Shown piece after piece: positions 1 through 64,000 of a stretch of DNA of 64,000 bases; position 1 is the stretch's first letter; every line of letters begins with the position of its first letter. This DNA comes from Arthrobacter sp. EPSL27 (lineage in GTDB: Bacteria; Actinomycetota; Actinomycetes; Actinomycetales; Micrococcaceae). The position numbers and the translations under genes were made by a program. The stretch covers positions 313,090 through 377,089 of the forward strand of contig NZ_LNUT01000005.1 in NCBI RefSeq assembly GCF_001512305.1. The letters run 5' to 3'. The notes under the pieces were generated by a model. That model ran no database searches. It had not been told where the DNA came from and saw only the letters and a list, made by a program, of their open reading frames with translations.

Positions 1-344
1 CCCCAGAGTGCGGAGATCACCAGGACGGTTTCATCGGCCTTGCGCTTCTGCGCCGGCGTCAGGGAGTCGTAGCCCAGCGCGTCGTACAGAACGCCGGAGT
101 AGACCTGGTGGGCGGGGGCGGCCGGCTCGGCGTGCAGCCGGGTGTTGCGGTCGACGTCGGCCTGCAGCGAGGGCCCCACGCCCAGGAGCGACAGCGCGTC
201 CTGGTGCGCACTGACCGTTCCGAGCCCGTCCAGCACCTTGGCGCGGCAGGCGTTCAGCGCGGGAAAGCTCAGGGCGGACCAGTCGATGGTGTCGCCGGCC
301 GTGGCGGGGGTCTTGCCTTCGGAGGGCGGGAGCAGAATCAGCAC
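1..344 (-). CDS. yaaA: YaaA/UPF0246 family peroxide-stress protein (C-terminus cut by window edge)
   Basis: The N-terminal 114 or so residues of a YaaA-family (DUF328) protein are present; the rest lies off the left end. The family start motif LLPPSEGKT is visible at residues 4-12. In Escherichia coli YaaA limits intracellular iron and oxidative DNA damage during peroxide stress and binds DNA; the same role here is inferred from family only. The start is GTG at 344. A TAAGAT hexamer six bases upstream of it, with no Shine-Dalgarno, suggests a leaderless transcript, and this start gives the expected family N-terminus directly. The gene lies just downstream of, and on the same strand as, the broken esterase. 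Confidence 0.85.
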   Translation of the reverse strand, partial: MLILLPPSEGKTPATAGDTIDWSALSFPALNACRAKVLDGLGTVSAHQDALSLLGVGPSLQADVDRNTRLHAEPAAPAHQVYSGVLYDALGYDSLTPAQKRKADETVLVISALW

Positions 345-407
345 CGGTCAATCTTAGCCGTGCGGTGTCCCCGTTCTCTGTGACTGCTGACCGGGCCCGG
401 GTGCAGC

Positions 408-1303
408 TCAGCCGAGGTGGCGGCCCAGGAAAGCCAGCACGTCGGGCAGGATCGAACGCCAGTAGCTGTCGTCGTGCCCGCCGGGCTGGAACCCGCCGTC
501 GACGGCGCCCGGCAGTCCGGCGCGGTAGTCCCGGACCGTGGCGGCCAGATCGTCCCCGGTGCCGCAGTCGATCCTCTTGGGCAGCGCCGCGAGGGCTGGC
601 CGGAGCGCGAACACATTGTGGGCAGCGAAGTCGGCCGGGCCGTCGAAGGCGCCTTCCAGCCGCGGATCATATGCCGCCCAGACCGCGGGACTCATGGCCG
701 CCACGGCCCGGACCCCGGGCAGCCTGCCCTGTGAGGCGAGCAGGAGGGCGCCGAAGCCTCCCATGGAAAGCCCGAACAGGCCGATCCTGCCGAGGTCGAA
801 CCCCAGCCGGCCGAGCTGCGGCGCGAATTCCTGCACCAGCATCGCCTGGGTGTCGGTACCGTCTGCCCGGCGGTGCCACCAGGTGTCGCCGCCGTCCACG
901 GCCGCCAGGGCAAACGGCGCGCCGCCCGCGGCGAGATGCCGCTCCAGGGCCTCAGCGCCAGCCAGGCCCTCCAACAGGACGGAGTGGTCGCCGCCGCGCC
1001 CGTGCAGGAACACCGCCACAGGCAGTTCGGGTTGCGCGCCGCCCGGCGGCAGGTCCGGCGCGGCCAGCGACCAGTGGGTGGCGGTCCCCGGACGGAAAGC
1101 GGAGACGAACTGGCCCGTGCTGGTGCGGACGGCCACAGCGGCGGCGGCGCCGAAACCGGGGCCGCCGCCGGGTTGGTGGGAGAGTCCGTCTCGACAGGGG
1201 TGAGCCCGGCCGTGCACGCCGTGAGCGCGGCCGTGCTCACCCCGGTCGAGACAGTTGCTGCCAGTTGCAGCAGCCGGCGCCGGGACAGGACGGACGGATC
1301 CAT
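408..1303 (-). pseudogene. Tat-exported lipoprotein esterase (alpha/beta hydrolase), frameshifted
   Basis: Two overlapping reading frames together make one secreted esterase. From ATG 1303 the first frame encodes a twin-arginine lipoprotein signal: SRRRLLQLA, a hydrophobic stretch, then the lipobox LTAC. About 45 residues in, near 1150-1175 in a GGC/GCC-rich run, this frame stops making sense, and the hydrolase continues in another frame down to 408. That second frame has an oxyanion-type HGRGG, the nucleophile elbow GLSMGG, and a late GGHDDSYW that supplies the catalytic histidine. The start is supported by TAAGAT-N6-ATG (leaderless pattern). A one-base loss in the GC-rich run, or a sequencing error, would explain the break. 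The hydrolase frame alone stays open upstream to 1568, but that part overlaps RNase P RNA and is not credible protein. Confidence 0.7.
1188..1252. repeat. Inverted repeat, 25-bp arms, inside the esterase signal-peptide region
   Basis: Arms 1188-1212 and 1228-1252 are reverse complements with two mismatches, separated by 15 bases. They begin and end with GTCTCGAC/GTCGAGAC. The repeat lies wholly within codons for the Tat signal and lipobox, so the transcript could form a strong hairpin about 50 bases from the start codon. It resembles the short dispersed palindromes common in high-GC actinobacterial genomes, but its copy number cannot be judged from this window. Confidence 0.7.
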
Positions 1304-1359
1304 GCCCCGATCTTAGGCCCGGCAGCCCGTCGTGTCGCAGGACGGGTCTGCGCTGACCG

Positions 1360-1365
1360 TAGAAT
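1360..1365 (+). promoter_or_regulatory. Probable -10 element of rnpB
   Basis: TAGAAT lies eight bases before the predicted 5' end of RNase P RNA at 1373, the spacing expected between a -10 hexamer and the transcription start. No good -35 box is seen. Confidence 0.55.
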
Positions 1366-1372
1366 GGACTGC

Positions 1373-1768
1373 GGATGGGTTGACCAGGCGGCCGCGCGTC
1401 ACGCAAGTGGCTCGAGGAACGTCCGGGCTCCGCAGGGCAGGGTGGTGGGTAACGCCCACTCGGGGTAACCCGCAGGCCAGTGCCACAGAGAACAGACCGC
1501 CTGCATGCGGCGCGTGCTTGCGCGCGCGGCAGGGCAGGTAAGGGTGAAACGGTGGTGTAAGAGACCACCAGCTTCCCGGGTGACCGGGAAGGCTAGGTAA
1601 ACCCCACCCGGAGCAAGGCCAGACAGGGCACGTTTGAGGGCTGCCCGCCCGAGTGCCCGGGTAGGCTGCTGGAGGGCGTCGGCAACGGCGTTCGTAGATG
1701 GATGGCCGCTACTCCCGCGCTGGTAACGGCGCGGGAACACAGAACCCGGCGTATCGGTCAACCCATCC
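1373..1768 (+). ncRNA. rnpB: RNase P RNA, bacterial type A
   Basis: This is the catalytic RNA that removes tRNA 5' leaders. The 5' end (GGATGGGTTGACC) pairs with the 3' end (GGTCAACCCATCC) to form helix P1. The conserved CR-I sequence GAGGAACGTCCGGGCTCC lies near 1413, and the conserved 3' block ACAGAACCCGGCGTA near 1738. Length (about 396 nt) fits a high-GC actinobacterial type A RNA. An intrinsic terminator follows at 1816-1837. Open frames crossing this region on either strand are spurious. Confidence 0.95.
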
Positions 1769-1815
1769 ACTCACTGAATCGTTGCGGCGGCAGCGCGGCG
1801 CCGCCGGCCTCCGAC

Positions 1816-1837
1816 AGCGGCCCTGCCGGCCGCTTTT
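1816..1837 (+). terminator. Intrinsic terminator of rnpB
   Basis: Stem AGCGGCC/GGCCGCT with a five-base loop, followed by TTT, lies 48 bases after the end of RNase P RNA. Confidence 0.6.
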
Positions 1838-1895
1838 CCGCCCCGCCGCCCGCCCACCGGCCTCCTCCCGCTGTGCGTCAGACCAAACTGATTGC

Positions 1896-1924
1896 TTGAC
1901 ATCCTTTCTACGGAACCAGAGACT
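1896..1924 (+). promoter_or_regulatory. Candidate promoter of the GMC oxidoreductase gene
   Basis: TTGACA (1896-1901), a 17-base spacer, and GAGACT (1919-1924) make a plausible sigma-A type promoter about 50 bases upstream of the ATG at 1977. Confidence 0.5.
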
Positions 1925-1976
1925 GCAGGGAACGCTTCAAGCAGCGGTGGATTTTGCGAACAGCATAGGAGCCAGA

Positions 1977-3587
1977 ATGCCGGATGACGCAGCATACGAC
2001 TATGTGATTGCCGGGGGCGGCAGCGGCGGCAGCGTTCTGGCCGGCAGGCTCAGCGAAGATCCCTCGGTCCGCGTCCTGCTGCTCGAAGCCGGCAGATCCG
2101 ACCGGCACCCCTTCATCCATGTCCCGGCAGGCTTCCCGAAGCTGAAAGGCAGCCCGTACCAGTGGGACTACGCCAGCATCCCGCAGCCGCACAGCAACGG
2201 CCGCCGCATACCCCTCACCCAGGGCCGCGTCCTGGGCGGCGGGGGCTCCATCAACTCGCAGGTCTTCACCCGCGGCGTCGCTGAGGACTACGACAGCTGG
2301 GTGACGGACTTCGGCTGTGAGGGCTGGTCCGCGTGCGAGGTGAACCAGTACTTTGTGCGCTCCGAATCGAACAGCCGGCTCTCGGCGCCGCACCACGGGA
2401 CCGACGGCCCGCTCGGTGTTTCCGACCCCCAGCGCCCGCACAAGCTGTCAGCGGCCTTCGTCAAGGCCGGCCAGGAGTTCGGGCTGCCGTACAACAGCGA
2501 CTTCAACGGCGCCGACCAGTACGGTGTGGGCTTCTACCAGACCACCACCAAGAACGGCCGCCGGTGCAGTGCGGCCGTGGCCTACCTCAAGCCCGCCCGG
2601 AAACGGCCCAACCTGACTGTCCGCGCCAACGTGACCGTCTCCAAGGTGATCATCAGGAACGGCCGGGCCGTCGGGATCCAGGCGATCGAAGGCGGAAGCG
2701 TGCGGACGTACAGCGCCAACCGCGAGGTGATCGTCTCGGCCGGTGCCTTCGGTTCGCCCAAGCTGCTGCAGCTCTCCGGCATCGGCGATCCGGCGGACCT
2801 GGCGGCTGCCGGGATCGAGACCGTCCATGCGCTGCCCGGCGTCGGCAAGAACCTGCATGACCATTGCGACGTCGACATTGTCTACGAACTCACGGACTAC
2901 CACAGCCTGGACCGGCTCAACCAGGTGCGGCCGGCCACCGTGCTGGCCGGCGTCGAGTACCTTGCCTTCCGGTCAGGACCTTTCGCCTCAAACCTGGTCG
3001 AGGCGGGCGGGTTCAGCTACGCCAACAAGGACGAGAAGAGCCCCGACCTGCAGTTCCACTTCCTGCCGGCCGCCCGGGTGGGAACGGCCGCCGAAGCGCT
3101 GAAGCCCGGGTTCGGGGCCACGCTGAACTCCTACTTCCTGCGTCCGCGCAGCCGGGGAACGGTCCGGCTCGCGTCCTCGGACCCCAGCAAGCCGCTGCTC
3201 ATCGACCCGAACTACCTTGCCGATGACTACGATCTTGAGATGTCCATCGCCGGGGTCAAGCAGAGCCGCGAGATCATGAGCCAGTCGTCCATGGCGTCGC
3301 TGGTCAAAGCGGAGCGCATCGGGGACGGCACACGCGTGGAAACCCGCGACGAGTACGTCAACTTCGTACGGTCCTACGGGCGGACCTCCTACCACCCGGT
3401 GGGCACCTGCGCCATGGGAACCACTGACCAGTCCGTCGTCTCGCCGCGCCTGAACGTCCATGGGCTTGAGGGCCTGCGCGTTGTCGACTCCTCGATCATG
3501 CCCCGCCTGGTCAGTGCCAACACGCAGGCGCCCACCATCATGATCGCGGAGAAGGCCGCGGACATGATCCTCGCCGACGCTAACTAG
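1977..3587 (+). CDS. GMC-family FAD-dependent oxidoreductase (choline/alcohol dehydrogenase-like)
   Basis: This is a 536-residue flavoprotein of the glucose-methanol-choline family. The Rossmann FAD-binding motif AGGGSGG lies at residues 12-18, the family signature GRVLGGGGSIN at about 83-93, and the C-terminal active-site segment YHPVGTCAMG near 472. The second conserved active-site position reads NTQAPT near the C-terminus, so an Asn pairs with the catalytic His. Members oxidise alcohols such as choline to aldehydes; the real substrate cannot be read from the sequence. ATG 1977 is chosen because AGGAG precedes it and the FAD motif follows directly; the frame is open further upstream only across rnpB. 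No betaine-aldehyde dehydrogenase or transporter lies beside it, which weakens a betA call. Confidence 0.85.
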   Translation: MPDDAAYDYVIAGGGSGGSVLAGRLSEDPSVRVLLLEAGRSDRHPFIHVPAGFPKLKGSPYQWDYASIPQPHSNGRRIPLTQGRVLGGGGSINSQVFTRGVAEDYDSWVTDFGCEGWSACEVNQYFVRSESNSRLSAPHHGTDGPLGVSDPQRPHKLSAAFVKAGQEFGLPYNSDFNGADQYGVGFYQTTTKNGRRCSAAVAYLKPARKRPNLTVRANVTVSKVIIRNGRAVGIQAIEGGSVRTYSANREVIVSAGAFGSPKLLQLSGIGDPADLAAAGIETVHALPGVGKNLHDHCDVDIVYELTDYHSLDRLNQVRPATVLAGVEYLAFRSGPFASNLVEAGGFSYANKDEKSPDLQFHFLPAARVGTAAEALKPGFGATLNSYFLRPRSRGTVRLASSDPSKPLLIDPNYLADDYDLEMSIAGVKQSREIMSQSSMASLVKAERIGDGTRVETRDEYVNFVRSYGRTSYHPVGTCAMGTTDQSVVSPRLNVHGLEGLRVVDSSIMPRLVSANTQAPTIMIAEKAADMILADAN

Positions 3588-3613
3588 AACGTTTCCCCTG
3601 AAGCCGGGGCGGA

Positions 3614-4450
3614 TCAGCGCGTTTCCAGCTGCTCCGCCAGCTCCCAAGGGGTGTCCGTGAAGATTCCGTCGGCACCGCCGGCCCGCAGCCGTGACGCGGT
3701 TGCCGCGTCGTTGACGGTGTAAGGCCACACGGTCAGGCCGGAGTCCTTCAGCCGGTGCAGGTACTCCGGGGTGATGCCCTTGTGCGGGCCCACATGCCCG
3801 ATCCCCGCCGCGGTGATCGACGCCGGATCGGGCTCGTCGCCGTTCCGAACGAGGTACAGCACCTGCAGGCCGTGCCCGGCCAGGGCCTGGGCTGCGGGGA
3901 AGCTGAAGGTCTGCACCACCACCTTCTCCTGGATGCCGCGCCGCAGGATGGACTGCGCAAAGGCAGCCAGGTCGATGGCGGGATCCTTCACCTCGGGGAC
4001 CAGGACGTTCCGGCCCCCGTACAGGTCCAGCATTTCCTCCCACGTGGTGGGCGTGCCCTCGGCGCCGCCCGACGGGTGCTTGATGCGGGCCGCAGCCCAC
4101 TGGGCCGGCGTAATGTCACCGGGACGTCCGGTGACTCCCGTCATGGTCCGTTCGGCGGCGTCGTCGTGCAGGGGGACAAGGGTCCCGTCCCGGAGCTGCC
4201 GCAGGTCCGTCTCGATGGGGAACTCCGTCTTGCTCACGGCCTCGAAGGCTTCCGCCGAGGACTCCGGGTAGACCAGTGCACCGCCGCGGTGCGCCACCAG
4301 GGTGAACCCGACCGCCGTCGGGATGCCGGGTCCGGGACCTGACGCCGGCGGCGGCACCGGAGACGGTGACCCCGCCGGCGTGCCCGCGCCCGTGGCCGCG
4401 CAGCCGGTGCACAGCACCACGGCAAGTACCAGGAACCCCATCTTGACCAT
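3614..4450 (-). CDS. Lipoprotein glycerophosphodiester phosphodiesterase (GDPD)
   Basis: A 278-residue exported enzyme predicted to cleave glycerophosphodiesters from phospholipid turnover to glycerol-3-phosphate and an alcohol. A lipoprotein signal ends in the lipobox LCTGC (Cys17), followed by a Pro/Ser/Gly linker to about residue 45. The GDPD catalytic start AHRGG lies at residues 53-57, the metal-binding ETDLRQLRDG near 79 and LHDD near 92, and a typical C-terminal half contains VWPYTVND and DGIFTD. ATG 4450 follows TAGGCT by six bases with no Shine-Dalgarno, so it is probably leaderless. It converges with the GMC gene and diverges from gap. Confidence 0.9.
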   Translation of the reverse strand: MVKMGFLVLAVVLCTGCAATGAGTPAGSPSPVPPPASGPGPGIPTAVGFTLVAHRGGALVYPESSAEAFEAVSKTEFPIETDLRQLRDGTLVPLHDDAAERTMTGVTGRPGDITPAQWAAARIKHPSGGAEGTPTTWEEMLDLYGGRNVLVPEVKDPAIDLAAFAQSILRRGIQEKVVVQTFSFPAAQALAGHGLQVLYLVRNGDEPDPASITAAGIGHVGPHKGITPEYLHRLKDSGLTVWPYTVNDAATASRLRAGGADGIFTDTPWELAEQLETR

Positions 4451-4527
4451 CGCCCCAGCCTAGCGGGGCAGGATCCGGTGTGAGTCATTTCACCCACCGC
4501 TGGGCACGGGCCCGGCCGGTCCGCCCG

Positions 4528-4533
4528 TAGAAT
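4528..4533 (+). promoter_or_regulatory. -10-like element upstream of the gap leader terminator
   Basis: TAGAAT at this position would start a transcript near 4541. That transcript would run into the intrinsic terminator at 4557-4593 before reaching gap. No convincing -35 is visible. Confidence 0.35.
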
Positions 4534-4556
4534 GGGTGGTGAACGTAGAAGTTCTG

Positions 4557-4593
4557 CCGCCGGGTCTGCGTTCGCAGCCGGCGGTTTTTCTTT
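4557..4593 (+). terminator. Intrinsic terminator inside the gap upstream region (attenuator or small-RNA end)
   Basis: Stem CCGCCGG/CCGGCGG is extended inward by CTGCG/CGCAG with a two-base bulge and a TT loop, then followed directly by TTTTTCTTT. It lies about 120 bases before the gap start and 107 bases from the start of the divergent GDPD gene. Further hairpins (TGCCGGA/TCCGGCA and CATACG/CGTATG) follow before the ribosome-binding site, so the leader is heavily structured. Confidence 0.65.
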
Positions 4594-4711
4594 GCTCGTC
4601 ACAGGCGCCCCGGGGTGGACCGAATCCCCGGCGCCGAGGTGCCGGATAACCTCCGGCAGCCGACTTCCGCATACGAGGGCGTATGTGGTGGATTTCTAGG
4701 AAGGTATTTCT

Positions 4712-6208
4712 GTGAGCCAGACGTCAGATTCTTGTCTTGATACGTGGATGGGCCGGGAGGCGCTCGCCGAGGCCATGATCCCGGTGATCGGCCGGCTGTA
4801 CCGTGAGAACAACGTGGTGACGTCCATCCATGGCCGCAGCCTGATCAACAAGTCCACCATGAACATCCTCAAGGCGCACCGCTTCGCCCGCCGGATGAGC
4901 AAGGAAGAACTGCGCCTCGAGGAGACCGCTCCTCTGCTGGACGCCCTGACCAAGCTGGACCTCGGCGCCGCGGCGATCGACATCGCCCGCCTCGCCGAGA
5001 AGTACCGGGTCGAAGGCGACGGCGCCAGCCTGGATGAGTTCCTCCGGAAGGAACTCGCCGAGGTTGTTGGCAAGCGCGGCGGCGACGACCGCACCAGCAC
5101 CGACGTCGTCCTCTATGGCTTCGGCCGCATCGGCCGACTTCTGGCCCGCCTCCTGATCGAAAAGGCCGGCGGCGGGCACGGCCTGCGGCTGCGCGCCATC
5201 GTGGTCCGCCGCGGATCGGACAACGACCTCGCCAAGCGCGCAAGCCTCCTGCGCCGCGACTCGGTCCACGGTTCCTTCGAAGGCACCATCAAGGTGGACA
5301 CCGAGAACGACACCATCACCGCCAACGGCGTCCAGATCCAGGTCATCTACTCGGACAACCCCGCGACCGTGGACTACACCGCCTACGGCATCCACGACGC
5401 CCTGGTTGTTGACAACACGGGACGCTGGCGCGACGCCAAGGGCCTGTCCCAGCACCTCCAGAGCAAGGGCGTTGCCCGCGTGCTGCTCACCGCTCCGGGC
5501 AAGGGCGAGCTGAAGAACATCGTGCACGGCATCAACCACACCGCGATCACCGATTCGGACACCATCGTCTCGGCCGCCTCCTGCACCACCAACGCCATCA
5601 CCCCGGTCCTGAAGGCCATCAACGACCGCTACGGCGTGGTCCATGGCCACGTGGAGACCGTGCACTCCTTCACGAACGACCAGAACCTCATCGACAACTT
5701 CCACAAGGGCGACCGCCGCGGCCGCTCCGCGGCGCTGAACATGGTCATCACCGAGACCGGCGCCGCCACCGCGGTGGCCAAGGCCCTGCCGGAGCTCCTG
5801 GGCAAGCTGTCCGGAAGCTCCATCCGGGTCCCCACCCCGGACGTGTCGCTGGCCATCCTGAACCTGAGCCTGGAAAACGGCACCACCAAGGACGAGGTCA
5901 ACGACTACCTGCGGGAAATGTCGCTGCACTCGGACCTCCGCAAGCAGATCGACTACATCGATTCGCCCGAGGTGGTCTCCACCGACTTCGTCGGCTCACG
6001 CCGCGCCGGCATTGTCGACGGCCTCGCCACCATCTCCAACGACAAGAACGTCATCCTCTACGTCTGGTACGACAACGAGTTCGGCTACAGCTGCCAGGTG
6101 GTCCGCGTGATGGAGGAAATGGCCGGCGTGAACCCGCCGTCGTTCCCCGCCAAGGACGCAGCCGCCACCCTGGAAGCTGCCGGCCTCCCCGTCGAGGTCA
6201 CGGCCTAA
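4712..6208 (+). CDS. gapB: Glyceraldehyde-3-phosphate dehydrogenase, long GapB type
   Basis: A 498-residue GAPDH that interconverts glyceraldehyde-3-phosphate and 1,3-bisphosphoglycerate. The first 130 residues or so are an N-terminal extension found in actinobacterial GapB/GapX proteins, which are near 480 residues instead of the usual 335. The NAD(P)-binding start is YGFGRIGR at about 134, the catalytic Cys is in ASCTTN near 291, the catalytic-pocket His is in HSFTNDQ, and the C-terminal WYDNEFGYS is intact. Corynebacterium GapB works mainly in gluconeogenesis with NADP; that direction is inferred here. GTG 4712 follows AGGAAGG at a good distance. A structured leader with an internal terminator precedes it. 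Confidence 0.9.
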   Translation: MSQTSDSCLDTWMGREALAEAMIPVIGRLYRENNVVTSIHGRSLINKSTMNILKAHRFARRMSKEELRLEETAPLLDALTKLDLGAAAIDIARLAEKYRVEGDGASLDEFLRKELAEVVGKRGGDDRTSTDVVLYGFGRIGRLLARLLIEKAGGGHGLRLRAIVVRRGSDNDLAKRASLLRRDSVHGSFEGTIKVDTENDTITANGVQIQVIYSDNPATVDYTAYGIHDALVVDNTGRWRDAKGLSQHLQSKGVARVLLTAPGKGELKNIVHGINHTAITDSDTIVSAASCTTNAITPVLKAINDRYGVVHGHVETVHSFTNDQNLIDNFHKGDRRGRSAALNMVITETGAATAVAKALPELLGKLSGSSIRVPTPDVSLAILNLSLENGTTKDEVNDYLREMSLHSDLRKQIDYIDSPEVVSTDFVGSRRAGIVDGLATISNDKNVILYVWYDNEFGYSCQVVRVMEEMAGVNPPSFPAKDAAATLEAAGLPVEVTA

Positions 6209-6240
6209 TACTCCGGCCCTGAAAGCTGTTCTGTTCTGTC

Positions 6241-6275
6241 TTTCCCGGCCGATACCTCTGGAATCGGCCGGGAAA
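6241..6275 (+). terminator. Hairpin downstream of gapB
   Basis: A perfect 13-bp stem TTTCCCGGCCGAT/ATCGGCCGGGAAA with a nine-base loop lies 33 bases after the gap stop. There is no U-tract, so it may act as a processing or L-shaped terminator. Confidence 0.5.
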
Positions 6276-6293
6276 GCGCACCACAATGGTGCA

Positions 6294-6503
6294 ATGGAAC
6301 AGAACCCGGCAGTGGAGCACGAAACCACCCTGGAACACGCGCTGGACGTCGCGCGGCACAACGTCAAGGAAGCCAAACGGCTGCTCGACGACGCCCGCGC
6401 CAAACATGCGGCCGGTGAGGTCGACGAGTCGCGGGTCCAGCAACTCGAATCGCTGATGGCCCTCGCCAACGAGGACCTGGTGCGCGTCACGAAAGAGAAC
6501 TGA
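6294..6503 (+). CDS. Small acidic helical protein, function unknown (69 aa)
   Basis: I do not recognise this family. The 69-residue product is charged, free of Cys and Trp, and looks like one or two amphipathic helices (heptad-like HALDVARHNVKEAKRLLDDA, then ESRVQQLESLMALANEDLV), so a coiled-coil or helical-hairpin is likely. A perfect palindrome GCACCA-CAA-TGGTGC (6278-6292) ends two bases before the ATG and there is no Shine-Dalgarno. CACAAT lies six bases before the ATG and could be a -10 of a leaderless transcript, with the palindrome as an overlapping operator. Codon use is typical of neighbours, supporting a real gene. Confidence 0.55.
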   Translation: MEQNPAVEHETTLEHALDVARHNVKEAKRLLDDARAKHAAGEVDESRVQQLESLMALANEDLVRVTKEN

Positions 6504-6569
6504 GGCGCACTCGTCCTCCACACTGTGGAGAACCCCGGCTGCACCGGGGGAGCGGCCTAGGCTTCAGGG

Positions 6570-6611
6570 GTGGAGAGTTTTGACTCCGTCCCGGAACTGG
6601 CATGTCGCTGA
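6570..6611 (+). CDS. Candidate leaderless leader peptide overlapping the HNH nuclease start
   Basis: A GTG at 6570 stands six bases after TAGGCT (6558-6563), the same arrangement seen at many gene starts here. It opens a 13-codon frame (MESFDSVPELACR) whose TGA at 6609-6611 lies just beyond the ATG (6602) of the secreted nuclease gene. The nuclease ATG has no good Shine-Dalgarno, so re-initiation or translational coupling from this short frame would make sense. It is inferred from spacing alone. Confidence 0.4.
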   Translation: MESFDSVPELACR

Positions 6612-7405
6612 CGTGGGCGGAGTTCCGGAAGGAACGACGGCGGTCCCGCCAGGCGTGGGCGCTGCTGGCTGCCGCTGCCCTCGCCGTTGTTGCGGGGCTC
6701 GGCTGGTTCTTCACCGCAGGCCAGTTCGACGCCGTCGGCCCGCCGGCAGACGGCCCCAGCGAGGCTCCCGTGCTTGCGCCCGGCTGGATGGACGCGGTCC
6801 TCTCCGTGCGGCCGGTCCCATCCGGGCCCGCAACGGCGCTGCTGGACGCGCTCCCGGTCAAAGGCCGTGCCGGCCGGGACAACTACGATCGCAGCGCCTT
6901 CGGCCAGGCGTGGCTGGACGTGGACCGCAACGGCTGCGACACGCGCAACGACATCCTCCGCCGCGACCTGGCGGACACCACGTTCACAACGGGGTCCCGC
7001 TGCCTGGTGGCCGCGGGATCGTTCCGGGAACCCTGCACCGGCCATGAGGCATCGTTCCGCCGGGGTGCCGAGAGCAGCGCGGCGGTGCAGATCGACCACG
7101 TCGTGGCGCTGGGGGATGCCTGGCAAAAGGGGGCCCAGCAGCTGACACCTGTGCAGCGCCAGCACCTGGCGAACGACCCGCTGAACCTGATCGCCGTCGA
7201 CGGCGACGCGAACCAGGACAAGGGTGCGTCCGACGCCGCCACCTGGCTGCCGCCGAACAAGAACTTCCGCTGCCACTACGTCGCCCGGCAGATCTCCGTC
7301 AAGGCGGCCTACGGCTTGTGGGTCACGCCGGCCGAGAGGGACGCCATGAAGCGCATCCTGGGGTCCTGCCCCGGACAGCAGACGGTGGGGGCTGCGGCGC
7401 GGTAG
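6602..7405 (+). CDS. Membrane-anchored or secreted HNH-family nuclease
   Basis: A 267-residue protein with one N-terminal membrane segment (residues about 19-37), so the body lies outside the cytoplasm. The nuclease domain is the GmrSD-C/DUF1524-like HNH type: NGCDTRNDIL near 118, the metal-binding IDHVVALGDAW near 164, and NDPLNLIAVDGDANQDKG near 197 with the Asn and Lys typical of the fold. Four Cys residues in the outer part may form disulfides. Such proteins are common in Arthrobacter and relatives and probably degrade extracellular DNA; the target is not known. The start lies inside a short leaderless-looking upstream frame, and the gene ends two bases from the convergent pfkB. Confidence 0.8.
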   Translation: MSLTWAEFRKERRRSRQAWALLAAAALAVVAGLGWFFTAGQFDAVGPPADGPSEAPVLAPGWMDAVLSVRPVPSGPATALLDALPVKGRAGRDNYDRSAFGQAWLDVDRNGCDTRNDILRRDLADTTFTTGSRCLVAAGSFREPCTGHEASFRRGAESSAAVQIDHVVALGDAWQKGAQQLTPVQRQHLANDPLNLIAVDGDANQDKGASDAATWLPPNKNFRCHYVARQISVKAAYGLWVTPAERDAMKRILGSCPGQQTVGAAAR

Positions 7406-7406
7406 G

Positions 7407-8381
7407 TCAGGTGCGTTCGTTCCGGGACTGCGCGGCGAGCCCGGCCTCCAGCCGTTCCACGTCCTCGCGGTGGCAGAGTTCGGTGGCCGTCGTGGTCACA
7501 GTGGCGCTTCCGGCGGCGACGGCGGCCCGGAGCGCCTCCTCGAGGGTGCGGCCCTGCGCCAGGCGCAGCACGAACGCGGCCAGGAAACTGTCGCCGGCCC
7601 CAACGGTGCTGCGGACCGTCACCTGGGGCACAGCCATCCGGAGAACGCCCGACGCCGAGGCGAGCACGGCACCACCTCCGCCCAGGGTCAGGGCAACGTG
7701 CTCCGCGGAGCCGTGCGCCACCAGTGCCCTGGCCGCCTCCACCTGGCTCCCGGGGCTGTCCAGAGGTGCGCCGAAGTGCAGCCCCAGCTCGCGCCGGCTC
7801 GGCTTCACCAGGAACACCCCCTCGGCGAGGGCTTCGGACAGCGCCGGGCCGGAGGCGTCCACGATGCAGCGCGCACCATGCAGGCGTGAGAGCCGGGCCA
7901 CACGGGCGTAGAAGTCGTCCGGAACGCCGGGCGGAAGGCTTCCGCTGGCCACCACGTACCCACCGACCGGGATCGAATCCGCCACCAGCGCCAGGCACAG
8001 GCGCCACTCGGGCTCACTCAGTTCGGGGCCCTGCAGCACAAAGCGGAACTGCCGGCCCGTCGTCGTCTCATCGACGGTGAAGTCCTCGCGGGTGCTGCCT
8101 TGGATCGGCACCGCGAGGGTGGGGACGCGCTCGGCTTCAATCAGCCGGCGGTACGCCTCGCCGGTGGGTCCGCCGGCAGTGTAGACAGCCAGGGTCCGCC
8201 CGCCCAGGCGCTGCACCACCCGGGACACGTTGATGCCGCCGCCGCCCGGATCCAGCCGGCTGGTGTGGCAGCGCAGCTTGTGGCCGCTGATGACCTCTTC
8301 CGTCGCGGTGCTGACGTCCAGGGCGGGGTTCACCGTGAGCGTGAGGATGGGCTGCATCGCTGTCCGGCCGGGGGCTTCCAT
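7407..8381 (-). CDS. pfkB: PfkB-family sugar-phosphate kinase (6-phosphofructokinase 2 type)
   Basis: A 324-residue ribokinase-fold kinase, predicted to phosphorylate fructose-6-phosphate or a close sugar phosphate. LTVNPALD near the N-terminus, KLRC then DPGGGGINVSRVVQRLGG (substrate loop), FVLQGPELSE, SGSLPPGV, and the C-terminal ATP/anion-hole signature STVGAGDS with the catalytic Asp are all present. The GGGGIN and KLRC features match E. coli PfkB better than 1-phosphofructokinase FruK, and no PTS or fruR gene is near. The start at 8381 is chosen because TATGCT precedes it by exactly six bases (leaderless pattern); a second Met eight codons later is the alternative. It is divergent from ppk2 across 151 bases. 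Confidence 0.85.
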   Translation of the reverse strand: MEAPGRTAMQPILTLTVNPALDVSTATEEVISGHKLRCHTSRLDPGGGGINVSRVVQRLGGRTLAVYTAGGPTGEAYRRLIEAERVPTLAVPIQGSTREDFTVDETTTGRQFRFVLQGPELSEPEWRLCLALVADSIPVGGYVVASGSLPPGVPDDFYARVARLSRLHGARCIVDASGPALSEALAEGVFLVKPSRRELGLHFGAPLDSPGSQVEAARALVAHGSAEHVALTLGGGGAVLASASGVLRMAVPQVTVRSTVGAGDSFLAAFVLRLAQGRTLEEALRAAVAAGSATVTTTATELCHREDVERLEAGLAAQSRNERT

Positions 8382-8532
8382 GGCCCCAGCATAGGCACCC
8401 GGGTTGCCGTTGTCCCGGGCGGACGTCCCCTTGTGGGCCGCGGGCCGCTCGGCGAGAATGGGCGCGGCGGGCAAGAGCGGCAGCTAGTGCGGCAGGAACA
8501 GTCCGCCATACCGCAGGGACGGGACGGTAACC

Positions 8533-9441
8533 ATGGCACATCCAAAGGCCGGCACCGGCAGAGCCAGCTCCGCCAGAGGCAGCTCCGGCAAGAAACCCTC
8601 GGGCCGGAAGGGGGCCAAGGGGGACCCGGATCGCCCCGGGCGGCTGGGCCTCGCTGTCTACGAGGCCGAGCTGGTCCGGCTCCAGTCCGAGCTGGTGGCG
8701 CTGCAGGAATGGGTCCGCAGCACGGGCGCCCGGGTGCTGGTGATCTTCGAGGGCCGCGACGCCGCCGGGAAGGGCAGCGCCATCAAGCGGGTCACCGAAT
8801 ATCTGAATCCGAGGGTTGCCCGCATTGTGGCACTGCCGGCCCCCACGGAGCGGCAGCGGGGGGAGTGGTACTTCCAGCGCTATGTGGCGCATCTTCCCGC
8901 CGCGGGAGAAATCGTGCTGATGGACCGCTCCTGGTACAACCGGGCCGGCGTCGAGCATGTCATGGGGTTCTGCACCCCGGCCGAACACAAACGCTTTATG
9001 GCCCAGTGCCCGGTCTTTGAGCGGCTGCTGATCCAGGACGGCATCCTGCTGTTCAAGTACTGGTTCTCGATCAGCCATGCGGAGCAGGAACGCCGGTTCA
9101 AGTCCCGGCTGGACGATCCACTGCGGCAGTGGAAGCTCTCCCCGATGGACCGGGAAGCGATTCTCCGCTGGGAGGACTACTCGCGTGCGAAGGACGACAT
9201 GTTCATGCAGACGGACACCGCCGAATCGCCCTGGTACGTGGTGGAGGCGGAGGACAAGCGCCGGGCCCGGATCAACATGATCGCCCACCTGCTCTCCAGC
9301 ATTGACTACACCGAAGTGCGGACCGAACCCGTGACCCTGCCCGAACGGCCGAAAGCCGTGAACTACACCCGCCCGCCGCGGGAGCTGTTCCGGTACGTAC
9401 CGGATCACGCCGGCAAGCTGCAGCGGCCGGACGAGGGCTGA
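8533..9441 (+). CDS. ppk2: Polyphosphate kinase 2
   Basis: A 302-residue PPK2 family enzyme that moves phosphate between polyphosphate and nucleoside di/triphosphates. A basic Gly/Ser/Lys-rich tail fills the first 35 residues. Walker A is FEGRDAAGKGS near 72, followed by the PPK2 motif around EYLNPR, then Walker B LMDRSWYNRAGVEHVMGFC near 131 and the lid Arg/Lys residues in EQERRF. One PPK2 domain and WYVVEAEDKRRARIN near 240 fit a class I enzyme. Its neighbour pfkB, divergently transcribed, makes a link between polyphosphate and glycolytic phosphorylation plausible but unproven. Confidence 0.92.
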   Translation: MAHPKAGTGRASSARGSSGKKPSGRKGAKGDPDRPGRLGLAVYEAELVRLQSELVALQEWVRSTGARVLVIFEGRDAAGKGSAIKRVTEYLNPRVARIVALPAPTERQRGEWYFQRYVAHLPAAGEIVLMDRSWYNRAGVEHVMGFCTPAEHKRFMAQCPVFERLLIQDGILLFKYWFSISHAEQERRFKSRLDDPLRQWKLSPMDREAILRWEDYSRAKDDMFMQTDTAESPWYVVEAEDKRRARINMIAHLLSSIDYTEVRTEPVTLPERPKAVNYTRPPRELFRYVPDHAGKLQRPDEG

Positions 9442-9452
9442 TCCGAAGTTTC

Positions 9453-9487
9453 CTGCCCTTTGGTCGGACCTGCCTTTTGGTCGGACA
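9453..9487. repeat. Tandem direct repeat upstream of the alpha/beta hydrolase gene
   Basis: Two adjacent copies of CTGCCYTTTGGTCGGAC, differing at one base, end about 20 bases before the ATG at 9507 and directly upstream of its TAGGGT -10-like hexamer. The position suggests a regulator-binding site. Confidence 0.55.
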
Positions 9488-9506
9488 GGGACGGTAGGGT
9501 ACCGGC

Positions 9507-10211
9507 ATGGACATCATCCTCGTACCCGGATTCTGGTTGGACGCCGCCTCGTGGGAGGAGGTCACCCCGCCGCTCGTAGCGGCCGGGCACCGGGTCCACC
9601 CGCTCACGCTGCCCGGGCTCGAATCGGTCGACGCGCCGCGCGCCGGCATCGGGCTGCGGACACACATCGACGCTGTGGTGGACACTATCGACGCCTTTGA
9701 GGCCCCGGTAGTGCTGGTGGGCCATTCAGGCGGCGGCGCCATCATCCACGGCGCCGTCGATTCCCGGCCGGACAAGGTCCGCCGGGCCATCTACGTCGAC
9801 AGCGGCCCGCTCGGCGAGGGCGGCGTGATCAACGATGAACTGCCCGACGACGGCGACGACGTGCCGCTTCCGCCGTGGGAGCTTTTCGAGGACGAAGACC
9901 TCACCGACCTCGACGAGGAACTGCGGGCCGCGTTCCGGGCCCGTGCCGTCCCGCAGCCCAAGGGCGTGGCGCAGGACAAGCAGCGGCTGCACGACGAGCG
10001 CCGCTACGACGTCCCCGCCACCGTCATCGCGTGCGAGTTCCCCTCAGCGATGCTCAAGGAGATGATCGACGCCGGCCACCCGTACGTTGCGGAGCTCGGA
10101 CGCATCCGCGACGTCGACTACGTGGACCTTCCGACCGGTCACTGGCCGCAGTTCACCCGGCCGGCGGAGCTGGGCGCGGCCATCCTGGCCGCCGTCGACC
10201 GGACGGCGTGA
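9507..10211 (+). CDS. Alpha/beta-fold hydrolase
   Basis: A 234-residue cytoplasmic hydrolase. It opens with VPGFWLDAASW, the oxyanion-hole turn of EstA/salicylate-esterase-like hydrolases, has the nucleophile elbow GHSGGG near 73, and a C-terminal LPTGHWPQF near 210 with the catalytic His. The acid is probably Asp in the GRIRDVDYVD stretch. Substrate is unknown. ATG 9507 follows TAGGGT by six bases with no Shine-Dalgarno, so the mRNA is probably leaderless. Two tandem repeats immediately upstream hint at specific control. Confidence 0.8.
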   Translation: MDIILVPGFWLDAASWEEVTPPLVAAGHRVHPLTLPGLESVDAPRAGIGLRTHIDAVVDTIDAFEAPVVLVGHSGGGAIIHGAVDSRPDKVRRAIYVDSGPLGEGGVINDELPDDGDDVPLPPWELFEDEDLTDLDEELRAAFRARAVPQPKGVAQDKQRLHDERRYDVPATVIACEFPSAMLKEMIDAGHPYVAELGRIRDVDYVDLPTGHWPQFTRPAELGAAILAAVDRTA

Positions 10212-10220
10212 GCCCGGGGC

Positions 10221-10793
10221 TTAGTGGCCGAAGGGGTCCGGGTCCACGCCCGGCATCCAGGTCAGCCCGGGCACGCCCCAGCCGCTCTTTTTGGCCTGCT
10301 TCATGGCCTTGCGGGCGTAGCGGTCGATCAGGCGGTTGACGTACAGCTTGCCGTCGAGGTGGTCATACTCGTGCTGCATCACCCGGGCGAACCAGCCGGT
10401 CGCCTCGAACGAGATCGGGTTGCCGTCACCGTCGAAGCCCTCCACCCGGGCCCACTCGGCGCGTTTGAGCGGATACTGTCCGCCGGGGAAGGACAGGCAG
10501 CCTTCCTCTTCCTCGTCCGGATCCGGCAGCGCGCCGGAGACCTTGGAGAGGGTCAGCACCGGGTTGACCACGACGCCGGTGGGCGGGGCACCGTCGTCGT
10601 TTTCGTATTTGTAGACAAACAGGCGTTTTCCCACGCCCACCTGGGGTGCGGCGAGCCCGACGCCGTTGGCGGCGTCGTTGGTCTCGAACATGTCGGCGAT
10701 CAGGGTCCGGAGTTCGTCGTCGAAGACTTCAACCTCGGCGGCCCGGCGGTGCAGCACGGGCTCACCCCAGATGGTGATGGGCAGAACGGTCAT
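10221..10793 (-). CDS. def: Peptide deformylase
   Basis: A 190-residue metal enzyme that removes the formyl group from nascent N-terminal Met. All three motifs are present: GLAAPQ at 46-51, EGCLSFPG at 97-104 (Cys metal ligand) and HEYDH at 141-145 (HExxH type). An acidic DPDEEEE insert precedes motif 2, and a Lys-rich C-terminal tail follows the last helix. AGAGGAA upstream of ATG 10793 is a good ribosome-binding site. It sits 48 bases downstream of the acyl-CoA dehydrogenase gene on the same strand, so co-transcription is possible, with no obvious functional link. Confidence 0.95.
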   Translation of the reverse strand: MTVLPITIWGEPVLHRRAAEVEVFDDELRTLIADMFETNDAANGVGLAAPQVGVGKRLFVYKYENDDGAPPTGVVVNPVLTLSKVSGALPDPDEEEEGCLSFPGGQYPLKRAEWARVEGFDGDGNPISFEATGWFARVMQHEYDHLDGKLYVNRLIDRYARKAMKQAKKSGWGVPGLTWMPGVDPDPFGH

Positions 10794-10841
10794 GTCAGGA
10801 AAGTTCCTCTGGTGCTGGGCTGTGATTTTGCGGGAGGCTGG

Positions 10842-11996
10842 TCAGTCCGCGATGGTGCGGCCGACGACGTCGCGCATGATTTCGTTGGTGCCGCCGAAGA
10901 TGGTCAGCAGCCGGGCGGCCAGGTAGGCCTGCGCCACGGGGTATTCCAGGATGTAGCCGTAGCCGCCGTGCAGCTGCAGGCAGCGGTCGGTGACGGACTT
11001 GGCGCGCTCGGACGCCCACAGCTTCGCCCGGGCTGCGCCTGCGGCATCGAGTTCACCGGCGTTGAAGGCCAGGACGGCCTGGTCCACGTACGCTTCGGTG
11101 ACCTCAACCTCGGTGAGGATGTCCGCGAGTTCGAAGCGGCTGTTCTGGAAGTCGATGATCCGCTCGCCAAAGGCGTTGCGTTCCTTCGTGTAGCCGACGG
11201 TGGCCTCGTAGACGGCGCGGACGACGGCGGAGCTCGCCACTGCGATCGCGAGCCGGCCCTGGGGGAGCTGCTCGGCGGCGTACTGCAGACCCTTGCCCTC
11301 TTCGCCGACGAGGTCGCCGTGCGGAACCCGGACGTTGTCGAAGAACAGCTCCGCGGTGTCCGAGGCCTTCAGGCCCATCTTGTCCAGCTGCTTGCCGGTG
11401 TTGTAGCCCTCCCCCTTCTGCACCATAAACAGGGAGAAGGAGTCGGCGTTGCCGCGGCCGGTGCCGCCGTCGGTGCGGGCCAGGACGAGGGAGGCGTCGC
11501 CGGAGATGCCGTTGCCGATGAAGGTCTTCTGGCCGCTGATCAGCCAGTCGTCGCCGTCGCGGACGGCCTTGGTGCGGATTCCCCGGAGGTCCGAGCCGGC
11601 GCCGGGCTCGGTCCAGGCCACCGACGTGACCTTTTCCCCGGAGACCATGCCCGGAAGCCAGCGGCTCTTGAGGTCATCCGAGCCGTAAGCCAGCAGGTGG
11701 GGGAGGACCAGGTCGTCGTGGAGGTGGAAGGCCAGGCCCACGGCGAGGTGGTTGCTCCTGGCGAACTCCTCATCCAGCACCGCGCGGAAGCGGTAGTCGC
11801 TCATGCCCATGCCGCCGAATTCCTCGGGGACCGCCAGGCCCAGCAGGCCCTGACCGCCGGCCGCCGTCCACAGCTCCCGGGACATCATGTGGTCCTTGTC
11901 CCACTGGGCGTAGTGCGGTGCCACCTCGCGGGTGTTGAACTCGGCCGCCACCTCACGGAACATCTCGTGGTCTTCTTCAAAAAGCTTGCGCTTCAT
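10842..11996 (-). CDS. Acyl-CoA dehydrogenase
   Basis: A 384-residue flavoenzyme of the acyl-CoA dehydrogenase family, catalysing alpha-beta desaturation of an acyl-CoA and passing electrons to ETF. FAD/substrate-binding blocks VAWTEPGAGSDL (about 124), GQKTFIGNG, and the C-terminal LHGGYGYILEYPVAQAYLAAR with FGGTNEIMRD are clear. The position just before GTNEI, often the catalytic Glu in short/medium-chain enzymes (EGT), is Gly here. As in isovaleryl- and long-chain enzymes, the base must then be elsewhere, so chain specificity is open. GGAAGGAA precedes ATG 11996. It is followed by def. Confidence 0.9.
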   Translation of the reverse strand: MKRKLFEEDHEMFREVAAEFNTREVAPHYAQWDKDHMMSRELWTAAGGQGLLGLAVPEEFGGMGMSDYRFRAVLDEEFARSNHLAVGLAFHLHDDLVLPHLLAYGSDDLKSRWLPGMVSGEKVTSVAWTEPGAGSDLRGIRTKAVRDGDDWLISGQKTFIGNGISGDASLVLARTDGGTGRGNADSFSLFMVQKGEGYNTGKQLDKMGLKASDTAELFFDNVRVPHGDLVGEEGKGLQYAAEQLPQGRLAIAVASSAVVRAVYEATVGYTKERNAFGERIIDFQNSRFELADILTEVEVTEAYVDQAVLAFNAGELDAAGAARAKLWASERAKSVTDRCLQLHGGYGYILEYPVAQAYLAARLLTIFGGTNEIMRDVVGRTIAD

Positions 11997-12046
11997 TGCG
12001 GTTCCTTCCGTTCAAGGTTCCTGGCACGGGCAACTGGAGAGACAAC

Positions 12047-12078
12047 AAAGGCCGCACCGGATAACCGGTACGGCCTTT
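12047..12078 (-). terminator. Intrinsic terminator of tRNA-His
   Basis: A 14-bp stem AAAGGCCGCACCGG/CCGGTACGGCCTTT with an ATAA loop and one mismatch lies 36 bases after the tRNA 3' end. On the minus strand it is followed by a T-rich run. Confidence 0.75.
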
Positions 12079-12114
12079 GAAGAGGATCGGACAATTACTG
12101 CCGTCCTTCGTGAG

Positions 12115-12187
12115 GGTGAGCGACGGGGGTTGAACCCGCGACCTCCTGGACCACAACCAGGCGCTCTGCCAACTGAGCTACGCCCAC
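12115..12187 (-). tRNA. tRNA-His (anticodon GTG)
   Basis: The cloverleaf reads GTGGGCG acceptor strand, D arm GCTCAGTTGGCAGAGC, anticodon arm CTGG-TTGTGGT-CCAG with anticodon GTG, T arm with GGTTCAA, and 3' strand CGCTCAC then C73. A G at 12188 is available as the G-1 typical of tRNA-His. CCA is not encoded. Confidence 0.95.
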
Positions 12188-12290
12188 CATGTGCCCCGCC
12201 ATGCCCTCCGGTGAACCGGCGGGCTGAAAAGGCAACGACAAATAGCTTACCTGCTTCCGGGGGATGCTTTTGCCACTTTTGCGGTTTTCG

Positions 12291-12302
12291 GGAAAATTTT
12301 CC
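12291..12302. promoter_or_regulatory. AT-rich perfect palindrome between orn and tRNA-His
   Basis: GGAAAATTTTCC is a perfect 12-bp palindrome in an otherwise GC-rich sequence, in the upstream region of tRNA-His. TAAGCT at about 12246-12251 on the minus strand could be that tRNA's -10. Function of the palindrome is unknown. Confidence 0.35.
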
Positions 12303-12343
12303 TCAAACGTGGCGCAGATTACACCCGGGGTGCAGGTGCGGGG

Positions 12344-13021
12344 TCACTTCACCGGGCTGGCGGCGGGGTCCCCAGCAGAGTCGCCAGCGGGATCCCCGGC
12401 GGGTGCCGGCTGGTCCGCTGCGCCCATGACCCGCTTGGCGATCCGCTGCGCCGTGGCGCTGTCCGGCCCGGGGGCGGGGACGAAGACGGCCTCGCGGTAG
12501 TAGCGCAGCTCGTCGATGGAATCCTGGATGTCACCAAGGGCGCGGTGGCCGCCGAGCTTGGCGGGGGACTGGAAGTAGGCCCGGGCGTACCAGCGCCGGG
12601 ACAGCTCCTTGATGGTGCTCACGTCGATCACCCGGTAGTGCAGGTGCTCCACCAGCTCCGGCATGTCACGGACCAGGAACACTCTGTCGGTGCCCACGGA
12701 GTTGCCGCCCAGGGGTGCCTTCTTCGGGTCCGGCACCCACTTCTTGATGTAGTCCAGGACGATCGCCTGGGCCTCGGCCATGGTCTTGCCGTGGGGTAGT
12801 TCGGCCAGCAGACCGGAGCGCGTGTGCATGTCGCGGACGAAATCGTTCATCTGCGCCAGGGCGGCGTCGTCGGGCTTGATGACGACGTCGACGCCGTCGC
12901 CGAGGACATTAAGCTCGGAATCCGTCACCAGGGCGGCCACCTCGATGAGGGCGTCGTTGGTGGTGTCCAGGCCGGTCATTTCGCAGTCGATCCAGACGAT
13001 GCGTTCATTAGATATAGGCAC
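12344..13021 (-). CDS. orn: Oligoribonuclease
   Basis: A 225-residue DEDDh-family 3'-5' exonuclease that finishes mRNA decay by degrading 2-5-nt RNAs, including the c-di-GMP product pGpG where present. Exo I is [10 protein letters not shown] at 10-19, Exo II is around [13 protein letters not shown] near 103, and Exo III is [14 protein letters not shown] near 158 with the His and Asp ligands. The last 30 residues are an Ala/Pro/Gly/Asp tail beyond the usual enzyme length. GTG 13021 follows TAGGCT by six bases (leaderless pattern). tRNA-His lies downstream on the same strand. Confidence 0.95.
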
Positions 13022-13181
13022 GCGCCCAGCCTACCGTTTCGTCGCCTCCGGGCGGTCCGATGCTAGGATTTCGGGTACGCGGGCGTCGAAATTTTTTCGT
13101 TCCCGCGGCGCTCCCCGGGCCTCATTCTGACGCCCGGCTGCGGGCGGTGACGAGCCCCACAACAGATTGGACGATCCTGAG

Positions 13182-14738
13182 ATGACGGCGCCTGTGCCTG
13201 CGGCAGGGAAGACGGCTGCCGGCACGTCTCCGGCGGCACCTCTTGCTGAAGTGGACAACGCCCGTTCACCGCTGCTGGCGGGATTTGTCGGCTCGCTCTT
13301 TATGGCGATCGGGTCTCTCGGCGTCGGCTGGCTCGCCCCGGCCTCCGAACTCCGCCGGGTGCCGCTGTTCATCTGGATGCGCACCGAGGCCGTCGGCGTC
13401 GCCCTGTGCATTGTGCTGCTGGCTGTCGGCGGGATGCTGCTGGTCCGCGCCTGGCTGAGGCTGGGCCAGCGCGTGCGCGTCTGGGGGGCGGAGGCCCGCA
13501 AAGCCACGCTGCAGGCCGTCGTCCTGTGGGGGCTGCCCCTGATGTTCTCCGTGCCCCTGTTCAGCCGCGACGTCTATGCCTATATCGGGCAGGGCCGGCT
13601 GATGGTGGAGGGCTTCAACCCCTACGAAAACGGCATTTCCGCGCTGTCGAACTACTTCCAGCTCGGTGCCGACAAGATGTGGACCGAGGCGCCCGTTCCG
13701 TACGGCCAACTCTTCCTCTGGATCGAGCAGTTCGTGGTCTGGTCCACCAACGTGCACCCGGAAGCCAGCATCATGCTGTTCCGCCTGGCGGCGCTGATCG
13801 GGGTGGTGCTGTGCATCATCTACGTGCCCAAGCTCGCGGACCTGCACGGCGTCAACCCGCACCGGGCGCTGTGGCTCACCGCCGCGAACCCGCTGTTCCT
13901 CACCAACTTCATCGCCAGCGTCCACAACGACGCGCTGATGATCGGCCTGGCACTGGCCGGGCTCTACTACTGCGCCACCCGGCGGGTCATCTTCGGCCTG
14001 GTCCTGGTGACCCTGTCCATCTCGGTCAAGCCCATCACCATCGTCTTCCTGCCGTTCATCGGCCTGCTGTGGGCCGGCAAAGACGCCGGCTGGCCGCGCA
14101 AGTTTGTGTTCTGGGGCCTCACGGCAGGCATCAGCCTGGGGCTGCTGTACGCCATGAGCATGGTCAACGGCTTCGGGTTCGGCTGGATCAACGGGCTTTC
14201 CGCCCCGGGCAGCATCTGGATCTGGTACGCCCCGGTGGGGCTGCTCGGCCTGGTGGTGGCTTCGATCTCCAACGCCTTCGGACTGGACGGCTGGGGCCTG
14301 GCCAAGTGGGTGTACGACGCCGGCAAACTCCTGGCGGTGGGCATCATCGCCTGGCAGATCTTCCGCGGCGACTACGACCGCCTGATCCGCAGGCTCACGC
14401 TGGCGTTCGCCGCCGTCGTGGTCCTGGCCCCGATGATCCAGTCCTGGTACGTGGTGTGGCTCATCCCGCTCTTCGCGGTGACCGGCATCCGGGATGACTG
14501 GCAGGTCAAGGCCCTGTACTTCATCGTGTCGTTCTTTATGGTCTACGCGATCTCGGACCAGCTGGAAGTCTTCCCCTACCTGCAGACCGCCGACCTCGGC
14601 CTGGCGCTGGCCCTGGCCCGCAACGCCGCGGCGATCATTGCGCTGCTCTTCGCCCTCTACCTGATCTTCCTCGACCCCAAGACCAAGATGCTCTTCAGCA
14701 AGTCCGAGGAACCGGTCACCACCCGCCCGGTCATCTGA
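13182..14738 (+). CDS. MptB-like alpha-(1->6)-mannopyranosyltransferase, membrane GT
   Basis: A 518-residue polytopic GT-C type glycosyltransferase with roughly 12 membrane segments. It resembles actinobacterial MptA/MptB enzymes that use polyprenyl-phosphate-mannose to build alpha-1,6-mannan cores of lipomannan. The first large extracytoplasmic loop has SRDVYAYIGQGRL with the acidic residue pair typical of GT-C catalysis, then PYGQLFLWIEQF. The cytosolic N-terminus is short and Ala/Pro-rich. The ATG at 13182 is preferred; a TTG five codons upstream is possible. Upstream lies TAGGAT (about 13064) and an imperfect CGCGGG/CCCGCG hairpin with internal T-run. Which mannan it builds cannot be told here. 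Confidence 0.8.
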   Translation: MTAPVPAAGKTAAGTSPAAPLAEVDNARSPLLAGFVGSLFMAIGSLGVGWLAPASELRRVPLFIWMRTEAVGVALCIVLLAVGGMLLVRAWLRLGQRVRVWGAEARKATLQAVVLWGLPLMFSVPLFSRDVYAYIGQGRLMVEGFNPYENGISALSNYFQLGADKMWTEAPVPYGQLFLWIEQFVVWSTNVHPEASIMLFRLAALIGVVLCIIYVPKLADLHGVNPHRALWLTAANPLFLTNFIASVHNDALMIGLALAGLYYCATRRVIFGLVLVTLSISVKPITIVFLPFIGLLWAGKDAGWPRKFVFWGLTAGISLGLLYAMSMVNGFGFGWINGLSAPGSIWIWYAPVGLLGLVVASISNAFGLDGWGLAKWVYDAGKLLAVGIIAWQIFRGDYDRLIRRLTLAFAAVVVLAPMIQSWYVVWLIPLFAVTGIRDDWQVKALYFIVSFFMVYAISDQLEVFPYLQTADLGLALALARNAAAIIALLFALYLIFLDPKTKMLFSKSEEPVTTRPVI

Positions 14739-14789
14739 GCTTCGGCGGGGCTCGCTGACTGGCGGCAGCGCCACGCTCCTCCCGCGGGG

Positions 14790-14820
14790 CTCCGGCCTGC
14801 GGATCGCCCGCAGGCCGGAG
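14790..14820. terminator. Hairpin between convergent mannosyltransferase and GH32 genes
   Basis: A perfect 13-bp stem CTCCGGCCTGCGG/CCGCAGGCCGGAG with a five-base loop lies 51 bases after the mannosyltransferase stop and 65 bases beyond the end of the convergent GH32 gene. It lacks a U-tract but could stop both transcripts. Confidence 0.55.
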
Positions 14821-14885
14821 GACGACTCAGTGGTGGGGAACAGGATTACTGCGTCCTTGGACGCGACGCAGTTGATAGATGCCGC

Positions 14886-16907
14886 TCAGCGCGTTGAAGC
14901 CAAAGGGGTATACGTCAGGGTCCTAAGGGCCAGGTCTCCTGCGCCGGCCACCAGCTTGAACGACTGCTTTTCCGACTTTGGGAACACCAGTGACGTGAGC
15001 GTCTTCTCCCCGTCATTGATGAAGACTTCGAGGGACGAGTGGTCAACGAACACGGTCAGGTCCACGCTGCCGTCCCCGGCCGGAACCGGGGCGGTGCGTC
15101 GCTCGGCGAACAGCGGTCCAAGGTCTGCACCCCCGTCCGCCGGCTGTTCACGCGTGACAAAGGCTGTCCCGGCCGTGAAGTCGTAGCCCACGGTTGCGAA
15201 GATTGAGTCTTCGCTCGCCAACTGCAGAAGCGCCTCGGCCGGGTTGCCGTCCCCACCGTCCGTTGCGGAGCGCTCGATGGTCAGGTCCAGCCGGTAGGCA
15301 CCGCCTTGGACAGCGGGAAGGCCTGCAGTGCCTGCCGCGGTAATTGGTGTTGGGCCGGTAGAGGAGGCTTCCCCTTCAAGGCGGGCCAACGTCTGTGACG
15401 GGCTTGAGACGAGTGTCGGTTTCCCTTCCACGGTCTTGAGCCGGATATCACGCACGATAGAGTCCATCCCGCCGTGCCAGTCGTCTGTGGGGAGTTTCCG
15501 GGCGTAGTCCCAGTTGTTGATCCAGCCCAGGGCCTGCCGCGACTGCATCCGCTGCCCGTCCGTGAGCCGGGGATCGTCCCAGGTCACCGCAGCGTAGAAG
15601 TCGGAGCCGGCGTCCAGCCACTGATGCTTGTCAGTGGCAGGCGTGAACGTGTGGCCGTCCCAGGTTCCAGTCCAATAGGCGACGCCGGTTGTCCTGCCTT
15701 CTTCGGTTCCATTTCCGCTGGCTGCCAGGACCCAGGTCCGCTTCGCGGGGTCGCCGTCCAGGTCCAGCTGGAACAGGTCCGGGCATTCAAGGACGCCGAG
15801 GCCGGGCAGCTCAACGCTCGAGGCGTACCGCCACGTCTTGAGGTCCTGCGATGTGTACATTCCCAGCTTGCCGCCCTCGGCCAGGATCATCAGCCATTGC
15901 CCGTTTGCGTCATCGCGGACGATCTTTGGGTCGCGCCAGTGTTCCTCCCCGGGATTCTCCATCACGGGGTTTCCCTCGTAGGCGGTAAAACTGTAGCCGC
16001 CGTCGTTTGAATGGAAAAGAGACTGCCGCTGGACCCCTTCGTCCTGCTGCGTCAGGACCGAAATGACGGCGCCGTATCCGAAGCCGGCCGTGTTCTGGTA
16101 GTCCACCACCGCACTGCCCGTTTCGATGTCGCCCAGCCCGTTTTCGTACTTGTGGATGGCAACGCCTTCGTCCTTCCACGTCAACAGGTCGGTGCTGGTG
16201 AGGTGGTACCACTCGGTGCCGTTGCCCTCAGGGTAGTCAGCGTTGTACAGGTAGTAGTAGTGCCAGAGTCCGTCCAGGAAGAAGGGGCGCTGCGGGTCGT
16301 TCATCCAGTCCTTGCCGGGCGTGATGTGGTACGCCGGGCGGTACTGCGAAGAGCCGGCAGGACGCTCAGGCGATGTCCCCGGGGCCGGTGTCCGGTCGAT
16401 TCTGCCGAGGTCGCCGAGCATGGCATCAACGGCTTCAGGCGTGATGCAGTCCGGCCGGCGGACTTCCCCTGCCCCGGCCTGCTGTGTTTGATCATCGAGG
16501 CTTGATCGTAGGAAGACGTCGCTGCCGGTCCGGGCTGCGGCAACCCACCCGTCGGGGCAGGTGATGCTGCGGAGATCCTCCACTCCGGCGGACCGGATGG
16601 GTTGGCCGTCCTCCAGCGTACGATCGCCCCCTGAGAGCCAATATGTGCCGTAAGTGCCTCGGGAAGCCTTGAGCGCGGACTGTGCCGAGGCAACGTTCTC
16701 CAGGGCGCTTTCAGCCCTGTTCGCGGCCGTGTCCGGCGTGTGGATCTGGGGAATGAACGCCACCAGGGCGGCCAGCAGGGCGCTGGCAGCCAGCGCCACG
16801 GCGAACCAGGTGCTACGGCTGGCGGCGGGTAAAGACAGGTTCCATTTGTGGGACATCATGGCCGTTCGGGTAGGGCCGGTACCGGCAAAAAGGGGCGGGG
16901 ACGCCAT
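14886..16907 (-). CDS. GH32 family fructan hydrolase with N-terminal pilin-like module
   Basis: A 673-residue protein. Residues about 190-673 are a GH32 five-bladed propeller plus beta-sandwich: the nucleophile block WMNDPQ near 209, the transition-state RDP in EHWRDPK, and the acid/base in ECPDLF. It should cleave fructans such as levan or inulin, or sucrose. Before that lies one membrane segment (residues about 32-52) followed by AESALENVASAQSALKASRG and GTYGTY, which looks like a type IV pilin or pseudopilin body rather than a plain linker. A later start at 16859 (MMSHKWN) is possible; neither has a strong ribosome-binding site. It follows the levansucrase gene by 69 bases in the same direction, so they probably form one sucrose-levan operon. 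Confidence 0.85.
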   Translation of the reverse strand: MASPPLFAGTGPTRTAMMSHKWNLSLPAASRSTWFAVALAASALLAALVAFIPQIHTPDTAANRAESALENVASAQSALKASRGTYGTYWLSGGDRTLEDGQPIRSAGVEDLRSITCPDGWVAAARTGSDVFLRSSLDDQTQQAGAGEVRRPDCITPEAVDAMLGDLGRIDRTPAPGTSPERPAGSSQYRPAYHITPGKDWMNDPQRPFFLDGLWHYYYLYNADYPEGNGTEWYHLTSTDLLTWKDEGVAIHKYENGLGDIETGSAVVDYQNTAGFGYGAVISVLTQQDEGVQRQSLFHSNDGGYSFTAYEGNPVMENPGEEHWRDPKIVRDDANGQWLMILAEGGKLGMYTSQDLKTWRYASSVELPGLGVLECPDLFQLDLDGDPAKRTWVLAASGNGTEEGRTTGVAYWTGTWDGHTFTPATDKHQWLDAGSDFYAAVTWDDPRLTDGQRMQSRQALGWINNWDYARKLPTDDWHGGMDSIVRDIRLKTVEGKPTLVSSPSQTLARLEGEASSTGPTPITAAGTAGLPAVQGGAYRLDLTIERSATDGGDGNPAEALLQLASEDSIFATVGYDFTAGTAFVTREQPADGGADLGPLFAERRTAPVPAGDGSVDLTVFVDHSSLEVFINDGEKTLTSLVFPKSEKQSFKLVAGAGDLALRTLTYTPLASTR

Positions 16908-16976
16908 TCCGGCGCCCCCGTCCGTTACCTCTTGCCAGGCCGTCGCGACAGGCGGTGGCCTGGCGGGCGGTGGAAA

Positions 16977-18575
16977 CTACTTGTAGAGGCCCTCGCCGCC
17001 AACTTTGACGTTGGTGGGCAGGTAGCCGAACGGCCCCAGGCCGTTTTGGCCGAAGCTGCGGTCCACCTCGGAGACGCCATCGCGGAAGTTGATCTTGACG
17101 GTGGGGGACAGCGATCCGCCCCTGACCCCGTTGACGTTGTCGATGAAGGACTGGACCAGGCCGCCGGGCTGCACATAGTGCGAGTAGGCCTGGAACTGCC
17201 GGCCGTTCTGGTTGGGGGTGGGCGCTTCCGGGGATTCGGAGGGCAGGTTGAGGTCGGTCGGTGAGGCCAGCGCCAGGCCGCTGTTGTTCATCGGCTGGTA
17301 GTCGGAACGGACGCCGTCGCCTACGAAGCCGTAGACACCGTCCGGGCCGCGCATACCGGCCGCATAGGTGAACTGGTGGCTGATGGTGAACAGGTAGTAC
17401 TTGTTCTTGCCGCCTTCGTTCTGGATGAAGATCTGCGGGCGCTCGGTCTGGTCGTTGACGCAGTTGGCGGAGAGGATGGGCGGCAGGAAGGACCACTTTG
17501 TGAGGTCCTTGTTGTCCGCCACGGCCAGGCCGACGTTCGCCGTCTGGTAGTAGGCGCCGCTGCTGTTGACCTCAGCTACGGATTCGGCGTTCGCGTCGCC
17601 CGGGCGGTATCCGAGGTCCTCGGCCTTGCACTCGTAATCACCGCGGGTTCCGCCGGTGTTGCCTTCGAAGACCATGTACGTCTTGCCCGGGTGGGCGGGA
17701 TCTTCGAACGTGTAAGGGTCGCGGAAGGCAAAGCCCGGGTTCTGGGCCTTGGTCTGGTACATCGTGCCATCCGGTTCCAGCAGCTTGGTGTGCTGGAAGC
17801 CGTCGAAGGTGACGCCGTTCTTGTCGGCGTGGATCTTGCCCAGGGCCTTGGCGATGGCTGCGTCCGGGGCGACGCCGCCGCCACCGGCGTTGCGCTCGGC
17901 CACGTCGTAGAAGGTGGTGGCCGTGTAGAAGACGTTGACCTGATTGCCCTGCATCAGGCGGGTGGAACCGGACCATTCGGTGTTTCCGATAGAGGCGCCG
18001 TCGGCAAAGACGTGTCCGCCGTAGTTCCACTTGTCCGTGGCCGGGTCGGCGTTGGTCTTGCGGAAGAAGTAGCCAATCCGGGCGTTCCAGTGGCGCTGGT
18101 CGAACCCGTAGCCGGCGTCGCGGTCGGCGACCAGGGAGAACACGACGTCCCAGCCCTTGTAGCTGATCTGGTTCGCGTTCTCGTCGGTGAGGGACCAGGT
18201 GTCCCAGACCCAGACGTCCTCATTCATGGTGGGGAAGTCCTCGGGAATTTCCGGCATGGTGACGTTCGGGCTCATGGAGTTCACGCCGGGAGCTACCGTG
18301 GGGTCGCTCTGGGCCATGATCTGCTTGGCATCGGCGCGGGTCCACTTGGAGGTGAAGTCCGACGCCGGATCGTAGGCCTGCTGGCTGTGCGCGGTGGGAA
18401 GGGGGAAGCCCGGCGTCGGGGCCGGCATCTGCTGGGTTGCCGGCGGGTCCGACGGCTCGTTGGCGTGGGCGGCCGGAACGGCTAGGAGCGTGCTGACGGC
18501 AAGGGCCGCCAGGGTTGCCGCGGCAGCAGAGCGCTTCCGCAGCTTCCGGGGTTGATGGGGGTGGTGCTGAGGCAT
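16977..18575 (-). CDS. Levansucrase (GH68), secreted
   Basis: A 532-residue precursor of a GH68 fructosyltransferase, which makes levan and glucose from sucrose outside the cell. A basic N-terminus and hydrophobic core end in AVPAAHANE (cleavage near residue 38). The catalytic nucleophile is Asp125 in VWDTWS, the transition-state stabiliser lies in FRDPYTFED near 273, and the acid/base Glu in DQTERPQIF near 400. ATG 18575 begins at the signal peptide and follows a GAGAAGAG stretch; the open frame continues 43 codons upstream without meaning. A LacI-type operator lies about 235 bases upstream. The GH32 enzyme downstream could hydrolyse the levan made. Confidence 0.92.
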   Translation of the reverse strand: MPQHHPHQPRKLRKRSAAAATLAALAVSTLLAVPAAHANEPSDPPATQQMPAPTPGFPLPTAHSQQAYDPASDFTSKWTRADAKQIMAQSDPTVAPGVNSMSPNVTMPEIPEDFPTMNEDVWVWDTWSLTDENANQISYKGWDVVFSLVADRDAGYGFDQRHWNARIGYFFRKTNADPATDKWNYGGHVFADGASIGNTEWSGSTRLMQGNQVNVFYTATTFYDVAERNAGGGGVAPDAAIAKALGKIHADKNGVTFDGFQHTKLLEPDGTMYQTKAQNPGFAFRDPYTFEDPAHPGKTYMVFEGNTGGTRGDYECKAEDLGYRPGDANAESVAEVNSSGAYYQTANVGLAVADNKDLTKWSFLPPILSANCVNDQTERPQIFIQNEGGKNKYYLFTISHQFTYAAGMRGPDGVYGFVGDGVRSDYQPMNNSGLALASPTDLNLPSESPEAPTPNQNGRQFQAYSHYVQPGGLVQSFIDNVNGVRGGSLSPTVKINFRDGVSEVDRSFGQNGLGPFGYLPTNVKVGGEGLYK

Positions 18576-19068
18576 GGTGCTCTTCTCGGGGAGTTCGAAG
18601 CCATCTGTGGAAAAGGGTTTCCCGGCACTCCGGCTCCCCGATGACAAAGAGCTGTCGCGGGGACGCCTTTGTGGTGGGTGATAAGGGGTTCGTTCCCCTG
18701 TCATAGGCGGCTGGGGGTTTCCTGTGCTGCGCCTGCAAACACACTAGGCACGGCTTTGGAGGGGTTTCAAATCCCCCGACCTGTGGCCCCGCAGGGGTGG
18801 CGGGCGAGAATGTAAGCGCTTGCACCTTCCTTGTTGTGCGCGCGTGGCACAATCCGGCTGGATCAGTCAAGTATGTTGGGAAACTCACAGTTGGTGCGGG
18901 GCGCGGAGTCGGTGACAGGCCTCGTTACTGTGGTCGTTGGGTACGGTCCCATGAAAAGTGTCAGGGCCAGTCCCGGCCGCATCCCGACGCCGGCGGTGCA
19001 CCGCGACGTTGGTTCAGCGTCGGGTGCGGGGCTTCAGCCAAACCCCGGCTGGCCCTAAAGTTGAGCGC
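18576..19068. promoter_or_regulatory. Divergent intergenic region between levansucrase and map
   Basis: This 493-base stretch carries no convincing gene. On the levansucrase side it has a long leader with several weak hairpins, a possible minus-strand promoter TTGAAA-N17-CTAGTG near 18770-18745, and a LacI-type operator at 18811-18824. On the map side, TAAAGT at 19056-19061 lies seven bases before the map ATG. Confidence 0.5.
18811..18824. promoter_or_regulatory. LacI/GalR-family operator-like palindrome
   Basis: TGTAAGCGCTTGCA is a 14-bp palindrome with the central AAGCGCTT and CG core typical of LacI-family repressor sites. It lies upstream of the levansucrase gene. No LacI-family gene is in the window, so the regulator is encoded elsewhere. 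Confidence 0.6.
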
Positions 19069-19836
19069 ATGTCGATGATCAAAAGTCCCGCCGAGATAGC
19101 CCTGATGCGCGAATCAGGCAGGGTGGTGGCGGCCACGCTGCAACGCGTCCGGGAGGCTGCCGCCGTCGGGGTTTCCCTGAAGGAACTCGACGAACTGGCC
19201 GCGGCCACCATCGCCGCCGCCGGAGCAACGCCGGCCTTCCTCAACTACAAGCCGCGGTGGGCGTCCGTCCCGTTTCCCGGGGTGATCTGCACCTCCGTCA
19301 ACGACGCGGTGGTGCATGGCATCCCGGGCGGCTACCGGCTCCAGGACGGCGACCTGCTCAGCGTGGACTGCGGCGCATTCCTTGACGGCTGGTGCGGGGA
19401 CGCTGCCATCAGCTTCATCGTGGGAACGGCTGATCCGGTGGACCAAGCCCTGATCGACGCCACCGAGGCCGCCCTGGCCCGCGGCATCGAGGCGGCACGG
19501 ATCGGCAACAAGATGGGGGACCTGGCCTACGCGATCGGCGGGGCGTCGCGCCGTGCCGGTTACGGGCTGCTGGCAGACCACGGCGGCCACGGGATCGGCA
19601 AGACCATGCACGCCGACCCGCACGTCCCCAACGACGGCCGGCCCGGCCGCGGCATCAAGCTGACCGAAGGCCTGGTTATCGCGATCGAGCCGATGCTGAT
19701 CCTGGGCGGCAAGGACGACTACTTCCATGACGACGACGAATGGACCCTCCGCTCAGCCAATGGCCGCCGGGCCGCCCACAGCGAGCACACCGTGGCCATC
19801 ACGAAAGAGGGGCCCGTCATCCTGACCCTGCCCTAG
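19069..19836 (+). CDS. map: Methionine aminopeptidase, type I
   Basis: A 255-residue metalloprotease that removes the N-terminal Met after deformylation. All five metal ligands are recognisable: Asp in SVDCGAF, Asp in WCGDAAISF, His in DHGGHGIGK, Glu in AIEPML and Glu in AHSEHTVAIT. Length fits MetAP type Ia without an N-terminal zinc or linker extension. ATG 19069 follows TAAAGT by seven bases with no Shine-Dalgarno, pointing to a leaderless mRNA; an in-frame ATG two codons later is an alternative. It is far from def and not in a ribosomal operon, so it may be an extra copy. Confidence 0.93.
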   Translation: MSMIKSPAEIALMRESGRVVAATLQRVREAAAVGVSLKELDELAAATIAAAGATPAFLNYKPRWASVPFPGVICTSVNDAVVHGIPGGYRLQDGDLLSVDCGAFLDGWCGDAAISFIVGTADPVDQALIDATEAALARGIEAARIGNKMGDLAYAIGGASRRAGYGLLADHGGHGIGKTMHADPHVPNDGRPGRGIKLTEGLVIAIEPMLILGGKDDYFHDDDEWTLRSANGRRAAHSEHTVAITKEGPVILTLP

Positions 19837-19854
19837 GAGCCGGACGCCCTGGGA

Positions 19855-19866
19855 CCGGACGTCCGG
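19855..19866. repeat. Palindrome and CCGGAC repeats between map and LapA gene
   Basis: CCGGACGTCCGG is a perfect 12-bp palindrome, followed by further GGCCGGAC units up to 19887. It sits between two convergent genes and may act as a terminator hairpin. Confidence 0.4.
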
Positions 19867-19885
19867 GCCGGACGCCCGGGCCGGA

Positions 19886-20353
19886 CTAGCGGGTGGCGCG
19901 GCTGCGGCGTGCGGCGACGCGGAGCTGGATGATGCGCGCGGCTCCGGCGATGGCGACCAGTACGCCGCCGCCCACCGCAGCGATGAGCAGTGCGATGCCC
20001 AGCGGCACCGATCCCTGGAGGCCAAAGAACTTCACCTGGACGTACTCCTGGTTCTGCAGGATGAACGCGATGAGCAGGATCAGCACCACCAAGGCGCTCG
20101 CAACCGCTGCCCAGACCATGCCGGCGCGGGTGACCTGGCGTTCCGGGGCCGGTGCGGTTGTTTCGGGAGCCTCGGCCCCGGCATCCACGCCCCTCCCGTC
20201 TGCCGGTGCGGCGGCCGGTGTTCCGGGCACCATGCCGGTGCCGGCCGCGGGGGACGTGGCTTCGGCGTCTTGCCCGGCAGCCGTGGCGTCAAAGGTGCCC
20301 GGCTGGGTGGGCGGGACGTTGCTGGGATCAAATTCGCGGGGTGTCTGCGTCAT
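19886..20353 (-). CDS. LapA-domain (DUF1049) membrane protein
   Basis: A 155-residue protein with a disordered Pro/Ala/Thr-rich cytosolic N-terminus (residues 1-75), two membrane segments (about 78-100 and 116-138) joined by a short QNQEYVQVKFFG loop, and a basic C-terminus. The loop and the two helices match the LapA/DUF1049 family, whose E. coli members help lipopolysaccharide assembly; actinobacteria lack LPS, so the role here is unknown. GAAAGG upstream of ATG 20353 is a fair ribosome-binding site. It converges with map. Confidence 0.8.
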   Translation of the reverse strand: MTQTPREFDPSNVPPTQPGTFDATAAGQDAEATSPAAGTGMVPGTPAAAPADGRGVDAGAEAPETTAPAPERQVTRAGMVWAAVASALVVLILLIAFILQNQEYVQVKFFGLQGSVPLGIALLIAAVGGGVLVAIAGAARIIQLRVAARRSRATR

Positions 20354-20530
20354 GGCGGCCGTACCTTTCGGTTGCGGGCAGCGGCCATACCTCGGGCCCT
20401 GCCTGTCTGCTCAATACTAAGCGTGCTGACGGCTTATGTCCGGGAGCCCATCGGCCGGGCCGTATGCGACGGCTTTAACGGGCGGGAGAAGTGGATGTTG
20501 CGGCGCTGGGCCGGAGCCCGGTGGACTGCG

Positions 20531-20566
20531 GGCCCGGCCTGCAGAATGTTTCGGCAGGCCGGGGCC
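20531..20566 (-). terminator. Probable original terminator of tRNA-Arg, now stranded beyond the island
   Basis: Inverted repeat GGCCCGGCCTGC/GCAGGCCGGGGCC lies just beyond the distal att copy, at the place where the tRNA-Arg terminator would have been before the island inserted. There is no clear T-run. Confidence 0.45.
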
Positions 20567-20576
20567 GTGTATGGGT

Positions 20577-20614
20577 GCCCAAGGAGGGAATCGAACCCCC
20601 GATCGGCGGATTAG
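20577..20614 (-). repeat. attL: displaced 3' part of tRNA-Arg
   Basis: These 38 bases match the 3' part of the intact tRNA-Arg(TCT) at 24358-24395 at 36 of 38 positions, from the anticodon 3' flank to the acceptor end. The match stops sharply at GGATTAG, after which the sequences differ. This is the standard mark of site-specific integration into a tRNA gene. Confidence 0.9.
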
Positions 20615-20781
20615 CGGATGGCGCTTTTGGCGGTTTTGCACTGTCCATCACCGGCCGCGTGATTCCGGGGAAATTAGGCGCTAGGCAGGCCGGGCGATTT
20701 TAGTCGCATATCACTATTTTTCGGCGTTTCCGGTGGGTGAACGGTGGGATTCAAAGATTTGCCTGGGTCGCCTAATAGTAG

Positions 20782-20910
20782 TCAATCGGTCTTACCCGCG
20801 TCTTCGGCGGCCTTGGCAGTCTCCTTGGTCTTCCGCGCGGCGTTGTTCATGCGCTGCACGAACTGAGATACCTCGGCCTGCAGCCTGGGAGTTAGGACCT
20901 TGTCGCTCAC
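20782..20910 (-). pseudogene. Truncated start of a phage tail tape-measure-like protein
   Basis: From GTG 20910 a 42-residue frame reads as the helical, Lys/Ala-rich beginning of a tail tape-measure protein (FVQRMNNAARKTKETAKAA) and then stops at 20782, where a full gene would run for hundreds of codons more. Its GTG overlaps the TGA of the upstream tail gene (GTGA), a spacing usual within phage operons. The identification rests on composition and context and is tentative. Confidence 0.5.
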
Positions 20911-21281
20911 AGCCCCTCCCCAAATTTCTGAAGAACGTGACCAACGGCGTCACGAAGTATTGGCTCGTGTTCGTCTCCAGCCGGCCCGAGGACCGGCTGC
21001 GGGGCGGACCTGATCGTCCCGAACTCCACGAACTTCGACTAGCTCGACCGGGCTTGCACAACGCCCTGCGCTACCTGGGCATTGGACTCGGCAGAGGATG
21101 TCTGGATGCTACTCCGAAGGAATGCCGTGTCTGCGGGGGCATTGGCCTTCGCATCAGCTGCAGTGTCGGCGGTAGTTTTCCGCACCGCGCCCCTGATCAG
21201 GATGACCGCGACTTCTGTTTTGGGTTCTAGGCTGTCAGCGAAGGCGGTCAATTCGCTTGCGTCTACTTTAAAGCTATTCAT
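20907..21281 (-). pseudogene. HK97-gp10-like phage tail component with in-frame amber stop
   Basis: From ATG 21281 (preceded by GGAG) the frame encodes a 124-residue protein of the HK97 gp10 type: an N-terminal helix, then KANAPADTAFLRSSIQ near 60, and a C-terminal FVEFGTIRSAPQPVLGPA with helix. Codon 81 is TAG (21039-21041), in the context ...RSS-stop-SKFVEFGT, exactly where family members carry the Tyr of YSKFVEFGT. A single TAC/TAT to TAG change therefore breaks it, with the frame otherwise intact. The role in phages is head-tail or tail completion. The tape-measure-like fragment follows with a GTGA overlap. Confidence 0.75.
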
Positions 21282-21693
21282 CTGTTCTCCGATGCGGCGG
21301 AAGGCTCTATCCCTCAAGCTACGGAGAAACTGGGATGGGCTACTTCGGCGCTTCTGGGGAGCGGAAGTTCGGATCCCGGAGAGGGGTAGCTTGTCGATTG
21401 GACGACGACGCCGGACTAACAAGTAGACGTGCCACACGCCCCGTGTTGCGGGGCCGACGCCCGGCGAGTGACAAGCTATCCGCAAAAGGGCGTCCACAGT
21501 GTGTACACCTTTGCGCGAACGGTCTATGAAATGGCCGTCGCTCAGCCCGCCTGAGATCATGCTGATCTGAGGCGCATGGGTATCCCTGCCATGCCGCTAG
21601 GTCGGTCCAAGGCTGGCCACGCAGTAGATCCACCGCTTACCCATCGGGCAGCTAGGCTAGGGTTCGCGATATCACGACTTTGGGGAGGCCGCC
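21282..21693. other. Gene-free stretch of the island
   Basis: No credible coding frame is seen in these 412 bases. They hold a nested stem structure (21387-21478) and, near the right end, TAGGCT/TAGGGT hexamers (21651-21661) that may be the -10 region of the DUF4145 gene, followed by its GGGGAGG ribosome-binding site. Confidence 0.5.
21387..21478. ncRNA. Candidate structured RNA (three nested stems) in the island
   Basis: Three perfect stems are nested: TAGCTTGTC/GACAAGCTA (21387-21395 with 21470-21478), CGCCGG/CCGGCG (21409-21414 with 21461-21466), and hairpin GCCCCG-TGTTG-CGGGGC (21438-21454). Together they could fold a 92-nt RNA from either strand. It matches no family I recognise. Confidence 0.35.
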
Positions 21694-22359
21694 ATGGCTG
21701 CGACAACTTGCGGACGGTGTGGAAAGTTCAGCCACATGACTAGCATCGGGCCCGCCATCACAGCGGAACTGGGCTCTTCCGGCCCCTACATCATCGAGAA
21801 CCCATTCCGCTGCGACAACTGCCATGGACTTAATATCGGAGGGTCTCAGGTATATAGCCTTCCGATGCATACCAGCAATGAGGGTGCGATGTCTGCATTC
21901 TGGCACTCAAAGGAACCGGACTACTGGCACCCACAGTTTGTCCAAGGTCAGGACTACCCAGACGTACCGGAGCACGTAGAACGGCCAGCATCGGAGGCCC
22001 ACATGTGCATGAGCGTGTCCGCGCACATGTCCGCGATTCTAATGGCCCGGTCCGTGATAGAGGCAGTCGCTAAGGACAATGGAATCGACTCGGGAAGTCT
22101 CTTCAAGAAGATAGATGCGATGCACAGCAAGGGCTTGATCACCGAGTTCGCCAAAAAGACTGCTCACACCATCCGCACGTTTGGGAATGATATGGCTCAC
22201 GGTGACTTCACGGTTGAAGTGGACGCTGCTGACGCGAAAGGGGTCCTGACCTTCATGGATTACATCCTGCGCGAGGTGTACCAGGCGCCGGCGGAGCTGC
22301 AGCGGCTCCAAGACGGTGCCGACGCCCGGAATTCGCATAGGGAAGCCCAGAGACAGTAG
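21694..22359 (+). CDS. DUF4145 domain protein with N-terminal zinc ribbon
   Basis: A 221-residue protein. The N-terminus has CGRCG (6-10) and CDNC (about 40-43), a four-Cys zinc ribbon. Residues about 105-205 match DUF4145: SAHMSAILMARSVIEAVAKDNG, then LITEFAKKTAHTIRTFGNDMAHGDF and a final helix. The FGNDMAHG block resembles the catalytic R...N..xH segment of HEPN-superfamily RNases, to which DUF4145 has been related; activity is not proven. DUF4145 genes are frequent beside restriction and other defence genes. GGGGAGG precedes ATG 21694. The stop codon sits in the loop of a perfect 15-bp inverted repeat. It is the first intact gene of the island. Confidence 0.75.
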   Translation: MAATTCGRCGKFSHMTSIGPAITAELGSSGPYIIENPFRCDNCHGLNIGGSQVYSLPMHTSNEGAMSAFWHSKEPDYWHPQFVQGQDYPDVPEHVERPASEAHMCMSVSAHMSAILMARSVIEAVAKDNGIDSGSLFKKIDAMHSKGLITEFAKKTAHTIRTFGNDMAHGDFTVEVDAADAKGVLTFMDYILREVYQAPAELQRLQDGADARNSHREAQRQ

Positions 22360-22382
22360 TTCAAGGTCTGTCTCTGGGCTTC
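22342..22382 (+). terminator. Perfect 15-bp inverted repeat over the DUF4145 stop codon
   Basis: GAAGCCCAGAGACAG (22342-22356) and CTGTCTCTGGGCTTC (22368-22382) pair perfectly, with the TAG stop inside the 11-base loop. There is no U-tract, but the strength of the stem suggests transcription end or mRNA stabilisation. Confidence 0.55.
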
Positions 22383-22447
22383 CAGCTTGGGTAACTCAAC
22401 CGGTCTTACTTACCCCTAAGATGGAGCGGTTCGAAGCGAGCCATTCA

Positions 22448-22457
22448 GGGGGGGGGG
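22448..22457 (+). repeat. Ten-G homopolymer acting as ribosome-binding site of the HNH-like gene
   Basis: A run of ten G ends three bases before ATG 22461. It is the only Shine-Dalgarno-like sequence for the gene. Runs of this length are prone to slippage, so expression could vary between cells. Confidence 0.65.
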
Positions 22458-22460
22458 ACT

Positions 22461-23330
22461 ATGGGCCAGAAAATCCCGTGCGTATTCTGCGGTAGTGTGA
22501 CTGCACCGACCAGCGACGAGCACGTTCTTCCGCAGCATTGGAAGAAGCATTTCCCAAAAGAGTCGGGTACAGGCCTCCGAGTCAGCACCGCCCAAGGCAT
22601 CACAGATCGCCCGCCGCGCAAACACATAACTCCCTTCGACATGAAGGTTCCCAACGTGTGCGCCCCTTGCAACAACGGATGGATGCGCCTCATGGATGAG
22701 GCCATGAAACCCTTAGTTTTTGACCTGGCCAACGGAGTTAGGCGAACGTTGTCATCCACGGAAGTTGATTCGTTGATCCAGTGGGTCACGAAAGTAGCTC
22801 TGGTCCGAAGCTACGCAGACCGGAAGTCCTCCATGACTTTTGCCGACAACGTCTTCCGCCGCTATTACGCCCAACGTACAGAGACGCACCATCGCTCAAC
22901 CCAGATCGCCTGGTGCGACGAACACGACGGCGCATTATCCGCGAGCACTACCCTGATCAGAACGGGGCGTCCCCGAGGCCCCCTCGAATCTTCCGAGCGG
23001 GAGCCCGCAAATGTCATCTCGCTAAAGCTCGGTCATCTGCTCATCCAGTGCGGCCTATCTACAGGGTCGAAGTGGTCCACGTCCTCAGTTCGACTCATGA
23101 TGACGTCAAGTCGCCAGTTCGTCCCTGGACGCCTATTTCCGGCAGTTGCGGGTCGCCCGTTTCGTTTACCCGAACAACCTTTGACAGAAGATGAGGTTGA
23201 CCTGGTCATCGAGCCCCTTCACCTCATGGGAGCAGCCAAATACGTGGGGTCGCCCGTCCCACCCGACACAACTCGTCTCATGGGGCCACTCGCGCTGCAC
23301 ATGCCACGGGTTCCAAACCCGCCAGCGTGA
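22461..23330 (+). CDS. HNH-like zinc-finger protein, putative nuclease
   Basis: A 289-residue protein with an N-terminal split treble-clef arrangement: CVFCG (7-11), SDEHVLPQHWKK (18-29) and VCAPCNNGWM (66-75). CxxC, EHxLP, and CxxCN are the layout of HNH-like nucleases in which the His is the general base and the Asn positions the metal; this suggests DNA cleavage but is not proof. The remaining 200 residues are a mixed alpha/beta domain I do not recognise. It carries no signal peptide. Expression relies on a G10 tract. It lies 101 bases after the DUF4145 gene, with TAAGAT near 22415 as a possible own -10, so the two may be separate units. Confidence 0.65.
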   Translation: MGQKIPCVFCGSVTAPTSDEHVLPQHWKKHFPKESGTGLRVSTAQGITDRPPRKHITPFDMKVPNVCAPCNNGWMRLMDEAMKPLVFDLANGVRRTLSSTEVDSLIQWVTKVALVRSYADRKSSMTFADNVFRRYYAQRTETHHRSTQIAWCDEHDGALSASTTLIRTGRPRGPLESSEREPANVISLKLGHLLIQCGLSTGSKWSTSSVRLMMTSSRQFVPGRLFPAVAGRPFRLPEQPLTEDEVDLVIEPLHLMGAAKYVGSPVPPDTTRLMGPLALHMPRVPNPPA

Positions 23331-23384
23331 CTTCCGCAACGCCGATCAGACGCTCCTGGCTAAGGCTGAGGGGATGGCGTCAGC

Positions 23385-23429
23385 GTCTGCCCAGCTGCGC
23401 CACTCCCGTCTGCCCAGCTGCGCCACTCC
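23385..23429. repeat. Tandem repeat, two 22-bp copies
   Basis: GTCTGCCCAGCTGCGCCACTCC occurs perfectly at 23385-23406 and 23408-23429, period 23. It lies in the 198-base gap between the HNH-like gene and the membrane-protein gene. Confidence 0.8.
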
Positions 23430-23528
23430 AGCGAGCAGATCACCAGCCGGCACTACGTCCAGAAAACTCACGAGGCGCCAGACATGACAGTACTACTGCA
23501 GGCCTTCGGCGCACCAACAGGAGACTAA

Positions 23529-24260
23529 ATGACCGCCAAGCCCAACCTTGCGGCCTTCGCGGGCGTCCATTCAGCTCTGGAGGCCTTTTCCAAGGCCATG
23601 CCCGCCGTCGATCCTGCAATCTTTCGCACCCAAGAAATGATCGGGGCGGAAATTAAGGCCGCGTTCGAGCCGATAACCAAGTCGACAAACACTCATCTGC
23701 ACGCGGTTCTTGAGCCTTTTGTTCAGTCCATGAACCTCCAGTTGCAGGCAGCTTTCGGCCTGCAGGAGTTGCAGAAGCAGATAGCAATGACTATCGCGCC
23801 GACAATGGACGTCTTCCGCCAGGTGACTGTCCCTGCTCTAACTTCGATTGCAGCAACTTTTTCTGCAATCGATCTCGCCGCTCAGCTCCCAGATCTATCC
23901 GTGCTGGCGCATTTCGGAGAGATGGTTGCGGCCGGCGAGTTTGCGCCCGACTTTGTCGATGCCGCGCATGCGGCAGTCGATGGGGTTGTTGGCTACTCCG
24001 AAGAGATCCAGGATTTTTCCCTCAGGGAGACCGTCGCGAGTGTTTTCGACGCCAAGGTAATCGCGGATGGTACGTACATCTTTGTCTTCATTGTCTGGCT
24101 CGTCGGATCCTTGTGGGTCGCCGGCCTCGGCGCAGAAGCGAAGGCGATCAGTGACGCGGTGGGATTCAGTAGCGCCGCGGGCTCGCATGTTGTTGCCAAG
24201 GAGGTCTCTTCCAGGACCATGAAGGTCGTTATTAAGAAGCGCAACACTCGCCGCCGCTGA
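23529..24260 (+). CDS. Unknown single-TM protein of the island
   Basis: I do not recognise this 243-residue protein. The first 150 residues are Ala-rich, Phe-spaced amphipathic helix. A single strong membrane segment, YIFVFIVWLVGSLWVAGLG, lies at about 179-197, and the C-terminus ends in a basic VVIKKRNTRRR. AGGAG precedes ATG 23529 by a good distance, and the gene ends 47 bases before the tRNA-Arg terminator. A single-TM partner beside two putative nuclease genes would fit an effector or membrane sensor in a defence locus, but this is guesswork from context only. Confidence 0.5.
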   Translation: MTAKPNLAAFAGVHSALEAFSKAMPAVDPAIFRTQEMIGAEIKAAFEPITKSTNTHLHAVLEPFVQSMNLQLQAAFGLQELQKQIAMTIAPTMDVFRQVTVPALTSIAATFSAIDLAAQLPDLSVLAHFGEMVAAGEFAPDFVDAAHAAVDGVVGYSEEIQDFSLRETVASVFDAKVIADGTYIFVFIVWLVGSLWVAGLGAEAKAISDAVGFSSAAGSHVVAKEVSSRTMKVVIKKRNTRRR

Positions 24261-24307
24261 TCAAAGCTGTGGGTAAGCGGTGGATTAGCTGCTTCCCGTT
24301 GGAAATT

Positions 24308-24351
24308 AAAAGCGGCTCTGATCTGCGTTTCCGTAGGTCAGAGCCGCTTTT
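24308..24351. terminator. Bidirectional terminator between the island membrane-protein gene and tRNA-Arg
   Basis: A perfect 14-bp stem AAAAGCGGCTCTGA/TCAGAGCCGCTTTT with a 16-base loop; the flanking A and T runs allow termination in both directions. Because it lies inside the att boundaries, it arrived with the island and now ends the tRNA transcript. Confidence 0.85.
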
Positions 24352-24356
24352 CGGTG

Positions 24357-24429
24357 TGCCCCAGGAGGGAATCGAACCCCCGACCGGCGGATTAGAAGGC
24401 CGCTGCTCTATCCCCTGAGCTACTGGGGC
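24357..24429 (-). tRNA. tRNA-Arg (anticodon TCT), island integration target
   Basis: Acceptor GCCCCAG/CTGGGGC with A73, D arm GCTCAGGGGATAGAGC, anticodon loop CTTCTAA giving anticodon TCT, and T arm with GGTTCGATTCC are intact. CCA is not encoded. The 3' part is the proximal att copy, so the working tRNA has an island-derived 3' end. Confidence 0.95.
24358..24395 (-). repeat. attR: 3' part of tRNA-Arg supplied by the island
   Basis: This is the partner of the 38-bp copy at 20577-20614, with two mismatches (24362 and 24385). It lies within the working tRNA. Confidence 0.9.
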
Positions 24430-24657
24430 GGGACCCGCCCGGCTGTTGCCGGCGGACGCCTCAAAAAGCTTACCGTGCCCGGAGGCCGTCCGCGCTCAGG
24501 TACACCGCGCCGTCCCGCAGCCGCGGCGGGCGCGGTCCGGTCCCGTGACTCAGGGAAGGTTTTCCACATGGCGCACCGGCGCTCTCGCGGAGAACCCCGT
24601 CCGGCGCGAAGCTGAAGGAGCCTGCTAGGGCACCACACTTCGAGACAGGACATAAGA

Positions 24658-25227
24658 ATGAGGGACAGCATCACGGTCCGGGGCTTCGTTGCCACGGACG
24701 TCAAGAGTTCCACCACTCCGGGCGGGGTGGCAACGGCGTGGTTCCGGCTGGGTTCCACGGGCCAGCGCTTCGACCGCTCAACCAACACATGGGTCGACTT
24801 GCCCATCAACTGGTTCACGGTCCAGGGCTACCGGCAACTGGCCGGAAACATGGGCTGCAGCATCAAGAAGGGCCAGCGGCTCATCGTTGTGGGACGCCTC
24901 AAGATGCGAAGCTGGGAAAAGGACGGCCGGGAACACCACGTCGCGGAGATCGATGCCGAGTCCGTCGGCCACGACCTGATGTGGGGCTCCGCCAACTTCA
25001 TCCGCGCGGCAGCCAACGGTCCGACGGACGCTTCCGCTGCAGCCGGGCCGCCGGAAGGTTCCATGGACGGCGGCCGGGAGGGCAGCCCGGAGGACGGCTA
25101 CCCCTACGACGGGCCGGACGACGACGAGCACCAGTCTGAATCCCGCACGGTCTTTGTCAATGACGCCACCGGCGACGTGGAGGAACTCGACGAGGAGACG
25201 GGCGAGCTGAAAGGGACCGCCGCCTGA
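24658..25227 (+). CDS. ssb: Single-stranded DNA-binding protein, atypical C-terminus
   Basis: A 189-residue protein with an SSB OB-fold over the first 110 residues (start SITVRGFVATDV, core GQRFDRSTNTWVDLPINWFTVQGYRQLAGN, then KKGQRLIVVGRLKMRSWEKDGR). An acidic, flexible tail follows, but it ends ELDEETGELKGTAA rather than the usual DDDIPF tip that recruits repair partners. This fits a second, accessory SSB, not the rpsF-linked replication SSB. There is no rpsF or rpsR nearby. It is the first gene beyond the tRNA-Arg island and has normal host base composition. Confidence 0.88.
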   Translation: MRDSITVRGFVATDVKSSTTPGGVATAWFRLGSTGQRFDRSTNTWVDLPINWFTVQGYRQLAGNMGCSIKKGQRLIVVGRLKMRSWEKDGREHHVAEIDAESVGHDLMWGSANFIRAAANGPTDASAAAGPPEGSMDGGREGSPEDGYPYDGPDDDEHQSESRTVFVNDATGDVEELDEETGELKGTAA

Positions 25228-25391
25228 AGAGGCACCCATGGCCGGGGGTCCGTGGCGCCAACCGTCCGGTCCGGCGCCACGGCCGGCGTGGCGGCCAGCT
25301 GGCGTGGCCGGCCGCATCCTGCCCCGCAACGGGCGGACACCGGAGCCGCTTGGATGTGAGTTATCCCGGTTGAACCACTAGATTTGTAGGC

Positions 25392-27074
<1,683 letters not shown>

Positions 27075-27102
27075 TCCGCGGACATAAAAGCGCCATAACA
27101 GG

Positions 27103-27132
27103 ACGCCGGCTCCCTGACAGGGGAGCCGGCGT
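27103..27132. terminator. Intrinsic terminator between ettA and tesB
   Basis: A perfect 12-bp stem ACGCCGGCTCCC/GGGAGCCGGCGT with a six-base loop is followed by TTTGTTTG. It lies 28 bases after the ettA stop and 15 bases beyond the tesB end. Confidence 0.85.
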
Positions 27133-27147
27133 TTTGTTTGCCTTGGA

Positions 27148-28128
27148 TCAGCCGCGGTCGGCTTTTCGCATCTGGTGCTGCAGCACCTTGGACTGGACGG
27201 CGCCCTTGACCTTGTTCTTGAAGTCCGTGGGAACCCGGATCATGCCTTCCTGCGCCACGGTGGCCACATGCCGGCCGTCGCGGCTGAAGATCCGGCCGGT
27301 GGCCAGGCCGCGGGCGCCCTGGGCACTGGGGGACTCCTGCACGTAGAGCAGCCACTCGTCCACGCGGACCGGGCGGTGCCACCACATGGCATGGTCCAGG
27401 CTGGCCACCGACATCCCCGGGGTGATCCAGCTCATCCCGTGCTTGCGGAGGATGGACTCCAGCAGGGTGTAGTCGCTGGCGTAGGCCAGGGCCGCGCGGT
27501 GCAGGTCAGCATCGTCCGGCATGGGGCCGAAGGTCTTCATCCAGACCGCATTGCGGGGTTCCTTGTCGCCCTTGGCCGAGACGTACAGGGCCGGGTCGAC
27601 GTGCCGGATGTCGAACGGCCGCTCGTAGGCCCAGTGCCGTGCCACAGGGTGGTCGTACTTGCCCAGCAGGTCCGCCGTACTGGGCAGCGACTCCGGCGCT
27701 GGAATGCCGGCCGGCATCTCGGACTGGTGCTCGATTCCCTCGTCCTCGTCCTGGAACGAAGCGATCATGGACAGGATGGGCATGCCGTCCTGGTAGGCGT
27801 GAACGCGCCGTGCCGAGAACGAGCGGCCGTCCCGGAGCCGCTGGACGCCGAACGTGATGGGCTGGTTGGCGTCGCCCGGCCGCAGGAAGTAGCCGTGCAT
27901 CGAATGCACGCTCCGGCCTTCGGAAACAGTCCGGCTCCCGGCCATCAGCGACTGCGCCAGCACCTGGCCGCCGAACACGCGGTGCCGGGGCTGCTGCTGC
28001 GAGGGGCCCATAAAAATGTCCTCATCCGTCCGGGCACCCTCCAAGGCTCCGAGGTTCAGCAGTTGGAGGAGTGAGGAGGTGGGGTCCTGGGTCGGCGGCC
28101 CCTGCAATCCGGCTTCGGCTTCAGTCAT
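27148..28128 (-). CDS. tesB: Acyl-CoA thioesterase II
   Basis: A 326-residue double-hotdog thioesterase that hydrolyses acyl-CoA to free acid and CoA. The family blocks VFGGQVLAQSLMAG near 52, HSMHGYFLRPGD near 79, RDGRSFSARRVHAYQDG, and the C-terminal SLDHAMWWHRPVRVDEWLLY with the catalytic Asp/Thr/Gln region are all present. It is somewhat longer than E. coli TesB (286), mostly at the C-terminus (basic ending KVLQHQMRKADRG). ATG 28128 follows TAGAGT by six bases (leaderless pattern). It is divergent from the unknown gene at 28192 across 63 bases. Confidence 0.92.
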   Translation of the reverse strand: MTEAEAGLQGPPTQDPTSSLLQLLNLGALEGARTDEDIFMGPSQQQPRHRVFGGQVLAQSLMAGSRTVSEGRSVHSMHGYFLRPGDANQPITFGVQRLRDGRSFSARRVHAYQDGMPILSMIASFQDEDEGIEHQSEMPAGIPAPESLPSTADLLGKYDHPVARHWAYERPFDIRHVDPALYVSAKGDKEPRNAVWMKTFGPMPDDADLHRAALAYASDYTLLESILRKHGMSWITPGMSVASLDHAMWWHRPVRVDEWLLYVQESPSAQGARGLATGRIFSRDGRHVATVAQEGMIRVPTDFKNKVKGAVQSKVLQHQMRKADRG

Positions 28129-28191
28129 GGTTCGACTCTAGACGCCACGTCGGCGCCGTCCCAAGGAGGCACAGCCGGTAGAGTCAATATT

Positions 28192-28851
28192 GTGTCTGAC
28201 GTCCTCACCCAGTCCCTGCAGTTCACCGATCCCCGCGACCTCGCCGATCTGCGCACCTTCGCCACCCGCGCCAAATCGATCGACGACGGCGCCATGCGGC
28301 TCCAGGCCTCGGGCCAGGTGCTTGCCGCTTACGTCTGCGTGCTGCGGCCGCGGCTGCTGGGGGAGTCGACGCCCACTATCCTCGGGCTGCGGACCATGGC
28401 CCTGGCGCAGCCGGCCGACACGGATGTCACCGTCCCAATCTCCGCAGTGCTGGACCGGCTGGCCCGGGCGGGGGAGAACGACGTCGGGCTGCCGCTGCCG
28501 CCGGTCACCGTCACCGAGTCATGGGCCGGCGTCGGGGCACCCCGCACCGGCTGGGAACCCGCGGGCACGCTGCAGGATTCCGCGCTGCGCCAGTCCGCCG
28601 AGGCCGGCATCACCGAGATCGCGGCCATCATCCCGGACAAACCCGGCGCCTTGATCGTCAACAACGCCCGCGCCACGGTCTGGGGCAGGGAACTGCCCGG
28701 CGCCGCCGGGCTGCCGCTGGGCGCCGCCTTCGCGGCCCTCACCCTCGGCTTCCTGGCCGACGGCGAGCAGCAGCTCTTCCGCGCGGGACGCTGGTTCCGG
28801 CTCAGCGGCGCCCGGGGCCACGTCCTGGCCCGCACCGGTTCAGGACTCTAA
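28192..28851 (+). CDS. Conserved-looking protein of unknown function (219 aa)
   Basis: I do not recognise this family. The protein is soluble, 219 residues, with one Cys and no signal peptide; codon use is typical of the host. The middle holds a two-strand TVPISAVLDRLARAG and LPLPPVTVTESWAG, followed by EIAAIIPDKPGALIVNNARATVWG and a hydrophobic helix PLGAAFAALTLGFLA near 180. GTG 28192 is seven bases after TAGAGT, the same leaderless pattern found at the divergent tesB; an AAGGAGG lies too far upstream (about 23 bases) to serve. It could be a phospholipid- or nucleotide-binding protein, but nothing supports a specific call. Confidence 0.7.
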   Translation: MSDVLTQSLQFTDPRDLADLRTFATRAKSIDDGAMRLQASGQVLAAYVCVLRPRLLGESTPTILGLRTMALAQPADTDVTVPISAVLDRLARAGENDVGLPLPPVTVTESWAGVGAPRTGWEPAGTLQDSALRQSAEAGITEIAAIIPDKPGALIVNNARATVWGRELPGAAGLPLGAAFAALTLGFLADGEQQLFRAGRWFRLSGARGHVLARTGSGL

Positions 28852-28938
28852 AGAAACCTCAGCAGGCGCGCCGTCCGCGGCTGCGGCGCCGGAGGATGCA
28901 CGCCCCAAGCACTCTTGACGGGCCTGCAAACTGGGCCC

Positions 28939-29658
28939 ATGAACGGCATGTCGGTGCTGGATCCGCCCGTTGACCGCCACCTTGGCTTCAACGAATCGCT
29001 GCACCCGGACCGCAGCTGGATCCGGTTGCTCCGCCTCGGGGTGGGCATCCTCGTGCTCGTCGCCCTCGCCCAAAAAACCTACGACGCAACGCTCCCCGGC
29101 AGTGATGTGGACATCTTCCAGCTCTATTCGGAGTTCACGGTCCAGTCCAACCTCGTCCTCGGGCTCGTGCTGATCGCCTCGGCTGGCCGGCGGCGGGCAC
29201 GGTTGCCGGAGTGGTGGGACCACCTGTTCGGCGCGCTGGTCTTTTACCTGGTGATGACCGGGATCATCTACGCGGTGCTGGTGGCCCCGCCGGACGAACC
29301 CTGGTGGAGCTGGGACATGTACTGGCCGCAGCTCGCGCACCACCGGCTGGCTCCGCTGTACGCCGCGCTCGACTGGCTCCTGGTCACCAGGACCGTGCGC
29401 GGCAGGTGGTGGCGGCCGGTCCTGTGGCTGAGCTACCCCGTCGCCTTTCTGGTCTTCTCCTGGGTGCGCGGCGCCCTGGACGGATGGTACGTGTACGACT
29501 TCCTCGATCCCACGCTCGACGGCGGGTGGCCGGCAGCGCTGGCGACCACCGCGCAGGTCCTCGTTGCGTTCCTCGTGGTCGCGTTCCTCGTGCACGCCGC
29601 CGGCAACGGGCGCGCCGCGCTGGCCGTTGAGCGCACGCGGACCCTACCGGATTCCTAA
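28939..29658 (+). CDS. Pr6Pr family integral membrane protein
   Basis: A 239-residue protein with six or more membrane segments. HPDRSWIRLLRLGVGILVLV starts the first; FTVQSNLVLGLVLIAS near 75, the HRLAPLYAALDWLL region near 138, and WVRGALDGWYVYDFLDP near 180 are the pattern of the Pr6Pr/FAR-17a-like family. The function is unknown; distant eukaryotic relatives hydrolyse fatty acid esters of hydroxy fatty acids. ATG 28939 has no Shine-Dalgarno; CAAACT lies six bases before it. A longer frame starts eight codons upstream. Confidence 0.75.
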   Translation: MNGMSVLDPPVDRHLGFNESLHPDRSWIRLLRLGVGILVLVALAQKTYDATLPGSDVDIFQLYSEFTVQSNLVLGLVLIASAGRRRARLPEWWDHLFGALVFYLVMTGIIYAVLVAPPDEPWWSWDMYWPQLAHHRLAPLYAALDWLLVTRTVRGRWWRPVLWLSYPVAFLVFSWVRGALDGWYVYDFLDPTLDGGWPAALATTAQVLVAFLVVAFLVHAAGNGRAALAVERTRTLPDS

Positions 29659-29711
29659 AAAGCCAAAAAAATATTTGCCACCGGATACCCGGCCCGGTAT
29701 TCTTGACGCAG

Positions 29712-29753
29712 AAAGACCCCGGAGACATCCCCCCAAGTGCCTCCGGGGTCTTT
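29712..29753. terminator. Bidirectional terminator between Pr6Pr gene and glbO
   Basis: A perfect 13-bp stem AAAGACCCCGGAG/CTCCGGGGTCTTT with a 16-base loop lies between two convergent genes. Confidence 0.8.
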
Positions 29754-29764
29754 CCATGTCCGCC

Positions 29765-30223
29765 CTAGGCGTCGGACGGGCTGTTGATCATCGACAGGGC
29801 TGCCCGCTCCATGTAGTCCCAGAGCGTCCCCTCGTAGAGCGGCGGGAGTTCCAGGGCATCCACGGCGGTGCGCATGTGGAACAGCCAGCGGTCCTTCGCC
29901 TCCGGGGTGACCCGGAACGGCATGTGGCGCATCCGCAGCCGGGGGTGTCCGCGCTCCTCGCTGTATGTCGTGGGCCCGCCCCAGTATTGCTCCAGGAACA
30001 TCAGGAAGCGGCGTTTTGCCGGGCCCAGGTCCTCCTCCGGATACATCGGCCGCAGCAGCGGGTCAGTGGCCACGCCGTCGTAGAACACGTCGATAAGCTT
30101 CACGAAGGTCTCGTGGCCGCCCACGGCGTCGTAAAAGTTGTCCGTGTAGCCGGGCTTGCTGAACGGATCGTTCTGCAGCAGCTGCTTGGGCTGCCGGGGC
30201 TCTCCGGCGCTGGGAATCGTCAT
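29765..30223 (-). CDS. glbO: Group II truncated haemoglobin
   Basis: A 152-residue trHbO-type globin that binds haem and may manage oxygen or reactive oxygen/nitrogen species. NFYDAVGGHETFVKLIDVFY near 24, then LMFLEQYWGGPTTYSEERGHPRLRMRH near 80 with the Trp-Gly-Gly-Pro turn and proximal His typical of group II, are clear. The start at 30223 is chosen because GGAG lies ten bases upstream and the globin fold follows; upstream frame is Arg-rich noise. It begins four bases after the end of mscS, so the two are probably co-transcribed. Confidence 0.92.
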   Translation of the reverse strand: MTIPSAGEPRQPKQLLQNDPFSKPGYTDNFYDAVGGHETFVKLIDVFYDGVATDPLLRPMYPEEDLGPAKRRFLMFLEQYWGGPTTYSEERGHPRLRMRHMPFRVTPEAKDRWLFHMRTAVDALELPPLYEGTLWDYMERAALSMINSPSDA

Positions 30224-30227
30224 GGTC

Positions 30228-30896
30228 CTATTCTCCGGCCTTCTGCTGGGGCGCTGTGTCCGCGTCGTCCTCCGCCGGCGTCTCCGGCGGGATGTAGGTG
30301 CCCTGGGAGCGGTTGCCCACACGCAGGATCTCGCCGTTGCGCAGGTACCAGATGGCGCCGTCCTCGGCCCGGACCCGGGTGATCCGCAGGTTCATCGCCT
30401 CCACCGTGCCCACCACCTCGGAGGTCTCGATGACGTCCCCGATGCCGTACTGGTCCTCGATGGTGATGAAGATGCCGGCCAGGAAGTCACGGATGAGCTG
30501 CTGGGCGCCGAAGCCGATGGCGATGCCGAGGATACCGACGCTGGTCAGGATGGGCGCCACATCCACGTTCAGGCTCTTGAGCACGTACACGCTGGTGAGG
30601 ACGGAGATGAGGACGCCCACCACGCTCCGGAGCAGGGCGCCGATGGTGTGGGCCCGCTGCACGCGGCGTTCATGGTCCAGCGCGCGGAGTGCGGGGGCCG
30701 CCCAGCGGAAGTACGGCTTCTTGAAGAAGGTGGAGCCTGCGGCGATGCGCTTGGTGATCACGGAGATCACAAAGGACGCCACCAGCCACACGGCGATGCC
30801 GACGCCCAGGCTGATCAGGACGCCCGGCAGGTTGATCTCGGACATTGCCGACATGTCCGGCGGGGTGATGGGTTCAGTGGTGGTCAGAATGGACAT
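30228..30896 (-). CDS. mscS: Small mechanosensitive channel (MscS family)
   Basis: A 222-residue MscS-type channel that opens under membrane tension to release solutes after osmotic downshock. Membrane segments lie at about residues 22-45 and 80-100, followed by the pore helix region around ILTSVGILGIAIGFGAQQLIRDFLAG near 110-135 and the beta domain GIFITIEDQYGIGDVIE with VGTVEAMNLRITRVRAEDG near 150-175. It is shorter than E. coli MscS (286), lacking most of the C-terminal alpha-beta domain. ATG 30896 has GAGGAG upstream. It precedes glbO with a four-base gap. Confidence 0.88.
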   Translation of the reverse strand: MSILTTTEPITPPDMSAMSEINLPGVLISLGVGIAVWLVASFVISVITKRIAAGSTFFKKPYFRWAAPALRALDHERRVQRAHTIGALLRSVVGVLISVLTSVYVLKSLNVDVAPILTSVGILGIAIGFGAQQLIRDFLAGIFITIEDQYGIGDVIETSEVVGTVEAMNLRITRVRAEDGAIWYLRNGEILRVGNRSQGTYIPPETPAEDDADTAPQQKAGE

Positions 30897-31033
30897 CGCC
30901 GGGGGAACTCCTCGTTGCTGCGTTCTTGCTGCCGGCCGGGTGGCGCCGGGCTTGGGGACCGGAGGGGCGGCCGGTGTTCGCCGGGCGCATAACGCTCTGG
31001 TCCCCTTCAACAGTAGCGCCGTAGCGTGGCCCC

Positions 31034-32026
31034 ATGCGCATCCTGGTCCTCGGCGGCACGGCTTTCCTGTCAGCAGAAATCGCGCGGCAGGCCCTGGCCG
31101 CCGGGCACGATGTCACGTGCCTCGCGCGCGGGAGCACGTCCGCCCCGCCCGACGGCGCCACCTGGCTGCGGGAAGACCGCTCGCAGGGTGCCGCTGCCTA
31201 TTCAGCAGCCGCGGGCGGCCGGTGGGACGCCGTCGTCGAGGTCTCGCGGGACCCGGGCCAGGCGCGGGAGGCGCTCGAGGCACTAGCCGGCTCCGCGCGG
31301 CACTGGACCTTCGTCTCGAGCTGTTCCGTCTACGCGGACCACTCCGTGCCCGGGGCCGGGGAGGACGCGGAGGTGCTGGCTCCGCTTGCGGCCGGCACGG
31401 AGCCCGGTGCGGACACCTACGGCGAAGCCAAAGCGACCATCGAGCAGTGGACCGCGGAGCTCGCCGGGGATAAGGCCCACGTCTGCCGGGCAGGGCTGAT
31501 CAGTGGCCCGGGCGACGGCTCCGACCGCTACGGGTACTGGCCGGCCCGGTTCGCCCGGGGCGCCGGCCCCGTCCTGGTCCCCGACATTCCGGCGGACGCC
31601 ACCCAGGTCATCGACGTCAGGGACCTCGCGGCCTGGATCCTCGCCGCCGCCGAAAACGGCACCACCGGGACGCTGAACGCCGTCGGCGATCCGGTGACGT
31701 TCGCCGCCTACCTCGAGGAAGCCCGCCGGCTGGCCGGCGGCGCCGAGGTGGTGGCCGCTCCGCCGGACTGGCTGGCAGCCCGCGGGGCAAACTACTGGGC
31801 TGGCCCGGACTCGTTCCCGCTGTGGCTGCCGCCGAAACACGAGGGGTTCGCAGCACGCAGCGGCGCCGCCGCCCGTGCCGCAGGATTGCGCACCCGGCCC
31901 TGGCCGGAGACGCTGCGGGACACCCTGGCCGATGAGCGGCGCCGCGGGCTGGACCGGGAGCGCAAGGCCGGTCTCAGCCCGGACACCGAACGCCGCCTCC
32001 TGGCCGAGCACCTGGCCACCGGCTAG
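31034..32026 (+). CDS. NAD-dependent epimerase/dehydratase-like protein (extended SDR)
   Basis: A 330-residue Rossmann protein. The nucleotide-binding turn is LGGTAFLS at residues 6-13, a form typical of atypical or CSP41-like extended SDRs. FVSSCSVYAD near 97 and YGEAK near 127 supply the Ser, Tyr and Lys of the catalytic triad, and VIDVRDLAAWI near 194 is the usual second-half marker. Relatives act on nucleotide sugars or are RNA-binding/regulatory; the substrate is unknown. ATG 31034 follows TAGCGT by six bases (leaderless pattern). It runs toward osmC, which is convergent. Confidence 0.85.
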   Translation: MRILVLGGTAFLSAEIARQALAAGHDVTCLARGSTSAPPDGATWLREDRSQGAAAYSAAAGGRWDAVVEVSRDPGQAREALEALAGSARHWTFVSSCSVYADHSVPGAGEDAEVLAPLAAGTEPGADTYGEAKATIEQWTAELAGDKAHVCRAGLISGPGDGSDRYGYWPARFARGAGPVLVPDIPADATQVIDVRDLAAWILAAAENGTTGTLNAVGDPVTFAAYLEEARRLAGGAEVVAAPPDWLAARGANYWAGPDSFPLWLPPKHEGFAARSGAAARAAGLRTRPWPETLRDTLADERRRGLDRERKAGLSPDTERRLLAEHLATG

Positions 32027-32050
32027 GGCCGGGGGCAGTGCCGGTTCGGG

Positions 32051-32536
32051 TCAGCCTGCGGCCTCCTCGACCCCCGCCGTCGGCTGGTGCAGCACCGGGA
32101 AGTTGACGCTCCGGGCGATGAAGCAGACCTTGTTCGCCGCGGCGTGCAGTTCCTCCAGGAGGCCTTCCGCTGCCGGGGCGGCCAGGGTCACACGGGGCTT
32201 GAGCGTGGCCGATTCGAACTGCCCGCTGCCGTCCCGGTTGGTGCGCATCAGGGCCTCGGCCTGGTCCTCGTAGGCCGTCACCACCACGCCGTGCTTCACG
32301 GCCACGTGCAGGAAGGACAGCATGTGGCACTGCGACAGCGCGGCCAGCAGCAGCTGCTCCGGGTTGTACCGGTCCCGGTCGCCGTGGAAGGTGGGGTCCG
32401 CGGAACCCTTGAGCACCGGCAGGCCGGGGATCTCGACGTCGTGGTCGCGGGAATAGCCGCGGTACGACGCCGTCCCTTCGCCCAGGTTCCCGGTCCAGCG
32501 GACTGTCAGCGCATAGCGGTGCTCGTCGAGGCTCAT
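32051..32536 (-). CDS. OsmC family peroxiredoxin
   Basis: A 161-residue OsmC/Ohr-fold protein that reduces organic hydroperoxides with two Cys. The peroxidatic Cys is in LAALSQCHMLSFLH near 95 and the resolving Cys in AANKVCFIARSVNFPV near 143. The N-terminal SRDHDVEIPGLPVLKGSADP favours the OsmC/YhfA branch over Ohr. ATG 32536 follows TAGGCT by six bases with no Shine-Dalgarno, so the mRNA is probably leaderless. The pepN terminator lies just upstream. Confidence 0.9.
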   Translation of the reverse strand: MSLDEHRYALTVRWTGNLGEGTASYRGYSRDHDVEIPGLPVLKGSADPTFHGDRDRYNPEQLLLAALSQCHMLSFLHVAVKHGVVVTAYEDQAEALMRTNRDGSGQFESATLKPRVTLAAPAAEGLLEELHAAANKVCFIARSVNFPVLHQPTAGVEEAAG

Positions 32537-32556
32537 GGCACCAGCCTAGAACGCAA

Positions 32557-32587
32557 AACCCCGGCGCCGCACAGCAGCGCCGGGGTT
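32557..32587 (-). terminator. Terminator of pepN
   Basis: A perfect 11-bp stem AACCCCGGCGC/GCGCCGGGGTT with a nine-base loop lies 22 bases beyond the pepN stop; on the minus strand it is followed by TTGCGTT. Confidence 0.75.
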
Positions 32588-32609
32588 CCTGCGGGTCGGT
32601 GGCTGCCGG

Positions 32610-35162
32610 TCAGACGTCGGCGGCGCGGGCCCGCAGGGCGCGGGCCACGCCGTCGCGGTTTTCCAGCATCATCCGGCGCAGAGCCGCGCTGTCCTCCGGC
32701 AGCGAGGCGAGGAACTCATCGGTCCGGTCCACGGTGGCCTGGGTGGCCAGCTGCGCCGGGTAGAGCCCGACGACGATCTGCTGCGCCAGCGCGTGTGTGC
32801 GCTCCTTGACGATGCCCGGGACGGCGTCGAAGTACTTCGCGGCGTACGGCTCCAGCAGGGACGGATCGAGCACCCGGGTAAAGCCGGCCACCGCCGAGCC
32901 CTGCAGGGCGTTGGACAGCTCGCCCTTGACCACAATCGACTCCCACGCGGCGGACTTGGCCTCCGGTGTCGGAATCGCCGCCTTGGCCAGGGCGGCCGCG
33001 TTCTGGCCGGTGGCGGTGTTGTCGTGCCCGAGTTCGGCGTCGATCTGCTCCTGCCCGGCCCGGCCGCCGGCAACCAGGGAAGTCAGCAGTTCCCAGCGCA
33101 GGTCCTGATCCACGGCGAGTCCCGCCAGCGTCACGCTGCCGTCCAGCAGGCCGGCCACGGTGTCGAGCTGGCCGGCGCTGCGGGCCAGCAGCGCGTAGGA
33201 CTTGACGAACTGCAGCTGCGCGTCGGAGCCCGCGGGAACGGCGGAAGCCAGCTGCCAGAGCCGGTCGGCGGCTGCCACCGTGGTGGCTTCCTTGTGTTCG
33301 GCCGCCACGTAGAAGTTCAACGTGGTGGCCAGCTGGCGCAGCTGGACCAGGATCACCGAGGAATCGGATTCCTCCGCGATGTTGGCCAGGATCAGTTCCA
33401 CATAGCCGCGGGCGGGCGTCTCGCCGTCGCGGGCCGCATCCCAGGCCGAGCCCCACACCAGGGTGCGGGGCAGGCTCTGGCTGAAGTCCTTGAGGTGCGC
33501 GGTGGCGGTGGCCAGGGATTCCGGGTCGAGCCGGACCTTGGCGTAGGCGAGGTCGTCGTCGTTGAGCAGGATCAGGTGCGGCCGGGCGCGTCCGGCCAGC
33601 GCCGGCACGTCGGTGCGGACGCCGTCGACGTCGAGCTCCTCGCGGTGGACCCGCTCCAGTTTCCCGGCTTCATTGAGGTTGTAGAAGCCGACGGCGAGCC
33701 GGTGCGGGCGCAGGGTGGGCTGGGCCTCGGTGGCGGACTGCAGGATCGCGAAGGAGGAGATGGTGCCGTCCCCGTCCACGGACAGTTCGGGCTTGAGCGT
33801 GTTGACGCCGGCGGTCTCCAGCCATAGCCGGCCCCACTGGTCCAGGTCGCGGCCGCTGGCCTTCTCCAGTTCCACCATCAGGTCGCTGAGCTCGGTGTTG
33901 CGCCAGGCGTGCTTGCTGAAGTACTCGCGGACACCGGCCATGAACTGCTCCGGGCCCACCCAGGCCACCAGCTGGCGGAGCACCGAGGCGCCCTTGGCGT
34001 AGGTGATGCCGTCGAAGTTGACCTCGACGTCCTCCAGGTCGTTGATCTCGGCGAAGATCGGGTGCGTCGTCGGGAGCTGGTCCTGGCGGTAGGCCCAGGA
34101 CTTTTCCACCGAGGCGAAGGTGGTCCAGGCGTGGTCGAACCTGGTGTTCTCCACGGCGGCCAGGTGGGACATGTACTCGGCGAAGGACTCGTTGAGCCAG
34201 AGGTCGTTCCACCAGCGCATGGTGACCAGGTCCCCGAACCACATGTGCGCCAGCTCGTGCAGAACGGTGATGGCGCGGCGTTCCACCTGGGCGTCGGTGA
34301 CCTTGCTGCGGAAGACGTAGCCTTCCAGGATGGTCACGGCCCCGGCGTTCTCCATGGCCCCGGCGTTGAACTCCGGAACGAACAGCTGGTCGTACTTCTC
34401 GAACGGGTACGGGCAGCCGAACTGGGCCTCAAAGAACTCGAAGCCCTGGCGGGTGAGCTCGAAGATGTTGTCCGCGTCCAGGTACTGCATCAGTGATTTG
34501 CGGGCAAAGACGCCCAGCGGGGTGACTTTCCCGTCGGCGGACACCACTTCGCTGCGGACTGACTGGTACGGACCGGCGATCAGCGCAGTGACGTAGGAGG
34601 AGAGCCGCGGGGTGGGGGCAAATTCCCAGACGGAGCGGGCGCCGCCTTCGGTGCCGGGGATGGTTTCCACGGGCGCCGGGGTGGGGGAGTTGGAGATGAC
34701 GTCCCAGTGCGACGGCGCAATCACCGTGAACGTGAAAGTGGCCTTGAGGTCGGGCTGTTCAAACACCGCGAACATCCGCCGGGAATCCGGAACCTCGAAC
34801 TGGGTGTAGAGGTACACCTCGTGGTCCACCGGGTCCACGAAGCGGTGGAGCCCCTCGCCGGTGTTCATGTAGGGGGCCTCGGCCACCACCAGCAGCTCGT
34901 TGACCTCCTCCAGCTCCGGAAGCTGGATCCGGACGCCATCGGAGACCTCGGCGGGATCAAGCTCGCGCCCGTTCAGGGTCACGCTCTGCACGGTGTCGGT
35001 GACGGCGTCGATGAACGTCGAGGACCCCGGTGTGGCCGTGAACTTCACGGCCGTAGTGGAGCCGAAGACCCGCTCCCCGCGGGTGAGGTCCAGCTCGACC
35101 TCGTAGGAGTCGACGTCGATCAGTTGGGCGCGCTCGCGTGCTTCGGCGCGCGTCAGGTTCAT
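32610..35162 (-). CDS. pepN: Aminopeptidase N (M1 metallopeptidase)
   Basis: An 850-residue cytoplasmic zinc aminopeptidase. The substrate-binding motif is FNAGAMENAGAVT near 280, the zinc site HELAHMWFGD near 317 with the third ligand in NESFAEY 19 residues later, and the catalytic Tyr region follows. The C-terminal half is the ERAP1-like helical domain. Start ATG 35162; a TTG three codons upstream (35171) is better placed for the GGAGG at about 35180 and may be the true start. The reading frame stays open about 570 codons further upstream, antisense to DUF1648 and rpiB, which is an artefact of high GC. Confidence 0.95.
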   Translation of the reverse strand: MNLTRAEARERAQLIDVDSYEVELDLTRGERVFGSTTAVKFTATPGSSTFIDAVTDTVQSVTLNGRELDPAEVSDGVRIQLPELEEVNELLVVAEAPYMNTGEGLHRFVDPVDHEVYLYTQFEVPDSRRMFAVFEQPDLKATFTFTVIAPSHWDVISNSPTPAPVETIPGTEGGARSVWEFAPTPRLSSYVTALIAGPYQSVRSEVVSADGKVTPLGVFARKSLMQYLDADNIFELTRQGFEFFEAQFGCPYPFEKYDQLFVPEFNAGAMENAGAVTILEGYVFRSKVTDAQVERRAITVLHELAHMWFGDLVTMRWWNDLWLNESFAEYMSHLAAVENTRFDHAWTTFASVEKSWAYRQDQLPTTHPIFAEINDLEDVEVNFDGITYAKGASVLRQLVAWVGPEQFMAGVREYFSKHAWRNTELSDLMVELEKASGRDLDQWGRLWLETAGVNTLKPELSVDGDGTISSFAILQSATEAQPTLRPHRLAVGFYNLNEAGKLERVHREELDVDGVRTDVPALAGRARPHLILLNDDDLAYAKVRLDPESLATATAHLKDFSQSLPRTLVWGSAWDAARDGETPARGYVELILANIAEESDSSVILVQLRQLATTLNFYVAAEHKEATTVAAADRLWQLASAVPAGSDAQLQFVKSYALLARSAGQLDTVAGLLDGSVTLAGLAVDQDLRWELLTSLVAGGRAGQEQIDAELGHDNTATGQNAAALAKAAIPTPEAKSAAWESIVVKGELSNALQGSAVAGFTRVLDPSLLEPYAAKYFDAVPGIVKERTHALAQQIVVGLYPAQLATQATVDRTDEFLASLPEDSAALRRMMLENRDGVARALRARAADV

Positions 35163-35306
35163 TCCGGGCAAAGTGGGGCCTCCAGGGACGGATAAGGGTG
35201 GGAACTTGATACTGTGAAGCCATTCTTTCACTTCTGCACTGCTTGGCAAGTTGCCCAGGTCACACCAAGATATCGAACGCCGGGGCCCCGGAGTAGCGTT
35301 GGAGGC

Positions 35307-36308
35307 ATGGGAAAGCTTCGAGATTCCGCGGACGTCAGGGCGCTCCGCTTTGCGGTGGGTTTCCCGCTGATGCTCGCCGCCGGGTTTGTGGTGTGTGCTT
35401 TCCTGATCCGCTCCGACCTGCCCGAGCCGCTGGCGGTGCGCTGGTCCGGGGGCGTGGCCGTGGACTTCGCGCCGTTCGGGTCCGTTATTGCGGCGGGCGC
35501 GGCGCTGATCGTGCTGGCCGGCTGGGCCGTCCTGGTCCAGGCCGTGCCGCTGTCCCGCCCCGCCATCATGCGCAGGATCATGATGGGCATGGGACTGTCC
35601 GTGAGCCTTTTCATCACCACCGTGCTGGCCGCGGTGCTGGTGGGCCAGCTCGGCCTCGACGGCGCGGACCAGGCCCAAGTGGATGTCGCGGTGCTGGCCA
35701 TGGGCAGCGGCGCGGCCCTGGGGCTGGGCGTGGTGATGGGCTTCGTGTTCAAAGCCGACGAGCGCTGGTCCACGGAGGATGACCGGGCCATGGAAGCGGC
35801 GCTGGCCCGCGAACTTGATCCCGACCTGGCCCGCGATTCCGTCAGCCTGTGGGTGCACGCCCGCAGCTCCGTCTTTGTGATGCTCGGGATCGCCACCCTG
35901 CTGCCTGCCGCGCTCCTCACGATTGCCGTGCCCTGGCTCGCTGCCCTGCTCGCTGCCCTGGCCCTGCTTGCGGCCGCGTGCCTGTTTGCCCGCATCCGCG
36001 TGGACCGGGCCGGCCTGCGCGTGTTTGCCGCCGGGTTCGTCAGGGTCGCGGACGTGCCCGCGGCCGCCATCGAGGCCGCGACCCCCAAGGACGTCAAGGC
36101 AGCCGACTACGGAGGCTGGGGCTACAGGAGCCACGGAACCGCAACGGCGCTGCTGGTCAGCAGCGGCCCCGCCGTCGTCGTCGACCGCTCCGACGGCCGC
36201 ACCCTGACGGTCAGCGGCGGCAGCGCCACGACGGCGGACAACATCGCCCAGGTGATCTCCCGCGTCGCGGCGCGGGCGCACCGGCCCGGCAACGGCACCA
36301 CATTGTGA
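35307..36308 (+). CDS. DUF1648-like membrane protein
   Basis: A 333-residue protein with four membrane segments in the first 150 residues and two more near 195-235, ending in a soluble beta-rich tail. RSDLPEPLAVRWSGGVAVDF near 35 is the DUF1648 signature, found in SdpI-like and related membrane proteins. The C-terminal part around VRVADVPAAAIEAATPKDV and ALLVSSGPAVVVDRSDGR resembles bacterial PH-like domains. Function unknown. ATG 35307 has both TAGCGT seven bases upstream and an overlapping GGAGG, so either leaderless or leadered starts are possible. It is divergent from pepN. Confidence 0.8.
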   Translation: MGKLRDSADVRALRFAVGFPLMLAAGFVVCAFLIRSDLPEPLAVRWSGGVAVDFAPFGSVIAAGAALIVLAGWAVLVQAVPLSRPAIMRRIMMGMGLSVSLFITTVLAAVLVGQLGLDGADQAQVDVAVLAMGSGAALGLGVVMGFVFKADERWSTEDDRAMEAALARELDPDLARDSVSLWVHARSSVFVMLGIATLLPAALLTIAVPWLAALLAALALLAAACLFARIRVDRAGLRVFAAGFVRVADVPAAAIEAATPKDVKAADYGGWGYRSHGTATALLVSSGPAVVVDRSDGRTLTVSGGSATTADNIAQVISRVAARAHRPGNGTTL

Positions 36309-36428
36309 AGTCCCGGAGGTTAGCCGGGCAGGCCGCCCGGCCGCGGCCCTAGTAGGCTTGGGAACAGCCCCCACACCCGCAGCAGCAGCCCCGCGACCCC
36401 GGCAGCTGCCCGACCGAACGGATACGCC

Positions 36429-36920
36429 GTGACCCCTTCCGACTTCCCGCGCGTGCACATCGCCACCGACCACGCCGGCATGGAACTGAGCGCCCACCTC
36501 GTCAGCCACCTCACCGCGAAAGGCTACGAGGTGGTGGACCACGGGCCGAAGGTCTACGACGCCCTGGATGACTACCCCTCGTTCTGCATCAATGCCGCCC
36601 GCGCCGTGGTGGCCGACCAGGAAAACGGCACCAGCGCCCTCGGGATCGTGCTGGGCGGCTCGGGCAACGGCGAACAGATCGCCGCCAACAAGGTCAAGGG
36701 CGTCCGCGCCGCGCTGGCCTGGAACCTGTCCACCGCCAAGCTCGCCCGGGAGCACAACGACGCCAATGTGGTGGCCGTCGGCGGACGCCAGCACAGCGTC
36801 GAGGAGGCCACGGAAATCATCGAGGCGTTCCTGGCCGAACCCTTCAGCAACGATGAGCGCCACGTCCGCCGGATCGGCAAAATCGCCACCTACGAGCGCA
36901 CCGGCGAGGTCGTCGAGTAG
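36429..36920 (+). CDS. rpiB: Ribose-5-phosphate isomerase B
   Basis: A 163-residue RpiB that interconverts ribose-5-P and ribulose-5-P in the pentose phosphate pathway. IATDHAGMEL near 11 binds the phosphate, and GIVLGGSGNGEQIAANKVKGVRAA near 72 is the active site. As in mycobacterial RpiB, the Cys used as base in E. coli is replaced (GGSGNG) and the nearby Glu takes that role. TAGGCT about 70 bases upstream is a possible -10. GTG 36429 has only a weak ribosome-binding site. The stop codon shares one base with the nei start. Confidence 0.93.
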   Translation: MTPSDFPRVHIATDHAGMELSAHLVSHLTAKGYEVVDHGPKVYDALDDYPSFCINAARAVVADQENGTSALGIVLGGSGNGEQIAANKVKGVRAALAWNLSTAKLAREHNDANVVAVGGRQHSVEEATEIIEAFLAEPFSNDERHVRRIGKIATYERTGEVVE

Positions 36921-37858
36921 TGCCGGAGGGGCATTCCGTCCACCGGCTGGCCCGCCAGTTCGGGGACGTCTTCGCGGGGGAGCGGCTGGCGGTCTCCAGC
37001 CCGCAGGGCCGGTTCAGCCAGGGCGCGGCGCTGCTGGACGGCCACACGCTCACCGGAGCCGTGGCGCACGGCAAGCACCTCTTCCTGGAGTTTGAACACG
37101 GGCTCGTGCTGCACGTCCACCTCGGCCTCTACGGCGCCTGGGACTTCGGCGGCGATGAGAGCTTCCGCGGCGCGTCCAGCATCGGTGCACCCCGCAAGGT
37201 GGGGGAGCGGGAGGAGTACGACGCAGTCGGTGGGGATGCTGCCGGGGCGGACGGCGCTGGCGGGCCCGCCGGATACGCCGGCCCGCCCCCGCCGCTCGGA
37301 GCCGTCCGCGTCCGGCTCGCCGGCGCCCACGGCTGGGCCGACCTCCGCGGCGCAACCACCTGTGCGGCGATCACCGAAGCGGAGGCCGCCGCCGTCGTGG
37401 CCCGGCTTGGCCCGGACCCGCTGCGGAACCTTCCCGGCGACCGGGACTCCTTCACGGACGCCGTCCTGGCCAGGCGCACACCCCTCGCTGCCCTCCTGAT
37501 GGACCAGAAAGTCGTTTCCGGGATCGGCAACGTGTACCGCGCCGAACTGCTGTTCCGGCAGTGCCTCGACCCCTGGCTGCCCGGAAACCGGCTCCCCGAC
37601 GAGGATGCGCGGCGGCTCTGGGACGATACCGTCGCCATGATGTCCGACGGCGTCCGCGACGGCCGGATCATCACCACGCCTTCGCAGTACTGGTCCGCCG
37701 GCGCGACCGCCGCGGGGCCCGCCACGGCAGCGCCGGAGGAGGCCCACTTCGTCTACCGGCGGCACGGCCTGGACTGCCGGGTCTGCGGAACGCCGGTGGC
37801 AATCACCGAACTCGCCACCCGGAAGCTCTACTGGTGCCCGGCCTGCCAGGCGCCCTGA
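36920..37858 (+). CDS. nei: Fpg/Nei family DNA glycosylase/AP lyase
   Basis: A 312-residue base-excision repair enzyme. After Met removal it begins PEGHSVHRLAR, giving the catalytic Pro and Glu; the H after PEG favours the Nei (endonuclease VIII) branch over Fpg. The helix-two-turn-helix segment LMDQKVVSGIGNVYRAELLF near 194 and the C-terminal zinc finger CRVCG...CPACQ near 286-310 are intact. A Gly/Ala-rich insert near 95-125 is likely a surface loop. GTG 36920 overlaps the rpiB stop by one base, so the genes are translationally coupled. Confidence 0.93.
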   Translation: MPEGHSVHRLARQFGDVFAGERLAVSSPQGRFSQGAALLDGHTLTGAVAHGKHLFLEFEHGLVLHVHLGLYGAWDFGGDESFRGASSIGAPRKVGEREEYDAVGGDAAGADGAGGPAGYAGPPPPLGAVRVRLAGAHGWADLRGATTCAAITEAEAAAVVARLGPDPLRNLPGDRDSFTDAVLARRTPLAALLMDQKVVSGIGNVYRAELLFRQCLDPWLPGNRLPDEDARRLWDDTVAMMSDGVRDGRIITTPSQYWSAGATAAGPATAAPEEAHFVYRRHGLDCRVCGTPVAITELATRKLYWCPACQAP

Positions 37859-37880
37859 CCGGATGTAGGTGCCGCCCATC

Positions 37881-37943
37881 CCATCGATTGCTCCGTAGCC
37901 GCCCTTTGACCCGCGGGAAGGGCAGATACGGAGCAGTCGATGG
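37881..37943. repeat. Long imperfect inverted repeat downstream of nei
   Basis: Arms 37881-37897 and 37927-37943 are 17 bases each with one mismatch (CCATCGAYTGCTCCGTA), and an inner GCCCTT/AAGGGC extends the stem. It lies between nei and the terminator of the convergent tRNA-Gly and could form a cruciform or terminate nei transcription. Confidence 0.7.
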
Positions 37944-37956
37944 TGCAGAAACGAAA

Positions 37957-37980
37957 AAAGCCCCTCCGCGGAGGGGCTTT
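37957..37980 (-). terminator. Intrinsic terminator of tRNA-Gly
   Basis: AAAGCCCCTCC/GGAGGGGCTTT with a two-base loop; on the minus strand it is followed by a T6 run. It lies 13 bases after the tRNA 3' end and may also stop nei transcripts. Confidence 0.9.
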
Positions 37981-37993
37981 CGTCATATCTCGG

Positions 37994-38064
37994 AGGGGAC
38001 GACGGGAATCGAACCCGCGTAATCAGTTTGGAAGACTGAGGCTTTACCATTAAGCTACGTCCCC
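37994..38064 (-). tRNA. tRNA-Gly (anticodon TCC)
   Basis: Acceptor GGGGACG/CGTCCCC with T73, short D arm GCTTAATGGTAAAGC, anticodon stem TCAGT/ACTGA around loop CTTCCAA (anticodon TCC), and T arm GGTTCGATTCC are intact. It is 71 nt without CCA. Confidence 0.95.
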
Positions 38065-38146
38065 GGGAATTTGCAGGATGTTTCCTGCATAACTTCCGGG
38101 CGGCTGTTGAAGCCGGATACAACTAAACCCAATTCAGGGCCCCGGT

Positions 38147-38175
38147 GTCAAATGTGCAAACCGGCACATTTTGAC
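38147..38175. promoter_or_regulatory. Inverted repeat in the tRNA-Pro upstream region
   Basis: GTCAAATGTGC/GCACATTTTGAC with a six-base centre lies just upstream of TAGACT (38178-38183), a likely -10 of tRNA-Pro. Its right arm includes TTGAC, a -35-like sequence. It may be an operator or a dispersed palindrome. Confidence 0.45.
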
Positions 38176-38197
38176 CGTAGACTGTTCTGTGCACTTA

Positions 38198-38272
38198 CGG
38201 GGTGTAGCTCAGCTTGGCTAGAGCACCTGCTTTGGGAGCAGGAAGTCGCAGGTTCAAATCCTGTCACCCCGA
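38198..38272 (+). tRNA. tRNA-Pro (anticodon TGG)
   Basis: Acceptor CGGGGTG/CACCCCG with A73, D arm GCTCAGCTTGGCTAGAGC, anticodon arm CCTGC-TTTGGGA-GCAGG with anticodon TGG, and T arm GGTTCAAATCC are intact. It is 75 nt without CCA and lies upstream of tig. Confidence 0.96.
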
Positions 38273-38339
38273 CTCTGCTGGTACCGCCAGGCCTTGGCGG
38301 TGCAGAACCCCACCCCCTAAAACCAGGAGTACTTAGACT

Positions 38340-39737
38340 GTGAAGAGCGCTGTCGAGAACCTCACCCCCACGCGGGTCAAGCTCAATGTTGAGGTCCCCT
38401 TTGAGGAATTGAAGCCCAGCATCGCAGAGGCATACAAGACTGTTGCTTCGCAGATCCAGGTCCCCGGCTTCCGCAAGGGCAAGGTCCCCTCCAAGCTGAT
38501 CGACCAGCGCGTCGGCCGCGGCTACGTGCTGGAGACGGCCATTAACGAAGGCCTCAACGGCTGGTACCAGGCTGCTGTCCAGGAAACCGGCATCCGCCCC
38601 CTGAGCCGCCCCGAGGTTGAAATCACCGAGGTTCCGGACCCGTCCGCCACCGACGGCGAACTCAAGTTCCACGCCGAGGTTGACGTCCGCCCCGAGATCG
38701 AACTGCCGGACTACGCCGGCATCAAGGTTGAGGTTGCCGCCGCCGAGTCCACCGACGCCGACGTCGACAAGGCCCTGGATGAACTCCGCGGCCGCTTCGG
38801 CACCCTCAAGTCCGTCGACCGCCCCGCGGCCGATAAGGACTTCCTCACGATCGACATCGCGGCCTCCATCGACGGCGCCGAGGTCGACTCCGCCAGCGGC
38901 CTGTCCTACCAGGTGGGCGCCGGCACCATGCTCGAAGGGCTCGACGAGGCCGTTACCGGCCTCAGCGCTGACGAGGACGCCATCTTCAACACCACCCTCG
39001 TGGGCGGCGACCACGCCGGTGAGGCTGCCCAGGTCAAGGTCGTTGTGAAGTCCGTCAAGGAGCGCGAACTGCCCGAGGCTGACGACGACTTCGCCCAGCT
39101 GGCCTCCGAATTCGACACGCTGGCCGAACTGCGCGAGGACCTCGCCAAGCAGGCAGCAGAGTCCAAGGTTGTCGAGCAGGGCGTTGAAGCCCGCGACAAG
39201 GTCCTCGACAAGCTGGTTGAGCTGGTCGAGGTTCCGGTTCCGGACTCCGTCGTCGAAGAGCAGCTGGAACAGCACTTCAGCGCCGAGAACGCCCACGGTG
39301 AAGGCGAGCACGACACCGAGGAGCACCGCGCCGAGGTCAAGGCCAACACCGAGCGTGCCTTCCAGAACGAGATCATCCTTGACGCCATCGCGGAAAAGGA
39401 AGAAGTCAACGTCAGCCAGAACGAGCTGATCGACTACATCGTCACCACCGCCAGCCAGTACGGCATGGATCCGAACCAGTTCGCCCAGATCATCGATCAG
39501 AGCGGCCAGGTCCCCATGATGGTTTCCGAGGTCCGCCGCCGCAAGGCCCTGGCCGTCGTCCTGGGCCAGGCCGAGGTCACCGACTCCGAGGGCAACAAGG
39601 TTGACCTCAGCGACTTCGTCCGCCCCGGCGGCGAAGAGGCACCGGCCGAGGCTGAGACCGCCGTCGAGTCCGACGTCGAGGAAGCCGCTTCCGAGGAAGC
39701 TCCCAAGAACGATGACCCGGCAGCAGTGAAGTTCTAG
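38340..39737 (+). CDS. tig: Trigger factor
   Basis: A 465-residue ribosome-associated chaperone and peptidyl-prolyl isomerase. The ribosome-docking loop GFRKGKVP lies near 44 in the N-terminal domain. The FKBP-like domain covers about 150-250 ([20 protein letters not shown]). The long helical C-terminal domain has arms that cradle nascent chains. The last 50 residues are an acidic Ala/Glu tail typical of actinobacterial trigger factors. AGGAG lies ten bases before GTG 38340. Placement directly before clpP1-clpP2-clpX matches the widely conserved tig-clp order. Confidence 0.96.
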
Positions 39738-39764
39738 CACTTCCCGCACCCGCGTTACCTGCCC

Positions 39765-39793
39765 GCACCCCCGGATCCATGATCCGGGGGTGC
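39765..39793 (+). terminator. Terminator after tig
   Basis: A perfect 13-bp stem GCACCCCCGGATC/GATCCGGGGGTGC with a CAT loop is followed by a short T run. It separates tig from the clpP operon. Confidence 0.85.
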
Positions 39794-39834
39794 GGCGCTT
39801 TTAAGCCCACGATGAACCCGTCCGGGCAAACGTG

Positions 39835-39845
39835 CGCCGTCAGCG
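39835..39845. promoter_or_regulatory. ClgR-like operator upstream of clpP1
   Basis: CGC-CGTCA-GCG followed by AAC matches the CGC-N5-GCG core of ClgR sites that activate clpP operons in Corynebacterium and Streptomyces. It lies about 140 bases before the clpP1 ATG and 42 bases before a TAGTGT hexamer (39887-39892) that may be the -10. Confidence 0.55.
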
Positions 39846-39986
39846 AACAGCCCCGCGCTTGAGCACAAAGCAGGCGGGAAAACGGTTAGTGTCCATGTAG
39901 GAAAGTTCAGTGAGGCCGTAGTTCAGGGCCAAAGTTCTGGGACGACGTCCCAGGGCGTCACCGTCGCCAGCGAGAGGTAAGTACAC

Positions 39987-40646
39987 ATGTCACAGCAAGC
40001 AGGGGCCCCCCGGATGGCTACTGTCGATCCGGCAGCCCAGGATAACTACATTTACAACCGCCTGCTGAAAGAGCGCATCATCTGGCTCGGCTCCGAGGTC
40101 CGCGACGAAAACGCCAACGCGATCTGCTCCCAGCTGCTGCTGCTCTCGGCCGAGAATCCCGAGAAGGACATCTACCTCTACATCAACTCCCCGGGCGGCT
40201 CCGTCACCGCCGGCATGGCCATCTACGACACCATGCAGTTCATCCCGAACGACGTCGTCACCGTCGCCACCGGCCTGGCCGCCTCGATGGGGCAGTTCCT
40301 GCTCTCCTCCGGCACCAAGGGCAAGCGCTACGCCACCCCCAACGCCCGCATCCTGATGCACCAGCCCTCCGGCGGAATCGGCGGCACGGCCTCCGACATC
40401 AAGATCCAGGCCGAGCTGATCCTGCACATGAAGAAGGTCATGGCCGAACTCACGGCAGACCAGACCGGCCAGACGGTGGAAACCATCCTCAAGGACAACG
40501 ACCGGGACAAGTGGTTCACGGCCAAGGAAGCCCTGGAATACGGCTTCTTCGACAAGATCGCGGCGCACGCGGGCTCCGTGGCTGGCGGCGGCGGAACCAA
40601 CGCCAACGGCGATGAAACTGGCGACGACACCGCCACCCAGAACTGA
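39987..40646 (+). CDS. clpP1: ATP-dependent Clp protease proteolytic subunit 1
   Basis: A 219-residue serine peptidase subunit. The catalytic Ser lies in [11 protein letters not shown] near 98, the His in LMHQPSGG near 123, and the Asp further on near 172. [19 protein letters not shown] is the family block before the Ser. In actinobacteria ClpP1 and ClpP2 form a mixed tetradecamer that works with ClpX or ClpC1. The final 25 residues are a Gly/Thr/Asp tail. clpP2 starts 33 bases downstream, so the pair forms an operon. Confidence 0.96.
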
Positions 40647-40679
40647 CCCGGCACAGCAACGAATTCAGGAGCAATGACC

Positions 40680-41339
40680 ATGAACTACAACTTCGGTTCG
40701 ACGGCGGGCAACCTGCCCGCCAGCCGCTACGTGCTGCCGCAGTTCGAAGAGCGTACCCCTTACGGCTTCAAACGCCAGGATCCCTACACCAAGCTCTTTG
40801 AGGACCGCATCATCTTCCTCGGGGTCCAGGTGGACGACGCCTCCGCCGACGACATCATGGCGCAGCTGCTGGTGCTCGAGTCCACCGACCCGGACCGCGA
40901 CATCACGCTCTACATCAACTCCCCGGGCGGGTCCTTCACCGCCATGACGGCGATCTACGACACCATGACGTACATCCGCCCGGAGATCCAGACCGTCTGC
41001 CTCGGCCAGGCCGCCAGTGCCGCCGCCGTTCTCCTCGCGGCCGGCACGCCGGGCAAGCGCCTGGCCCTGCCGAACGCCCGCGTGCTGATCCACCAGCCGT
41101 CGCTCTCCGGCGGCCAGGGCGGGCAGGCCTCCGACCTGGAAATCCAGGCCGCCGAGGTCATGCGTATGCGTTCGTGGCTCGAAGACACCCTGGCCCACCA
41201 CTCCGGCCGCACGCCGGAGCAGGTCAACAACGACATCGAGCGCGACAAGATCCTCACCGCCGCCGAGGCCATGCAGTACGGCCTGATCGACCAAGTGCTG
41301 GATTCGCGCAAGATCAAGCCGCAGGCGATCTCCAAGTAG
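40680..41339 (+). CDS. clpP2: ATP-dependent Clp protease proteolytic subunit 2
   Basis: A 219-residue ClpP paralogue, partner of ClpP1. [19 protein letters not shown], the Ser motif [11 protein letters not shown] and the His motif [14 protein letters not shown] are intact, the last being typical of ClpP2. ATG 40680 is preferred over the ATG two codons earlier (40674), because AGGAG lies eight bases upstream of the former and only two of the latter. It follows clpP1 closely and is followed by a strong terminator. Confidence 0.95.
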
Positions 41340-41367
41340 CGCACCAAGTACGTCACAAGCAGTTTCC

Positions 41368-41407
41368 GACGCCGGTGCGGCCCATGTTAAGTGGCCGCAC
41401 CGGTGTC
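41368..41407 (+). terminator. Terminator after clpP2
   Basis: Fifteen-base arms GACGCCGGTGCGGCC/GGCCGCACCGGTGTC (one mismatch) with a ten-base loop are followed by GGCTTTCC. clpX is therefore transcribed mostly from its own promoter. Confidence 0.75.
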
Positions 41408-41488
41408 GGCTTTCCACCCAACCGGCCTAAAGTGACCTAGAGTGGAACATGTCACAGGCCGCAGCAAGATACTAAAAGGGGTTCACAT

Positions 41489-42769
41489 ATGGCTCGGATT
41501 GGCGAGAGCACGGATCTCCTCAAGTGCTCTTTCTGCGGAAAGAGCCAGAAGCAGGTCCGGAAGCTCATTGCCGGGCCCGGCGTCTACATCTGCGACGAGT
41601 GCATTGAACTCTGCAACGAGATCATTGAAGAGGAACTCGCCGAGGTGGCCGATCTGGGAAGCTTCGAGCTGCCCAAGCCCCGCGAGATCTTCGACTTCCT
41701 GCAGGAATACGTCATCGGCCAGGAGCCCGCGAAACGCTCCCTCGCTGTCGCCGTCTACAACCACTACAAGCGGATCCAGGCCGGCCACGCCCCCAAGAGC
41801 GGCAGCCTCGCCGAGGGAATGCACCACGACGACGTCGAGATCGCCAAGTCCAACATCCTCCTGATCGGGCCCACCGGCTGCGGCAAGACCTACCTCGCCC
41901 AGACCCTCGCCCGCCGCCTCAACGTTCCATTCGCCGTCGCCGACGCCACCGCGCTGACCGAGGCCGGCTACGTCGGCGAGGACGTAGAGAACATCCTGCT
42001 CAAGCTGATCCAGGCCGCCGACTACGACGTCAAAAAGGCCGAACAGGGCATCATCTACATCGACGAGATCGACAAGATCTCGCGCAAGAGCGAGAACCCG
42101 TCCATTACCCGGGACGTCTCCGGCGAGGGCGTGCAGCAGGCCCTGCTGAAGATCCTCGAGGGCACGGTGGCCTCGGTTCCGCCGCAGGGCGGCCGCAAGC
42201 ACCCGCACCAGGAATTCATCCAGATCGACACCACCAACGTGCTCTTCATCGTGGCCGGCGCCTTTGCCGGGCTCGAGGAGATCATCGGGTCGCGCTCAGG
42301 GCGCAAGGGCATCGGCTTCGGCGCCCCGCTCAACGAGGTCAAGAACACCACCGATTCCTACGGCGAGGTCATGCCCGAGGACCTGCTGAAGTTCGGGCTC
42401 ATCCCCGAGTTCATCGGCCGCCTCCCGGTCATCACCACGGTCTCCAACCTGGACCGGGCCGCGCTTATCCAGATCCTGTCGACGCCCAAGAACGCCCTCG
42501 TGAAGCAGTACCAGAAGATGTTCCAGCTCGACGGCGTCGAACTGGTCTTCGACGACGAGGCGCTCAACACCATCGCCGACCAGGCGCTCGAGCGCGGCAC
42601 CGGGGCCCGCGGGCTCCGCGCCATCATGGAGGAAGTCCTGCTTCCCGTGATGTTCGACCTGCCGTCCCGCGATGACATTGCCACGGTGGTCATCACCGAG
42701 GATGTGGTGGCCAACAAGGCCGCGCCCACGATGATCGCCCACGACGTCAAGCGCCGCAAGTCCGCCTGA
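41489..42769 (+). CDS. clpX: ATP-dependent Clp protease ATP-binding subunit ClpX
   Basis: A 426-residue AAA+ unfoldase. The N-terminal zinc finger is CSFCG...CDECIELC (residues about 13-42). Walker A is [11 protein letters not shown] near 128, Walker B IIYIDEID near 190, sensor and arginine-finger regions follow, and the IGF-type loop that docks ClpP is KGIGFGA near 273. It recognises tagged substrates and feeds them to ClpP1P2. AAAAGGGG before ATG 41489 is an adequate ribosome-binding site. TAGAGT about 55 bases upstream may be its -10. Confidence 0.97.
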
Positions 42770-42870
42770 TCCGGAATAAAAGGGCCGTCAGGACCGCTGT
42801 TCCCTACGTGGTGCCCGGCGCTGAGCCGCCGATAGCGCACCTTTCCCGCAGACATTCAAGGAGCTCACCT

Positions 42871-43482
42871 GTGCCTGAAACGAATAAAGCCGACTTCTGG
42901 TTCGACCCCATGTGCCCCTTCGCCTGGGTGACGTCCCGCTGGATCACCGAGGTTGAAGAGGTCAGGGACATCACGACCGAGTGGCATGTGATGAGCCTGG
43001 CCGTCTTGAATGAGGGCCGCGACGAACTGCCGGCCGAGTACAAGGAGTTCCTGGTCAAGGCCTGGGCACCTGTCCGCGTGATCGTGGCCGCAGCCCAGAA
43101 GCACGGCAGCGAATACATCAAGCCGCTCTACGACACCATGGGCACCAAGATCCACAATGAGGGCAATAAGGACATTGGCGAGGTCATCGCCAAGTCGCTC
43201 GCCGAAGTTGGCCTGCCGGCCGAACTTGCTGCGGCCGGCGAAGACGACGCGTTCGACGCCGAGCTGCGGGCCAGCCATGAGTCCGGCATTTCCCTGGTCG
43301 GCCAGGATGTCGGAACCCCGGTTGTCGCGTTCAACGGAACGGCGTTCTTCGGACCGGTTATCACCCGCATCCCCCGCGGCGAGGAGGCCGGACGCCTGTG
43401 GGACGCCACGGTCACCCTGGCGTCGTTCCCGTCCTTCTTCGAGCTCAAGCGCAGCCGGACCGAAAGCCCGGTCTTCAGCTAA
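42871..43482 (+). CDS. DsbA-fold thioredoxin-like protein, Rv2466c-like, with CPFA active site
   Basis: A 203-residue protein closely resembling mycobacterial Rv2466c, a mycothiol-dependent reductase of the DsbA fold. DFWFDPMCPFAWVTSRWI near 7-24, AVLNEGRDELP, MGTKIHNEGN, VGTPVVAFNG and FFGPVITRIPRGEEAG follow its pattern block by block. The active site is CPFA instead of CPWC, and this Cys is the only one in the protein, so it must act by a one-Cys (monothiol, mycothiolated) route or not as a redox enzyme. GTG 42871 is chosen because AAGGAG lies seven bases upstream. Confidence 0.88.
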   Translation: MPETNKADFWFDPMCPFAWVTSRWITEVEEVRDITTEWHVMSLAVLNEGRDELPAEYKEFLVKAWAPVRVIVAAAQKHGSEYIKPLYDTMGTKIHNEGNKDIGEVIAKSLAEVGLPAELAAAGEDDAFDAELRASHESGISLVGQDVGTPVVAFNGTAFFGPVITRIPRGEEAGRLWDATVTLASFPSFFELKRSRTESPVFS

Positions 43483-43514
43483 CGGCCCGGTGCCCACCTG
43501 ACAGCCCGGCAGTA

Positions 43515-43560
43515 AAGAGCCCCGGAAGAATTACTGTGATGTAGTTCTTCCGGGGCTCTT
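43515..43560. terminator. Terminator after the DsbA-like gene
   Basis: A perfect 16-bp stem AAGAGCCCCGGAAGAA/TTCTTCCGGGGCTCTT with a 14-base loop lies 32 bases after the stop. Confidence 0.85.
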
Positions 43561-43760
43561 GTGCTTCCGGAACGGCGGGAGAACAATTGAATTTACCCAC
43601 TTCGAAAGAAGCGGGACGCAGGAACCGAAGATTCAGTGACACTCATCCGACGCAGCCTTCGGCAAAGTCAGATGATGGCTACCAGTGACGAGGTAGGAAG
43701 ACCTGGATTCCAAGGATCCCGCCAGATTGTCTAAGACGTCACGAGACAATCGAAAAAGTC
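43561..43760. other. Gene-free stretch between two terminators
   Basis: Two hundred bases of somewhat lower GC with no credible frame on either strand and no recognised RNA lie between the DsbA-like gene terminator and the valS terminator. Confidence 0.5.
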
Positions 43761-43796
43761 GAAGCCCCACCAACGGCAAAACGCTGATGGGGCTTC
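43761..43796 (-). terminator. Intrinsic terminator of valS
   Basis: Stem GAAGCCCCACCA/TGATGGGGCTTC (one mismatch) with a 12-base loop; on the minus strand it is followed by GACTTTTTCG. It lies 34 bases beyond the valS stop. Confidence 0.85.
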
Positions 43797-43829
43797 CCCT
43801 TTGCCCGGAAACAGGGCTGTGGCTTACGG

Positions 43830-46436
43830 TCAGGCCTCGGCCGGTGCCAGGACGACGTCGCTCACGGACAGTTCCCCGTCGCCGCCCACCAGCGTCAGTT
43901 CCCGCGCGTTGGCGGCAGCCTTGAGGTCGGGCAGGCCGGCCTTCAACTGCGTGATGAGCGATTCCGGCGCCGTGATCGCCGCAGTCAGCACCTCGGTGCG
44001 CTGTTTGACCTTCGCCTCGGACTTGGCCTTGCGGATGCCGCTGAGCGCGGTCCCCACGGTGGCCAGCAGCGTCGTGTCGCCGTCGACTTCCACGGCGGAC
44101 GGCCAGGCGGCGCGGTGCACCGAACCGGCGCGCCACCAGCTCCAGACTTCCTCCGTGGCGAAGGGCAGGAACGGGGCGAAGAGGCGCAGCAGGGTGTCCA
44201 GGCTGGTGGCCAGCGCCGCCAGGACGGACGCCTGCTCGGCCTCGCCGGCGGCACCGTAGGCGCGGTCCTTGATCAGCTCCACGTAGTCATCGGTGAAGTT
44301 CCAGAAGAAGCTCTCGGTGATCTGCAGCGCCCGGGCGTAGTCGTAGTTCTCGAACGCCTTGGTCGCCTGCCGGACCACGTCGGCGAGCTGGGCCAGCACC
44401 GCCCGGTCCAGGGGGTTGCTCAGCACGGACAGGTCAGTGGAGACCACAGAGTCCTCGGTGGCGCCGAGGTTCAGCACGAACTTGGACGCGTTGAGCAGCT
44501 TGATGGCCAGGCGGCGGCCGATCTTCATCTGCGCGATCTCGTAGGCCGTGTCCGCTCCGAGCTTGGCCGAGGCCGCCCAGTAGCGGACGGCGTCGGAGCC
44601 GTATTCCTCCAGCACGTCGGTCGGGACAATCACGTTGCCCTTGGACTTCGACATCTTCTTGCGGTCCGGATCCAGGATCCAGCCGGAGATGGCCGCGTGC
44701 TTCCACGGCGCAGCGCCCTGCAGGGCGTCGGCGCGCACTGCGGAGGAGAACAGCCAGGTCCGGATGATGTCGTGGCCCTGCGGGCGCACGTCGAACGGGA
44801 AGACCTTGGCGAAGAGCGCCTCGTCGGTGCTCCAACCGCCCACGATTTGCGGGGTCAGGGACGACGTGGCCCAGGTGTCCAGCACATCGGCGTCCCCGGT
44901 GAAGCCGCCGGGAACGTCGCGCTGGGCTTCCTCGTAGCCGGGGGCCGCGTCCGCGGCCGGGTCCACGGGCAGCTGCGCGTCGGACGGGACGATCGGCGCC
45001 GTGAAGTCGGGGTTGCCGTCGGCGTCCAGCGGGTACCAGACCGGTACCGGCACGCCGAAGAAGCGCTGGCGGGAGACCAGCCAGTCGCCGTTGAGCCCGG
45101 TGATCCAGTTCTCGTAGCGGGAGCGCATGAACGACGGGTGGAACTCGATGTCGTGGCCGCGGCCGATCAGGCGTTCGCGGCGGTCCTCGTCGCGCCCGCC
45201 GTTGCGGATGTACCACTGCCGGGAGGTGACCACTTCGAGGGGCTTGTCGCCCTTTTCGAAGAAGTTGACCGGGTGCATGATCTTCTTCGGCTCGCCGTCC
45301 AGGAGGTCCGCTGCGGCCAGGAGTTCCACCACGCCTTCCTTGGCGCTGAAGACCGTCTTGCCGGCGATGGCCGCGAAGCTGGTGCGGCCTTCCTCGGTCG
45401 TGATCCACTCCGGGGTCTCGCCGATGATGCGGCCGTCGCGGCCCACGATCGCGCGGGTCGGCAGCTGCAGTTCGCGCCACCAGGTGACGTCGGTGAGGTC
45501 GCCGAAGGTGCACACCATGGCGATGCCGGAGCCCTTGTCCGCCTTCGCCAGCGGGTGGGCCTTGACCTCCACCTCGACGCCGAAGAGCGGGGAGGTGACC
45601 TTCTTGCCGAACAGCGGCTGGTACCGCTCGTCGTCGGGATTCGCCACCAGGGCCGCGCAGGCGGCCAGCAGTTCGGGGCGGGTCGTCTCGATGAAGATCT
45701 TGTCGCCGTCTTCGGTGAAGAACGGGTAGCGGTAGTAGGCGCCCGCCACTTCGCGGTCCTCGAGTTCGGCCTGGGCCACTGCGGTGCGGAAGGTGACGTC
45801 CCACAGGGTGGGGGCCTCGGCCATGTACGCGTCGCCGGCGGCGAGGTTGGCCAGGAAGGCGCGCTGGGAGATGGCGCGGGACTTGTCGTCGATGGTGCGG
45901 TAGGTCAGGTCCCAGTCCACGGACAGGCCCAGCGTCTGGAACAAGTGCTCGAAGACCTTCTCGTCCTCGACGGCGAGTTCCTCGCAGAGTTCGATGAAGT
46001 TGCGGCGCGATACGACGTCGAAGTCGCGCTGGTTCTTGGCGGGCTCGGCCGGCGGCCGGTAGCCGGGGTCGTACGCGGTGGCGGGGTCGCAGCGCACGCC
46101 GTAGTAGTTCTGCACGCGCCGTTCGGTGGGCAGGCCGTTGTCATCCCAGCCCATGGGGTAGAAGACGTTTTTGCCGGTCATGCGCTGGTAGCGGGCCAGG
46201 ACGTCGGTCTGGGTGTAGGAGAACATGTGTCCGACGTGCAGCGAGCCCGACGCCGTGGGCGGGGGAGTGTCGATCGAGTAGACCTGCTCCCGGGTGGTGT
46301 CCGGGTTGAACTTGTAGGTCCCTTCGTCAAGCCAGCGCCGCGTGAGGGCGCCTTCCAGCCCCTCCAGGGCGGGCTTGTCCGGAACGTTGATGGGGGCGGT
46401 GGTGGGCGTGTCTGTACCCTGAGTGTCTTCAGCCAT
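43830..46436 (-). CDS. valS: Valine--tRNA ligase
   Basis: An 868-residue class Ia synthetase charging tRNA-Val. The HIGH motif is SGSLHVGHMFSYTQ near 44, followed by YPMGWDDNGLPTERR; the editing (CP1) domain lies at about 190-340 (FIETTRPELL), and KMSKSKGN is near 580. The WDDNGLPTE form and lack of a long C-terminal coiled-coil place it in the shorter, archaeal-like ValS group seen in some actinobacteria. ATG 46436 has only a weak GAAAGAA upstream, and no T-box is seen. It is divergent from the SDR gene. Confidence 0.95.
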   Translation of the reverse strand: MAEDTQGTDTPTTAPINVPDKPALEGLEGALTRRWLDEGTYKFNPDTTREQVYSIDTPPPTASGSLHVGHMFSYTQTDVLARYQRMTGKNVFYPMGWDDNGLPTERRVQNYYGVRCDPATAYDPGYRPPAEPAKNQRDFDVVSRRNFIELCEELAVEDEKVFEHLFQTLGLSVDWDLTYRTIDDKSRAISQRAFLANLAAGDAYMAEAPTLWDVTFRTAVAQAELEDREVAGAYYRYPFFTEDGDKIFIETTRPELLAACAALVANPDDERYQPLFGKKVTSPLFGVEVEVKAHPLAKADKGSGIAMVCTFGDLTDVTWWRELQLPTRAIVGRDGRIIGETPEWITTEEGRTSFAAIAGKTVFSAKEGVVELLAAADLLDGEPKKIMHPVNFFEKGDKPLEVVTSRQWYIRNGGRDEDRRERLIGRGHDIEFHPSFMRSRYENWITGLNGDWLVSRQRFFGVPVPVWYPLDADGNPDFTAPIVPSDAQLPVDPAADAAPGYEEAQRDVPGGFTGDADVLDTWATSSLTPQIVGGWSTDEALFAKVFPFDVRPQGHDIIRTWLFSSAVRADALQGAAPWKHAAISGWILDPDRKKMSKSKGNVIVPTDVLEEYGSDAVRYWAASAKLGADTAYEIAQMKIGRRLAIKLLNASKFVLNLGATEDSVVSTDLSVLSNPLDRAVLAQLADVVRQATKAFENYDYARALQITESFFWNFTDDYVELIKDRAYGAAGEAEQASVLAALATSLDTLLRLFAPFLPFATEEVWSWWRAGSVHRAAWPSAVEVDGDTTLLATVGTALSGIRKAKSEAKVKQRTEVLTAAITAPESLITQLKAGLPDLKAAANARELTLVGGDGELSVSDVVLAPAEA

Positions 46437-46529
46437 GGGGCAATTCTTTCACGGCCCGCCGCGGGCGGGCGCAGCGCCCTGCCGGGAGGCCCGCTGCGTC
46501 TGCCCGGGGCGGGCCGCTAGGGTGGTGCC

Positions 46530-47303
46530 ATGACTGAGGGAAACACCAACACGGCAACAACAGCCAAAGCAGCACTCGTCACGGGCGCCAGCACCGGAAT
46601 CGGGGAAGCCACCGCGCGTGCGCTCCGCAGCGAGGGCTGGACCGTCTACGCCGTCGCCCGCCGCGCGGACCGGCTTGAGGCGCTCGCCGCGGACACCGGC
46701 GCCGTCGCGCTGCCGGCGGACGTGACCTCCGACGACGACGTGGCCCGGCTCCTCGACGAGGTGACCCGCGGAGGCGGGATCGACACGCTGATCAACGTGG
46801 CCGGCGGCGCCCGCGGCGCGGACACCGTGGCCGGGGCCCGCACCGAGGACTGGGAATGGATGTTCGAGGTCAACGTCCTGGGCACCATGAAGCTCATCCG
46901 GGCCTTCCTGCCAATGCTGCGCGCCTGCGGCGAAGGCACCGTCCTGAACCTGACGTCGACGGCGGGGCTGGCCGCCTACGAGGGCGGCGGGGGCTATAAC
47001 GCGGCGAAGTTCGCCCAGCACGCCCTCACCGGTGCCCTGCGCCTCGAAGAGGCCGAGCACAACGTCCGGGTGATCGAGGTGGCTCCCGGGCTGGTCCAGA
47101 CGGAGGAGTTCGCCCTCAACCGCCTCGGCGACCAGGGTGCCGCGGCCAAGGTCTACCAGGGTGTCGAGAAGCCCCTCACCGCGGCGGACGTCGCCGACGT
47201 CGTCCGCTACGCCGTGGCGGCGCCGCACCACGTCAACCTCGACCAGATCGTGATCCGCCCCGTGGCGCAGGCCGCCAACTACAAGCTCATCCGCAAGGGC
47301 TGA
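46530..47303 (+). CDS. Short-chain dehydrogenase/reductase
   Basis: A 257-residue classical SDR. The cofactor turn TGASTGIGEA lies at 19-28, ARRADR near 46 suggests NADP preference, NVAGGARG near 89 replaces the usual NNAG, Ser in NLTSTAG near 138, and YNAAK near 152 gives the catalytic Tyr and Lys. Substrate unknown; the overall pattern resembles YdfG-like hydroxy-acid dehydrogenases. ATG 46530 follows TAGGGT by six bases with no Shine-Dalgarno (leaderless pattern). The EEP-family gene converges on it seven bases downstream. Confidence 0.9.
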   Translation: MTEGNTNTATTAKAALVTGASTGIGEATARALRSEGWTVYAVARRADRLEALAADTGAVALPADVTSDDDVARLLDEVTRGGGIDTLINVAGGARGADTVAGARTEDWEWMFEVNVLGTMKLIRAFLPMLRACGEGTVLNLTSTAGLAAYEGGGGYNAAKFAQHALTGALRLEEAEHNVRVIEVAPGLVQTEEFALNRLGDQGAAAKVYQGVEKPLTAADVADVVRYAVAAPHHVNLDQIVIRPVAQAANYKLIRKG

Positions 47304-47310
47304 CTCCGGC

Positions 47311-48357
47311 TCAGCCGGAGGCCGGGACGGACAGCGTCACCACAATCGCGGCGTGGTCCGTGCCGGCCACCCGGTGCACCGAGTAGTCGGCGCTGCGCAC
47401 CGCGGGGCTGGTCACGACGTGGTCGATCGTGATGCCGGGAAGCGGCATGTCCTCCATGGGCCAGGTGGGAACCAGACGTGAGCCCTGCGCCATGCCCGCG
47501 TCCACCATCGTCCGGTCCCCGTCCTGCAGGACCCGCCGGAATTCGGCGTGGTCGTAGCTGGCGTTGAAGTCACCGGCCAGCACCACGTGCCCCGGCCGGG
47601 ACGAGAGCCGGCCGAGGGCGGCGAGATCGCTGCGCCACTTCGGCAGGCCCACGCCCACAGGAGCGCGGGTGTGGACGCTGGTCAGCTGGACGTCGGCCGT
47701 CCGCCCGCCGTCCTCGGCAGTGAGCCGGATGACCGGCATCGGGAAATGCGAGTCCGGCACCTTACCTTCGCGGACCAGGCGGTGGACGGAATACACCGCG
47801 GTGCCGGCGGCGTGGGCTGCCGGGTCGTTGATCCGGTTCGGAAGCAGCTCGGTCAGCCCGGCGGCCTCAAGCCGGAGCTCCAGCGGCCGGGTGTATTCCT
47901 GCAGCGTGAGCACGGTGACGCCGTTCTCCCGGACCAGCCGGACGATCTCGTCCGCGTCCGCCTTGCCGAGTTTGGCGTTCAGGCTCATGGTGCGGAGTTC
48001 CACGGCATCCTCGCCGGTGCCGTCGGCGGCTTCGGCCTCCGCCCGGCCGTAGTCCAGGGGAACCAGCCAGAACAGCTGGACGGCCACCAGCCCCGCGGCG
48101 GCGCCTGCCATCCAGCGCCGGCGGCCCAGCACGGCAAACACCAGCGACACGCCGGCGGGCAGCACCAGCCAGGGGGTGAAGGACACCAGCTGCACCACGG
48201 TGGTGGGCCATTCGCGCGGCACGGCCCGGAAGACGGAGACCACCACAACGGGGGCAGCTGCCAGCCCCGCCAGCGCCCGCCAGGCGGAGTGCGCCCGCGG
48301 GGTGGCCCGGGCGCCGCCGCCTCCGGCCCGGACCATTCGGGGTCCCCGGAACATCAT
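47311..48357 (-). CDS. Membrane-anchored endonuclease/exonuclease/phosphatase (EEP) family protein
   Basis: A 348-residue protein with three N-terminal membrane segments (about 25-115) and an extracytoplasmic EEP domain. Catalytic landmarks are MSLNAKLGKAD near 125, LQEYT (Glu ligand) near 153, VLAGDFNASYDHAEF near 261, and the C-terminal TIDHVV and GTDHAAI with Asp and His. Such proteins hydrolyse phosphodiesters of nucleic acids or lipids; the substrate here is unknown. The start at ATG 48357 follows TACACT by seven bases (leaderless pattern). It is divergent from the ileS T-box. Confidence 0.85.
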   Translation of the reverse strand: MMFRGPRMVRAGGGGARATPRAHSAWRALAGLAAAPVVVVSVFRAVPREWPTTVVQLVSFTPWLVLPAGVSLVFAVLGRRRWMAGAAAGLVAVQLFWLVPLDYGRAEAEAADGTGEDAVELRTMSLNAKLGKADADEIVRLVRENGVTVLTLQEYTRPLELRLEAAGLTELLPNRINDPAAHAAGTAVYSVHRLVREGKVPDSHFPMPVIRLTAEDGGRTADVQLTSVHTRAPVGVGLPKWRSDLAALGRLSSRPGHVVLAGDFNASYDHAEFRRVLQDGDRTMVDAGMAQGSRLVPTWPMEDMPLPGITIDHVVTSPAVRSADYSVHRVAGTDHAAIVVTLSVPASG

Positions 48358-48417
48358 GGGACCCAGTGTAGGCACTGCACCCCCGATCCAGTTGTTAGAC
48401 TTCTGGTATCAGCTTTG

Positions 48418-48718
48418 ACCCGGCCATCACCGGTGAGCTTCCGGAAGAACGCCCCGGCGCCACGACTTTCCCGCAAGGTCGCACGCCAGGGCCGGTAGAA
48501 CCGGACGGGTAAGCCCGTCACAGCAGTAATGAGCGGCCGGTGCAGGCGCAGCTTCCCCGTTCCGGGGAAGCGGTTCCCGTGCCGGTAAGTGAGGTGGTAC
48601 CGCGGTGCCGGTGTTGTCGCAAGACAGTTGTCGCGAGACAGTTTTTGTCAACAGACAGTGCAGGGGCCGTCCTCGCATCCTGAATGAATCCATGTGATCA
48701 CCAGCTCAACCCAGGATG
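48418..48718 (+). promoter_or_regulatory. T-box leader of ileS (translational, short Stem I)
   Basis: The leader has an isoleucine specifier ATC (48426-48428) in GGCCATCACCGGTGAGCTTCC, the short Stem I form of actinobacterial ileS leaders, and the T-box core GAGGTGGTACCGCG at 48591-48604, whose TGGT pairs with the free ACCA end of tRNA-Ile. Downstream, CATCCTG (48676-48682) can pair with CAGGATG (48712-48718), hiding the AGGA ribosome-binding site before ATG 48724. No terminator is seen, so control is at translation: uncharged tRNA-Ile should free the site. Confidence 0.9.
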
Positions 48719-48723
48719 TCGAG

Positions 48724-51700
48724 ATGACTTTTTACCCGAAGGCCTCCGCCGCACAGTCCGGCACAGCGTCCAGCGCCTCCACTTCCAACACCGCAGGCGT
48801 GTCTGCCTCCGTGAAGTTTCCGGAGATCGAGGAACGCATCCTCAAGTACTGGGACGCGGACGGCACTTTCCAGGCCAGCATCGACCAGCGCGACTCCGAC
48901 CTTCCCGGCGGAAAGCCGGGCTCCAACGAGTTCGTCTTCTACGACGGCCCGCCCTTCGCCAACGGCCTGCCGCACTACGGCCACCTGCTGACCGGCTACG
49001 CCAAGGACCTGGTGGGCCGCTACCAGACCCAGCGCGGCCGCCGGGTGGAGCGCCGCTTCGGCTGGGACACCCACGGCCTGCCCGCCGAGCTGGAAGCCAT
49101 GAAGCAGCTGGGCATGACGGACAAGACCCAGATCGAGGCCATGGGCATCGACAAGTTCAACGACGCATGCCGCGCCTCCGTGATGAAGTACGCCGACGAA
49201 TGGAAGAGCTACGTCACCCGGCAGGCACGCTGGGTCGATTTCGAGAACGACTACAAGACGCTCAACGTCGAGTACATGGAGTCGGTGCTCTGGGCCTTCA
49301 AGCAGCTGCACGAGAAGGGCCTGACCTACAACGGCTACCGCGTCCTGCCCTACTGCTGGAAGGACGAGACTCCGCTGTCCAACCATGAACTGCGCATGGA
49401 CGACGACGTCTACAAGAACCGCCAGGACCAGACCGTCACGGTCACGTTCCCCATCACGGCGGGGGAGTCGGAACTGTCGAAGCAGCTCGCCGGGGTGCAG
49501 GCGCTCGCCTGGACCACCACGCCCTGGACACTGCCCACCAACGCGGCGCTCGCCGTCGGGCCCGCCATCGACTACGTCGTCCTGCCCGCGGGACCCCACG
49601 GCATCAAGGCTGCCGCTGCGGACGCGCCGGTGGCCGGGAGCTTCCTGCTCGCCGCCGAGCTGCTGGGCGCCTACGCCAAGGACCTCGGCTACGGTGACGG
49701 CGCCGAGGGTGCCGCCGCCGCCGAGGCCGCCGTGACCTCCACCCACACCGGTGCCGAACTGGAGGGACTGGAGTACGAACCGCTCTGGGACTACTTCTCC
49801 GACGCCGAAAAGTACGGCACGGAGAACGCCTGGCGCTTCCTCGTGGCCGACTATGTCACCACCACCGACGGCACCGGCATCGTCCACCAGGCCCCCGCCT
49901 ACGGTGAAGACGACCAGAAGGTCTGCGAGGAAGCCGGCATCCCCGTCGTCCTGTCCGTGGACGAGGGCGCCAAGTTCCTGCCGCTGTTCGGCCACGGCCC
50001 CCTCGCCGAGATCGCCGGCCTGCAGGTCTTCGAGGCCAACAAGCCCATCACCCAGGTACTCCGCGCCCAGGGCCGCCTGGTCCGCCAGGCCAGCTACGAG
50101 CACAGCTACCCGCACTGCTGGCGCTGCCGCAACCCGCTGATCTACCGCGCCGTGTCCTCCTGGTACGTCGAGGTCACCAAGTTCAAGGACCGCATGTCCG
50201 AGCTGAACCAGGAGATCAACTGGATCCCGGGCAACGTCAAGGACGGCCAGTTCGGCAAGTGGCTCGCCAACGCCCGCGACTGGTCCATCAGCCGCAACCG
50301 GTACTGGGGCAGCCCCATCCCGGTGTGGCAGTCCAGCGACCCGGACTACCCGCGCACGGACGTCTACGGCTCGCTCGCCGAGATCGAAGCCGACTTCGGC
50401 CGCCTGCCGCTGAACAAGGACGGCCAGGTGGACCTGCACCGGCCGTTCATCGACGAACTCACCCGCCCCAACCCGGACGATCCGCGCACCCCGGAAGAGG
50501 GCCAGTCCGTCATGCGCCGCGTCGAGGACGTCCTGGACGTCTGGTTCGACTCCGGCTCCATGCCCTACGGCCAGGTGCACTACCCGTTCCAAAACGAGGA
50601 ATGGTTCGACACCCACAACCCGGCGGACTTCATCGTCGAGTACATCGGCCAGACCCGCGGCTGGTTCTACATGCTGCACATCCTCTCCACCGCGCTGTTC
50701 GACCGGCCGGCCTTCCGCAACGTCATCAGCCACGGCATCGTCCTGGGCTCCGACGGGCAGAAGATGTCCAAGAGCCTGCGGAACTACCCGGACGTCTCCG
50801 AAGTCCTGGACCGCGACGGCTCCGACGCCATGCGCTGGTTCCTGATGTCCAGCCCCATCCTGCGCGGCGGCAACCTGGTGGTCACCGAACAGGGCATCCG
50901 CGACGGCGTCCGCCAGGTCATCCTGCCGCTGTGGAACGTGTACAGCTTCTTCACGCTGTACACGAATGCCGCCGGGGGCGGTTCCGGCTACGACGCGAAG
51001 CTCCGCTACGACGGCTACGCCGACACCCTGGACCAGTACCTGATGGCCAACACCTGCGACCTGGTCCGGAACATGACCGCGCAGCTGGACAGCTACGACA
51101 TCTCCGGGGCCTGCGACGAACTGCGCAGCTACCTGGACATGCTCACCAACTGGTACGTCCGCCGCAGCCGCCAGCGCTTCTTCGACGAGAACCTGGACGC
51201 GTTCGACGCGCTCTACACCGCGCTGGAGACGGTCTGCCGGGTCTCCGCGTCCCTGCTGCCGCTGATCTCCGAGGAGATCTGGCGCGGCCTCACCGGCGGG
51301 CGCTCCGTGCACCTGGCCGACTGGCCGGACGCAGCCCTGTTCCCCGCGAACCCTGGCCTGGTCGAGGCCATGGACCGGGTGCAGCAGATCTGCTCCACGG
51401 GGTCCTCGCTGCGCAAGGCAGCGAACCTCCGCGTGCGCCTGCCGCTGCAGGAACTCACCGTGGTGGCACCCGGCGCGGCCGCGCTGGACGGCTTCGCCGC
51501 CGTCGTCGCCGACGAACTGAACATCCGCTCGGTCCGCCTGCTCGACGCCGAGGGTGCCTCCCCGGAGGAATTCGGCATCGAGCAGAAGCTCGTGGTGAAC
51601 GCCCGCGCCGCCGGCCCGCGCCTGGGCAAGAACGTCCAGCAGGCCATCAAGGGGTCCAAGTCCGGCGACTGGTCCGTGTCCGAGGACGGTGTGGTCACCG

Positions 51701-52080
51701 CCGGCGGGCTCGAGCTCGAACCGCAGGAATACACCCTCGAAACCGTCGTGGCTCAAGCCGCGGAGGGCGCCGGATCCCGCGCGGCGGCCGTCCTGCCCGG
51801 CGGCGGGTTCGTGGTCCTGAACACCGAAGTCACCCCGGAGCTAGAAGCCGAGGGCATCGCCCGCGACATGGTCCGTGCCATCCAGCAGGCGCGCAAGGAC
51901 GCCGGGTTGAACGTCAGCGACCGGATCCGGACCAACGTCACCGCGACGATGGATGTTGTCGACGCGGTGAAGGCCCACGAAGGCCTTGTGGTCACCGAGA
52001 CCCTCACCACGGAGCTTGGTTTGTCCTCCAACGGAGACGGCACCGAACTGCAGATCACCGTCGAAAAAGTAGGGGCCTGA
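48724..52080 (+). CDS. ileS: Isoleucine--tRNA ligase
   Basis: A 1118-residue class Ia synthetase. HIGH motif GLPHYGHLL near 83, [11 protein letters not shown] near 114, a large editing domain with [12 protein letters not shown] near 262, KMSKSLRN near 680, and a C-terminal region ending in the IleS-specific helix/strand extension place it in the longer, mupirocin-tolerant-type IleS common in actinobacteria. ATG 48724 is chosen because the T-box helix sequesters AGGA seven bases before it; GTG 48694 lies within the regulatory loop. folC begins four bases after the stop, so an ileS-folC-DUF4233 operon is likely. Confidence 0.96.
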
Positions 52081-52083
52081 ACC

Positions 52084-53454
52084 ATGTCTTTTGAACCGAC
52101 CGACGAATTCTCCGTGGAAAGCGTCTACGCCGAACTCCTGGGCCGTGCGCCGGAAAACAAGATGGAGCCCCGGCTGGCGCCGCTGTACCGGGCCATGGAC
52201 ATCCTGGGGGAGCCGAACAAGGCCTTCCCGATCATCCACGTCACCGGCACCAACGGCAAGACCTCCACCGCCCGCATGATCGAGGCCGGGCTGCGCGCCC
52301 ACGGCCTCAGCACCGGCCGGTACACCAGCCCGCACCTGTCCAAGGTCACCGAACGGATCAGCATCGACGGCGCCCCCGTGCCGGACGAGACGTTCGTCCG
52401 GATCTGGGACGAGATCCGCCCGTACCTGGCCATTGTGGACGCCGAACTCGAAGCCGAGGGCCAGCCGCGCCTGACGTACTTCGAGTGCCTCACCATCCTG
52501 GGCTTCGCGGTCTTCGCGGACCAGCCGGTCAACGTCGCCGTCATCGAGGTGGGCCTGGGCGGCATCACGGACGCGACCAACGTCGGCGACGGCCAGGTCT
52601 CCGTCGTCACGCCGATCTCGCTGGACCACACCGACCTCCTGGGCGACACCACGGAGGACATCGCGTACGAGAAGGCCGGCATCATCAAGCCCGGCGGCTT
52701 CCTGGTCAGCGCCGCGCAGCCCCGCGACGCGGCCCAGGTGCTGCTGGAAAAGGCCCGGGAGACGAACGTCCCGTTCCGGTTCGAAGGCGTCGAGTTCGGC
52801 GTCGAATCCCGCACGGTCGCCGTCGGCGGTCAGGTGGTGACCGTCCAGGGCATCGCGGGCCGCTACGAGGACCTGCTGGTGCCGCTGCACGGCGCGCACC
52901 AGGCCGAGAACGCCGCCGTCGCGATTGCCGCGCTGGAAGCCTTCTTCGGCGGCGACAAGGCGCTCGACGCCGAGGTGCTGCAGGAAGCGTTCGCCTCGGT
53001 CACTTCGCCCGGGCGCCTCGAGGTGCTCCGGACCGCCCCGACCATCATCGTGGACGCCGCGCACAACCCCGACGGCATCCGGGTCTCCGCCGAGGCCATC
53101 CACGAGGCGTTCAGCTTCACCAAGCTGGTGGTCGTCGTCGGTGTCCTGCGGGACAAGGACGCCGAGGAGATCCTCCGCCAGCTCAAGGAGTCCCTCGGCG
53201 ACCTGGCCGCCGAGTACTGCTTCACCCAGTCCAACTCACCCCGTGCGGTGCCGGCCGGGGACCTCGCGGAACTCGCCCTGGAACTGGGCTTCGGCGAGGA
53301 CAACATCCACGTCGCGGAGAAGCTGGACGACGCCCTCGAATGGGCGGTGGAACGCGCCGAAGCCAACGACGACCTCGCCGGCGGCGTGCTTGTCACCGGG
53401 TCCATCACACTTGTCGCCGACGCCCGCATCCTGCTGGGAAAGGCGGACGCGTAA
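52084..53454 (+). CDS. folC: Bifunctional folylpolyglutamate synthase/dihydrofolate synthase
   Basis: A 456-residue Mur-ligase-fold enzyme that adds glutamate to dihydropteroate and to folates. The P-loop VTGTNGKTST lies near 57, GRYTSPHL near 79 and the ERI block follow, VGLGGITDATN near 157 gives the metal-binding region, and the C-terminal domain has VDAAHNPDGI near 323. It follows ileS by four bases, so it is in the same operon and would share the isoleucine-tRNA control on transcription through-put but not on its own translation. Confidence 0.95.
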   Translation: MSFEPTDEFSVESVYAELLGRAPENKMEPRLAPLYRAMDILGEPNKAFPIIHVTGTNGKTSTARMIEAGLRAHGLSTGRYTSPHLSKVTERISIDGAPVPDETFVRIWDEIRPYLAIVDAELEAEGQPRLTYFECLTILGFAVFADQPVNVAVIEVGLGGITDATNVGDGQVSVVTPISLDHTDLLGDTTEDIAYEKAGIIKPGGFLVSAAQPRDAAQVLLEKARETNVPFRFEGVEFGVESRTVAVGGQVVTVQGIAGRYEDLLVPLHGAHQAENAAVAIAALEAFFGGDKALDAEVLQEAFASVTSPGRLEVLRTAPTIIVDAAHNPDGIRVSAEAIHEAFSFTKLVVVVGVLRDKDAEEILRQLKESLGDLAAEYCFTQSNSPRAVPAGDLAELALELGFGEDNIHVAEKLDDALEWAVERAEANDDLAGGVLVTGSITLVADARILLGKADA

Positions 53455-53457
53455 GCC

Positions 53458-53901
53458 ATGGCGAAACTCACCAAAGCGCAGCGCGAGTGGCGCCCGGGCA
53501 TGCCGAAGAAGCGCCGCTCCACCAAGGTCATGTTCGCCTCGACGGTGCTGCTGCTGGAAGCCTTTGTGGTGCTGTTCGGCACCCTCACGGTCTTCGGGCT
53601 GCGGCGGGACGAGTTCCCGCCGGTCCTGATCTTCTCCGTGGGGATCGGGCTGGCACTCGTCTACGCCTTCACCTGCGCGGTGCTCACCAAGCCGTGGGGG
53701 GTGGCGCTGGGCTGGGTCCTGCAGATCGTCCTGATCCTGACCGGCATCTTTGAGCCTGCGATGTACCTGGTCGGCGGGCTGTTCGCGGTGGCCTGGTGGT
53801 ACGGGATCCGCACCGGCATCCGGATTGACCGCGAGTCCGCGCAGCGAGAACGGGAGCAGGCCGCCTGGGACGCGGCCCACCCGGAAGAGCAAAGCAACTA
53901 G
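53458..53901 (+). CDS. DUF4233 membrane protein
   Basis: A 147-residue protein with four membrane segments (about 23-43, 50-72, 78-98, 100-118) and charged ends. The family is found almost only in actinobacteria, directly after folC and before ndk, as here; its role is unknown. The gene begins four bases after the folC stop. TAGACT overlapping its own stop codon (53899-53904) could be the -10 for ndk. Confidence 0.85.
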   Translation: MAKLTKAQREWRPGMPKKRRSTKVMFASTVLLLEAFVVLFGTLTVFGLRRDEFPPVLIFSVGIGLALVYAFTCAVLTKPWGVALGWVLQIVLILTGIFEPAMYLVGGLFAVAWWYGIRTGIRIDRESAQREREQAAWDAAHPEEQSN

Positions 53902-53940
53902 ACTTGTGTCCGAATCCCACCCCAACACATTGGAGCAGCT

Positions 53941-54360
53941 GTGAGCATTGAGCGCACCCTCGTCCTGATCAAGCCCGACGGCGTCACCCGCAACCTGACC
54001 GGCAGCATCATCGCCCGCATCGAAGCCAAGGGTTACACCCTGGCCGAGCTCAAGAAGGTCGACGCGAGCCGGGAACTGCTGGAGCAGCACTACGAGGAGC
54101 ACGTGGGCAAGCCGTTCTACGAGCCGCTGGTCGAGTTCATGCTCAGCGGCCCCGTTGTCGCCGCGATCTTCGAGGGCCACCGCGTGATCGAGGGCTTCCG
54201 CTCGCTGGCCGGCACCACCGACCCGACGACGGCGGCGCCCGGCACCATCCGCGGCGACTTCGGCCGCGACTGGGGCCTGGCAGTGCAGCAGAACCTGGTC
54301 CACGGCTCGGACTCGGCGGAATCCGCCGAGCGCGAGATCAAGATCTGGTTCCAGGGCTAA
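53941..54360 (+). CDS. ndk: Nucleoside diphosphate kinase
   Basis: A 139-residue enzyme that equalises NTP and dNTP pools through a phospho-His intermediate. [15 protein letters not shown] at 5-19 and the active-site [16 protein letters not shown] near 118 with His and the Kpn-loop region are intact. GTG 53941 has GGAG seven bases upstream. The gene follows DUF4233 by 39 bases and may have its own promoter (TAGACT at 53899). A very strong hairpin lies 28 bases after the stop. Confidence 0.96.
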
Positions 54361-54388
54361 GCTCCGGGACCGTACACCCGGCCCCGCC

Positions 54389-54443
54389 GAGGTGACAGAT
54401 AAGGCCAACGTTCGCGATGAACATTGGCCTTATCTGTCACCTC
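54389..54443. terminator. Long near-perfect hairpin between ndk and VKOR gene
   Basis: Twenty-base arms GAGGTGACAGATAAGGCCAA (54389-54408) and its exact reverse complement (54424-54443), extended after one mismatch by GTTC/GAAC around a five-base GCGAT loop. The outer CCGCC/GGCGG lengthens it further. It lies between two convergent genes and has no U-tract. It may be a dispersed palindrome used as a bidirectional terminator. Confidence 0.75.
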
Positions 54444-54469
54444 GCGGCGGTTAACCGGGGTTCATCCGC

Positions 54470-55138
54470 TCAGTAGCCGGAGGTCCCGATGAAGACCTGG
54501 ATGAAGGCGAAGAAGATGGTGGCGACCACGGCGACGTAGAGCAGGGCGGTGATGATCCAGCCGGAGTCGCCCAGGATCCGGGTTGGGCCCTCGGGGAGCC
54601 GGATCACGCCGTGGGAGATGTTGCGGACGGTGACCCAGACAAACATCGGAATCATGGCGGCCCAGACCACCATGCAGAACGGGCACAGGATGTGGATGGA
54701 GTACAGCGCCTGCGACCACAGCCACACCACAAAGGCGAAGCCCAGGGTCACGCCGGTCTGCAGGCCCAGCCAGTACCACCGGGCAAACTTTGCCCCCGCG
54801 AGCATGCCCATCGCGGTGGTGATGATGACGGCGAAGGCCACGATGCCCATGAACATGTTGGGGAAGCCGAACACCGACCCCTGCCAGGTCTGCATCACCT
54901 GGCCGCAGGAGATCCACGGGTTTACGTCGCACACGGTCACGTGGCTGGGATCCTTGAGGACCTCGAGCTTTTCCAGCACCAGGGCGCCCGATGCCAGCCA
55001 GCCGACGACGCCGGTGATCAGCAGGAGCCACGCGAACGGCCGGTCGCGGGTCATCGGAGGCAGCGGCCGCTGCTCTGCCGGTGTGCTGGGGCTGTGCTGC
55101 GCGGGTGCCTCGCCGGTGGCACTGGAGATGCTGGGCAT
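54470..55138 (-). CDS. Vitamin K epoxide reductase (VKOR) family protein
   Basis: A 222-residue membrane protein with five predicted membrane helices. CDVNPWISCG near 67-76 is the conserved loop Cys pair and CPFC near 151-154 the quinone-proximal CXXC, so both redox pairs are intact. In actinobacteria VKOR re-oxidises a DsbA-like partner using menaquinone, replacing DsbB. The N-terminal 28 residues are a Pro/Ser/Ala-rich cytosolic tail. GAAGGA before ATG 55138 is a good ribosome-binding site. No DsbA partner is adjacent; the DsbA-like gene at 42871 is cytosolic and unlikely to be it. Confidence 0.93.
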   Translation of the reverse strand: MPSISSATGEAPAQHSPSTPAEQRPLPPMTRDRPFAWLLLITGVVGWLASGALVLEKLEVLKDPSHVTVCDVNPWISCGQVMQTWQGSVFGFPNMFMGIVAFAVIITTAMGMLAGAKFARWYWLGLQTGVTLGFAFVVWLWSQALYSIHILCPFCMVVWAAMIPMFVWVTVRNISHGVIRLPEGPTRILGDSGWIITALLYVAVVATIFFAFIQVFIGTSGY

Positions 55139-55627
55139 GGAATGGGTGTCCTTCAGATCGGTGCAACTGCAGGTCGGTGCAACTGGGTTGATTCTATCGC
55201 CGGAGGCTGAATGAATTCCGGGAAGCCCGGTGCCTTCCCCAGTGATTCGGTCCGGACGGCGGACAGGATGACCGCCTTACGCAGGCTTTGACGGCTCCTG
55301 TGAGACAATGATCGTGGCTGGAACCCGATCCACATCCGGGTCCCGGTCCGGCGACTTTGTTCCCAAGACCGCCAATGAAGAGCAGGGAGCCACGGATCCA
55401 TCGATCCAGGCTGTCCCGCAATGCCATTGGACGGCACCTGGTTGTGGCGTAGAGGTCAACGGGTTTCAGAACAATTCCGCCGGCCCTCCAGGTCTGCCGC
55501 ACCCCACTGCCGGTGCGAACCTGAGGGTATCCAATTGACTTCTGTCAATGCCCGCGGGTGTTGACAAATATTTGCCCCAACGGGTGCCGGATGTGGCGGC
55601 GCATCAGGGGCAGGAGTGTCGCCACAT
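55139..55627. promoter_or_regulatory. Intergenic region upstream of RNase E/G
   Basis: These 489 bases hold no convincing gene. GACAAT (55304-55309) is a weak -10 candidate, which would give a leader of about 315 nt. A perfect ATTGAC-TTCT-GTCAAT palindrome (55534-55549) and several small hairpins such as GGATC/GATCC lie near the 3' part, followed by CAGGAG before the ATG. A long structured leader would suit RNase E autoregulation, known in other bacteria but not shown here. Confidence 0.5.
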
Positions 55628-58600
55628 ATGGATAATGACCAGGTAACAACGGATAACGACCAGAATGTTGTCCCCACTGAAACTGACGAAGCGGCTGTAG
55701 TTACCCCGCCGAAGCGCCCGCTTCGGACCCGCCGCAAGCCCCTGCCCAAGGCAGGGACCCCCGCTGAGGAAGCGGAGCCGGTGGCAGCTGCTCCCGCGCA
55801 GCTCGACCAGGCTCCCGCGGAGGCCATCGAGGCTGCTCCCGCACCGGAGGCCAAGGCCAAGGCGCCCGCCCGCCGCTCCCGCGCCCGCAAGGTCGCCGAA
55901 CCGGCCGAACCCCTGCCGGCCTTCGCAGACACGGCCGCAGCAGACGCCGCAACCGATGCCGCAGCCGTCTCCCAGCCCGCCGGGGATGCCGACACTGCAG
56001 CCGCTGAGGTGGCTGCGGCCGCTCCGGTGGAGAAGCCGGTCCGCCGCCGCGCCAGCCGCGCCAAAGCCACCGCTCCGGTGGTTGAGCCCGCCGCGGAGCC
56101 CGCCGCCGCCGAAACCGCGGAAACCCCCGCCGCCGAAGCCGCCGCGCCTGCCGCCGTCGAGCCCGCTGCAGAACCCGTCGCAGAAGAGGCCCCCGCCGCA
56201 GCAGCCGAGACGCCGGCCGCGGCCCCCTCGCTCTTTATGGAGCCCGGCGCTGTGACCTCGATGATTTTCCAGGCCCCCGACCTGACCGCCGTCGTGCGCC
56301 CGACACCCGCCGCCGCGGCGGAAACCGAAGACGACGAGACGGAAGCCGAGTCCGACGACGACGCCGGCAACCGCCGCCGCCGCCGCAGCCGGGGACGGCG
56401 CGGCCGCAGCGGCCGCGCCGGCGGCGAGTCCGACTCCGAGAACGACGCCGAGGACAACAACGACGAAGCCGACGAGGTGTCCGAGGGTTCACTGGACGAA
56501 GGCGTGACGTCCCGCCGCCGCCGGCGCCGCCGCCGTGGCGACCAGGACCTTGAACTGACCGGCGGGGGAGACGACGATCCGCCCAACACGGTGACCCGCG
56601 TCCGTGCGCCCCGCACCGCCGCCGAGGCACCCGTCAGCAACCGCGTCACCTCCCTCAAGGGCTCCACCCGTCTCGAAGCGAAGAAGCAGCGCCGCCGTGA
56701 ATCCCGCGACACCGGACGCCGCCGCACCGTCATCACCGAGGCCGAGTTCCTGGCCCGGCGCGAATCCGTCGACCGCCAGATGATCGTCCGCCAGCGCGAC
56801 GACAGAATCCAGATCGGCGTCCTGGAGGACGGCGTCCTGGCCGAGCACTTCGTCTCGAAGACCCAGCAGGACTCCCTGATCGGCAACGTGTACCTGGGCA
56901 AGGTCCAGAACGTGCTGCCCTCCATGGAAGCCGCCTTCGTCGACATCGGACGCGGCCGCAACGCCGTGCTCTACGCCGGCGAGGTCAACTGGGACTCCGT
57001 CAACCTTGAGGGCAAGCAGCGCCGGATCGAAAACGCGCTGAAGTCCGGCGACTCCGTTCTGGTCCAGGTCACCAAGGACCCGGTCGGCCACAAGGGTGCC
57101 CGCCTGACCAGCCAGATCTCGCTGCCCGGCCGCTACCTCGTGTACGTTCCCGGCGGTTCCATGACCGGCATCTCCCGCAAGCTGCCCGACGTCGAACGCA
57201 ACCGCCTCAAGCGCATCCTCAAGGACCGACTGCCGGAGGATGCCGGCGTAATCGTCCGCACCGCCGCCGAGGGCGCGTCCGAGGAAGAGCTGACGCACGA
57301 CATCAACCGGCTCCGGGCCCAGTGGGAAGGCATCGAGGGCCAGTCGACGTCCACCAAGATCCTTGCCCCGGAACTGCTCTACGGCGAACCCGACCTGACC
57401 ATCAAGGTGGTCCGTGACGTCTTCAACGAGGACTTCTCCAAGTTGATCGTCTCCGGCGAGGAAGCATGGGACACCATCGAGGCGTACGTCACCTACGTGG
57501 CGCCGGACCTGGTGGGCCGGCTGGAGAAGTGGACCAAGGACACGGACATCTTCTCGGCCTGGCGCATCGACGAGCAGATCCACAAGGCGCTGGACCGCAA
57601 GGTCTTCCTGCCCTCCGGCGGATCCCTGGTGATCGACCGCACCGAAGCCATGACCGTGGTGGACGTCAACACCGGCAAGTTCACCGGCAGCGGCGGCAAC
57701 CTCGAGGAAACCGTCACCAAGAACAACCTGGAAGCGGCCGAGGAGGTCGTCCGGCAGCTGCGGCTCCGCGACATCGGCGGCATCATCGTGATCGACTTCA
57801 TCGACATGGTTCTCGAATCGAACCGCGACCTGGTGCTGCGCCGCATGGTGGAGTGCCTGGGCCGGGACCGGACCAAGCACCAGGTGGCCGAGGTGACGTC
57901 GCTGGGCCTCGTCCAGATGACGCGCAAACGGATGGGCACCGGCCTGCTGGAAGTCTTCGGCGAGCAGTGCGAAGCCTGCGCCGGCCGCGGCATCGTCACC
58001 CACGACGAGCCCGTGGAACACCGCCGCGCCAACGTTGTTGCCGCCGAGCACCACGTGCCGCGGGCCGAGCAGCAGCAGCAGCCGGCCGCGCGGACCGAAC
58101 GCAAGAGCCGCCGCCGCGGCAGGGGAGGCCAGGGCGCCGAGCCCCAGTCCGCCCCGGCCGCCGTCCACGCCGAGCCCACCGAGGCCGAGCGTCACGCGAA
58201 GGCCGAGGCCACCCGCGCCGCCCTGGCGAACATCGCCGCAGCAGCGCACGCCGCACACCTGCACGACGGCGAGGCAGCCACCGGCGCTGATGCCAAGACC
58301 CGCGAAGCAGCTGTGGAAGCCGCTGTCGAGCTGGCTAAAACCGAGGAAGCCGCCGGGCGCCCCGCCGCGGTGCTGACGTTCGGCGGCGAGCAGGTAGCCC
58401 TGCCGTTCGTGGAGCACGCGGACGAGGCCACCGCGCCTGCCCTGACCCTGGACCTGCTCACCGAGGCGTTCGCACACCTGGGTGCAGCCGAGGCAGCCCC
58501 GGGAGCGTCGGAGCCCGCAGCCCAGGCGCCGGCGGCCAAGGAGCAGGAGCCCGCAGCCCAGGCACCCGCCGCCAAGGAGCAGGCACCACAGGCTGCCCAG

Positions 58601-58870
58601 GCGCCAGCGGTCAAGGAGCAGGCACCCCAGGCGCCTGCACCGCAGGAACCGGCGGCCGGCACGTCCCGCCGCGGCCGCCGCAACCGGAGCGCCAGCCGTG
58701 CCCAGGGTGCAGCGAATGAGACCTCGGTGGAGCAGCGCCAGGAAACCCGGCAGGCCGTTGCCGGTGCAGTGCACGAGGCCAAGGCTCCGGCCGCCGCGGC
58801 ACCGGCGGCCAAGCCGGCCGCCAGCGAGCCCATCATCCTGGGCGTCGGGGTACCCGCCTCGGAGCTGTAG
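55628..58870 (+). CDS. rne: RNase E/G family endoribonuclease
   Basis: A 1080-residue enzyme of mRNA decay and rRNA processing. The catalytic core lies in the middle, as in Streptomyces RNase ES: S1 domain around GNVYLGKVQNVLPSMEAAFVDIG near 420, the 5' sensor, DNase-I-like catalytic DVNTGKFTG near 678 and IIVIDFIDM near 718, and the zinc-link CEACAG near 783. The first 370 residues are Ala/Glu/Pro-rich with two Arg-rich blocks, and the last 290 include PAAQAPAAKEQ-type repeats; both are probably disordered and bind partners or RNA. ATG 55628 is preferred, with GGAG 11 bases upstream; GTG 55616 is the alternative. Confidence 0.93.
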   Translation: MDNDQVTTDNDQNVVPTETDEAAVVTPPKRPLRTRRKPLPKAGTPAEEAEPVAAAPAQLDQAPAEAIEAAPAPEAKAKAPARRSRARKVAEPAEPLPAFADTAAADAATDAAAVSQPAGDADTAAAEVAAAAPVEKPVRRRASRAKATAPVVEPAAEPAAAETAETPAAEAAAPAAVEPAAEPVAEEAPAAAAETPAAAPSLFMEPGAVTSMIFQAPDLTAVVRPTPAAAAETEDDETEAESDDDAGNRRRRRSRGRRGRSGRAGGESDSENDAEDNNDEADEVSEGSLDEGVTSRRRRRRRRGDQDLELTGGGDDDPPNTVTRVRAPRTAAEAPVSNRVTSLKGSTRLEAKKQRRRESRDTGRRRTVITEAEFLARRESVDRQMIVRQRDDRIQIGVLEDGVLAEHFVSKTQQDSLIGNVYLGKVQNVLPSMEAAFVDIGRGRNAVLYAGEVNWDSVNLEGKQRRIENALKSGDSVLVQVTKDPVGHKGARLTSQISLPGRYLVYVPGGSMTGISRKLPDVERNRLKRILKDRLPEDAGVIVRTAAEGASEEELTHDINRLRAQWEGIEGQSTSTKILAPELLYGEPDLTIKVVRDVFNEDFSKLIVSGEEAWDTIEAYVTYVAPDLVGRLEKWTKDTDIFSAWRIDEQIHKALDRKVFLPSGGSLVIDRTEAMTVVDVNTGKFTGSGGNLEETVTKNNLEAAEEVVRQLRLRDIGGIIVIDFIDMVLESNRDLVLRRMVECLGRDRTKHQVAEVTSLGLVQMTRKRMGTGLLEVFGEQCEACAGRGIVTHDEPVEHRRANVVAAEHHVPRAEQQQQPAARTERKSRRRGRGGQGAEPQSAPAAVHAEPTEAERHAKAEATRAALANIAAAAHAAHLHDGEAATGADAKTREAAVEAAVELAKTEEAAGRPAAVLTFGGEQVALPFVEHADEATAPALTLDLLTEAFAHLGAAEAAPGASEPAAQAPAAKEQEPAAQAPAAKEQAPQAAQAPAVKEQAPQAPAPQEPAAGTSRRGRRNRSASRAQGAANETSVEQRQETRQAVAGAVHEAKAPAAAAPAAKPAASEPIILGVGVPASEL

Positions 58871-58895
58871 CCCGGAGCAGGCCAGCAGCAAGGCC

Positions 58896-58947
58896 GCGGG
58901 CGCGGCCCGGACGCGTAGCACTACGCAAAAGTCCGGGCCGCGCCCGC
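58896..58947 (+). terminator. Terminator after rne
   Basis: A perfect 17-bp stem GCGGGCGCGGCCCGGAC/GTCCGGGCCGCGCCCGC encloses a smaller GCGTAG/CTACGC hairpin. It lies 25 bases after the rne stop and just before the TPP riboswitch. Confidence 0.75.
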
Positions 58948-58982
58948 TCCTTCGTTAAGGGATGCGGCTAGGCTGGGACCCT

Positions 58983-59060
58983 GACACGGGGTGCCGCGCA
59001 TCGAGCCGGCTGAGATCCAGACCCGTTGAACCTGTCCGGTTAGCACCGGCGAAGGGATGT
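58983..59060 (+). promoter_or_regulatory. TPP riboswitch (THI box)
   Basis: The aptamer is clear: GACACGGGGTGCC, then GGCTGAGAT (pyrimidine-sensing loop), ACCCGTTGAACCTGTCCGGTTAGCACCGGCGAAGGGATG (split here only in description) closing it. It ends seven bases before the GTG start of the thiD-tenA fusion, and the GAAGGGAT at its 3' edge is also the only ribosome-binding site, so TPP binding should directly hide it. No terminator is present, so control is translational. Confidence 0.96.
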
Positions 59061-59066
59061 CTCGCT

Positions 59067-60698
59067 GTGACCACTTCCTCTTTCCTGCCCGTTTTCCCTG
59101 CCAAGGCGCCGGCCCCCATCCCTCGGGTGCTGTCCATCGCCGGCTCCGACCCGTCCGGCGGAGCAGGCATCCAGGCCGACCTCAAGAGCATTGCCGCGCA
59201 CGGCGGCTACGGCATGGCGGCCATCACCGCCCTGACCGCGCAGAACACCCGCGGCGTCACGGCCGTCCACGTTCCCCCGGCAGGCTTCCTCACCGCGCAG
59301 CTCGACGCCATCAGTGAGGACATCACCGTCGACGCCGTCAAAATCGGGATGCTGGGCGATGCCGCGGTGATTGACGCCGTCCGCAGCTGGCTCGGGAAGG
59401 CGCGCCCCGCCGTCGTCGTGGTGGATCCCGTGATGGTGTCGACCAGCGGCGACCGGCTGCTGCAGGAGTCCGGCGAGGCAGCGCTGCATGCCCTGCTGCC
59501 GTACGCGGACCTGATCACGCCCAACCTCGCCGAGCTGGCGGTGCTGCTCGGTGAGCCGTGCGCCCGGGACTGGGCCGCCGCGCTGGAGCAGGGCAAGCGG
59601 CTCGCCGCCCTGACGGGGACCACGGTCCTGGTGAAGGGCGGCCACCTCGACGCCGGCGGGTCCGGCGGTTCCAGCAGCTACGGCGAGGCCGGCCCCGGCG
59701 GAGGGTGCCCCGACGCGCTGGTCAACACCGCCGGGCTGCTGGCCCGGGACGTTGTGGTGGTGCCGGGGGAGCGGGTGCCCACCCGCAACAGCCACGGCAC
59801 CGGATGCACCCTGTCCTCGGCCCTGGCCACCGTCCAGGCCGCGGCCATCCTCCAGGCCGGGAACACGCTGCCGGCGGCGGGGGACTGGGAGGCGGCGCTC
59901 CGCGTGGTCAAGCCGTGGCTGCAGGAGGCGCTGCGCACGTCCGGGGAGCTCGACGTCGGCACCGGCAGCGGGCCGGTCCACCACTTCCACCACGTGCAGC
60001 CGCACACCCGGGACCACGGTGCCGCCGCCGCCGCCCGCGGGCCCGCCGCGGGTGAGTTCGCCGCCGCGCTCCGGGAAGCGGCTGGCGGTGACCTTGACGC
60101 GATCTACGGCCTGGACTTCATCAGGGGCCTCGCCGACGGGACCCTGGCGCAGAAGGAGTTCGCGTACTACCTCGCCCAGGACGCCCTGTACCTCAACGGC
60201 TATTCGCGGGTGCTGGCCCGTGCCGCCGCGATGGCCCCCACCGAGGCCGAGCAGCTGTTCTGGGCCCGCTCCGCGCAGAACTGCCTGGAGGTCGAATCCG
60301 AGCTGCACCGGTCCTGGCTGGACGGCCGGGCCGCCGGAGTCAAGCCGGGCCCGGTCACCAAGTCCTACGTCGACCACCTGCTGGCCGCCTCGGCCTCCGG
60401 CAGCTACCCGGTGCTGGTGGCTGCCGTGCTGCCGTGTTTCTGGCTTTATGCCGAGGTAGGGGAGGCGCTTCACGCCCGGTTCGTCGCCGCCGGCGCACCG
60501 GAGGTGCACCCTTACGCGGAGTGGCTGCGCACCTACGCCGATGAGGAATTCGCCGCCGCCACCCGGCAAGCCGTGGCCTATGCCGACGCCGCGGCCCGGG
60601 CGTCGTCCGCGGGGGAGCGGGACGCCATGGTCCTGGCCTTCCGGCAGTCCTGCCGCTACGAGGTGGACTTCTTCGACGCGCCGAGGCTGCACGCCTGA
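59067..60698 (+). CDS. thiD: Fused HMP-phosphate kinase ThiD and TenA thiaminase-like protein
   Basis: A 543-residue fusion for thiamine pyrimidine supply and salvage. Residues about 20-300 are ThiD (HMP and HMP-P kinase): SIAGSDPSGGAGIQAD near 23 and the anion-hole HGTGCTLSSALA near 248. Residues about 325-543 are TenA: the nucleophile Cys in LPCFWLYAEVG near 457, the Tyr/Glu pair in SCRYEVDFFD near 533. Presence of the Cys places it in the TenA_C group that releases HMP from degraded thiamine, which the ThiD part can then phosphorylate. GTG 59067 follows the riboswitch. The gene sits between rne and rplU, which are usually adjacent. Confidence 0.94.
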   Translation: MTTSSFLPVFPAKAPAPIPRVLSIAGSDPSGGAGIQADLKSIAAHGGYGMAAITALTAQNTRGVTAVHVPPAGFLTAQLDAISEDITVDAVKIGMLGDAAVIDAVRSWLGKARPAVVVVDPVMVSTSGDRLLQESGEAALHALLPYADLITPNLAELAVLLGEPCARDWAAALEQGKRLAALTGTTVLVKGGHLDAGGSGGSSSYGEAGPGGGCPDALVNTAGLLARDVVVVPGERVPTRNSHGTGCTLSSALATVQAAAILQAGNTLPAAGDWEAALRVVKPWLQEALRTSGELDVGTGSGPVHHFHHVQPHTRDHGAAAAARGPAAGEFAAALREAAGGDLDAIYGLDFIRGLADGTLAQKEFAYYLAQDALYLNGYSRVLARAAAMAPTEAEQLFWARSAQNCLEVESELHRSWLDGRAAGVKPGPVTKSYVDHLLAASASGSYPVLVAAVLPCFWLYAEVGEALHARFVAAGAPEVHPYAEWLRTYADEEFAAATRQAVAYADAAARASSAGERDAMVLAFRQSCRYEVDFFDAPRLHA

Positions 60699-61051
60699 CG
60701 GTGCACGCCCGGGGCAGCCTGTACGATGGGTGGGCGCGGTTCCGGAAGTCGTTGCGGCACGCCCTGTCCATGCGGGGTGGCGCCTATCACGTACCTCCCT
60801 CCGGAGCCAGCCTCATTTGCGGCCGAAGGCAAAATTAGCGTAGTCTAGATCTTCGGTGCTTACGCCAACACTTGGGTTATGACCTTGAGGACGCTCCATC
60901 CGACTACGGATGTGATTGTCTTCGGGATAGCTCATGGGTTCCCCCGGGGAATCCACCGGCGTAGAGGCACAGCGTGAGCCGGACCAAACACTTTGGCCCC
61001 AGGTTCCGCACGCAAATCTAGTAATAAACGTCGAGAGAAGTGAGTTCCCCA
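60699..61051 (+). promoter_or_regulatory. Upstream region of rplU-rpmA
   Basis: These 353 bases hold no credible gene. TAGTCT (60840-60845) in a locally AT-rich patch is the best -10 candidate, giving a leader of about 200 nt. Several short hairpins are possible, but I see no match to a known ribosomal-protein leader. Confidence 0.45.
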
Positions 61052-61360
61052 GTGGTGTACGCGATTGTCCGCGCAGGCGGCCGCCAAGAGAAGGTTTCTG
61101 TTGGAGACTTCGTTACCCTGAACCGCGTCCCCGGTGGAGCCGGCAGCACCTTTGAGCTGCCCGCACTGCTCCTGGTAGACGGTGACAAGGTCACGTCTGC
61201 AGCTTCGGACCTGGCCAAGGTAAAGGTTACGGCTGAGATCCTTGAGGACCTCCGCGGTCCCAAGATCGTCATCCAGAAGTTCAAGAACAAGACCGGTTAC
61301 AAGAAGCGCCAGGGTCACCGTCAGGAATTGACCAAGGTCAAGATCACCGGTATCAAGTAA
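61052..61360 (+). CDS. rplU: 50S ribosomal protein L21
   Basis: A 102-residue large-subunit protein that binds 23S rRNA. It begins [18 protein letters not shown] and contains [15 protein letters not shown] and the basic C-terminal [16 protein letters not shown] block shared by L21 proteins. GTG 61052 is preferred by comparison with other L21 N-termini; GTG 61040, four codons upstream, directly follows GAGAGAA and is less likely. rpmA follows after 61 bases. Confidence 0.95.
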
Positions 61361-61421
61361 CTCACCGTTACTGTTCAGGTTTTCAGCAGATTCCCCAGAA
61401 TTTTAAGGCAGGCATTTCCAA

Positions 61422-61685
61422 ATGGCACATAAAAAAGGCGCGAGCTCCACTCGCAACGGTCGTGACTCGAACGCCCAGTACCTCGGCGTCAAGCGCTTCG
61501 GCGGCCAGGTAGTTTCCGCAGGCGAGATCATCGTCCGCCAGCGTGGCACCCACTTCCACCCGGGCGCCGGCGTAGGCCGTGGCGGCGACGACACCCTGTT
61601 CGCCCTCACCCCGGGCGCTGTCGAATTCGGCACCCGCCGCGGACGCCGCGTCGTGAACATCGTGGCTGCTGCAGCCGCAGAGTAA
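61422..61685 (+). CDS. rpmA: 50S ribosomal protein L27
   Basis: An 87-residue protein at the peptidyl transferase centre. [18 protein letters not shown] at the start is the L27 signature, and [22 protein letters not shown] follows. The protein begins directly with AHKKG, so there is no N-terminal pro-sequence of the Firmicutes type. AAGGCAGG lies upstream of ATG 61422. It ends before an intrinsic terminator, so obg has its own promoter. Confidence 0.97.
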
Positions 61686-61700
61686 TACCAAGTCTTAAGT

Positions 61701-61739
61701 CGGTGGGGCGGGCCAATAGGTCCGCTCCACCGGTGTTTT
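61701..61739 (+). terminator. Intrinsic terminator after rpmA
   Basis: CGGTGGGGCGGGCC/GGTCCGCTCCACCG pairs over 14 positions (two G-U pairs) with an AATA loop, then TGTTTTA. It lies 15 bases after the rpmA stop. Confidence 0.8.
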
Positions 61740-61802
61740 AACAGCCTTACAATCATCTTGGGCCCCTGTGGGGACCCAAGGAACAGCACTGAGGAGAACC
61801 AC

Positions 61803-63392
61803 GTGGCCAGCTTTGTAGACCGGGTAGTACTGCACGTATCCGGCGGTACCGGCGGCCACGGTTGTGTCTCCGTCCACCGTGAGAAGTTCAAGCCCCTCGG
61901 CGGTCCCGACGGCGGCAACGGCGGCAACGGCGGCGACGTCATCCTGCGGGTGGACCCGCAGACCACCACGCTCCTGGATTACCACCACGCCCCGCACCGG
62001 CACGCCACCAACGGCGGCCCCGGCATGGGCGACTGGCGCGGCGGCAAGAACGGCGAAACCCTGATCCTTCCGGTGCCCGAGGGCACCGTGGTCAAGTCCA
62101 AGTCCGGCGAGGTCCTCGCCGACCTCGTGGGCGAAGGCGCCGAATACATCGCCGCGGCCGGCGGCATCGGCGGCCTCGGCAACGCCGCCCTCTCCTCGCA
62201 GAAGCGGCGGGCGCCGGGCTTCGCCCTGCTCGGCATCGAAGGCGAGTCCAGCGACATCGTCCTGGAACTGAAGTCCATCGCCGACATCGCCCTGGTCGGA
62301 TTCCCGTCCGCCGGCAAGTCCAGCCTCATCGCCGCGATGTCCGCCGCCCGGCCGAAGATCGCCGATTACCCCTTCACCACCCTCATCCCCAACCTGGGCG
62401 TCGTCCAGGCCGGCGACGTCCGCTTCACCATTGCCGATGTCCCCGGCCTCATCGAGGGCGCCAGCGAAGGCAAGGGCCTGGGCCACAACTTCCTGCGCCA
62501 CGTGGAGCGCTGCGCCGCCCTGGTGCACGTGCTGGACTGCGGCACCCTCGAAGCGGACCGCGACCCGCTCTCCGACCTCGCGATCATTGAGGCCGAGCTT
62601 GAGAAGTACGCCGTGGACATGAGCTACGCCGGCACTGACGGCGAAGTGGTCCCGCTGAACCACCGGCCCCGCCTGGTGGCGCTGAACAAGGTGGACCTGC
62701 CGGACGGCAAGGACATGGCGGAGTTCGTCCGCCCGGAACTGGAATCCCGCGGCTACAAGGTCTTCGAGATCTCCGCGACGAGCCACGAGGGCCTTCGCCA
62801 GCTGGGCTTCGCCATGGCCGAGATCGTCAAGGCCGCCCGCGACTCGGTCGCCGCGGCCCCGCCGAAGGTGCAGGCCCCGGTCCTCAAGCCCCGCGCCGTC
62901 AACGAGTCCGGGTTCAAGATCCGCCGCGAGGAGAAGAACCTGGAGCCGCTGTTCCGCGTCCTGGGCGAGAAGCCGGTGCGCTGGGTCAAGCAGACCGACT
63001 TCACCAACGAGGAAGCCATCGGCTACCTCGCCGACCGCCTGGCCAAGCTCGGCGTCGAAACCGAACTGTTCAAGCAGGGCGCCAAGCCCGGCGACATGGT
63101 GGTCATCGGCGAGGACGACGGCGTCGTCTTCGACTGGGAGCCCACCATGATGGCCGGAGCCGAACTGCTGGCCTCCCCGCGCGGCACCGACGTGCGCTTT
63201 GCCGACATCGGCGACCGCCCCACCCGCGGGCAGAAGCGCGAGGAGCAGCAGGAGCGCCGCGACGCCAAGGCCGCGGCCCGCGCCGAGCTCGAAGCCGAGC
63301 GCAAGGCCGGCATCTGGACTGAGTCCGTCAGCGGACGCCGTGCCGCCAAGCCGCTCAAGGAGAGTGGACTGGGCGAAGCAGATGGCGAGTAA
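61803..63392 (+). CDS. obg: GTPase Obg/CgtA
   Basis: A 529-residue GTPase involved in 50S subunit maturation and the stringent response. The Gly-rich Obg fold covers 1-160 ([21 protein letters not shown]), the G domain has G1 GFPSAGKSS near 169, G3 DVPGLIEGA near 214, and NKVD near 298; the C-terminal OCT domain lies at about 370-445. A charged tail of 60 more residues ([20 protein letters not shown]) is long for the family. GTG 61803 has GAGGAG seven bases upstream. The proB start overlaps its end by 11 bases. Confidence 0.96.
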
Positions 63393-64000
63393 AACCGTCT
63401 CCGCCCCGGCGCCTGACCGGTCGGTTCTCTCCGGGGCGCGCCGGATCGTGGTCAAGGTCGGGTCGTCCTCGCTGACGTCCATCAAGGGCGGCATCTCGGA
63501 GGAGGCCCTCACGGATCTCGCCGACGCCCTCGCGCACCAGCGCAACGCCGGCACCGAGATCATCCTGGTGTCCTCGGGCGCGATCGCGGCGGGGCTCGCC
63601 CCGCTGGGGCTGGCGAAGCGCCCCCGCGACCTTGCCACCCAGCAGGCGGCCGCCAGCGTGGGCCAGGGCCTGCTCATGGCCCGCTACACCCACGCCTTCG
63701 GCGCCCACGGTGTAACCGTCAGCCAGGTGCTCCTCACGGCTGAGGACTTTATGCGCCGCAGCCAGCACACCAACGCCCTGCGCGCCCTGGACCGGCTGCT
63801 CAACCTCGGCGTGGTGCCCGTCGTCAACGAAAACGACACCGTGGCCACGCACGAGATCCGCTTCGGCGACAACGACCGGCTCGCCGCGCTGGTGGCGCAC
63901 CTGGTCCGCGCCGACGCTCTGGTGCTGCTCTCCGACGTCGACTCGCTCTACGACGGCCCGCCCGCCCACGGCGCCCGGCGGATCTCCCACGTGACGGGCC
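63382..64000 (+). CDS. proB: Glutamate 5-kinase (C-terminus cut by window edge)
   Basis: The first 206 residues of ProB, which phosphorylates glutamate for proline synthesis. [14 protein letters not shown] near 20 binds ATP/phosphate, [10 protein letters not shown] near 62 and [22 protein letters not shown] near 145 form the glutamate and feedback-inhibition region, and [15 protein letters not shown] near 182 continues the kinase fold. A PUA domain would be expected beyond the window. ATG 63382 overlaps the obg stop by 11 bases, so the two are translationally coupled. Confidence 0.95.

Follow-up and report, generated by a model that had tools for sequence, protein, structure and literature searches.

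The 64,000-nucleotide stretch of DNA from the soil bacterium Arthrobacter sp. EPSL27 that was analysed here (the window) carries, on its minus strand, a gene in which a hydrophobic segment, a module of about 110 amino acids and a complete GH32 enzyme follow one another in one protein. From the layout of its N-terminus the module had been likened to a type IV pilin, and the locus raises the question of what a pilin-like domain would be doing between a membrane segment and a fructan-degrading enzyme. It could mark the protein as a subunit of a type IV filament, it could be a pilin fold put to some other use, or it could resemble pilins by accident.

The gene, its enzyme and the levansucrase neighbour

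A single open reading frame on the minus strand covers window positions 14886-16907, amounting to 673 amino acids when counted from the listed ATG. The closest relatives begin with MMSEK, MMPEK or MSxK-like sequences in a comparison of N-termini, and for this reason the start of the gene likely lies at position 16859, 16 codons after the listed ATG. The gene would then occupy 14886..16859 (minus strand) and encode 657 amino acids plus a stop, beginning MMSHKW; all residue numbers of the GH32 protein are counted from this start. The 16 codons ahead of it overlap a terminator-like hairpin at 16896..16920, likewise on the minus strand.

The N-terminal membrane segment spans residues 18-36 (16752..16808, minus strand) and is preceded by positively charged residues. 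Its core, from W18 to I36, has a mean hydropathy of 2.44 and contains no acidic residue. The module follows at residues 44-152 (16404..16730, minus strand), with limits drawn from two structural models and an alignment of module-bearing proteins, and is joined to the enzyme by a variable linker at residues 153-172 (16344..16403, minus strand). The N- and C-terminal domains of GH32 together take up residues 178-649 (14913..16328, minus strand). The original prediction had described one membrane segment, then AESALENVASAQSALKASRG and GTYGTY, fused to a full GH32 domain; both sequence elements are present in the protein as quoted, and the architecture is as described, read on the minus strand.

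The enzyme is complete. The N-terminal domain (residues 178-487; PF00251, E 1.5e-67) and the C-terminal domain (residues 511-649; PF08244, E 1.1e-22) score 228.8 and 81.1 bits against cut-offs of 22.1 and 21.9, and the protein carries WMNDP185, RDP309 and ECP358. The corresponding WxNDP, RDP and EC motifs, which we take to be the catalytic motifs of GH32, are present in 54/54 module bearers. In the PDB the nearest solved structure is 9h8i_A, named endolevanase LevB1 (E 3.4e-106, the next match being at E 3.3e-66), and PMC9881289 describes LevB1 as the endolevanase of Bacillus licheniformis. Judged by these resemblances, the GH32 enzyme is likely a LevB-like endolevanase with levan as its substrate.

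Upstream lies a levansucrase-type (sacB-like) gene of family GH68 at 16977..18704 (minus strand; PF02435, E 5e-138). Its translation probably begins near 18575, and by eye its N-terminus looks like a Sec signal peptide. A GH68 gene beside a GH32 gene is known as the sacB-levB arrangement (PMC11540611). The expectation that the enzyme sits beside a levan-making partner thus holds for this genome and carries over poorly to the genus: a same-strand GH68 gene was found within flanks of about 4 kb in just 21 of 78 genus loci of the GH32 enzyme longer than 8 kb, a count that omits two loci of other genera with GH68 and three distant paralogs without it. Sixteen of the 21 GH68-linked loci have the module and five lack it; the module therefore does not simply track the GH68 partner. 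The terminator-like hairpin also lies between the two genes here, as one of three terminator-like sites in the scanned region (3.4 are expected in shuffled sequence), and a hairpin followed by T occurs in 17/28 sacB-linked relatives in an ad hoc scan run without a null. Read-through from sacB into the GH32 gene as one operon is possible, with this hairpin in its way. Elsewhere in the window, G+C falls to 0.58 at 22001-24000 beside a tRNA-Arg gene (24356-24429, minus strand); the reading frames there encode a DUF4145 protein and two proteins without a Pfam match, and the stretch is possibly a small island.

A predicted pilin-like fold and the missing pilin hallmarks

The pilin comparison had been staked on the predicted fold of the N-terminus, a fold unlike pilins being the outcome that would speak against it; the best PDB matches of both models built here are type IV pilins. 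The first model was made with AlphaFold2 for the N-terminal 174 residues, using three aligned sequences: the window protein and its orthologs L022 and L023. It has a mean pLDDT of 67.5 and a pTM of 0.59, and ten-residue blocks of the module reach 80-90 but fall to 54-55 at residues 71-90. The model consists of a membrane helix (15-34), a second helix (45-67), a long loop, four strands (95-101, 104-111, 114-119 and 122-128) and a closing helix (141-150); a proline-containing break, evident in both sequence and model of the window protein, separates the membrane helix from the module helix. The second AlphaFold2 model is that of ortholog L023, which shares 41-44% identity with the window protein in the N-terminal part. 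Its mean pLDDT is 68.2, with ten-residue module blocks at 54-87; it shows an extra hairpin (residues 81-90), and the fourth strand is missing. The two models are not independent, as the same three sequences underlie both.

Foldseek searches of the PDB placed the Thermus type IV pilin 4bhr_A at rank 1 for the first model (E 0.23, probability 0.84, the next row having a probability of 0.12) and for the L023 model (E 0.54, probability 0.69). The match has a TM-score by target of 0.63, and E-values of 0.23 and 0.54 are not significant alone. In VIA-align, where a Z below 8 may reflect merely a common arrangement, the top seven rows for the first model are all type IV pilins, with Z from 8.3 to 4.6, and the next is an unrelated protein at Z 4.4. 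The row at Z 8.3 (6xxd) has an rmsd of 11.2; 4bhr_B, with an rmsd of 2.5 over 78, and 5g2f, with an rmsd of 3.1 over 79, are the cleanest rows, both at Z 7.1. The top seven rows for the L023 model are again all type IV pilins, at Z 6.2 to 4.4 and including 4bhr_B (Z 6.2, rmsd 2.5 over 75). Rank 8 goes to an unrelated DUF155 protein (Z 4.3) and rank 9 to the pseudopilin PulG, and from rank 14 on unrelated pantothenate synthetases appear (Z 3.7 and below). The models support a pilin-like fold for the module, with a helix packed on an antiparallel beta sheet.

For the comparison at the level of sequence, pilins were drawn from the window's family and class via PF07963. Among 34 pilin loci a prepilin-like protein was found in 32, and three that were much longer were dropped, leaving 29 ectodomains. 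When the module profile was aligned to these with hhalign, the helix and the GTY stretch fell in register with a score of 18.3, at a probability of only 3%; 60 column shuffles gave at most 13.7 (0/60 reach 18.3) and the reversed alignment gave 10.3. Against 31 families of reading frames clustered blind from the fetched loci, the best non-self match was a 15-member pilin family at 18.5, a small lead over the next at 16.6. At least two cysteines after mature residue 50 are present in 25/29 of the pilins, with the last two 22-43 residues apart. The module has Cys101 (codon at 16557..16559, minus strand) and Cys138 (codon at 16446..16448, minus strand), 37 residues apart and invariant in 41/41 aligned modules, and a disulfide between them is probable. 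These likenesses in sequence are weak; they lend common descent of the module and the pilins some support, short of proof.

The main competing account of these likenesses is that the module is merely pilin-like, an unrelated helix-plus-meander domain of independent origin. It draws on the lack of a significant sequence match in Pfam, NCBIfam or the PDB: the module of the window protein has neither a Pfam match near cut-off nor an NCBIfam match, a Pfam scan of 41 modules gave a best E of 0.013 with none near cut-off, and a profile of the 41 modules matched no pilin in the PDB, only fructosyl peptide oxidases weakly (E 0.25 and 0.58). A class-wide profile search for other module carriers matched 1/394 genomes, the window's own, and the fold scores are modest. 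That pilins fill the top seven VIA-align rows for both models, and that the helix-GTY and two-cysteine pattern agrees with actinobacterial pilins, weighs against an independent origin, which is regarded as somewhat unlikely.

A pilin-like head does not in itself make a pilin. Type IV pilins are defined by a class III signal (PMC10191384, PMC8179133), and the original prediction had seen no prepilin peptidase site in the protein. Relatives bear this out: under a strict motif pattern the class III, or prepilin-peptidase, motif occurs in 0/54 module bearers, and an acidic, Glu5-like residue in the 19-residue membrane core likewise in 0/54. The informative proteins number 53, since the module-bearing gene at L163 (genome G331) is apparently frameshifted inside the module region. 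With regard to filament machinery, the window's own genome has no N_methyl match and two Peptidase_A24 genes. N_methyl (PF07963) matches occur in 4/149 genomes of one family sample, none of them in the window's genus, and in 71/216 genomes of a class sample.

These results bear on a further possibility, that the protein belongs to the true modular type IV pilins and brings its enzyme into a filament. The position of the pilin fold, N-terminal to a functional module as in the modular pilins described in PMC8179133, would suit such a protein, as would the two Peptidase_A24 genes of its own genome. Against it stand the absent class III signal and Glu5-like residue, the absence of N_methyl matches from the own genome and from the genus members of the 149-genome sample, the proline break between the two helices of the window protein, and the occurrence of the membrane segment in proteins that have no module. 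A filament subunit of this kind is highly improbable; it was rejected as a candidate on account of the missing prepilin signal, and membership of the GH32 protein among the type IV pilins is not supported by its sequence.

Distribution, history and selection

The module is present in 55/206 genomes of the window's Pseudarthrobacter-type genus, while a match to the enzyme at E <= 1e-100 is found in 100/206, many of them without the module. Searches of a larger family sample gave 16/295 genomes at E <= 0.01 with a single-sequence query and 15/295 at E <= 0.05 with the module profile; in each case seven matches are strong and all come from the same genus. The weak matches (nine and eight, respectively) were all set aside. 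Inspection by eye of 5/9 and 5/8 of them revealed mostly frames that overlap a likelier gene on the opposite strand, with those at L014 and L021 lying in real-looking but unrelated proteins. Among the 80 loci from a tblastn search, the module profile matched L022 (Pseudarthrobacter sp. NamB4) and L023 (P. oxydans USM2) only. The same fusion, sought elsewhere as had been proposed, is therefore found repeatedly in the genus, and these searches gave no convincing case outside it. L057 was rejected as a module carrier; its tblastn match begins at query residue 78, its N-terminus is a different domain and the module profile is negative. A different N-terminal stretch of about 180 amino acids precedes GH32 in L035-L041, L043, L047, L049, L057, L064 and L069, which are mostly planctomycete.

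The GH32 tree was built by a quick method from 114 loci, reduced to 95 rows by merging near-duplicates, and is unrooted. Presence (54 rows) and absence (41 rows) of the module require six changes on this tree against a shuffled mean of 31.1, and the starred branches alone force five. The more distant rows without the module are L024 and L025, from Microbacterium and Cryobacterium with GH68 adjoining, and the paralogs L237-L239. In L024, L025 and the Niallia locus L032, which also contains GH68, a membrane segment and a stretch of 24-46 residues precede the GH32 motif and the module is absent. Of the 41 module-free rows, 37 have a hydrophobic N-terminal segment; L151 and the three distant paralogs lack one. 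Module-free orthologs retain the membrane segment, the linker and the enzyme. L159, which has no module, resembles L169 and L144 in its segment and in the frame upstream of its start, and a stub kept before the enzyme reads AQSQAEQ in L213 and L219 and AQGQAEQ in L153.

This pattern suggests a single insertion of the module, early in the genus, into a LevB-like enzyme that was already anchored, followed by about five losses. The anchored state of the ancestor is suggested by the GH32 tree and by module-free relatives that also have the N-terminal membrane segment; the direction from gain to loss is a reading helped by the outgroups, given that the tree is unrooted. The membrane anchor itself probably lies in the separate N-terminal segment ahead of the module, since a hydrophobic segment persists in the 37/41 module-free rows and in the sacB-linked L032. 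The proposal that the pilin-like N-terminus anchors the enzyme is accordingly divided: anchoring in the membrane is likely, and the pilin module is probably not the anchor.

Fourteen columns are invariant in the alignment of 41 modules. Among close pairs (pN of GH32 at most 0.2, L163 excluded), pairwise dN/dS has a median of 0.25 for the module and 0.166 for GH32, each over 441 pairs, 0.341 for the linker (391 pairs) and 0.296 for the membrane segment (410 pairs). The linker has both the highest of these values and the lowest mean pairwise identity (0.355) of the four regions. By these substitution rates the module is kept by purifying selection wherever it occurs, and with its presence in 55 genomes and its invariant columns it is more than a product of chance. 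Its repeated loss nevertheless shows that it is dispensable. A selectively minor relic, tolerated and without specific role, would accord with some five losses on our own reading of the tree and with orthologs that keep everything else when the module is gone; fourteen invariant columns and a median dN/dS far below 1, and lower than that of the linker, make such a relic decidedly unlikely.

Purifying selection on the module would also be expected if it were a binding domain. The N-terminus might be cleaved or shed and the enzyme secreted, with the module binding levan, a wall polymer or a partner protein; binding domains often adjoin catalytic domains, and this module does adjoin one. A hydrophobic core of 19 residues would be a long one in a signal peptide, and no conserved signal-peptidase motif is apparent by eye in the N-termini that were inspected. 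Secretion with a binding module is considered unlikely. A second, module-free GH32 paralog in the genus (L237, L238 and L239), about 40% identical, has a twin-arginine-like N-terminus by eye, and the genus may therefore have both secreted and anchored types of GH32.

A proposed role and its relation to known systems

The reading preferred here, with a probability of roughly one half, is that the protein is an anchored, endolevanase-like GH32 enzyme in which a pilin-fold insert serves as a folded spacer or docking piece. One N-terminal helix, left uncleaved, would hold the LevB-like enzyme on the outer face of the cytoplasmic membrane. Between this helix and the enzyme would stand the pilin-fold domain, made up of a helix, a beta meander and one probable disulfide, which would have been inserted once, early in the genus, into an enzyme that already had its membrane segment. 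The domain would stay out of any type IV filament and most likely act as a rigid stand or docking surface, fixing how far out and in which direction the enzyme is held in the cell wall. In its more specific form, this becomes the tentative proposal that a membrane-bound levanase once captured a pilin ectodomain, devoid of processing site and polymerising helix, as an internal cassette that now serves display or docking apart from filaments, which is thought possible at less than even odds. As the module has the predicted fold of a pilin head and lacks the requirements for joining a pilus, an enzyme may here have taken over a pilus-type fold for use as its stand or docking piece.

A fusion of a pilin fold to GH32 or to another glycoside hydrolase is unreported in the titles and abstract openings of the open-access literature searched, which is weak evidence of absence. 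If the proposal of a captured ectodomain is correct, a pilin fold is at work apart from the type 4 filament machinery, and this in a genus whose sampled genomes yielded no classical N-methyl pilin. The natural orthologs that carry the module and those that lack it, being alike in other respects, also provide a ready comparison for the effect of a folded spacer on a Gram-positive-type surface enzyme.

LevB of the sacB-levB operons is a close known counterpart of the enzyme, which has the GH32 catalytic motifs, finds its nearest solved structure in LevB1 and, at this locus, adjoins a GH68 gene. GH32 genes of other genera with GH68 in the locus (L024, L025 and L032) have an N-terminal membrane segment, as does the window enzyme. 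The window enzyme differs from LevB in the pilin-fold module of about 110 amino acids that separates its membrane segment from the catalytic part, and in having a GH68 neighbour at only a minority of the longer genus loci.

The closest solved folds to both models are TTHA1221, TTHA1222 and PilA4 of Thermus thermophilus, with identities to the module over the aligned part of 13-18% for the TTHA1221 and TTHA1222 rows and 8-11% for PilA4. Compared with these pilins, the module has an extra C-terminal helix and no filament-forming N-terminus. A parallel in design is offered by the modular pilins PilB and PilC of Streptococcus sanguinis, in which a pilin-fold module is followed by a linker and a C-terminal functional domain (PMC8179133). 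The window protein shares this order of pilin-fold module, linker and functional domain; it differs in having no class III signal and no Glu5, and in the models its anchor helix is discontinuous from the pilin helix. In modular pilins a module has been grafted onto a pilin, whereas in the window enzyme, on our own reading, a pilin-fold module has been inserted into an anchored enzyme. Modular pilins lend the filament to other functions; here, if the reading is true, the opposite has taken place, and the head of a pilin has been lent to an anchored enzyme.
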